In this document: positions 1-37,035 of the stretch, piece by piece
Layout: the number at the start of each line of letters is the position of its first letter
Numbering within the stretch: position 1 is the first letter of the stretch
Virus record (IMG/VR): IMGVR_UViG_3300033153_005162
Coordinates: 1 to 37,035 of that record
Reading direction: 5' to 3' (one strand)
Length of the DNA stretch: 37,035 nt
DNA from: a virus
Translations under genes and position numbers: made by a program
Notes under the pieces: model-generated
Seen by the model: only the letters and a program-made list of their open reading frames with translations
The model's database searches: none
What the model was told of the DNA's origin: nothing

Positions 1-114
1 TATTCTCTGACTGAGATTGAGACAGACTTTACTGTGGGAATATCTTATGAGATCCTACAGCTATTAAATATTCTGAACTTAACCAAGTAAAAGATTTATG
101 AGAAGTTCCTTTTC
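1..114. repeat. Direct terminal repeat, left copy
   Basis: These 114 bases are identical to the last 114 bases of the window and lie inside one gene whose frame continues correctly through the junction. This is what a circular (or circularly permuted) genome looks like when the assembler leaves an overlap at its ends. A genuine short terminal repeat inside a coding gene is less likely but not excluded. Confidence 0.95.
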
Positions 115-1142
115 AAGCTTGGACACCTTCAACAACTTCTTGAGGAGCATTACTAAGAACATCTGCCTGAGGTTTCACAAACTCAAACTTATGAGAACTA
201 AAAGATCTTGGAATCCAAGTAAATAAAACTACTGGTGTAAGAGGTGAAGTGTTAGCATTATTTGAGAATTGAAAAAAAACATTTCATATTGATATTGATA
301 CTATTGAAGAATCTTGAATAGCTATTCAAGTACAAAAGATTATTTCAGAAGAAAGACAAGATTTCTGATGAGAAAGAAACCCTTTATTAATTCAAGAGTG
401 AATCTTTTATACTAACGAAGCTTGAGTTTGGCAAATGTTCACACTAGGACAAGAAGTAAACATTTCAGATATTCTTTGAGAAAAGTTTGTTGAGTCTGTT
501 GACTGGACTAACTGTGATATTGTAAATGATACAGTAAGATGAAACATTTTAGTAGCTTGTTGATTAAAAACTACAGGTTACAACGATTTAATCCTTGCTT
601 ACAACCTTAGAAACAAATCTTGGACTAAATACACTTGATTAAACATTGAACGCTTCCTAAAGGATTCAGGGACTATTTATTGAACCTCTAGTATAGATAC
701 TAAAGTTTACAAACTATTTGAATGAACTGATGATGACTGAGAAGCAATTTCAACAGAGTTTAAATTTGAAGTTCCTTTAAGATTGAAGACTATTTTCTCT
801 CTGGAAGACTTCTTAATTAAATGAGAATTTACTTGAGATGAGTTTGAGATTATTCTTGATATTTATGATGATAAATGAGTTTTAGATACTTGAACTAAAA
901 GAATTTATTCAAACTTGCAAAACATTAACAATTTTAGTACACTAATCACGAGTCTTACTAGATTAATAGTTACAATAAAATGTAACACAACAGACCAGCA
1001 CAAAATAACTTATTTATTAGCTTGAATTAAAACTATTCAAGAAAATACATTTAGAAAATCTTATACTTGACCAACTAGTTTAACTACAGAAGCCTGAGAC
1101 TTCTTAATTACAGAAGGTTGAGCAACATTAATCACTACTTAA
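1..1142 (+). CDS. Tail/virion stabilisation-like protein, C-terminal part (joins 35778-37035)
   Basis: This is the C-terminal part of the gene that starts at 35778; on the circle the protein is 761 residues. The frame entering at base 3 matches the one leaving the right end. It has many short beta-rich segments and glycines, as in propeller-like virion proteins, and the N-terminal part carries the better family clue. It ends in TAA one base before the next start, so it is co-transcribed with the downstream tail genes. Exact role in the virion is inferred. Confidence 0.8.
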
Positions 1143-1143
1143 T

Positions 1144-1983
1144 ATGGCTACAAAGAAAATATCAGAACTAACAGCAGCAACTACCTTATGAGGTACAGAT
1201 ATTGTTGCATTAGTTCAATGAACAGAAACTAAAAAAATTACTGCACAAATAATTGCAGATAATATTGATGATCTAAATACAGACATTACAACAAATGACT
1301 GAACACAAACATTAACTGACAAAACAATCAATTTAGATAATAACACATTATCTAATATTGAAACAGATAACTTTAAAACTTGAGTTGTTGATACTGACTG
1401 AGCTTTAGCAGCTGATTCAGATACAAAACTTGCTTCACAAAAAGCAGTTAAAACATATGTGGATAATCAATGAACTAATATCAACTGAATTGCTGAAGAA
1501 ACGGTGTTAGATTGAGCAAACGATGAGATTATCTTTTATGATTCATCAGCTACAGCTAATAGAAAAAGAAAAGCTTGAGCTACAGAAACTCTTGCTTGAT
1601 TAATTCCAATAGCAACTGATACTGAAGCTGCAACTTGAACAGCAACAAACAAAGCTTTAACTCCAGCAAATAGTAAATCAGTAAATATAGATCAAATTTG
1701 AACTGCATGAGATATTACTACATGATCTAATATAGAAGCTACTCAAAACTGAATTGTTTATATGCGGGCAAAAGAAGCTGCTACAAATGAAAGTTTTACA
1801 TATGAATTATTCTCAGATGCTACTGCAACTCCAACAACTTCTGTTGCTATAGTTACTGCATCTAATTCAGCTGTAAATCAAAATGCTTGTTATCCAATTA
1901 AGAAATGAAATTATTACAGAATAGATGTTACTAACCCTTGAGATGTAGTTGATAGCATTAAACAATTTATACCACTTTGATAA
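1144..1983 (+). CDS. Short tail-fibre-like protein
   Basis: 279 residues. The N-terminus reads like many phage fibre/appendage proteins (GTDIVALVQGTETKKIT), followed by the widespread fibre motif LAADSDTKLASQKAVKTYVD at about residues 88-107. Glycines of these conserved motifs are encoded by TGA. It is rich in Ala, Thr and Asn with repeated short beta segments and has no catalytic motif. It starts one base after the stop of the preceding virion gene in a TAA-T-ATG junction and is followed after six bases by the peptidase-bearing virion protein. Probable structural component of a tail fibre or spike, receptor unknown. Confidence 0.75.
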
Positions 1984-1989
1984 TAAAAT

Positions 1990-4380
1990 ATGGCAACAAA
2001 TATAACATCAGATCAATTTAAGGCAAGAACAGATCTAGCAAAAAAACAAATTGCTAGATGAAATAAACCAACTCAGTTTAAAACTTGAACTACAGTTACT
2101 AAAACTTGATTTGCTGAGAAGACTAGAAAAGAAACAGAAGCAAGATCAGCAAGAACAGAAAAGAAAAGACAAAAATGTATTTCTGAAGGTTGAACATTCA
2201 ATCCAGTAGCAGAAACATGTTCAATGTGAATTACAGAAGACTTATGAGTAAGATCAACTTGAAATTTAGAAAAAGATATAGCTTTATGATTATCTGCAAG
2301 ATGAACTAGAGTATCTCCTGAACAAGAAGCTTTAAATCTAATTGCTAGATGAGATATTGCACAAGTAGAAGAATGAGATATTTCTTGATTAAGTGAAACA
2401 GCATTAGCAACACTTGCTTGAGCAAAGAAACAAGAAGAAGAAAAAACTGAACTAGAAAAGAAACTTGAAAAAGCTAAACTAGATGCTGAAAAGAAAAGAA
2501 AACTTAAAGAAAAAGCTTTAGAAGCAGCTGCACCTTGAATAGAAGTTTGAGCAGAAGCTCCTACTGTTGCATTAGCAAGATGAATTGAATGAATCCAAAC
2601 AGAAAGAGCAGCAATAATTGAAGAAGAGTTTGCTTTTAACCAACAAGCAATCTCAGACGCTAAAACTGAACTTGATGAAGCATTAAGAACTTGAAGAGTA
2701 GACCTAGTTAAACAAGCTAGAGCTTCTATGCTAGACCTTCGTAAACAAGAGCTTAATCTTAAATCACAAGCTACTTCTGATGTATTAGAAACAATGTGAG
2801 ACACTCTTTTAGGTAAAACTGAAGATGAGTTAGCTCAAATTGCTATGGATCAAAATGTAGACTTCTGATTACTTAAACTACAACAAGAGAAGTTACAGCT
2901 TAAAGATGCAACAGCAGAAGCTAAAACACAAGTAGCAACTCAAAAACAAGCTCAATGATTTGTAAAAGGTCTAAATAATGATCAACTTTGAGCATTAACT
3001 TCTGCACAAGCTACTCAATTAAACACTGAGGCTTGATTACCAGAATGAACTCTATCTAATTGGGTTTTAAGAGCACAAGAGATTAATAAACTTGATAAAT
3101 CTGAACAAGAATTAGCAAATGCTAAATTACAAGCTGATATTGATAAAAAAAATGCAGAAACATTAACAGAGCTAGGTAAAGATGAAGATGAAATTAAAGT
3201 AACTCCAACTTGAGTACAAGAAGAAGTTACAATGACAGACTGAAGAACTATTAACATAGATTCAGTTTGAAAAGAAAGTTTAATGAATATTAACGAAGAG
3301 CTTTGAGATGAGTGATTAAGACTTGGAGCTGTAGCAACTAGCTGAGCAAGAAGTATTGAACAACAACAAAGACTTTATGGACAATGAAGAACTAGAGAAG
3401 AGCTTGAAGCAATGTGAATTAATTGAGATTTTGCACAACCAAATAAACCAGTTGTAACAGATGCTGATTGAGTTAAATCTAAATCTTTACACCAAACTTG
3501 ATTAGCTATAGATTTATTTCCAGACAAAGAATATATCGAAAAAGTAAGACCTAATTTAGAAGCTAATTGATGGTTTCAAAATCCTGACTTAGTTGATAAA
3601 TGAGATGTATGACACTTTGAATATAAATGAATAGGTGCTGATCCAGAAATTACTCAATTTGATATTGCTAATTTTAACAACTCAACATTTAAACCACAAA
3701 AGGATTTAAAGACTAAAGCTGATAAAGCAAGATATAGTAAATTCTTATCTAAAAGAAAAGATGTTTTATGAAATCCAGATCCATTACTTATTGATATTCT
3801 TGAAATATCTGAGTGATGAAAAGATTTGACAGATTCTGCTATTACTAAGTTAGATAAGTTTTGATGAGTATTAAGTTGAGCTTGAGATTTATTGCAAACC
3901 ATTGAAGAGGTAAATAAAGATTCATTATTTTGATGAACTTGACCAATTTCTTGAGCTATCGCAAGTATTAATCCTTATAATACATCAGCTCAAGTACTTA
4001 AAAGACAACTTATTGCACTTATTCCTTGATTAGCTAGATGAGTTTATTGAGAAGTATGAGTTTTAACTGATAACGATGTTAGATTATACGCTTCAACTCT
4101 TCCAAACTTAACACAAACAGAAGATGTTAATAAAGCTGTACTTTGAATTACTCTTAGAACAATACAAAGGTCTTATCAAAACTCTCTTAAAACACAGGCT
4201 GCAGCTTGAAGAGATGTATCTTGATTTGCTTGAGCTTATGAAGCAATTGAGCAACAAGTAAAATCTATTGAAGAAGAGCTATGAATGACAGAAAATGCAA
4301 TAAGACTAGAGGCAGAAGAATTAGCTAATAAATTTGATCCAGAATTATCTTCTGTAATGAATAAATATAACCTTAAATAA
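1990..4380 (+). CDS. Coiled-coil virion protein with M15-type peptidoglycan peptidase domain
   Basis: 796 residues. About residues 1-430 are charged and helical, with long Glu/Lys-rich coiled coils. Residues about 470-548 form a D-Ala-D-Ala carboxypeptidase / L-Ala-D-Glu endopeptidase (M15) domain: GRTREEL, then SLHQTGLAIDLFPD with His501 and Asp508, then DVGHFEY with His542 and Glu544, matching the zinc and catalytic residues of T5-endolysin/CwlK-like enzymes. The remaining 250 residues are helical. Its size and its place between tail genes argue for a virion component that opens the cell wall at infection rather than a lysis enzyme. That role is inferred; the domain is visible directly. Confidence 0.8.
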
Positions 4381-4381
4381 T

Positions 4382-6073
4382 ATGGCATTCCCAAAGACAT
4401 CACAGGAGTTAGATACTTGGTTAGGTTCAATGCAAGAGCAATGAGCTACACAAGAAGAAATGCAAACAGTGTTTACTGAATTTAAAAAAAGAAAAGGTGA
4501 ATCAGAACCAGCTTTGACTTGACCAGAGCCTTGATTTATTGAAAGAGTCTGAGAAAGACTTTGAGAAAGAAAAGAGCAAATACTAACAACTGCAGAACAA
4601 CAAGCAGCAGACCAGATTTGATTTTGAAGATGAACATTAAGACAAACTTGAGCTTTATTCTGATGAATTTCAGATATATTTTGAGAATGATTAGTTTCAG
4701 CCTTTAAATTAGCCTGAGAACCTTGAAAAGAAACATTTAAGAAATTAGCACAAACTGAACTTTGACAAAAATGATTAGAAGCTATTTCAAAATGAGTTGA
4801 CGCTTACCAAGATTTTAAGGAATTAAACCCAGAACTTGCCAAAGATATTGAAGCAACAGTAAACATTGCAGAGTTTTTCCCAATTTGAAAATGAGTTTGA
4901 GCAGCTGCAAAAGTTACAAAAGAATGAGCAGAAGTTATCTGAAAAAAAGTTGTTAAATGAGCTTGAGAAGTTTGAGAAGTAGTTTCAAAACAAGCAGAAG
5001 ATGTATTAAAAAGAGAAAAAATTGATTTTGTTAAAGATTTATTAAGTCCAGAATGAACTAAAAAAGAAAGAATAGCTGAAATAAAGGCTTGAAAAGTTCA
5101 AGAATGAATTTTTTGAAGACAAACTACACCGTGAAAAATAGAAACTAAAGCAATTGAAGAGGTTTCAAATATTCCATGAATTAGTAAGTCAAACACTAAC
5201 CTTGATAATAATAATGTTATCAGAGATGAAATAGTAAAAGAAGCAACTTGATTAGAGAAATCTTTAAAAGCAAATGATGTTATTTTTACAAGAAAAGAAC
5301 TTAACTCATTTTTGACTAAATGAATAGAAAACATTGAGAATAATAAGTTATTAAGATGAGATGCAGAAAAAATTGCATTAGATATGTTAGATGAATTTAA
5401 GAATATTATGAAAAATAAACCTTCAAAATGAAGTGCTTTATTAGAATGAAGAAAAGAGTTTGACCAAATTGTAAAAAGATTCAGATGAGACAAAGCATTA
5501 GATCCTAATATTGAGAATGCTTTAAGTATTGCAACTAGAGAGGTAAGACAATGAGCAAATGATTTTTTAGCAAATAAATCACAGATTGTTGATGTTAAGA
5601 ATAGCTTAAATAAGCAATCTAATTTATTTAATGCTTTAGAAGTAACTGCTATTAAAGCAGATAAAGAAGCAAAAAATGCTATTTGAAGATTTCTTTGAAA
5701 TGTAAAAAATAAACTATGATTGAGTTCAGAGTTAGCATGAGTGTTAGCAACAATATGAGCAACTTGATGATTAGGTTTTCTAACAACAGTGGCTCCAGCA
5801 GTAGTTTGAGCATGAGCAGCTTGATTATGAGCTTTTAAATTATGACAATTAGCATTTGGTGCAAAAACTAGAAAAGCAATTTGAGATGCACTAAAAAAAG
5901 TAAATAATGCTTTAAATAAAGCTCCAAATGATTCTGAACTTTTAAAAATAAAATCTTGATTAGAATGATTAAGTAAATGAGATATAACAGATATAGTTAC
6001 TTGAGCTTGAGTTCTTTGAGTTTGAAAATGAATTGAAAATATTCAAGAAACAGAAGAAAAATTTAATCCTTAA
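4382..6073 (+). CDS. Probable internal/ejected virion protein
   Basis: 563 residues, family not recognised. The first 200 residues are helical and rich in Lys, Glu and Gly; the middle is charged. A hydrophobic Gly/Ala-rich stretch around residues 450-490 (LAGVLATIGATGGLGFLTT onward) could span a membrane. The gene starts one base after the preceding stop and lies between the peptidase-bearing virion protein and the large fibre, where short-tailed phages encode internal or ejected proteins. Membrane-active ejection is an inference from position and the hydrophobic segment. Confidence 0.55.
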
Positions 6074-6076
6074 TAT

Positions 6077-6139
6077 ATGCTAGAATGAATAATTTTTATC
6101 GCATGAATGTTGGCTTTAATTAGCATCATAAATAATTAA
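6077..6139 (+). CDS. 20-residue hydrophobic peptide (tentative)
   Basis: Short open frame three bases after the stop of the previous gene, reading MLEGIIFIAGMLALISIINN. Nearly the whole peptide is one hydrophobic helix, with both Gly residues encoded by TGA. Being so short it could arise by chance, but the tight spacing matches real gene junctions here. Function unknown. Confidence 0.35.
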
Positions 6140-6201
6140 ATCAAGATTAAACTTGAAACCCAACACAAAAACCTTATATTAAATACAACTAATAAATACT
6201 T

Positions 6202-9200
6202 ATGTCACTACGTACAATAGCAAACAGTAGGCTAATAGATTGAGAAAAACTAGACAATGCTCCAGCTGATATTAGCGCAGAACTAGACTTAAAAGAAGAT
6301 AAAGTAGCTTGAAAGTGATTATCAGAAAATGATTATACAGATGCAGAGAAATCTAAGCTTGCGGCTTTAGATTCTGCTTTGTATGAAAAATTATCTAATA
6401 AATGAGTAGCTAGTTGATATGCTTCTCTTGACTGAGACTGAACTGTTCCAGCCTCACAACTACCATCTTATGTAGATGATGTTTTAGAGTTTGACACTTT
6501 ATGAGATTTCCCTGTTACTTGAGAAACTTGAAAAATATATGTAGCAAAAGATACAAATAAAACTTATAGATGGTCTTGATCAACTTATGTAGAAATAGTT
6601 TGAAGTATATGAGTTTGGAGATGAGCATATGATAATGGAACTTCTTATATATTAGACGATAGAGTTTCATACTTATGAAGTTCTTATATTTGTATATCAC
6701 CAACAACTGGTAATTTACCAACAAACGTAACTTACTGGGATGTATTAGCTGAGAAATGAGATACTTGAGATACAGGTGCAACTTGAGATACTGGTGAGAA
6801 ATGAGATACTTGAGATACTTGACCAGCTTGAACTGATTGAATAATGGCAAGTGTAGTTTGATGAACAAACATCACTGTAGATGATACTGATCCAGCTAAT
6901 CCAATTGTAAATACTTCTGCTACAGTAAACAGCACTGATGCTCATTTATTAGACAGAGCTAATCACACTTGAACACAAATAGCTTCAACGATTAGTGATT
7001 TCTCTAACGCTGTGTGAGCTGAAACTAATTTACATTGAATACTATCTATAGAACACATTGTTGAGTTAAACACAGATATAAAAAAGATAGACATTCAACC
7101 TACTGATTACTTTATAGCTTGAACTAAATACAGTTATGCTTGATGAACTGCAATTACTCCTACAATTTGAGCTTGAGATAGTTCAACTTGGGTTTGACTA
7201 GATAGTGCTTGATTAGTTTATTCTACTGATACTTTTACACCTACTGAAAAACTTACAATTCTTCCTTTAGCAAGATTACAAGCTGTGCAATGACAATCTT
7301 GACCTTGAAGTGATTTACAAACTCCAGTTCATTTAGAATATTCTATTTGAATGGATTGATATGTAGACTCTCAATGGTTACAAGATACTGTATGAGTTTT
7401 ATACGCAAATGGTTGAAAATTCTCAGAGAATGCTACTTCATTTCAAGTAGATGAAGAGGCTTGAGAATTTTATAATGCACAAAGGAAAAAAATCAATATT
7501 GCTTGAACTACTGCAATTGAAGCTTCTGAGGTTTATCACATTAGCTGAGCTCCTACTGTACAAAATAGAGCGACATTAGTTGTTCCTAAATATTATGATA
7601 ACTGAACAGATATAGTTGCACTAAGTACTACTTGATGGGCTTCACATACATTACTTAAAAGTCCAAAAGAGGATGACTTATTCTTCTTGATCTATTCAAG
7701 TGCAGAATACACTTCAAAAGCAATTGCTGAGTCACAAGCTTGAGATTTCTGAATATTCCAAAGTCAATCTATTTCTTGACTAATCCCAGTTGCAAAATTT
7801 ATAGTAAGTTGAAGTTCTACAAACATTGATCTTGTTAAAAATGTATTCCCTTGTTTAATGGGTTGTAAAGAGCCAGTTATTGGTATTGCAACAGTTCAAG
7901 ATGTTTACGACAACTCTACTAGTCCAGAAATAACAACAGATTCTACAAGATGAGCATTATCAGTACAAAGAGGTTCTGCTTCTGATACAGATAATGTTTA
8001 TGAGTGAAAAAACTGAAGTTGAACAACTACTTTTGCTGTTGATTGAAATTGATTAATTACTTGAGATTGAGGTAATCTAACAAACTTACCAGCTGCTTGA
8101 ACTACTGCTGGACAAGGTGTTATTTACTATCCTTGAAATACAATTGTTACTTGAGATAACTACAATCTTTGAACTACTCCAGAATGATGAGCAGAGGTTG
8201 AAATACAACAAACAGCAAATAGCACAACATCTCCTGTATTTATGGAGAGATATGTTTCTGATCCTTTATGATGAACTGAAATAAGCTGAGGTGCTTGGAT
8301 TGTAAATACTTATGCTTCTGTAGACAGTGATGTATGAGTAAGTGAAATTAAGCATAGAATGAATAAAGCAGTTGAAATGACTTGAACAGTTACTTCAACT
8401 TGAACCTGATTAACTAGAACATTTACAGCTACTGAAGCTTGAACTTTTGTTTCTTGAGATGCAGACCCTTCTATTCTAAATGCAACACTAATTCAAACTC
8501 CAACTGAAACATTCTTTATTGATACATTTATTTCTGGAACAGTAGTAACAGCAACTTCAGACAATGCTTGATATACAAACGAAACCTGAGTTGCTTTCTC
8601 TAACTTCTATAAATTATTTGAATGAACAACTTGAGAAATTAGCTGAACTGATCACACAAACTATCCTTCTGCTTCTGTACAACAAACATTTACAATAAAC
8701 CCAGCAGACAGACTTTTAATTGCTTATTTTGCAGTTGCTTCTACATCTTGAGACAAGGTTTTATCTTTTTATAAAAACTGACAAGACCATTATTCACATA
8801 TTGTTTCTCCATTAATTTATAGACATAATGACCTAGAAGGTTTAAATGAATGAACTGTTTATAATCATTTAACAGATGCACAATTAGCAGTAGTAAATGC
8901 TACTTCTGGTGCAAATACTTGAGATCAAACAGATATGTCTTGAATCTCTGACACAACAGCTAATTTTAACACATCATTAAGTGATGACAATTTCGCTACA
9001 ATAAATTGAACTGAAACATTAAGTAATAAAACTCTTACAAGTCCAATAGTTAACTCTCCTACTTGAATAGTTACTAACGATGTAACAGAAAGCACTGATA
9101 AAAACTATGTAACAGATGCTGAAAAAACTAATGTATGAAATCTAGTTTCAAACTGAACTTGAGATAATTACTTATCTGATGATTGAAGTTATAAAGCAGT

Positions 9201-10455
9201 TTCTTGATGAGCTTCTGAATCTACTCAAACAAGTGTAACAGCTTGAGAAGATGTGAGTGCTGGGGATGCTGTAGCGTACTTGTCTATAGCTTTGTCATCA
9301 AATACTCCAGCTACAGCATCAAGTTGATTTTGACATAGTTCTGCAAATAATGAGAAGCTTGCACAAAAATTTACAATTTCATCTTCTATAGATATAAATA
9401 AAATTGATGTTTGGTTATGGCAAAATGCAAATGCGACAGATAATGCCGTAATAAGAATTGAAACCGATAATGCATGAGAGCCTAGTTGAGTCCTTGCAGA
9501 TATTAATTCAACAGTAAGTATAGCTTGAACAAGCCTATGAACATCTTTAGTTAAAAAAACATTGAATTATAACACTTTCACACTTTCTGCTTGAACTTAT
9601 CATTTAGTTTGTTCTAGAGATTGAGCATTAGATGCATCTAATTACTATCAAATATGAATACTGCCTACTGTTTGATGAATTACTAGTAGTCCGTTTCAAG
9701 AGTTAGATAGTTCTTCTTGGGTTACTAATTCTACTTATTGAATCTCGTTAAGCTTATTAGCTCCTGCCTGATACTTTAAATCAGATGCATCAGATGCAAA
9801 CAAAGTAAACTTCACAGGTATAGCCTCTGAAACAGTTACTTCTTGAAACCCTCTACTGCTAGATACTGCTTGAGTAAATAGCTCTCAAAGTGGGTTAACT
9901 GCTTGAAGTGAGTATTATTTAGCTGATACAGCTTGAGAAATCTCAACTACTCCTTGAACCAACTCTATTAAAGTAGGTAAAGCATTAAGTGCTACTGAGA
10001 TTGAGATATATACTTGAGGGGAAATAAAAATTTCTAAAAGTATAGTACAAGCAAATGTTACTACTTGATTTACACTAACTGCAGCATCTGTATTACCAAT
10101 ACAATATATTAATAAGCCAATTGATATAAATTGAGATTTTAGCACATCTACATATATATTTACAGTTCCAAGAAATTGAATATATACTATAAGCTATTGA
10201 GCTTGATTTTATTATAATTTAGTTGCAAATAGTGATTATAGAATAGAGATAAATAAAAACTGATCCGTGATAAACTATACTAAAATTGAAAGAAACTGAA
10301 GTATTACAGCTACTGCTAATTCTTTTTATTTATCAGCAAATTATATTGGTTCATTTTTAGCTTGAGATGAAATTCAAGTAGTATATAATGCGAATTCTAC
10401 TGCTAATTGAACTTCGTATATAGATGATTGACATTTAAGTATTATTGAATTATAA
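6202..10455 (+). CDS. Large tail fibre with collagen-like repeat and C-terminal C1q-like domain
   Basis: 1417 residues, the largest gene. Order: a fibre N-terminus with VASGYASLDGDGTVPASQLP; a small carbohydrate-binding-like module at about 137-185 (WRGAYDNGTSYILDDRVSY ... YWDVLAEKG); ten collagen-like Gly-X-Y triplets at 186-215, with Gly encoded by TGA in eight and GGT in two; fibre repeats such as LLDRANHTGTQ and SGANTGDQTDMSGI; and a C-terminal domain from about 1280 that resembles C1q/TNF-like phage fibre tips (STSTYIFTVPRNGIYTISY). Expected to trimerise and bind the host surface. It is the last gene of the tail module. Confidence 0.9.
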
Positions 10456-10473
10456 ACTATCCTAACAAACAAA

Positions 10474-10494
10474 GCCTCTATAAAACATAGAGGC
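10474..10494 (+). terminator. Hairpin after the tail fibre gene
   Basis: GCCTCTAT and ATAGAGGC form a perfect 8-bp stem with a 5-base loop, 18 bases after the fibre stop. No U-tract follows on the plus strand, so it may be a weak terminator or a processing/stability hairpin. Confidence 0.45.
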
Positions 10495-10539
10495 TAAATA
10501 AAACTTGAATATAAATTCAAAACAAATAAACTACTAAAA

Positions 10540-10695
10540 ATGGAAGAATTTACAACATACGAAATAGAACAATGTAACAAAACAGTTAAAGACTGTGAGT
10601 TTTGTGAAGAAGATTGTAAACAAAACATAAATAATATAATTGAACAAGTTAAGGTAGATATCAAAGAATGAAAATTAATAAATATAAACGAATAA
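10540..10695 (+). CDS. Small Cys-rich acidic protein
   Basis: 51 residues, not recognised. Four cysteines are grouped as CNKTVKDCEFCEEDC at residues 12-26, which could bind a metal; the rest is acidic and probably helical. It is the first gene after the fibre hairpin and is followed one base later by the coiled-coil membrane protein, so it belongs to the probable lysis module by position only. Confidence 0.6.
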
Positions 10696-10696
10696 A

Positions 10697-11239
10697 ATGC
10701 CTGAAACAGTAACATATAAAGAACTAAACAAACAATTTGATAACCAGGTTAAAACTTGTGATGTTAAACTTACTAAAGAGTCTAAATACAGGCATGATTT
10801 AGCTAATAATATAACCGCTAGATTTGTACAACTAGAAGATCACATAGAAACTAATAATTCTAAAATGCTAGACAAAATAGAAAAAATACTATTATGTGTT
10901 ACTAAAAATCAAGGTGCTACTAAAACCCTTTCAGAATGATATAATAGTCTTTGAAAAGAATTTAAAGAACATATGAGAGTCGAAGAATTAGATAGAAAAG
11001 ATCTTCTTAAAAAGATGGATTATGCAAGTAATTCAAGAGTATCAAAAACTTTATTTACATGGGCTGTAGCAGCATTAGTTGTTGTACTATGATTCTGAGC
11101 TTGATTAATAAGCTACATATTATTATCTAACTTAGCAATTGAGAAATCAATGATAAAGATTGAAGAGAACAGTAAATACCATGCAGAAAGAATATCAACA
11201 ATTGAAGAACTACTAAGTTCAGCAGAAATAACTAAATAA
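10697..11239 (+). CDS. Coiled-coil protein with one transmembrane helix (lysis-associated?)
   Basis: 180 residues. The N-terminal 110 residues are charged, probably coiled coil; a strongly hydrophobic segment (TWAVAALVVVLGFGAGLISY) spans about residues 121-140, and a short charged helix follows. The layout, soluble coiled coil plus one membrane helix upstream of a peptidase and holin-like gene, recalls haemolysin XhlA-type lysis accessory proteins, but sequence similarity cannot be asserted. Translation passes four TGA codons, two of them inside the membrane helix. Confidence 0.6.
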
Positions 11240-11244
11240 ATCAT

Positions 11245-11415
11245 ATGGCAAAACTTAAAATTAAACTAGATAAAAAGGCTTTAGAAAAGTTCAGAAAGAA
11301 AACAGGTAAGAAAGTACCCCTTAAAAAGAAACCTATTAAGCTTAAGATGAAGAAAACCAAAAAAGGTTGAAGTCGTGTATTCCCTAGATTAATGTGAATT
11401 ACTAAATTAGCATAA
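11245..11415 (+). CDS. Small strongly basic protein
   Basis: 56 residues, about 40 percent Lys/Arg, with KKVPLKKKPIKLKMKKTKKG in the middle. No domain recognised. The charge suggests nucleic acid or anionic envelope binding. It lies five bases from its neighbours on each side, within the module that holds the cysteine peptidase and holin-like protein. Confidence 0.6.
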
Positions 11416-11419
11416 AACT

Positions 11420-12130
11420 ATGGAAAAAATAACTAACTGAACACAGTACAACGAAAATACATCAGACTGGATACTTAAAGACTGAGATAAAGTTTTAGTA
11501 CCAGAACATAATTATAATATATTAAAAAAATCTTTTTGGCAGTTTCCAGTATCAAAGAACTCATGTTCAGTTCATTGAGCTTTAACTTGTATTGCAAACA
11601 CTTTCAATATAAACTATTCTTTATCTGAAAGAGAGGAGATTTGGGAAGAAGCTAAATCAAAAGGAGCTTCAGATGATCGGTGATGGTATTTCGCAGATGC
11701 ACTAAAACTTTGCCAAGAATGGACTGCAGAAAACAAAGAATATAAATTCAGATACTATAAAATCCAAAAAGAAGAGTTCGAGAAGTATGCTAAATTGTGA
11801 TTTACAATTTACTGAGGTATTAAAGTTAAAGATTGATCTACTCGGGATAAGCTAAAAGATTGAGTTATTTGAGATGATGTTGAGAGCTATTGAGAGTCTA
11901 AATTTTGACATGCAGTTTGTTTTTCAATGATTTGAGATAAGTTCTGATTTATAGACAATTATCCTAATAAAACTAAATACAATACTCCAACATTTACTAA
12001 CTTAGATAAATTACTAGAAAACTGATATTTCTTTAATACATGATATATTTTAATGACAAGTGAATTAAAAAATATTGAAAAAGCACTTGCTAATAGAAAA
12101 GAAGCACAAGACAAAAAGAAAGGAGATTAA
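11420..12130 (+). CDS. Papain-like cysteine peptidase, candidate endolysin
   Basis: 236 residues with the order of a C1/C39-like cysteine peptidase: SKNSCSVHGALTCIAN with probable nucleophile Cys49, a GWYFADALKLC helix around 88-98, then FGHAVCFSMIGDKFGFIDNY with probable catalytic His164 and Asp179/Asn180. No signal peptide. It lies between a membrane coiled-coil protein and a holin-like gene, so a role as cell-wall endopeptidase in lysis is inferred; cleavage of a host or virion protein is the alternative. Two codons are CGG (residues 87 and 142), rare in this genome. Confidence 0.65.
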
Positions 12131-12145
12131 TTCATAAACTAAAAA

Positions 12146-12165
12146 CCCCTTAAATTAATAAGGGG
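12146..12165 (+). terminator. Hairpin after the cysteine peptidase gene
   Basis: CCCCTTA and TAAGGGG form a perfect 7-bp stem with loop AATTAA, 15 bases after the stop codon. The downstream sequence is T-rich only weakly (AACTAATTTATTT), so termination may be partial and allow read-through into the holin-like gene. Confidence 0.6.
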
Positions 12166-12232
12166 AACTAATTTATTTAGAATAATCTAAATAGAAAAAA
12201 ACTTATAACCAAAATACTAACTTTTATTAATT

Positions 12233-12472
12233 ATGCAAAAAAGAAGCCCTAAGTTCGAATTCCACCCATTAGATTTAAAAAAGACAGTAAGAGATTTGTG
12301 AATATTTTTCGTTGCTTGTTGAATACCTGCACTAATAATATTAACTGATGCTTACATAAAATGAGATATAATTGATATGCAAATTATATGGGTAGCTTTT
12401 GCAACTCCATTTATTTGATGAATACTTGCTTGAATCAACAGATGGGCGACTAATTATACTGATAATGTTTAA
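12233..12472 (+). CDS. Holin-like protein with two membrane helices
   Basis: 79 residues with a charged N-terminus (KRSPKFEFHPLDLKK), then two hydrophobic segments at about 22-41 and 52-68 and a short polar tail. Size, charge and topology fit small phage holins that release endolysins. No family motif is clear, so the call rests on topology and the neighbouring peptidase. Its last eight bases overlap the start of the next tiny gene. Confidence 0.6.
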
Positions 12473-12545
12473 GATAATTATACTTATCTTTGTAAGTATT
12501 ATTTTAGCCTGTATGATATCTAAATGATTCGTAGTATCTATTTAG
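12465..12545 (+). CDS. 26-residue lipoprotein-like membrane peptide (tentative)
   Basis: Starts inside the end of the holin-like gene and reads MFKIIILIFVSIILACMIS before a short tail, ending in TAG. A basic start, hydrophobic core and ILAC resemble a minimal lipoprotein signal with Cys16, as in Rz1-type spanins, though the mature part would be only 11 residues. A plain membrane peptide is equally possible. Confidence 0.45.
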
Positions 12546-12595
12546 ACATTAAATAAAATAAAACTTCTTAGAAACGATTTATATTCTATTCTTAC

Positions 12596-12615
12596 GTTCC
12601 CCAATTCGGGGGAAC
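12596..12615. terminator. GC-rich hairpin between convergent genes
   Basis: GTTCCCC and GGGGAAC form a perfect 7-bp stem with loop AATTCG. It lies between the end of the plus-strand lysis module and the end of the minus-strand gene. No U-tract follows on the plus strand; the flanking ACTTAC and GTAAGT enclose the next hairpin. Confidence 0.5.
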
Positions 12616-12619
12616 TTAC

Positions 12620-12658
12620 AAAAAAATCCACAAGTCAGAATTAAATTCTCTATGTGGA
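12620..12658 (-). terminator. Intrinsic terminator of the minus-strand gene
   Basis: Read on the minus strand, TCCACA and TGTGGA form a stem (12627-12632 with 12653-12658), with AGAATT/AATTCT able to pair inside it. Seven consecutive U follow from the A-run at 12620-12626. It lies 21 bases beyond the stop of the only minus-strand gene. Confidence 0.75.
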
Positions 12659-12679
12659 TATTGGTAAGTAAATATTACT

Positions 12680-12883
12680 TTAAAAATTCTTATTGTAAAA
12701 TTCTTTTAAAACTTTCTCAAATTTTTCCTTAGAAAATTCTGAAGCATCTTCTTCTCAATCAGCAATCCAAATTTTATTTCAAACAGTTCAATCTTTTTCA
12801 ATAGTCATTTCTGAAATTGTAAAGTTTCAAACTTTTATTACTGGATTTTCTCAATACATTCAAATCTTTGTTCAATTATTCAT
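12680..12883 (-). CDS. Small minus-strand protein of unknown function
   Basis: 67 residues, the only convincing gene on the minus strand. It begins MNNGTKIGMYGENPVIKVGN and ends with a charged helix (SKEKFEKVLKEFYNKNF). Seven TGA codons fall at plausible glycine positions. It has its own promoter (TTGACT, 16-base spacer, TAATAT) and its own U-tailed terminator. No helix-turn-helix is visible. Opposite orientation at the boundary between late and early modules suggests a regulatory or host-interaction protein; this is inference. Confidence 0.75.
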
Positions 12884-12910
12884 AATTTATATTAGTTGAT
12901 AAACAAGTAA

Positions 12911-12938
12911 ATATTAAGTTATAAAAATATAAAGTCAA
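12911..12938 (-). promoter_or_regulatory. Promoter for the minus-strand gene
   Basis: On the minus strand TTGACT (12933-12938) and TAATAT (12911-12916) are separated by 16 bases, 28 bases before the start codon. Three plus-strand early promoters have the same 16-base spacing. Confidence 0.65.
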
Positions 12939-12944
12939 AAAGAT

Positions 12945-12972
12945 TTGACAAAAGTAAAAAGATTTATAAGTT
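12945..12972 (+). promoter_or_regulatory. Promoter firing into the attenuator-like RNA
   Basis: TTGACA at 12945-12950, a 16-base spacer, and a weaker -10 TAAGTT at 12967-12972. Its -35 box is six bases from the -35 box of the divergent minus-strand promoter, so polymerases or a regulator could compete for the interval. Confidence 0.5.
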
Positions 12973-13007
12973 AATGGTAAATTAACGAAAAAATATTTAC
13001 TTAGTAC

Positions 13008-13099
13008 GTGGAAGTCTTAAGTAAAAGGCTTCAGAAATGTATAAGCCCTACAAACAATAAAACCTGACCTGACTTCCACCCAGAGGTCAGGATTTTTTT
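13008..13099 (+). ncRNA. Attenuator-like RNA with interlocked inverted repeats and terminator
   Basis: CCTGACCT (13063-13070) and AGGTCAGG (13084-13091) form a perfect 8-bp hairpin followed by seven T, a strong intrinsic terminator. Its loop begins GACTTCCAC (13071-13079), the exact complement of GTGGAAGTC at 13008-13016. The repeat order is A-B-A'-B', so the 5' arm could invade the terminator loop (pseudoknot) or prevent the hairpin from forming. With the promoter just upstream this is either a conditional attenuator for the early genes or a short RNA of about 110 bases. Confidence 0.65.
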
Positions 13100-13546
13100 A
13101 ATGCACCTTATAAATCTTATAATATAAAGACTGAATAGTGTTATAAGTATAGGGAACACAGGAAACTTTAACAGGTATCTACAGAGAGGGTATCCACTCC
13201 CCGAATTTAAAAGCAAATAGAGATAATGAGAGTTAAATAAGGTAATATGCCTAGCACTATCCATATTACTTCCAAACAAACTTATTTAACACATAGCATA
13301 GTGAACATTAGAAACTACCATATAATCTAATAGGAATAAGATTATATACCGATCCCTAGGTTGTGTCAGCTTTAAACAGACACCGATGAAATCAAGTAGC
13401 CAAAGTCTTTTACAAAAATCTGTTAAATTATTACTAAAAACATTTATCTAAATTAAGAGATATACTGTGTAAGGAAAGTTAACTACTTGCTAAGGCTACA
13501 GAACCATCTCTACAACTTCTGAAATCTTAATTAATAAACTAATAAA
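13100..13546 (+). ncRNA. Long structured noncoding region before the early operon (candidate RNA)
   Basis: About 450 bases with no open frame worth calling. Perfect helices seen by eye: GTTAAATAAG (13232-13241) with CTTATTTAAC (13281-13290), extended by GTAATATG (13242-13249) with CATATTAC (13262-13269); ATATAATCT (13320-13328) with AGATTATAT (13339-13347); GTGTC (13363-13367) with GACAC (13379-13383); and CAAGTAG (13393-13399) with CTACTTG (13483-13489), competing with GTAGCC/GGCTAC. A TATAAT at 13118-13123 could be a -10 box but has no good -35. It may be a large phage RNA or a leader for the HNH gene. I do not recognise the class. Confidence 0.5.
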
Positions 13547-13846
13547 ATGAACTACAAAGAATATTTACAATCTGAGGAATGGGCAAATAAAAGAATTATA
13601 GTTATAGAAAGAGAATGATGAAGATGTAAGTGTTGCAATTCAAGAAAAAATTTAAATGTACATCATAGAACTTATGAAACAATACATACAGATCAGGAAA
13701 TAAATGATCTAACCTTACTTTGTTGAAAATGTCATACTATTATCCATAAACATACAGATATTAAAAGATCTGCAATACACTATAAAAGAAATGTTGTTGG
13801 TAAAAATAAAAATAAAGAAGTAATAAAACTATATACTAAAAAGTAA
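13547..13846 (+). CDS. HNH endonuclease
   Basis: 99 residues with a compact HNH fold: zinc-binding CKCC at 27-30, LNVHHRTYE with His39/His40, the middle Asn at about 53, and LLCGKCHTIIH with Cys59, Cys62, His63 and His67. The basic tail (KRNVVGKNKNKE) suits DNA binding. It is the first gene after the structured noncoding region. It could be a homing-type nuclease or a helper of packaging or replication; terminase partners of this type usually sit beside the terminase, which this does not. Confidence 0.8.
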
Positions 13847-13893
13847 ATTTAAATATATCTATAATAAATAATATAATAATTAATAAATATAAT

Positions 13894-13998
13894 ATGAATA
13901 AACAAGAAATTAGATTACAAGAATTAAGGCAAGAAATAGCTGATATATTTTGAATTAATTTAGAACAAGTACAAGTAAAATTATTAATAGAAGAATAA
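13894..13998 (+). CDS. 34-residue acidic/helical protein
   Basis: MNKQEIRLQELRQEIADIFG then INLEQVQVKLLIEE. Amphipathic helices, one TGA codon. Not recognised. It starts 47 bases after the HNH stop in an A/T-only stretch and ends 10 bases before the next gene. Confidence 0.5.
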
Positions 13999-14008
13999 TA
14001 AACTAAAT

Positions 14009-14134
14009 ATGGAATATAAAGAAATTTTTTTAAACATTATAATTGTTTTAATGAGTATTTGAAATGTTTTACTAGCTAAAAGTTTTGCAACTAAATGAAT
14101 AATAGAAACATTTAAATATTTATGGAAAGATTAA
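14009..14134 (+). CDS. Small single-helix membrane protein
   Basis: 41 residues with a hydrophobic segment at about 7-23 (FLNIIIVLMSIGNVLLA) and a short charged tail. Function unknown; one of several tiny membrane proteins in the early region. Confidence 0.55.
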
Positions 14135-14155
14135 TTAATAACTAATATAAAAACT

Positions 14156-14509
14156 ATGAAATGTAATTATTGTTGAAATAATTGTAATTGGGTAGAAAAC
14201 AAAGAAATATATTGAAAAAATTATTGAAAATCTTATATGATTTATCTTTGTAAGAAATGTGATGCTTATGTCTGATGTCACAATAATACAAAAACACCTC
14301 TTTGAATTCTAGCAAATAAAGAATTGAGAGAATTAAGAAAAAAATCTAAAACTTTATTTATAGAAAAAGAACTTTGATGAAATTGGAATTGTGGAAAAAA
14401 ATTAAAAGATAAATGATATTTAAAGTTAAAAGAAATTTTCTGAAAAGAATTTCACTTCTGAGAATCTTCTATTGAAGAATGTTTAAAATTAATAGAGATA
14501 TATAAGTAA
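14156..14509 (+). CDS. Zinc-finger protein of the DUF3268 type
   Basis: 117 residues matching my memory of the phage zinc-finger family DUF3268 over most of its length: CNYCGNNCNWVENKEIYGK at the start, LCKKCDAYVGCHNNTKTPLG at about 31-50, then LANKELRELRKKSK. The Cys pairs at 3/6 and 32/35, with Cys42 and His43, would bind zinc. TGA sits exactly at the conserved Gly of YVGCH and PLG. The cellular role of the family is not known to me. It ends one base before the repeated promoter module. Confidence 0.75.
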
Positions 14510-14560
14510 TTTAAAAAACTCTTAAAAAACTCTTGCTTTTTTTTAAACTTTTGATATTCT
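14510..14560 (+). promoter_or_regulatory. Early promoter module, copy 1
   Basis: Twin AAAAAACTCTT units (14510-14532) precede TTGCTT (14533-14538), a 16-base spacer and TATTCT (14555-14560) with an upstream TG. The first 26 bases are identical to 18103-18128, and the spacers share TAAACTTTT. The A-tracts may act as UP elements or a protein-binding site. It drives the genes from 14589. Confidence 0.7.
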
Positions 14561-14588
14561 AAAGAAAAACTAATTATCTATAAAAACT

Positions 14589-14957
14589 ATGATTAAACAA
14601 GAAAAGATAAATGTTATTTATGAAAAGATGGCAAATAAGGAATTGAGTTTTGGATGTAAGATAGAAGATATATTATGAAATTCTTTATGAAGAGTAGTAT
14701 TTAGTGACAGTTCTTTAAATACTTGAAATATTGAAACAGATATAGGAATGAAAATTGATTATTGATATAGTATAAATATTATTTGACACCAAGTAATGAT
14801 AGGAGATGTATTAAATTATAAACAAGAGACGGAAAATTGGGGTTCAAATCATATTTTAGACTTATTGACTGATTGGACACTAAAAACACTCCCAATTGAA
14901 GATCAAAATCAAGAATGTATTGATTATGTATATAATTTAATCACAATTGATGACTAA
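14589..14957 (+). CDS. Conserved-looking early protein, unknown function
   Basis: 122 residues. It begins MIKQEKINVIYEKMANKELS, like hypothetical proteins seen in other phage early regions, and has mixed alpha/beta content with conserved-looking Trp and Asp. First gene behind the repeated promoter. Its last eight bases overlap the next start, implying translational coupling. No catalytic motif recognised. Confidence 0.6.
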
Positions 14958-15561
14958 AAAAGATTACATACTAAAAGCATCTATCCAAAACCCAACTCTA
15001 GATATTAAAACACTAGAAGATAAAGCAGATGAATTAATAAAGGCTGGGTATTTAGATAAAGAGGTAAAAACTCCAGTAGTAACTAAAACAAAACAACTTT
15101 CAAAACCTGTAAATCAAGAAGCAATAAATATAGCTTTAGCATTTCTAGAACATAAACAAGATTATGCACAAATTAAATCTTTACTAAAAAAGAAAGATAA
15201 GTGAGAAATTGCTTTAGATTGGGCTAAGGATATTATAAGAATGAATGAAATAGATTGATTAACTTATCCTCAAATTACTGAGATTTGTAAGTTTGTTTGT
15301 ATAGATGATTTTTGGGCTAAAAATATTTTATCTATTGCAAAGCTAAGAAAGAAAAACAGAGAATGAATTGCATATCGGGCTGTAATGATTGATAATATTA
15401 AATGATGAATAGATGACAAGAAAGAACATCAAATAAATGAGGTTATCAAGAAGAGAATGAATATGTATAAGGCAAATCTTAATAAAGATCCACCAAAAGA
15501 TTTAATTGATAAATGGAAAGAGAAAGTTAGAAACTGAGATGATATTTTAAAACTAAACTAA
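14950..15561 (+). CDS. Replisome-organiser-like replication protein
   Basis: 203 residues. The N-terminal 80 residues are basic and helical. About residues 90-150 carry a pattern typical of phage replication/organiser proteins: DGLTYPQITEICKF, then DDFWAKNILSIAKLRKK, matching the familiar FW-xx-NI-x-S-xx-KLR core. I start it at ATG 14950 (in-frame TTG at 14947 is possible). As no helicase or polymerase is encoded, it probably marks the origin and recruits the host replisome. That function is inferred from the motif. Confidence 0.65.
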
Positions 15562-15565
15562 AACT

Positions 15566-15823
15566 ATGAAAACACAATTTAAAAAAGATTTGGAATTAAA
15601 ACATAAAATAATACTAACAATATTCTTAATAATAGAATATTTAACAGTATTTCCTTTGTACTTTATTGTACTTATATTTGCAGTTATATATGACATACTA
15701 TTGGATATTAAAAATAAAATAATTGGTATACCTAATGAAATGATTAATATCATAAAACTAACAAGATTTTTACAATGACCTTTGTGTAGAAATTATATAA
15801 ATAAATTTATTTCTAAAAAATAA
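15566..15823 (+). CDS. Small membrane protein
   Basis: 85 residues. A basic N-terminus (KTQFKKDLELKHK) precedes a long hydrophobic region at about 15-42 that could form one or two helices, then a polar tail. It passes one TGA (15776-15778). Located between the replication protein and a nuclease candidate; function unknown. Confidence 0.6.
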
Positions 15824-15828
15824 AACTA

Positions 15829-16272
15829 ATGAAGACTAATAATACTTATCAAAATAGTGATGATGCTAAGATGCAAGAAGCATTACTAGCAACTAAACTA
15901 GAGGCTAACGGGTATTTTCAATCTGTTGTAGTTTCAGGTAAAGGTTCTTTTAAAGCATTTGATGTTATAGGTATAAAACCAAACTGAGATATTAAAACCT
16001 TTGAACTTAAACATACTAATTCAGAATATAAATTTGATATATATGTTACTTGGCTCAACAAGCTCGTTTGAATATCTACAAGTTCGGCTGAGATTTGGGT
16101 AGTGATGACACCAACCAAATTCCATTTCTTTAACACACAAGATTTAAAAGACTTACTTAACGAAAATAATCTTCCATTTAAAGAGAATATGTGAATACAA
16201 TGAGATAATCGTTGATATACTTTATATAACAAATTGTACGACGGTTTGATACTAAAAACTATTAACTATTAA
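15829..16272 (+). CDS. PD-(D/E)XK nuclease or resolvase candidate
   Basis: 147 residues. An N-terminal helix (DDAKMQEALLATKLEANGY) is followed by FDVIGIKPNGDIKTFELKH with Asp45 and Glu59-x-Lys61, the spacing of a PD-(D/E)XK active site; Glu17 or Glu25 could be the helix residue, as in Hjc-like Holliday junction resolvases. The next beta strands (SSAEIWVVMTP) fit the fold. It sits among replication/recombination genes, so DNA cleavage at junctions is plausible. Confidence 0.6.
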
Positions 16273-16278
16273 AACTAT

Positions 16279-16590
16279 ATGAAATGTATAAAATGTAAAT
16301 CTGAAAGAATATCAAGAATATCAATTATATGAGCTTGTGACTGATGGTTATCTTATAACTGTGAATGTGAACCTTGATTTGATAGACATAGAACTAACAA
16401 CGAGAGAATCAAAGAACAAAAACAACCAGAGGAATATTGACCTGTATATTTTAAAACAAGAACTCAATACTTTAAAAACCTTAATGAAATAACAGAAGAG
16501 CAATTTAATATATTATCTGTTAAAAGAGAAGTACATAGAAAAAAGGGACAAAATTTTGATGATTTATTTTGATGAATATTTAAGAAATAA
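16279..16590 (+). CDS. Small zinc-ribbon-like protein
   Basis: 103 residues. MKCIKCKSE at the start and YNCECEPG at about 26-33 place cysteines at 3, 6, 28 and 30, enough for a zinc ribbon; the rest is basic and polar. Not assigned to a family. Short gaps (6 and 2 bases) tie it to the neighbouring nuclease genes. Confidence 0.55.
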
Positions 16591-16592
16591 TT

Positions 16593-17642
16593 ATGAATAT
16601 GGAAAAGAAATGCAGAAAGTGCAGAGAGATTAAATGACTTGCTCAATTTCAACCAATGAATATTTGAAAATACTGAGTAGCAAGTACATGTAAATCTTGT
16701 CAGATGGTAAAAGACTTTTCATCTAAGAAAACATCTTGCCACGATACTTGACATATAAATAAAATTAATAATAATATTGAAAAAATAAACAATATTATGG
16801 ATTTTAAAAAATGTACTAAATGTTTACAGGAAAAAACATTAAATAACTTTTCTAAGGATAATCAAAAGAAAGATTGATTAAGACCTAGTTGTAAAAAGTG
16901 TAATAAAAAGTGATTAACAAGAAGAGAAATATCTGAAAAAAATATTATAGAAATCAACAAAACTTGAAACAAACAATGCAGTAAATGTGATAAATTTCTT
17001 ACATTAGATAATTTTAGAAAAGACTCTACTAAAATTGTATGATATTATAGTTCTTGTAATGATTGTTATAGAGAAAGAACAGGTTCTAAAAAAATGATAC
17101 CAGCTAAAATATATAATTGTGATTGATGTTGAGTTGAGTTCAAACCAAAAGTAAATCAATTTAATAATATTAAAGAAAAAATATTTTGTAATATAAAGTG
17201 TAGTATTGATTCATCTTTAGAAACAAGACAAAGTCCATATTGATGATATAGAAAATATATATTAGAAAGAGATAAAAATAGATGTGTAATTTCTTGAGAT
17301 ACAGGGTTACTAGATATACATCATATAAAAACAGTTTGAAGTTGAGGTACAAATGAATATTCTAATTTAATTACTCTAAGTAGAAGAGTTCATATTTCAT
17401 TAGCACATTGAAAAGAAGCTAGTGAATACAAAAAAATATTTCTAGAACATACATCTAAATTTAAAAGACCAAATTTTTGGAATGACATTTTAGATTATAG
17501 TAAATGAGATAATGATAGGAGAAAACTTACTAACAAGAAAAGGTCTAAAACAAGATATAATAAATACATAGAAGATTTTAAAAAATCTCATTGATGACTA
17601 TCTCCTATTCAGTTCAGTTATAGAAATAACAAGAAAAATTAA
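16593..17642 (+). CDS. HNH homing-type endonuclease with zinc-finger repeats
   Basis: 349 residues. The first half has at least three repeated CxxC...CxxC modules of the kind K-CxxC-x-E-K-x-L-x-x-F (CRKC, CTKCLQEKTLNNFSKD, CSKCDKFLTLDNFRKD), each closed by a second CxxC, as in modular DNA-binding HNH nucleases. The HNH core lies at about 226-275: RDKNRCVISGDTG, LLDIHHIKTVG, then SNLITLSRRVHISLAHG. The basic C-terminus overlaps another reading frame (see 17512-17739). Likely a mobile homing nuclease. Confidence 0.85.
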
Positions 17643-17739
17643 TAATCCTGATTGTCATTTTGAAACACATAACTGAGTAGCTTGAAGATGAAAGGATTTT
17701 AGACAATTATGTATTGATTACCTTAATAAATTAAAATAA
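17512..17739 (+). pseudogene. Amber-interrupted small ORF overlapping the HNH 3' end
   Basis: In the frame one base ahead of the HNH gene, an ATG at 17512 opens 19 codons, then TAG at 17569-17571, then 55 further codons to TAA (17737-17739). The downstream part reads like a real protein: INNPDCHFETHNGVAGRGKD then FRQLCIDYLNKLK, with three TGA glycines. Either a gene has lost its start to an amber mutation, or it starts at a non-ATG codon after 17571. The space between the HNH stop and 17745 would otherwise be empty. Confidence 0.4.
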
Positions 17740-17744
17740 ATATT

Positions 17745-18107
17745 ATGCTAGACAATATAAAACAAGAAGTAAAAAAATGGGATTGGAAATCTCAAAACAT
17801 TTGAGAATGAGATAATAAAGAGGCAATAGCAACTTTAATTTCTAGAATAGATAGATGATATTATAAAACAAAAGAAATAGAAATTGATTTAAAAGTACAC
17901 AACTTAGCAACAGATAATTTTACTTGTAATAGTTTATTTGATTTTTTAACTCATATGCAACTTGTAAAAAATGCAAAACTAAAATATCCAGTAATTGTAA
18001 ACAACAGGTGAGAAGTTATTGATTGAAGGCATAGAATCTGTAAGGCAATAATGCAGGGTAAAAAGTCTATAAAATGAGTTATGATTATGGATTGTAGTGT
18101 TATTTAA
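17745..18107 (+). CDS. ParB/sulfiredoxin-fold protein
   Basis: 120 residues. Residues 81-105 read YPVIVNNRGEVIDGRHRICK with the diagnostic D-G-R-H-R signature (93-97) of ParB-like/sulfiredoxin-fold nucleotide-binding domains; a helical N-terminus precedes it. Phage members of this fold act as NTPases or nucleases in partition, modification or DNA processing; which applies here cannot be read from sequence. The stop codon lies inside the second copy of the promoter module. Confidence 0.7.
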
Positions 18108-18153
18108 AAAACTCTTAAAAAACTCTTGACTTTCTATAAACTTTTATTATACT
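18103..18153 (+). promoter_or_regulatory. Early promoter module, copy 2
   Basis: Bases 18103-18128 repeat 14510-14535 exactly. TTGACT (18126-18131), a 16-base spacer and TATACT (18148-18153) give a near-consensus promoter. It reads into the recombination genes from 18182 onward. Confidence 0.8.
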
Positions 18154-18181
18154 AAGATTACTAAAAACTAAAACTAAAACT

Positions 18182-18325
18182 ATGAAAACATTAAATAGAG
18201 AAAGAGCAAGAATATTTCTAAGAGTAGCAGGTTACAAAAATGTAAGAGAAATTAACTTAGCAGAAACTTTAAAAGTAGCTTGTGAAGAATATGATGCAGA
18301 ATATTGAGATTTTTTTGAAGAATAA
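18182..18325 (+). CDS. 47-residue protein, unknown
   Basis: Basic N-terminal half (MKTLNRERARIFLRVAGYKN) and acidic C-terminal half ending DFFEE. Predicted helical. First gene after promoter copy 2, with the AAACT-ATG start context common here. Possible small DNA- or protein-binding factor; not recognised. Confidence 0.6.
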
Positions 18326-18330
18326 AAACT

Positions 18331-18468
18331 ATGGAACAATTTAACAAGAAACTAAAAATATGAAAACTTATCAAGAAAAGAGATAAGATGGAATGGCAAA
18401 TATTTTACTGACAAGAAAATGTGAAAATATTAGAAGTTGAAGAAGAGATTAACAAATTAACTAATTAA
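18331..18468 (+). CDS. 45-residue coiled-coil-like protein, unknown
   Basis: Lys-rich start (MEQFNKKLKIGKLIKKRDKM) and Glu-rich end (ILEVEEEINKLTN), probably one or two helices. Six bases after the previous gene and two before the ERF gene, so it is co-transcribed with the recombination functions. Confidence 0.55.
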
Positions 18469-18470
18469 CT

Positions 18471-19022
18471 ATGGAAACAAATATATATACAAAACTATTT
18501 AATGTAAAGAAGTCTTGAATCTCTCTTACCAGAGATACTGAAGCCTATAACTATAAATATGCAACCCTTGCTCAAATACAAGAAAAACTTTCAAAAGTAT
18601 TAGAAGAACAAAAACTTATTGTGATACATCAGATTTTAGAAAATTCTGTTAGAACTAAAATTATTGATATAGAAACAGAAAAGTCTGTATTTAGTGAAAT
18701 TGAAATGAGTTCTTGAATTAAAGCACAAGACAAATGAAGTGAGATTACTTATTTCAGAAGATATAACTTATTATCATTACTAGACCTTGAGGTTGAAGAT
18801 GATGATTGAAAGAAAGCACAAGACTCTAAATGAACTAATCAAACTAAAACAGAAGAAAATAATTTGCCTTGGATATGAGACAAAGAAATGAATTCAATAC
18901 AATCTAATATCTGAAAATATAAAGATAAATATTGATCAGTAGATGAGTTTATAGCTTGATGCAGAACTAAATATAAAATATCTAAAGCAAATGCTGAATT
19001 ATTAAAATGATTTTATGGCTAA
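18471..19022 (+). CDS. erf: ERF-family single-strand annealing recombinase
   Basis: 183 residues. Classic ERF signatures: YNYKYATLAQIQEKLSKVLE near residues 26-45 and GSEITYFRRYNLLSLLDLEV near 94-113, followed by the usual acidic EDDDG and a variable C-terminus. ERF proteins anneal complementary single strands, circularising or concatemerising phage DNA. The downstream NinB-like and SSB-like genes complete a recombination cassette. The last eight bases overlap the next gene. Confidence 0.88.
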
Positions 19023-19410
19023 ACAAAAGAAATTTATATGAACTATATTTCAAGCAATAGACTTATTAAGAAAATCAGAAGATAAGAACATTAAGATTGA
19101 AATAACTAGATGGAAACCAAAAAGAAGTCTAAATCAAAACAATTACTTTCATCTTATACTAGATATGATATGAGACGAAATATGAGAGGATAGAGAATAT
19201 ATGAAAGATTTAATGAAGCAAAAGTTTTTAATGCAAGATAGTAAACTATGACAAGTTCCATGAAGAACATCTAAATTAGATGAATGAGAGATGGCAAAGT
19301 TTACTGAAAAGATAATAATATTTGCTTGAAGTGAATTAAATATGAGATTGCCAACTCCAGATGAATATAGAAGATGAGAACATTTTGAAAATATATTATT
19401 AACAAATTAA
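19015..19410 (+). CDS. NinB-like recombination protein
   Basis: 131 residues. The pattern R-S-L-x-Q-N-N-Y-F-H at about 40-49, the helix EDREYMKDLMKQKFL, then TSKLDEGEMAKFTEKI and LRLPTPDEY-like LNMRLPTPDEYRRG near the end follows NinB/YqaK-type phage proteins that bind single-stranded DNA and assist recombination. Start overlaps the ERF stop, implying coupled expression. Confidence 0.7.
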
Positions 19411-19421
19411 TTAAATAAATT

Positions 19422-19697
19422 ATGTCAGAAAACATTTATGTGTGATCAGGAAAAACAAAAGAAGTAACAGGAAAATGACTTGAATTCTTTAAAGCAAGTT
19501 ATTCAGTAACAATTAACCCTGATAAATTAGAAGAATACATTCAAGAGTTTAAAGGACACAAGTTCGTAAAACTTAATATTGTAGTAAAGAAAGAAGAAGA
19601 TCAATTTGGTAAAGATGTATCAATTACTATTGATCAATTTGAACCAAAAGAAAAAGAAGAAACAAAAGAACCAAAGGCTTCAGATTTGCCTTTTTAG
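19422..19697 (+). CDS. SSB-like single-stranded DNA-binding protein
   Basis: 91 residues, shorter than bacterial SSB (about 150-180). A beta-rich body is followed by a charged linker (EPKEKEETKEPK) and the C-terminal ASDLPF, matching the conserved SSB tip that recruits replication and repair partners. It follows the ERF and NinB-like genes. It ends in TAG. Confidence 0.7.
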
Positions 19698-19716
19698 AAA
19701 TTAACAACCAAACACA

Positions 19717-19902
19717 ATGAAAATAAACACAGACAAATTAAAAGAACTTCTAAGATTTCAGACATTAGTAGAAGTTTCAGAATGAACTTGAATAGTATAT
19801 GATCATCTAACTAAAATATTTAGATGAAGTGTAAATCCTTGAAAAAAGTCAGTCGTAAAGATTGCAAAACATTTTAAAGTAGAACCAGAAGAGCTTATAT
19901 AG
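19717..19902 (+). CDS. Cro/C1-type helix-turn-helix regulator
   Basis: 61 residues, the size of a minimal XRE domain. LVEVSEGTGIVYDHLTKIFR is the helix-turn-helix and the ending VVKIAKHFKVEPEEL is the usual closing helix of the family. Probably a DNA-binding repressor of early promoters; the nearby promoter at 19964 and the repeated A-tract modules are candidate targets. An intrinsic terminator overlaps its stop codon. Confidence 0.8.
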
Positions 19903-19919
19903 CTCTTTTCTTTTTGTTT
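19889..19919 (+). terminator. Intrinsic terminator at the end of the regulator gene
   Basis: AAGAGCT (19889-19895) and AGCTCTT (19901-19907) form a 7-bp stem with a 5-base loop, followed by TTCTTTTTGTTT. The stem includes the stop codon. It ends the recombination operon. Confidence 0.85.
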
Positions 19920-19963
19920 AAATATTAAAGTAACACTTCTCTAAAAAAAGTCTTACTATTCTC

Positions 19964-19991
19964 TTGACTAAATAAAATTAATAAGTATAGT
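19964..19991 (+). promoter_or_regulatory. Early promoter, third
   Basis: TTGACT, a 16-base spacer and TATAGT. Upstream AAAAAAGTCTTA...CTCTTGAC is a diverged version of the modules at 14510 and 18103. It is followed by about 200 noncoding bases. Confidence 0.75.
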
Positions 19992-20199
19992 TATCTCGTG
20001 AAAAGCAATTCAACTTAGTATAACACTAAAAACACTTACACAACTTAAAACTAGAAAACATTGATTAGATTAAAACTAGAATAGAGAAACTTAAAATGAA
20101 TGGAAAACATAAAATAAAGATTGATTAAGCGAACAAGAGATGAAACATACTCCGTGGGGTTTAATCAATCTAATAACTTTTTAAAAACTAAAAAACTAT
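19992..20199 (+). ncRNA. Leader RNA with long hairpin (attenuator or small RNA candidate)
   Basis: No convincing open frame. AGATTGATTAA (20118-20128) pairs perfectly with TTAATCAATCT (20161-20171) around a 32-base loop, and CTTTTT follows five bases later. Upstream ATTGATTA (20060-20067) could pair with the same right arm and compete. With the promoter at 19964 this is a leader of about 200 bases before the next operon, or a free small RNA. No known riboswitch class was recognised. Confidence 0.5.
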
Positions 20200-20421
20200 A
20201 TGAACAAAGTAAAAATAGAAGAATGAGGACATTATAAGATACAAGAATGAACTTGGAATTTTACACATAATCTATATTTAATAAAACTCAGAAAAATTAA
20301 AGTATGATTTTTCAATAGAGAAGTTGATTGAATAGTTTATTCAGAGTTTGAATGCAAATCAAGTGAGCAAGTTATGCCTTTAAGTAAATTTAAAAGTATA
20401 GTATTATATAAAGTAAACTAA
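20200..20421 (+). CDS. 73-residue protein, unknown
   Basis: Beta-rich, basic, with aromatic residues (GHYKIQEGTWNFTHNLYLI) and no recognised motif. First gene after the structured leader; start context AAACTAT-ATG. Confidence 0.55.
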
Positions 20422-20430
20422 TTTAAAACT

Positions 20431-20712
20431 ATGAAAATACAATTAAGAGACTTACTAGAAGAGCTCACTTATGAATTTTATATGTGAGATACACCAGGTA
20501 ATATTTATGATGCAAGAATAACTGCTTATACAAATTTAGAATGCATCTGAGATTTTTCAGAATACGCATTATGATTTGCTTGGGAAAAGGCTGTAAATAA
20601 TACTGAACCAGATTATGTTAAACTATCTGCTGACTTTGTAGAGTCATTAGATTATACTTGGAAGAATTTGAATTGAGAAGAAATAGATATTGATGATTTT
20701 ATAAATAACTAA
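20431..20712 (+). CDS. 93-residue acidic protein, unknown
   Basis: Strongly acidic and rich in aromatics, ending DIDDFINN. Small acidic early phage proteins are often inhibitors or DNA mimics of host proteins, but nothing here identifies a target. The preceding gap is nine bases. Confidence 0.55.
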
Positions 20713-20722
20713 TTTAAATACT

Positions 20723-20866
20723 ATGACTGAATGACTTAAAAACCTTTTATCGGCAAACATACCACAAAAAATAAAAGCTAAGATTATTGATAAAGCTTAT
20801 GAGTTAAGAAAGCATGCAAGAGAAAACAAAAAGATTACTAAAGAAAAATATATAAATTTAATTTAA
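20723..20866 (+). CDS. 47-residue basic helical protein, unknown
   Basis: Lys/Arg-rich after the first turn (IPQKIKAKIIDKAYELRKHA), probably two helices. It could bind nucleic acid; no family recognised. Confidence 0.5.
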
Positions 20867-20871
20867 ACCCT

Positions 20872-21183
20872 ATGCAAATTTTAAAAAACCTTAGAAACTT
20901 ACTAAGAACGAAAAACGAAAAAAGAATTAAAGAACTAGTACAACAACACAAGGCAGACCAAATTCTAATCAAAGAACAAGAAACAGCTAAAAAAATATTC
21001 TTTAAAACTATTGAACTACTAGAATCAGATGTAAAACATAATAAAGACTTACATGAATCAGTACTAGAAGTACTTGATTCAAATACAGAACTAATCAAAA
21101 GTTTAACATCAGATGCTAAAAGCAAAACAATTAATAAACTAAGGGCTAATTTAAGACATTACACTAACAAGAAAACTAAATAA
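20872..21183 (+). CDS. 103-residue coiled-coil protein, unknown
   Basis: Basic ends and a long helical middle with heptad-like Leu/Ile spacing (KTIELLESDVKHNKDLHESV). One of the few genes here without any in-frame TGA. Function unknown; possibly an oligomeric structural or regulatory helper. Confidence 0.65.
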   Translation: MQILKNLRNLLRTKNEKRIKELVQQHKADQILIKEQETAKKIFFKTIELLESDVKHNKDLHESVLEVLDSNTELIKSLTSDAKSKTINKLRANLRHYTNKKTK

Positions 21184-21187
21184 AACT

Positions 21188-21355
21188 ATGCCAGCTAAAA
21201 AAACAATAACTTTACTAACATCAACAGAAATCAGAACTAAAAACTATATCGAAAAAAGAAACGAAAGACTAAAATGACTAAAAATAAATAACGATATTAG
21301 AAAAACAGTTACTAATCGGGAACTTAAAAAAAATAATTATTCACTATGAAACTAG
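21188..21355 (+). CDS. 55-residue basic protein, unknown
   Basis: Lys/Arg/Asn-rich with no hydrophobic core to speak of, ending in TAG. The last ten bases overlap the next tiny membrane gene. A CGG codon at 21317 is one of few in the genome. Function unknown. Confidence 0.5.
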
Positions 21356-21453
21356 AAAAAAAAATTATAGCTTGAATATTCATATTCTTATTATGAATAT
21401 CATTAATAACATTTCAAATCCCTGAAATACAAGAGATACAAGAGATACAATAG
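21346..21453 (+). CDS. 35-residue single-helix membrane peptide
   Basis: MKLEKKIIAGIFIFLLGISL plus ITFQ forms a membrane helix behind a basic start; the tail PEIQEIQEIQ is a short IQE repeat from 9-base DNA repeats. Starts inside the previous gene. Function unknown. Confidence 0.5.
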
Positions 21454-21480
21454 AAACAAATAATAATTAATTTATAAACT

Positions 21481-22140
21481 ATGGAAAATACTAAAAACAA
21501 TACAGGTTTAGAAAACACTTGAAACAGAAACACTTGAAACAGAAACACTTGAAACTGGAACACTTGAGACTGGAACACTTGAGACTGGAACACTTGAGAC
21601 TGAAACACTTGAAACAGAAACACTTGAGACAGAAACACTTGAAACAGAAACACTTGAGACTGGAACACTTGAGACTGGAACACTTGAGACAGAAACACTT
21701 GAGACTGAAACACTTGAGACAGAAACACTTGATTGTTTAATACAGATGAACCGAATGCAAGAATGTTTTGAAAAGAAACAAATATTAAAATGTCAGATTT
21801 TAGAAATTCAAATACTTATCCATCATTTTATGAATTTAATTTAAATTATTGGATACCAGAAAGTGAAATGACAGATGAAGAAAAAGAAGAGAATCAAACT
21901 TATAAAACTACTTGATGATATTTAAAATCCGTAGATTATAAAACAGCTTGGAAAGTATTTTGGAGAAGAGCTGACGAAGAAAATAAGCAAAAATTTCTAA
22001 ACTTACCAAACTTTTGTCCAAAAATATTTGAAGAAATAACTTGAATTAATGTTGAAGAAAAACCTAAAACAGAATTAACATTAAAAGAAGTAGCTGAAAA
22101 ATTATGAGTACCAGTTGAAGATTTAAGAATTAAAGATTAA
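21481..22140 (+). CDS. Pentapeptide-repeat (NTG) phage protein
   Basis: 219 residues. From residue 12, fourteen consecutive five-residue units NTG(N/D)x (x = R, W or G) are followed by NTGLF and NTDEP, then ARMFGKETN and a conserved-looking C-terminal domain (EFNLNYWIPESEMTDEE, TTGGYLKSVDYKTAWKVFW, LPNFCPKIFEEITGI). This repeat-plus-tail layout is a known phage hypothetical family. The repeats should form a right-handed beta helix. Every NTG glycine is TGA. The extreme C-terminus (TLKEVAEKLGVPVEDLRIKD) resembles a small helix-turn-helix. Function of the family is unknown to me. Confidence 0.85.
21514..21738 (+). repeat. 15-base tandem coding repeat
   Basis: About fifteen units of the form AACACTTGA plus six variable bases (AACAGA, GACTGG, GACAGA, GACTGA). 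Each encodes one pentapeptide. The near-identity of units implies recent expansion by slippage or recombination. Confidence 0.9.
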
Positions 22141-22142
22141 TT

Positions 22143-22313
22143 ATGAAAAACTTAATACTAATCCTTTTAATGGGATCATGAGCATTATCGGCAACTTGAT
22201 GACATTTAATTATGTATTTAGAAACTTGAAGTGTAGCAGTTGGAATATTTATGATTGTAGTTGCTTATCTTTGTATGGAGAAAGGTAGAAAATTATTAAA
22301 TAAACTAAAATAA
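22143..22313 (+). CDS. Small membrane protein, two helices
   Basis: 56 residues with hydrophobic segments at about 3-18 and 27-46 and a basic end (EKGRKLLNKLK). Holin-like topology. Two genes later come a membrane-anchored protein and a GH24 lysozyme, so a second lysis-type cluster is possible. Confidence 0.55.
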
Positions 22314-22314
22314 C

Positions 22315-22566
22315 ATGAGAACAAAAGTATATGAAAGATTAGAGGAATTATTTACAATTATTGTAATAATAATATTTATGGTATTAATTGTTGATTGAAT
22401 TTGATGAAAGTTTGCATTTAATATATGAGATAAAGTAGAAACTGAAACTTGAATTGAATGAATGGTTATTTACGATACAAAATTTTTCTCAGATGATTGG
22501 ATGATATTAACTGAAGAAAATAGAATATTTTACATTGATGCAGACGAATTAGAATTAATTAAATAA
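22315..22566 (+). CDS. Membrane-anchored small protein
   Basis: 83 residues. A membrane helix at about 13-31 (FTIIVIIIFMVLIVDGIGG) is followed by a beta-rich soluble domain with GDKVETETGIEGMVI, a pattern like small SH3-type barrels. One base after the preceding stop. Function unknown. Confidence 0.55.
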
Positions 22567-22583
22567 ACTAAAATAAAAACTAT

Positions 22584-22871
22584 ATGACTAAAACAAAAAC
22601 AATCTTAGCTTACATTATTTGATTTATGATTTGAGCCACTGCAGTTACCTGATTTGCATTTAAGGATGGAATAGACCTATACTTTACTAAAACTGCTCTA
22701 ATCGAAGAAATGGACTGATTTAACAGTGATAACATTGAAGCAAGAATAGAAAGAAAGTGAGCACAACTAAAACTAGATATGATTGATAAAAGAATTGATT
22801 GAAATAAACAAGGTTGGGCAATTGCTAAATGAAAACTTGATCTAATTGAGGGTTTTATAAAGGAACAGTAG
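22584..22871 (+). CDS. Membrane-anchored coiled-coil protein next to lysozyme
   Basis: 95 residues. An N-terminal membrane helix (ILAYIIGFMIGATAVTGFAF) is followed by an extended charged helix. This topology, ahead of a lysozyme, recalls i-spanin (Rz-like) proteins, though the host group may lack a classical outer membrane, so I keep the name descriptive. It ends in TAG and overlaps the lysozyme start by 43 bases. Confidence 0.55.
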
Positions 22872-23341
22872 AGCCAAGTAAAGACCTACAAATTGCAGTT
22901 GAATTAGCAAAGAAACACGAATGACTTAGCTTAACTGCTTATTGTGATACTCTAAAATATGTTTGAACTAAATATATAAGAGATTGCAGAGGAAGAAAAA
23001 CAGATAGATGGAGTATTTGATACTGAACACAATCAGTAAAAGGAGAAACTATTACTAAGATTGAAGCAGAGGAAAAGATGATGCAATATTTTCAGAATAT
23101 TCAAAAAGAAGTTGCTTATAAGTGTTACAATGATCAAGAGAAATGAGCTATGTTAGATTTTATGTATAACTCAGGAAGATTTACAAAACATAATACAACT
23201 TGAATTCCATTTGTAACTTATGTTAAGAGATGCGACAAAAAAACTGTAAATAGTTTTCTATATCCTTGAAACTATACTTCAAAATGATTGAAGAAAAGAA
23301 GAAATAGTGAATACATTGCTTTTAATAGCAATAAACTATAA
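22829..23341 (+). CDS. GH24 (T4-type) lysozyme
   Basis: 170 residues. KKHEGLSLTAYCD supplies the catalytic Glu31 and Asp40, and WSIGYGT supplies Thr67, the E-D-T triad of phage lysozymes that hydrolyse the peptidoglycan glycan chain. NDQEKGAMLDFMYNSGR at about 110-126 is the conserved second half. Both Gly of GYGT are TGA. No signal peptide. The only in-frame ATG (22829) lies inside the previous gene. It is placed in the early region, away from the holin-like gene at 12233. Confidence 0.88.
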
Positions 23342-23355
23342 AATAATATAACATT

Positions 23356-23553
23356 ATGAATCTAAGACAGCACATAACTAATGAAACGTATAAGAAGAAA
23401 AAAGAATGGATTGTATATAATAATGTACAAAATTGTTATTCAGTAATGGATACTATGCAGAAAGAGTATATTGAAAGAGAATTTTGAGATAATACTCACG
23501 ACTGAAAGATATTTAGATGGACTCAAGAACTAGAAGACAAACTAATTAAATAA
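23356..23553 (+). CDS. 65-residue protein, unknown
   Basis: Lys-rich N-terminus (ETYKKKKEWIVYNNV) and an acidic C-terminal half (REFGDNTHDGKIFRWTQELE). No motif recognised. Short spacing on both sides (14 and 5 bases) links it to the lysozyme operon. Confidence 0.5.
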
Positions 23554-23558
23554 CCACT

Positions 23559-23771
23559 ATGAAAGAAAGATATTTATGAGCTTGTATAGATTGTGGTTCA
23601 GTAGAATGCGAGTGCGAAGAACTTGAATGTAATGCTAATAATGCTCCTTTTACAGTAACAGAAAAACAATTAACTGAAAAGGATATTGAAAATATAGTTG
23701 ATGAGTTAAATACTAAAATTTCTGATTTAACGAATTGAAAAAGATGATGCAAGATAATAATTAAGAAATAA
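23559..23771 (+). CDS. Cys-rich acidic protein, unknown
   Basis: 70 residues. Cysteines cluster at the N-terminus (ACIDCGSVECECEELEC), suggesting one metal site; an acidic helix and a basic end (KRGCKIIIKK) follow. No family recognised. Confidence 0.55.
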
Positions 23772-23772
23772 T

Positions 23773-24498
23773 ATGAAAAAATACTTTATAAGAATTACAG
23801 AAAAACAAACAGAAGAAATGGCAATTAGAAAAGCTGAAGAAATGTGATATAAAAAAGATGAAAATTATAACGAATGAAATTTAAACATTATGGTGCTTAA
23901 CTGAGACAGACAGTCATCTTTTTATTGAAAGTTTTATAAATCTTCATCAGATGGAGAAGAACTTAAAGAGGAATGATATTGTGAATTTATGGAAATGGAA
24001 AATGAACGTCTTACTGATGTCGGGAAAACGATAAAAACATTATCGGATATAAGTACATTGGAGGTTTGAGATGTGATTATTGATAATCATTTATTTGAAT
24101 TCACAATTATTAAAATAAATGATAAAAGTATTGTTTTTAATGATTGTCTAGAAGATATAGTATTTAAACAAATTAAAGTTGATGAATTGATTAAAAATAA
24201 TTGATGGAAACTAAAAGAAGAAAACCATATCGCCCAACCAAGCGAAAAGGTAAAACCAAAAATGGCAATATTCTTTAATGAAGATTGAAGTGAAGTAAAA
24301 GTATCAGAAGATAAGGTTGAACAATTTGAGAAAGTTAGAAAGCAAAATAAAGAAGAAAGATATTTTCTTGAATTATTTAAAGAAATAGTTTGAAGAGAAC
24401 AAATGACACCATTTTCAGGACGGGAAAGATATGCTAAAGATTGTTTTGAATGAGCAGAGGCTTGTATAAAGAAACTAAAAGAAAAAGGTAAACTATAA
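23773..24498 (+). CDS. 241-residue protein, unknown
   Basis: Starts one base after the preceding stop. The N-terminal 150 residues look like two or three small beta-rich modules (STLEVGDVIIDNHLFEFTII resembles a module also present at 28803); the C-terminal part is charged and helical. Two stretches, GREQMTPFSGRERYAKDCFE and the preceding Glu/Lys region, look conserved but match nothing I know. Confidence 0.6.
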
Positions 24499-24502
24499 TA
24501 TT

Positions 24503-24766
24503 ATGAAAGATAAAATGACACGCCATCATTTAGTACCTCGTAGCCTTTGAGGGATTAATACATTTGAAAATATATTAATGTTACAAGAAAAGACCCATCA
24601 GGCATTTCATAAAGTGTTTCATAATCGTGAACCAATAGAACAGTTTAAACATTTAATTAGACTTAATAAGAAGGTATTAAGTGCAGAATTTCATGACGAG
24701 ATTACAAGACTTTTAGACTTTTGGGAATGACAAGAATTAAAGGAATGAATTAAGAAAAAACTTTAA
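24503..24766 (+). CDS. Small HNH-type protein
   Basis: 87 residues. TRHHLVPRSLGGINTFENIL then LQEKTHQAFHKVFHNREP gives His8/His9, Asn and His residues in HNH order without zinc cysteines, a layout known from compact phage HNH proteins. It uses CGC and CGT arginine codons (CGC CAT CAT, CCT CGT AGC, AAT CGT GAA) unlike the AGA used elsewhere, suggesting more recent transfer. Confidence 0.7.
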
Positions 24767-24777
24767 CCAAATAAACT

Positions 24778-25179
24778 ATGACTAATTACAAAGAAAAATT
24801 AACGGCAAAATTAAAAGAAAATCCAGAAGTTAAAGAGAATATGGAGAAATTAGAGTTATGATGTTATATTGAGTGGCAAAATCTTAATAAAGATATGGAT
24901 ATGATATTAAGCAGACATACTGCAACAAAATATTTCACTAAAAAATGAGTATTATGCTTAGAGAAAAATAAATGAGATTTTAAAATCATCTGAACTCTAA
25001 AAGAAAGACATTTAAGAATGTATTGTGAGAATAGAAATATACACCTTACAATTAATACTCAATGATGTCTAAACTTTTTCTCAAGGAGAATAATTTTAAA
25101 TGACGAACTAGACTTCGACCAACAAGATGACTTAGTTTATAAAGCAATAGTAGAATTTTTAGAAAATAATAAAGATTAA
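24778..25179 (+). CDS. 133-residue protein, unknown
   Basis: Begins MTNYKEKLTAKLKENPEVKE with a Lys/Glu-rich helix; a beta-rich middle (CLEKNKGDFKIIGTLKERHL) and an acidic C-terminal helix follow. This layout is seen in phage hypothetical proteins next to replication genes, but no function can be assigned. Confidence 0.6.
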
Positions 25180-25180
25180 G

Positions 25181-25396
25181 ATGACTGAACACGACTTAAA
25201 CAGGGTTAAAAAAGAAGAGACAAAAAATTTACACCTCCTAGACCCGAAAAAACCTTGATTTACAACTTGGTTAACTGAGAAATTTACAAGACTTTGAATA
25301 ATTCACGAACACAAAGCTAAAATTAAGATAGCAATTGAAGATTGTACAAATTGCTCGTGAGGTTGTAAGAATTGTGAAAGACTAAAAACTAATTAA
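25181..25396 (+). CDS. 71-residue protein with C-terminal Cys cluster
   Basis: Basic N-terminal two thirds and CTNCSGGCKNCERLK near the end, four cysteines that could bind one zinc. It starts one base after the previous stop. Not recognised. Confidence 0.5.
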
Positions 25397-25405
25397 TAAT
25401 AACAT

Positions 25406-25603
25406 ATGAGAGAAATTTTAATAAGAATGACTAGGATTATATTAGCACCAATATTTTTAATATATATATTTTTTACTATATGAATATGCACAATTCTTTG
25501 GGTGTTTATTTGGATTATATTCGATAAAAATCTTAATGAAATAGTAAATTCTATATTACATCATAAAATAACATATAAGATTTGAACATTTATATTTTGA
25601 TAA
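25406..25603 (+). CDS. Small membrane protein
   Basis: 65 residues dominated by hydrophobic segments at about 10-40 (APIFLIYIFFTIGICTILWV), with a basic N-terminus and a polar C-terminus. It could be one long or two short helices. Function unknown. Confidence 0.55.
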
Positions 25604-25604
25604 A

Positions 25605-25748
25605 ATGAGATTAAAAATCCAACCAATTCAAAGTACAAACCCTAACCCACAATCAAAATACAATACACCAAATAAAGATAAGGTTGTTAAGGAACAAGAA
25701 TGATTTGCAGAGATATTGAAACAGAAAATTAAAGAAATTAATAAATAA
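25605..25748 (+). CDS. 47-residue polar protein, unknown
   Basis: Starts MRLKIQPIQSTNPNPQSKYN, low complexity and Asn/Pro-rich, then a helical Lys/Glu end. Probably disordered at the start. One base after the membrane gene's stop. Confidence 0.5.
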
Positions 25749-25751
25749 ACT

Positions 25752-26117
25752 ATGAATAAAAATATACTAGAAAAATATATACAATTTGCGATTGATAATT
25801 GATTTTCAAAATTAAATGACGATTTTAAGATAAAAACAGATATTCAAACTCAAGAAAAAAATGATAATGATGAAGTTTATTTAGATGAAACTTTGCATTG
25901 AACATTTATATTTTATTGATGTTGTGATGTCTGATGTGATATAATATCACTAGAAAACATAATTACCTCAAAAGATTTTATTGAAGCAGTTGCTAAATGA
26001 ACATTTTGTAAAGAAGATTGTCTACAAAAAGACCTTTTAAATGAATTAACAACTTCACAAGCTCTAGCAATTAGAGATAGCCAGCTGGAAGAATTTATTG
26101 AAAATTTACTAAAATAA
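25752..26117 (+). CDS. 121-residue acidic protein, unknown
   Basis: Acidic and helical, with a Cys pair in FYGCCDVGCDIIS and an acidic end. ILEKYIQFAIDNGFSKL at the start resembles small phage proteins of unknown function. Preceded by AAACT-ATG. No motif sufficient for a function. Confidence 0.55.
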
Positions 26118-26126
26118 TTTAAAACT

Positions 26127-26336
26127 ATGAACGAATTAATAGAAAGTATAAAAACTCTTGATAAACCACAAGCAAAAAACTTAAAATATATTGTAGAAGA
26201 GGCTATTAACTGTATTAGAAATAATATTTATGACGCTGAGAGAAAAGATGAACTTTATCATATGATTGATGAAATATCATCAGCTTGTAAAACAAGAATT
26301 ATTGAGTTAGCTAATAGAGAAATAGAAAATAATTAA
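26127..26336 (+). CDS. 69-residue helical protein, unknown
   Basis: All-helical, acidic, with no in-frame TGA. Starts MNELIESIKTLDKPQAKNLK. Possible small adaptor; not recognised. Confidence 0.55.
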   Translation: MNELIESIKTLDKPQAKNLKYIVEEAINCIRNNIYDAERKDELYHMIDEISSACKTRIIELANREIENN

Positions 26337-26342
26337 TAGATT

Positions 26343-26513
26343 ATGGAATATACTAAATGGGTAGAGAAACTAAAGGTAGCTCTTATATGAGAATATAATA
26401 CTGGATATCAAATAGGAACACAAGAAGATTACAACAAATCGGAATATATTAAGTTTGTAAAAAACCTAAATATTTCAGATGCAGAAAAATTAAAATTATA
26501 CAAAACCCTATAA
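26343..26513 (+). CDS. 56-residue protein, unknown
   Basis: Mixed charge, helical, with conserved-looking aromatic residues (YTKWVEKLKVALIGEYNTGY). Six bases from the upstream gene and one from the downstream gene. Function unknown. Confidence 0.5.
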
Positions 26514-26514
26514 T

Positions 26515-26754
26515 ATGACAGACCAAGAAAAAAGAAGATTAGAATTCCTAGAAAACTTTTGTACTGAAAACTGATACGACGACTCTAAGCAAGAATTTAT
26601 AGACTGAGATAAAAGAGTATTAGACTCTATGATATCTTCTGCATCTAGAATAAAACCTAAATCACACAGACAAGAGTTTAATAAAGAAATAAGGAATGAT
26701 TACTGATGATTCCCAGTAGGTAAAAAGAAAAAGAAAAACATTTGACTAGATTAA
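26515..26754 (+). CDS. 79-residue charged protein, unknown
   Basis: Highly charged, with an acidic first third and a basic end GKKKKKNIGLD. The TAA-T-ATG junction suggests coupling to the preceding gene. No family recognised. Confidence 0.5.
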
Positions 26755-26812
26755 AACACCTATTAAAGTATAGATATGCTAGATGAAAAATAAAATCATC
26801 TTGAAAATATAA

Positions 26813-27199
26813 ATGGAAATATGTATGATAAAATTTAAATATGTTATTCCAAAGGAATTTAAAATGTCTACAAATAAGATATATGCCTGAATTTTTTGGA
26901 CTAAAAGGAAAAAGATTTCAGACTTTTATCACTCAATAGTTTACTCTGATGCACAAAAGTTCGATACTTTAACTGAAAAAGTAAATATTAAGATGAACTT
27001 CTACTGGAAATCAAGAGTATTAGACTCAAGTAATTGTACCTTTATATGAAAATGTCTTGAAGATTGATTAGTAAAATGATGATTACTAGAAGATGATACA
27101 AATAAATATGTTTGAAAGTTTTCTTGTGAAAGTATACATTTAACACCAGCACAAAGAAAAACATTAGATGGAGATTATGTAGTTATAGAAATAAATTAA
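26813..27199 (+). CDS. RusA-like Holliday junction resolvase candidate
   Basis: 128 residues. An N-terminal VIPKEFKMSTNKIYAGIFW and basic TKRKKISDFYH resemble the DNA-binding start of RusA; LDSSNCTFIGKCLEDGLVKG followed by LLEDD has the D-x-x-N...D...DD spacing of its metal site. A second start at 26825 (MIKFKYVIP) is possible. RusA homodimers cut four-way junctions, fitting the recombination-based lifestyle implied by ERF and SSB. Tentative. Confidence 0.5.
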
Positions 27200-27242
27200 A
27201 TAAACCTTTATAAAAAATAATATATAAATACTTAGGCAAAAA

Positions 27243-27319
27243 GAAGACTTAGCTCAGTGGTAAGTAGCACCTGACTCATAATCAGTAGGTCGAAAGTTCG
27301 AATCTTTCAGTCTTCACCA
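27243..27319 (+). tRNA. tRNA with CAU anticodon (Met, or Ile2)
   Basis: Acceptor GAAGACT/AGTCTTC, T arm GAAAG-TTCGAAT-CTTTC, anticodon loop CTCATAA, and CCA encoded at 27317-27319. G1-C72 pairing excludes a typical initiator tRNA. It is elongator Met, or Ile if C34 is modified to lysidine. The anticodon stem has only four clear pairs, which is slightly irregular. Confidence 0.85.
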
Positions 27320-27327
27320 AAAAATAT

Positions 27328-27402
27328 TGATAGATAGCAAAATGGTATTGCAACAGACTGTTAATCTGTAAAGTTTGGGTTCGAATCCCAATCTATCAGC
27401 CA
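27328..27402 (+). tRNA. tRNA-Asn (GUU)
   Basis: Acceptor TGATAGA/TCTATCA, anticodon stem CAGA/TCTG around loop CTGTTAA (GTT), T arm TTGGG-TTCGAAT-CCCAA, discriminator G and encoded CCA. It lies eight bases after the first tRNA, so the two are probably co-transcribed. Asn codons are abundant in this AT-rich genome. Confidence 0.92.
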
Positions 27403-27442
27403 AAAATAAATGTTTAAGTGAATAAAATAAATAAATAAGATT

Positions 27443-27514
27443 ATGAACCAAGAACTAACACAAGAACAAGCAGATGAGATAACTAAAACTGTTTATAAAA
27501 TGTTAAGGAAATAA
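27443..27514 (+). CDS. 23-residue peptide (tentative)
   Basis: MNQELTQEQADEITKTVYKM then LRK: an amphipathic helix without TGA codons. It follows the tRNAs and ends one base before the next start. Could be real or chance. Confidence 0.35.
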   Translation: MNQELTQEQADEITKTVYKMLRK

Positions 27515-27515
27515 T

Positions 27516-27659
27516 ATGAAGATATATCTAATAAAAATATATAATAAACTTTACAAGAAACTTTATTGAGATACACTTTCAGTAACTTATCTTAAAAAGT
27601 ATAATTATATTGAATTATTAGAAGGTATTAGTTATTATAATGATCAATTAAAGAAATAA
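27516..27659 (+). CDS. 47-residue basic protein, unknown
   Basis: Lys/Tyr-rich (MKIYLIKIYNKLYKKLYGD), probably helical and amphipathic. One in-frame TGA. Function unknown. Confidence 0.45.
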
Positions 27660-27663
27660 AACT

Positions 27664-27822
27664 ATGAAAGATATAAAAACAGAAAATAAAGTAATTAAGA
27701 TAGTATTAACAAGAAATTGAAAATGACCTTCTAAATGAGATACAATTAATATTTGAGGAATAGAATTCACTGTAACAAATATTCCTGAAGAATTTAAAGA
27801 AGACATTACTATAAGAATATAA
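27664..27822 (+). CDS. 52-residue beta-rich protein, unknown
   Basis: KIVLTRNGKGPSKGDTINIG then GIEFTVTNIPEEFKEDITIR, alternating beta strands with a GxP turn, perhaps a small barrel. Starts in the AAACT-ATG context. Not recognised. Confidence 0.5.
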
Positions 27823-27848
27823 ATAACAATATTAAATAAATAAAAACT

Positions 27849-27965
27849 ATGACTAAAAGAATTATTACTGACGGGGAATATGTAGAAACAGAAAACTGAA
27901 ACTTCTTCTTTATAGATTGAGAGTTTAAGAAATACTCAGAGACTTGACATAAATATTCAGAGTAA
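27849..27965 (+). CDS. 38-residue protein, unknown
   Basis: MTKRIITDGEYVETENGNFF then FIDGEFKKYSETGHKYSE. Three TGA codons at beta-turn positions argue it is translated. Function unknown. Confidence 0.45.
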
Positions 27966-27979
27966 ATAAAATATAAGAT

Positions 27980-28336
27980 ATGAATATAACTTTATTAGAA
28001 TATAAATTACAATCATTAAAGTGATTTATTAACATAGAAGAAAGACGCACAGAAGAATGTAATAAAATTCTAAGTGATATATTTCTAATAGTAAAGTGAG
28101 AGCCAGTAAATGATAGTCCAGTATTAGAAGAAATTGACTGAGTAAGAAAAACATTTACTATAAAACCAGATACTAAATTGTGACTTTGTTACTTAGATTG
28201 AGTTAGATATGTGTGACAAACTGAAAAAGCAATAGATTGAGTATTTCTAAGAGAACTTTCAAATATATATACTGAAGATTGAGTAATAAAAATTACATTT
28301 GAAGATGCTCCATTTGTGTCAATAAATTTTAATTAA
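27980..28336 (+). CDS. 118-residue protein, unknown
   Basis: A helical N-terminus (ITLLEYKLQSLKGFINIEER), then beta-rich segments with glycines encoded by TGA (LGLCYLDGVRYVGQTEKAI). It immediately precedes the terminase genes (eight-base gap). Not recognised. Confidence 0.55.
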
Positions 28337-28344
28337 ATAAGAAT

Positions 28345-28740
28345 ATGAGTGAAAATAAAGTAGGAAGACCAACATCAATGACTCCTGATATTATAGCTAA
28401 ATTAGAAGACTGATTTAGAAAGTCTTATACAGATGAAGAAGCTTGTCTTCATGCAAATATTTGAACTACTACTCTTTATACTTACTGTGAAGCTAATCCT
28501 AAATTTAAGGAGAGAAAAGAGATACTTAAGAAACACCCTAATCTACAGGCTAAAGACAACTGGTTTAAGAAAATAGCTGATTGAGATTACCATGCTTCTA
28601 AAGAATGGTTAGAAAGAAAGAGTAAGTCTGAATTTAGTCTTAAAACAGAAGTACAACAAGAGAATACTAATGTAGATGTAACAGAAGAACTTACTGAAGA
28701 GCAAAAGAAAGCTATTGCTGAAAGATTATCTAAAAAATAA
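28345..28740 (+). CDS. terS: Terminase small subunit
   Basis: 131 residues. VGRPTSMTPDIIAKLEDGF, then YTDEEACLHANIGTTTLYTY is the N-terminal helix-turn-helix typical of small terminases; KIADGDYHASKEWLERKSKS is the familiar oligomerisation-region pattern, and the acidic C-terminus would contact the large subunit. It recognises phage DNA for packaging. The large subunit follows after one small gene. Confidence 0.82.
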
Positions 28741-28755
28741 AACCTCTTATACAAG

Positions 28756-28769
28756 CCATAATCTTATGG
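28756..28769 (+). terminator. Small hairpin between terminase genes
   Basis: CCATA and TATGG pair across a 4-base loop, flanked by CTCT and AGAG that could close an outer stem. No U-tract. It may set the expression ratio of downstream genes. Weak evidence. Confidence 0.25.
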
Positions 28770-28802
28770 TTAGTAACCGAGAGAATCAAATAAATTAAAA
28801 CT

Positions 28803-29021
28803 ATGATAATACTAAAAAGTTTAGAAGATTTCTCCACTCTAGAAAGATGAGATGTAATAGTAGACTGAAATTGAGATGAGTTAATAGTTAAAGAAACTTC
28901 TTGAGAAGAATTACTGACTACCTATTGGAATACTCCTTTAAGCAACAAATTCTCAGCTAATTATTGACAAATAGAAATAAATAAAAGAATTAATGGTAAT
29001 TGATGGAAATTAAAGACTTAA
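28803..29021 (+). CDS. 72-residue beta-rich protein, unknown
   Basis: LERGDVIVDGNGDELIVKET followed by two more strands and GWKLK near the end, reminiscent of the module in the 241-residue protein at 23773 (LEVGDVIIDNHLFEF ... NNGWKLKEE). The two may share a small barrel domain. The stop overlaps the terminase start (TAATG), so they are coupled. Confidence 0.6.
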
Positions 29022-30451
29022 TGCAAATAACTAAACAACAAGAGGCTCAATTTTTTAAAGAACAAGCTCAACAAGATTTGTTGAGTTTTTGTATATTCAC
29101 AGATAAGAACTTCCAAGTATTACCACATCATGAAGTAATTGCTGATCATCTTATTAAGCTAATGAACTGAGAGATTCAAAACTTAATTATATCAATGCCA
29201 CCAAGAGCATGAAAGAGTAGACTGATGGAAGAGTTTATTGCTTACTTAATCTGACACTATTCTAGTACAGATGTTCTTTATACATGACATACAATATCAA
29301 TCCTAGAGGATTTCTCTAGGCATATTAGAAGTAGATTAAATTCTAATGAGTATAAAGCTATCTTCAAATCAAGAATAACTTCAGACAATGCAGCTGTTAA
29401 GAGTTGGAAAGTTGAGAAAGGTTGAGTATTCTCTATATTCTGAGTAGGTTGATGAATTACTTGAAAGGGTTGAGATTTATTAGTGGTAGATGACCCTTAT
29501 AAATCAAGACAAGATGCAGAATCAGAAACAGTTAGAAGAACAGTAAGCGATTGGTATCGGTCTACACTTCTTTCAAGAAAGCAAACAGATAAAGCAAAAC
29601 AAGTAATCATAATGCAGAGATGGAGAGAAGATGATTTAGCTTGAGAGATATTAGAGAAAGAATGAGATAAATGGGTAGAGCTTAAGATACCAGCATTAAA
29701 TGAAAAGGATGAGAGTTTCTGGGAAGAAAGATTTAGTTCAGATTACTTCAAGGCTTTGAGAGCTAAGAGCCCTATATTCTTTTCTTCACAATACCAACAA
29801 GACCCAGTTAATGAATGAGGTTGAACATTTATCAAAGAATACTTTGAATATTATAATAGTTCAGAGCAAGTCTGAGCAATGAAAAGACTAAACATTATTA
29901 GTTTCCTAGATCCTGCTATAAGCAAGAAACAAGAGGCTGATTTTACTTGATTAGTTACAATATGAATAGATCCTAATTCTAACTTAATCTACGTTTTAGA
30001 AGTTAAACAGCTTAAAGAAGAACCAGATGCAATTATAGATGAGGTATTTGCTACCACTGATAAATATAAACATGCTTGAGCTTCTTATAGGTTCTGAATA
30101 GAGGTAGTAGCTTATCAAAAGATGCTAGCTTTAGAGATTAAGAAACAAATGAGACTTAGAGATAAGTTCTTTGTAATGGAAGAAGTAAATCCACAATGAG
30201 AGAAGGAAGCTAGGATTAAATCTATCTTACAGCCTAGGTATTCTAACAGAAGTATTTTACACAGTAAGTCTACAGAGAATATTTGAGCTTTAGAAACAGA
30301 ATTACTTAAGTTTCCTAATTGAAAAAATGACGATATTTTAGATTCTTTGGCTGGATGTGTAAGATTAACAGAGGTAAATAACCTTTGAGATGACGACGAA
30401 TATTATTTTGATGATAACTCACAGGTAGCAGATTTAGACTGAATACTTTAA
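29021..30451 (+). CDS. terL: Terminase large subunit
   Basis: 476 residues, normal for the family. ATPase: ISMPPRAGKSRLMEEF with Walker A Gly64-Lys65-Ser66 (this Gly is TGA), and LLVVDDPYKS as Walker B around Asp157. The linker WYRSTLLSRK and MQRWREDDLAGEIL are conserved. Nuclease: FLDPAISKKQEADFTG with Asp297, and NDDILDSLAG near the end. It pumps DNA into the procapsid and cuts it. The Arg in WYRST is a CGG codon. Confidence 0.93.
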
Positions 30452-30508
30452 TAACTTGATTTTAAATTAGAAGTTGTGTAAACTATATTTGAAAAATAAA
30501 TAACAATT

Positions 30509-32296
30509 ATGCCAAAAGAACTAGAACAGTGAACTACATTGGAAAAAGCACCAGCTGCATTTAATAGTGATACTGATAAACCATTAGTAAAAACATTCCT
30601 AAACACTATACAAGATTACTACAATACTTATCAAGAAGAGTATAACGATATAGATAAGATTGATGCTCTTCTTTTAGATATATATGATATTAACAAAAAA
30701 GAGTTAAGCCCTACATTCTTATGACAGATAGGAGATATTATTCTTGCAAAGAGTAAGCCTATTGATATGAGATTACAGAATAACTCTGCTGATCCTGCAA
30801 TTAATGAATTAGCTACAAAAGCTTTTAGAGAGATTATAAAAGACTCTTGATTTATAGAAATGTTATCTTGACCTAAAGGTTGATTTTTTAAGAAGATTTA
30901 CTTCTGAGATTTTTTTGCATTAATGACTGCAAATGCTGTTAGTTGAATGCCAGAGTTTAGAGAATGAAATGTTAAACAAATATTCTTTGATGTTTACTGA
31001 AATAAGATATTAACTAAATCAGGTACGAAAGTTACTAGATGTGTTATTGTTTCAGAATATGAATGGACTCATGCAATGTCTGTATTCCCTTGAATTGAGA
31101 AAGTAGCTACTGTATGAAGACTTCCATCTAATGTATCAGATGATCAATCTAATGATGAAGATTTTAATGAAGAGCAAAAATCTAAACAATCTAGACTTGT
31201 AGAAGTTTGAATGTGTTTTGACATATCAGATGTTAAGAATCCTACAATGGTAACTATTGCTTGACCTTGAGCAAGTATCTTACCTTGAACTGAAAAGAGT
31301 GGTAAAGACTATGAGCATTATTTTGGTAAATGGAATCAAACAAGTTTTGAACCATATCTTCCAATCCTACAATTTATCTGTAAACCTTATGGTAAATGAA
31401 TCTTAAACAAAGGTATGTGACACTTATTCTACAAGCCTACTAAAGTTCTTGCTTCGGTAAGAAATAAGTTCATTAAGGTTACTAGTAAGAATGCAGAGCC
31501 AACTATTCTTTTAAATACTCCTACTAATAAGAAAGAGTATCTTAAAAGGAAGTTAAGAGATGCTGAAACATTAAGAGCTAATGGTAAACCACCTATTGTT
31601 ATTAATGAAGTTTGAACTTGATTAGAATGATGAATACAGCTCCAATCAATGAAGACTGACTCTGTTATTGCAGAATACAATCAAATTGTACAAGACATTA
31701 AACAAGAAGCAGCTAACTTCTGAATCAATATTGATATATTTGCATCTGAAGCATCTAAGAGTGCAACGGCTGTAGCAATTGAAGAACAAAACCTTTCACT
31801 AGCTATACAACAATTACATGAAGTAAATGCTAAGACTTATGAAATGGCTTGAAGATATATTATAGAAATCTTTAAGAAGAATATTAAATCATCAGATAAA
31901 ACTCCATTTAGATTTAAACCTGAAGCTGTTGTAGATTGAAAAAAGATTGTAATTGAAGAGGATTGAAAACCTGTTAAGATTACTAGATGAGATATGTTAG
32001 AGATCTTTAAGAAATATGACTTTGATGTTATAACTGATTCTAAATCTTGAGTATATCCTTCACCATTATTTGAAGAAAGAATTAAAACTAGATTTATTAA
32101 TAACTTACTTAATGTTTGAGAAACTGAAGAAGCTAAAAGACTTATTGTTGAATCTGCTAACGCTTTCTGATTAGATATTCAAACACAACAACCACAACCA
32201 CAACAAGCTCAATGATGATGACAAGTAGAATGACCAGCAGAAAGTCCAGTACAAGAATTAGAATGATTATTAGAATGAAACGCACTTAAACTATAA
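30509..32296 (+). CDS. Portal protein
   Basis: 595 residues, within the usual range. Position directly after the large terminase, a helical N-terminus, a beta-rich middle (HAMSVFPGIEKVATVGRLPS), a wing region, FASEASKSATAVAIEEQNLS as the long helix typical of portals, and a Gln/Gly-rich C-terminal tail (TQQPQPQQAQGGGQ). The dodecameric ring forms the DNA channel at the capsid vertex. Assigned mainly from context plus fold-like features. Confidence 0.8.
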
Positions 32297-32299
32297 TAT

Positions 32300-32554
32300 A
32301 TGCAAATATCTAAATTACCAAAGTTCCTAAGAGAGATGACACCTAAAATTAAGATTGATAAAGATTTTAGACTATATCGGTGAAAAGAAACTTCATACTT
32401 ACATTTTGTATCAGAAGAAAACTGAGTACAAAAACTTCTAAAACTTACTTGAATAAAAGTAGACTGAAGAAAGATTAAATCAGACTTATCATCTGCTATA
32501 CTTAGATGCTATGATTCATTAACTAAACATTTAGAATGAGAACAAAAGATATAA
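32300..32554 (+). CDS. Small head-module protein, unknown
   Basis: 84 residues, basic, beginning ISKLPKFLREMTPKIKIDKD. It lies between portal and scaffold and overlaps the next gene by 19 bases. Possibly a minor capsid or assembly factor. Confidence 0.55.
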
Positions 32555-32835
32555 ATAGAGTTCTAAAGAATACAAAAGAGTTTTCAGAGAATTGACAGAT
32601 TGATTTCTTTCAATGAGATGAACAGTTCTTCTATGAATACTATAAAAAGGGCTGAACTAAACTTCAAGCATTATTTGATAGGATTATGTTTTACTACAAT
32701 ACTCACCCAGACTTATTACCGTGAGATGAAAAGAAACAGTGATTCGCATACTTCCCTCAAATATTGTTTGACAAATTAGATGATAATATGCATACTATAG
32801 AAGATAAAGATATACTAACGGAGAAACCAGAGTAA
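32536..32835 (+). CDS. Small head-module protein, unknown
   Basis: 99 residues, acidic and aromatic (FFQGDEQFFYEYYKKGGTKL), starting within the previous gene. It ends 25 bases before the interlocked repeat element. Function unknown; assembly role inferred from position. Confidence 0.55.
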
Positions 32836-32859
32836 CTCCAAGCAAATTTACATTACCGA

Positions 32860-32940
32860 CACACGACTAAAATTTGTAATCTTCTTTAGGTTAGTAGTCG
32901 TGTGCTAATCTAAAGAAGACTATAAATATATAGTCTTATT
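32860..32940 (+). promoter_or_regulatory. Interlocked inverted repeats plus terminator before scaffold/capsid genes
   Basis: CACACGACTA (32860-32869) is the complement of TAGTCGTGTG (32895-32904), which is the entire loop of a 15-bp hairpin (32880-32894 with 32905-32919, one G-U pair). AGACTATA (32917-32924) and TATAGTCT (32929-32936) then form an 8-bp terminator-like stem before TATTTTTATT, sharing three bases with the previous stem. The structures partly exclude each other, as in an attenuator. The same A-B-A'-B' order is seen at 13008-13099 with unrelated sequence. Confidence 0.7.
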
Positions 32941-32964
32941 TTTATTAATTTAATACCTAACCGT

Positions 32965-33678
32965 ATGAACACTAACGACAACAAAATTGATGAGCTAGAA
33001 AATGCAACTCTAGACACTAACGAAGTTGAGCAAGGTGAGTCAACACAAGATTGACAGCCAACAGCTGAGCAAAATGAAAGTCCTGCAATTTCTATTGATG
33101 ATTTTAGTACAGAATCAACAGCTCCTTCTAAAGAAGAAACTGAATCATTAGAAAGAAAGAAGATTGAAAAAGCGAAGAACCAAAAACAAATTGAAGATAC
33201 CATGTTTAATAAATATGTGATTCAAGAAGATTGAAGTTTCAACTTTGAAAATCTACCAAACGACCTTAAATGGACTGAAAAAGGAATTAAAGACAGGTAC
33301 TTACAAGAACAGGAGCAAACAACTACTAACCAAGCCTTAAACATTGAAGATGTGAGAAATACTTTAAAGTTTGAATGAAAGCTTGAATCATTAGTAGCTT
33401 CAGAAGATATTTCTTCAGAAGATAAAGCTGCTATTAGAGACAAATTTAAATCACTTAAAACAATGTGAATTAAAGATAATCTAGTTGCACTTCAAGAAGC
33501 TGAAGCATTCGTGCTTAGAACAGCATCTGCACCAATTGTTTGAGTAATGCCACAAGGCTGAAGAGCCCCATCATTCTCTTGAAACCAAATTACATATGAA
33601 CAGTTAGACAATATGAGTCAAGCTGATTATAACGCAACAATGGCTAAGGCAGATGCTGGAGAAATAACACTTAAATAA
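32965..33678 (+). CDS. Scaffolding-like protein
   Basis: 237 residues, acidic, predicted largely helical and disordered at the N-terminus (Glu, Ser, Thr and Asp rich over residues 1-70), then charged helices and a Gly/Pro patch (VGVMPQGGRAPSFSG). Position immediately before the major capsid gene and this composition are typical of scaffold or head-assembly proteins. It has its own upstream attenuator-like element. Confidence 0.7.
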
Positions 33679-33700
33679 CATAACCAATTAATCCTATACA

Positions 33701-34891
33701 ATGGCAAATACAATTATTACAAAAGACATGCTAATGAAAGAGGTGATTAGAAAGCTTGACAAAAAAGCTGTAATCTACCCTTTAGCAAATAGAGCGTTCG
33801 AATGAGAACTTAGAAGACAATGACAAACAGTTACTGTACAAGAATACCCATCATTTGATATGGATCTTTGAGTAACTTTATGAGACGATATTACTGCAGA
33901 AGACTGGACTATTACAGATCATGATTTAACTATTGATCAATCTGCTAATAAAAATCTTAAAGTAAAAGAAATTGAATTAATCAGATCTAACCTTTCTCTT
34001 GAAAATGGTTTAGCATCTAGAGTTGCTGAAGCAATTAGAAGAATGTACGATCAATTTACTGCTGTAACTGCTGTTACTTGAGTAAACGCTGCTAACAAAC
34101 TTAAAGAAAATGCACCAGCTACTTTAGTTAAAACAGATGTAATTGATGAAATTAACTCTATTGCTCAAAAACTTGAAGAAGCAAATGTTGATATTGATGC
34201 TTGAAATGTATTCTTATTCATTAACCCAGCTGTAAAAGCACTTATTAATAACTCTGATCTTGTATCTGGTTTTGATAAATGATTAGCTTTAAGAATGAAA
34301 TGATACGCTTGATCTATTGCTTGAATGCATACTGTTTCTACAAACAACTTACCATTCAAACAATCAATTACTTTAGATTGATTACCAACTGATGCTGATA
34401 CAATCACTATTGCTTGAGTAGTATTTACTTTCCAAACTGCATGATCTGCTGCTGCTGCTTGAGATATCTCTATCTGAGCTGATGCTGCTGCAACACAAGC
34501 TAACTTGATTGCTGCTGTAAACTGAACTTGAACTCCTTCAGCTACAACTTACATTGAAGTATCTGCTGCTGATAGATTAACTCTTAAATGAGCATATGTA
34601 AATCTTGCTGCTTTCTCTTCTGATGTTTGATCACTTACTGCTTGAAAATACATTGTAGTTTCAGAATCTGCTGATAATTTAGCATTATGAACTGCTTGAA
34701 GAGTAATGTTTGCAATGGAATCTAACGCTGTTAATGTTCCTGCACAAATGACTTGAATGAAAATTACTGAGGCTACTCAATGATTTTACTCAAACTTATT
34801 ATTCGAACACGCTTTCTGATGAGCTGTACTTTGAAGTAACGACTTAAGAGTTGCTACTTATGAAATTACAAACTGAACTACTGTTTCTTAG
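33701..34891 (+). CDS. Major capsid protein
   Basis: 396 residues, HK97-type size. The N-terminus contains the conserved-looking VTVQEYPSFDMDL and an acidic DDITAEDW segment. Residues about 230-326 form a Gly/Ala-rich insertion (TITIAGVVFTFQTAGSAAAA onward to KYIVVSESAD), a beta-type surface domain found in several phage capsid proteins. Ala/Gly/Thr-rich composition, regular GCT and CTT codons and position between scaffold and adaptor fit a highly expressed capsid. Ends in TAG and is followed by a hairpin. Confidence 0.88.
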
Positions 34892-34901
34892 TAAACTAAT
34901 A

Positions 34902-34928
34902 GAAAAGTCTAGTCTAACTAGACTTTTC
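34902..34928 (+). terminator. Strong hairpin after the capsid gene
   Basis: GAAAAGTCTAGT and ACTAGACTTTTC form a perfect 12-bp stem with loop CTA, 10 bases after the capsid stop. The stem's own T-run and the following AATTTAG give a partial terminator, which would keep capsid transcripts more abundant than the tail genes downstream. Confidence 0.75.
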
Positions 34929-34953
34929 AATTTAGATTATTAAACACAATATT

Positions 34954-35778
34954 ATGGCATTCATTTCAAAAGAAGTACCAGCTTGAGCAATAGATTGAGT
35001 AAATAAAATTTATACATTTACAAACCCAATTTCACAATTAGATGATGTCTGGGTAGATTGAGCAATTTATACTAATGTTACAGTAACTTGAACTTACACT
35101 ATTTTATTAGTAGATGCTCCAACTATTTCTATAGTTGTAGATTATTATGATACACCAGCAACTAATCCACCTACTGGTAAATTTCTAGTTTCAGAACTTA
35201 GAACATTATGGGAGAGATACCAACAAAACAATGATTTTCCAGATATTTCAGATGCAAATTTTATAGATTTTGCTAACGATCTTAATCTTGATTATTACGA
35301 TAAATATATTGAAATTAACCCTTGAGATTATATTCTTTCAACTACATTTACAACAACAGATTCAAATTATACTTCTGCATTACCAACTGACATTCAAAAC
35401 ATTGAATCAGTTTATACAGTAAACTCTAATTGAATACAACAAGAACAACTTTCTAGTATTCATTTAACTTGAAGTTACTGATACTACTATGAAGATTGAA
35501 ATATTATTGTTAGATGATTTCCAAATAAAACTATTGAAGTAAGATACTTTATTGAACCTATTACTTTATCTACAACAACTGAAGCAACTCTTATTGATAA
35601 CAAGGCTAGAAACAATCCTATTGTTAGGAATCTTATCTCTATGCTTTATCAATGATGGGCAAACAATAACTCTTTAGAAGTTAGAGAGAGCCAAAAATAT
35701 CAACAAGATATTTCTAAATTAGTATTAAAAACAGCTAAGGATTCAACTAATCCTGACTTAAATTATGACGTTTATTAA
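34954..35778 (+). CDS. Head-tail adaptor-like protein
   Basis: 274 residues. The N-terminal 70 residues form an Ig-like beta module of a kind common in phage proteins (VPAGAIDGVNKIYTFTNPI ... WVDGAIY ... YTILLVDAPT). The remainder has helices (VSELRTLWERYQQNNDFPDI) and strands fitting a connector that sits on the portal. The stop codon overlaps the next start as TAATG, so translation is coupled. Confidence 0.65.
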
Positions 35779-37035
35779 TGTATATATTAACACAAATAGA
35801 ATCGGCTACTCCTCAAACAGTTTCAACACAAGTTAATACTTGAAGTCCTTGAGGTATAAACTTATTAGATGCTCCAGAACTACAATCTGGTAACAATGTG
35901 ATTAATGTAGAGAATTATAACTTAAACGCTAACTGAAACTTTGAATCTAGAAAGTGAACTGTTGAGTTCCTTTCTAGTTCTGTTTGAAAACCAGTTAGAA
36001 TGTTTGAAAAAATGAGTTCTAATATTTGGGTGTTCTCAGCTTGAAACGAAGTATTCTATTACAATGCTACAACTACAGTAATTACAAGTATTTGAACTTA
36101 CTGAGAAGAAACGGACACTGACTTTGTAGGTTGGATTTCTTGAGATTACCTTTTATTTACTAATTGAAGTTGAAAGATTCAATACCTTACTTTTGACTAT
36201 TGAAGTGATTTAGTTTCTTGAGCTTCTTTTTTACCATATATTTGAGCAAGTCAAGAATGGTACAGTGATGAAGCTTCTTCTAATTGACCGCACACTCTAT
36301 CAGCAAGCTGAGATCCAACTTATCCTTGGACTTTATCACCATCACCATCAGTAAACTATCCTGCGATTAATACTGCAATGGCTAAAAAAGTATGAGGCTT
36401 AGACAACAACTTTTGAACTATTGCCACTAGAAATCCTTGAGATGTTTCAGAGTACAACTTAGAAGAATGAAGTGGTAAAAACTTCTCTATTATTACTTGA
36501 GACCAAGTTTTAATGTTAGATGACCACGCAGAAGTAGAATCAAATGCTTTATCTGTTTGGACTTCTGAGTTAAGCAGCTGAGGATTTAGTTTTAAATCAG
36601 ATTTCACTTTAGTTAGGAATAAAGTTTACGAAATAAGATGTACAGTACAAAACTGAGACGATATTTTATTTGATAACCTTATTTTAACTTGATTTGCTGA
36701 GTCTATAAAAATTAATAATTCAATTTCAACTGAGCAAGTTTTTTATGTTTCTTCTATTACAGATTGAACTACTGAAATTTGAATAAGTTGATTTAATAGA
36801 GATAACTGATTAAGTTGAAAAATACAATTAGGTCTTTCAAATATTACAATTAAAGAAAGACAAGAAGCATTATCAGCTTGAGAACTATCTAGCTCTCCAT
36901 TTTGAGCTAAAAGACTTCTAGTATTCTCTGACTGAGATTGAGACAGACTTTACTGTGGGAATATCTTATGAGATCCTACAGCTATTAAATATTCTGAACT
37001 TAACCAAGTAAAAGATTTATGAGAAGTTCCTTTTC
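35778..37035 (+). CDS. Tail/virion stabilisation-like protein, N-terminal part (continues at 1-1142)
   Basis: 419 complete codons precede the window end. The start GSPGGINLLDAPELQSGNNV followed by INVENYNLNANGNFESRKGT matches the familiar opening of phage virion proteins of the stabilisation/tail-tube-terminator kind (NLLDSP...NV-x-LD...KR-x-G), which form beta-propeller-like assemblies below the adaptor. In a podovirus-like particle it would close the head-tail channel. The family name is a motif-level call, and the full protein is 761 residues. Confidence 0.72.
36922..37035. repeat. Direct terminal repeat, right copy
   Basis: Identical to 1-114, in the same reading frame of the same gene. 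Removing one copy yields a 36,921-bp circle. Confidence 0.95.

Follow-up and report, generated by a model that had tools for sequence, protein, structure and literature searches.

A complete tailed-phage genome in an altered genetic code, with UGA as glycine and CGG most likely as tryptophan

Introduction

The tail fibre gene of virus record IMGVR_UViG_3300033153_005162 (positions 6202–10455, forward strand, stop codon TAA) contains 122 in-frame TGA triplets, together with 21 GGN codons, and encodes 1417 amino acids when UGA is read as glycine. What do these triplets mean, and in whose genetic code is the genome written? The window analysed here is the whole of this record, 37,035 bases. An initial annotation had noted a collagen-like stretch in the fibre and proposed that UGA is glycine, as in NCBI translation table 25 (code 25), rather than tryptophan or stop, that the host is a member of the Absconditabacteria or Gracilibacteria, and that the collagen-like stretch is a ruler inside the fibre.

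Code-25 phages of Absconditabacteria and Gracilibacteria were described in 2023 (Liu et al., mBio; PMC10746230), with coding density and the spacers of their hosts as the evidence for the code; the arginine codons CGA and CGG are not discussed there. RSA-ATP1, a complete tailed code-25 phage of Absconditicoccaceae with a genome of 39 kb, has also been reported (mBio 2026; PMC13059738), and CGG is absent from the text of that paper. For the bacteria themselves, a Codetta screen predicted that CGA and CGG encode tryptophan in Absconditabacteria, Gracilibacteria being mixed (PMC8629427), and because of this prediction the CGG codons of the phage were examined as well as its UGA codons.

Genome organization

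A direct terminal repeat of 114 bp, with copies at positions 1–114 and 36922–37035, indicates that the genome is complete. The 40 genes retained are all on the forward strand, with 36 TAA stops, three TAG stops and no TGA stop. PHROG family models recognise terminase, major head protein and tail fibre genes, and by these genes the phage is classed as tailed, of the Caudoviricetes type. The terminase large subunit lies at 29000–30451 (forward strand; phrog_38, 327 bits; 24 in-frame TGA), the small subunit at 28345–28740 (forward; phrog_4102, 6.6e-20) and the major head protein at 33701–34891 (forward; phrog_283, 1.1e-14; 28 in-frame TGA). Other recognisable products, all from the same strand, are a phage lysozyme (22829–23341; PF00959, 5.6e-10), a pentapeptide-repeat protein with 16 N-T-G-x-x units (21481–22140; PF01469, 3.5e-23), an Erf-like single-strand annealing protein (18471–19022; PF04404, 3.6e-15, and phrog_2324; 10 in-frame TGA) and a large virion-associated protein with a VanY/endolysin-like peptidase domain (1990–4380; 59 in-frame TGA).

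ARAGORN finds two tRNA genes, tRNA-Met(CAT) and tRNA-Asn(GTT), at 27243–27402 on the forward strand, and no UCA tRNA anywhere in the phage genome; a suppressor tRNA carried by the phage was accordingly rejected. An open reading frame at 27164–27451 on the minus strand is antisense to both tRNA genes and is spurious, not a gene.

The meaning of UGA

In-frame UGA occurs 627 times in the 40 genes, spread over 39 of them, and is the second commonest codon. The fraction of the genome in open reading frames of at least 100 amino acids is 0.17 with TGA as a stop and 0.79 with TGA read. A standard code, in which the frames are degraded or UGA serves as a site of programmed termination or read-through, has nothing in its favour but the standard meaning of UGA; it is vanishingly improbable given so many in-frame UGAs, the lack of any gene ending in UGA, and conserved domains that run across UGAs which relatives either retain or swap to GGN.

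Reassignment to tryptophan (code 4), as in Mycoplasma and many recoded phages, is the commoner recoding of UGA, and it leaves the frames just as open. The terminase was translated with UGA as each of the 20 residues or as X and scored against phrog_38. Glycine is the best of the 20 meanings (327.0 bits), ahead of alanine (297.7), serine (296.7) and threonine (283.1), with X at 269.3 and tryptophan the worst at 233.1. With an HMM of standard-coded terminases only, the scores are 373.4 for glycine, 348.2 for serine and 301.5 for tryptophan, again the lowest, and in the columns occupied by UGA in the phage the standard-coded terminases have glycine in 106 of 257 cells, followed by alanine in 38, with tryptophan in three. 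PDB searches with the lysozyme and terminase, with X at UGA, gave no matches.

Comparison with three related phage contigs (L003, L010 and L035) leads to the same assignment. Among 570 aligned comparisons there are 49 exchanges of UGA for GGN and none for TGG, although TGG is a single transition away from UGA. Glycine positions of repeats and motifs are also largely occupied by UGA: 15 of 16 in the pentapeptide array, where the remaining one is GGT; the glycine of the terminase Walker A motif (PPRA-TGA-KS, TGA at 29210); and both glycines of the lysozyme G-Y-G-T motif (TGA at 23018 and 23024), the last two as the initial annotation had read them. In a cellular collagen-like gene of a UGA-recoding genome from the Gracilibacteria class (L037, in genome G018), 43 of the 45 glycine positions are UGA and two are GGA, and UGA is at none of the X or Y positions. 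A phage contig in another UGA-recoding genome of the class, L166, has a Gly-X-Y run in its own fibre with eight UGA and five GGN glycine codons.

Tryptophan as the meaning of UGA is thus exceedingly improbable: it scores lowest for the terminase, exchanges between UGA and TGG do not occur, UGA occupies the glycine positions of collagen-like and pentapeptide repeats, and tryptophan at 627 codons would amount to 6% of residues. On codon counts, terminase scores and the UGA/TGG comparison we reject UGA as tryptophan or stop. By these alignments and repeats UGA is glycine, as first proposed. It makes up 84% of the glycine codons of the phage and is a normal glycine codon, neither a switch nor a read-through site.

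A collagen-like linker in the tail fibre

The collagen-like run lies at 6757–6846 on the forward strand, in the frame of the tail fibre gene. Its first five triplets are TGA-GAT-ACT, TGA-GAT-ACA, GGT-GCA-ACT, TGA-GAT-ACT and GGT-GAG-AAA, and its last five TGA-GAT-ACT, TGA-GAT-ACT, TGA-CCA-GCT, TGA-ACT-GAT and TGA-ATA-ATG. The earlier count of ten triplets—with TGA at eight glycine positions, GGT at two, and no TGA at X or Y—holds, with the last triplet (G-I-M) being marginal, which leaves nine clean triplets and a closing glycine. TGA makes up 8.6% of tail fibre codons, and from this frequency the chance of TGA at eight or more of ten given positions is p = 1e-7; the absence of TGA from X and Y is weak when taken alone (p = 0.17). 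No other Gly-X-Y run of at least four triplets occurs in the phage genome.

Since reading TGA as glycine itself makes the repeat, the argument is partly circular. Support that escapes the circularity comes from the two GGT codons, which are in register with the repeat, and from a CBM5/12-like module (6625–6708, forward strand; Pfam PF02839, sub-threshold) that adjoins the run on its 5′ side: in tblastn with UGA set to X, this module matches proteins of standard-coded phages with E-values down to 4e-12. A Gly-X-Y run follows the module directly in two of three standard-coded phage proteins (L161 and L162, not L160); standard-coded phages with this order of module and run include Mesorhizobium phage Lo5R7ANS and Aeromonas phage GomatiRiver_11. 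PHROG tail-fibre family 5073 spans residues 138–214 of the fibre (8.5e-22). The Pfam collagen model (PF01391) covers residues 186–213 with 19.4 bits, below its gathering cut-off of 27.2; the match is real, and as the run is short, the low score lowers formal membership rather than resemblance.

The run is an ordinary collagen-like linker, short and preceded by a carbohydrate-binding-like module, an arrangement common in ordinary phage fibres. Its approximately 30 residues would form a triple helix joining the carbohydrate-binding-like module to the rest of the fibre, and its glycine sites simply reveal the meaning of the UGA codon. Collagen stretches in phage fibres have been described as trimeric stalks (PMC3368898), and EPclA of E. 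coli prophages likewise has a Gly-X-Y stretch within a trimeric phage fibre (PMC3368898); in comparison with EPclA-type fibres the run here is short, with ten triplets, and its glycine codons are UGA. If rigid, a triple helix of this size would be a rod of fixed length, roughly 9 nm, as expected if the run were a molecular ruler that sets the length of the fibre. We regard this as very unlikely: the run is short and local, runs beside the same module are longer or shorter in other phages (L161, L162 and L166), and the published description of such stretches is that of stalks. Nothing in the analysis shows a measurement of length, and the ruler function originally suggested is unsupported.

The meaning of CGG

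The phage has seven CGG codons, and CGA is absent from its predicted genes. Relatives are informative for two of the seven sites, residue 187 of the terminase and residue 27 of the gene at 32300–32554. The terminase site (SDWY-CGG-STLLSR; CGG at 29558–29560, forward strand, read here as tryptophan) is TGG in seven near relatives (L035, L050, L052, L054, L055, L056 and L057), and the phage, together with L003, which also has CGG there, is nested inside a clade with TGG at this position. The second CGG, at 32378–32380 on the forward strand and likewise read as tryptophan, is TGG in a homologue that is 84% identical (L010/L004). In the reverse direction, a column with tryptophan or phenylalanine in the other sequences has CGA in L035. 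As for the remaining sites, the genes at 11420, 14947 and 23773 have no relatives or relatives from the same population only, and the relatives of the gene at 1144 reach residues 47–109 only, which is of no use for its CGG site. Close relatives are present in the source metagenomes IMG 3300033148 and 3300033153.

As a control, the arginine codons AGA and AGG are aligned with TGG in none of 361 comparisons, and changed CGA or CGG codons in three of four (Fisher p = 5e-7, the comparisons being independent only in part). For the terminase alone, TGG is found in none of 259 cells of arginine columns and in seven cells of the CGG column. The phrog_38 profile does not separate the readings at residue 187, with 327.0 bits for arginine and 325.4 for tryptophan, a difference of 1.6 bits.

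Code 25 leaves all other codons standard, CGG being arginine. That the phage uses this code unmodified, in a gracilibacterial host which reads CGG as arginine, is consistent with the lack of preference for tryptophan in the PHROG profile, with five of the seven CGG sites being uninformative, and with the use of CGA and CGG at arginine columns by those code-25 phages of this terminase family that are richer in GC. We nevertheless consider it unlikely: CGG corresponds to TGG at both informative sites (two only), true arginine codons never do so, the related phage L035 places CGA at a tryptophan column, and the genome with L035 reads CGG as tryptophan by its tRNAs and valS. The pattern of the Absconditabacteria code, with CGG at tryptophan positions, is seen at two independent phage sites and at the CGA site of L035. 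Judged by these alignments, CGG is most likely tryptophan in the phage—a second reassignment beyond NCBI table 25—and by extension this would apply to all seven CGG codons. The original assignment to code 25 therefore stands for UGA as glycine and for UAA and UAG as the only stops, and is incomplete in that CGG most likely differs.

Within the terminase family the two readings of CGA and CGG both occur, at 40–65% identity to the phage. Five UGA-recoded relatives (L055, L057, L058, L060 and L061) are richer in GC (0.32–0.38) and place CGA and CGG at conserved arginine columns; by this measure they clearly retain the standard meaning of CGR. The family is thus split, as the hosts reportedly are (PMC8629427). 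Two AT-rich relatives, L054 and L056 (the latter sister to L035), each have a single comparable CGA or CGG site, which leans to arginine.

Two terminase genes among the relatives are of unusual structure. That of L035 (contig C187 of genome G039, approximately 3692–5998, minus strand) has an in-frame intein-like insert (CILKGE...VHN-C) just before the IDDP motif, overlapped in another frame by an HNH-type endonuclease-like open reading frame. That of L010/L004 (7034–8440) is mosaic, with a C-terminal half almost identical to that of the phage and an N-terminal half from another clade, which suggests recombination within the gene.

The host

Contigs were searched for an EF-Tu-type motif (HVDHGKTT pattern) with UGA as glycine. 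Eight genome contigs were recovered, of which seven are clearly UGA-recoded and most are labelled Gracilibacteria or Patescibacteria. When 353 genomes of the class were searched with the phage DNA and terminase, one close relative was found, contig L035 in genome G039, and closely related phage contigs occur in G039 only. The same genome contains L166, which has a collagen/CBM fibre as well as homologues of the genes at 1990 (the virion-associated protein) and 4382. Scanning the genome collection for the terminase gave no relatives. The DNA matches are to the terminase, to pentapeptide and collagen-like repeats, and to short AT-rich or tRNA stretches; the array of N-T-G-x-x pentapeptides is 72% identical over 198 bases to DNA of a Gracilibacteria-class genome (G349:C199:22072–22269). 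CRISPR spacers, suggested previously as a route to the host, gave no spacer-like match to the phage in the 353 class genomes at E ≤ 1e-6, a search that could miss spacers shorter than about 30 bases.

By the tRNA identity rules of the Codetta paper (PMC8629427), the candidate host genome G039 has a tRNA-UCA with glycine identity (G1:C72, C2:G71, G3:C70 and U73)—the tRNA-Gly(UCA) anticipated for the host—and UCG and CCG tRNAs with tryptophan identity (A/G1:U72, G73 and no A20); its arginine tRNAs are UCU, GCG and CCU. The valS and ileS genes of seven genomes (G039, G040, G035, G036, G018, G005 and G007) were aligned to those of E. coli with CGA and CGG masked. The comparable CGA and CGG codons are nearly always at tryptophan columns and almost never at arginine columns; 18 of 19 in the ileS of G007 are at tryptophan columns, as is the single such codon in the valS and ileS of G039. 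The genome with the closest phage relative thus reads UGA as glycine and CGG as tryptophan.

In G018, tryptophan is encoded by CGA 19 times and by TGG five times in valS (L201), and 18 and 11 times, respectively, in ileS (L206). The CGA reassignment is thus further along than in the most advanced genome of the Codetta study, in which CGA is about as frequent as TGG (PMC8629427).

Contigs C58 (L106) and C2 (L115) of G039 are apparently foreign, with CCA-encoding tRNAs, a duplicated tRNA set and a higher GC content, and because G039 is a fragmented bin with such contigs and no spacer matched, the link to the host is indirect. A host in the Absconditabacteria/Gracilibacteria branch, as given by the initial annotation, is most likely, and CGG as tryptophan would narrow it to lineages with CGR as tryptophan, probably an Absconditabacteria-type branch in which CGA and CGG also encode tryptophan.

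Discussion

Taken together, it is very likely that this is a complete tailed-phage genome that shares the altered code of the host, with UGA as glycine and CGG most likely as tryptophan, and with the collagen-like run as a linker. Having no UCA tRNA, the phage would have to use that of its host: a host tRNA-Gly(UCA) would read its UGA codons and a host tRNA of the tryptophan type its CGG codons, the phage itself bringing only tRNA-Met and tRNA-Asn.

Phages with UGA as glycine are already known. Those of Liu et al. (PMC10746230) were matched to hosts with UGA as glycine, and like the phage described here they have dense in-frame UGA and genes that are intact in code 25 only; here, glycine is assigned column by column and CGG as tryptophan is added. 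RSA-ATP1 (PMC13059738) is similar in being complete and tailed, of comparable size, and with UGA as glycine, and differs in having its own tRNA-Gly(UCA). The phage fits the cellular code of Absconditabacteria (UGA as glycine, CGA and CGG as tryptophan, with matching tRNAs; PMC8629427). That code was described for bacteria and is seen here in a phage, in which CGG is rare and CGA absent. The probable reading of CGG as tryptophan, and a phage family divided over that reading, are what is added here, and the literature searched describes no phage that follows its host in reassigning a sense codon.

Automatic annotation of such phages with table 25 would mistranslate some of their tryptophan residues. 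The use of CGA and CGG is in turn a second and finer host marker, which distinguishes hosts with CGR as tryptophan from those with CGR as arginine among the UGA-recoding bacteria. We consider it likely that the phage has CGG as tryptophan on top of UGA as glycine and that its terminase family is split into members with CGA and CGG as tryptophan and members with both as arginine, apparently following their hosts. Codon use could then record the code of the host, and phages may have crossed the boundary between the two; with both readings present within one terminase family at these identities, such crossing of a sense-codon boundary is testable.
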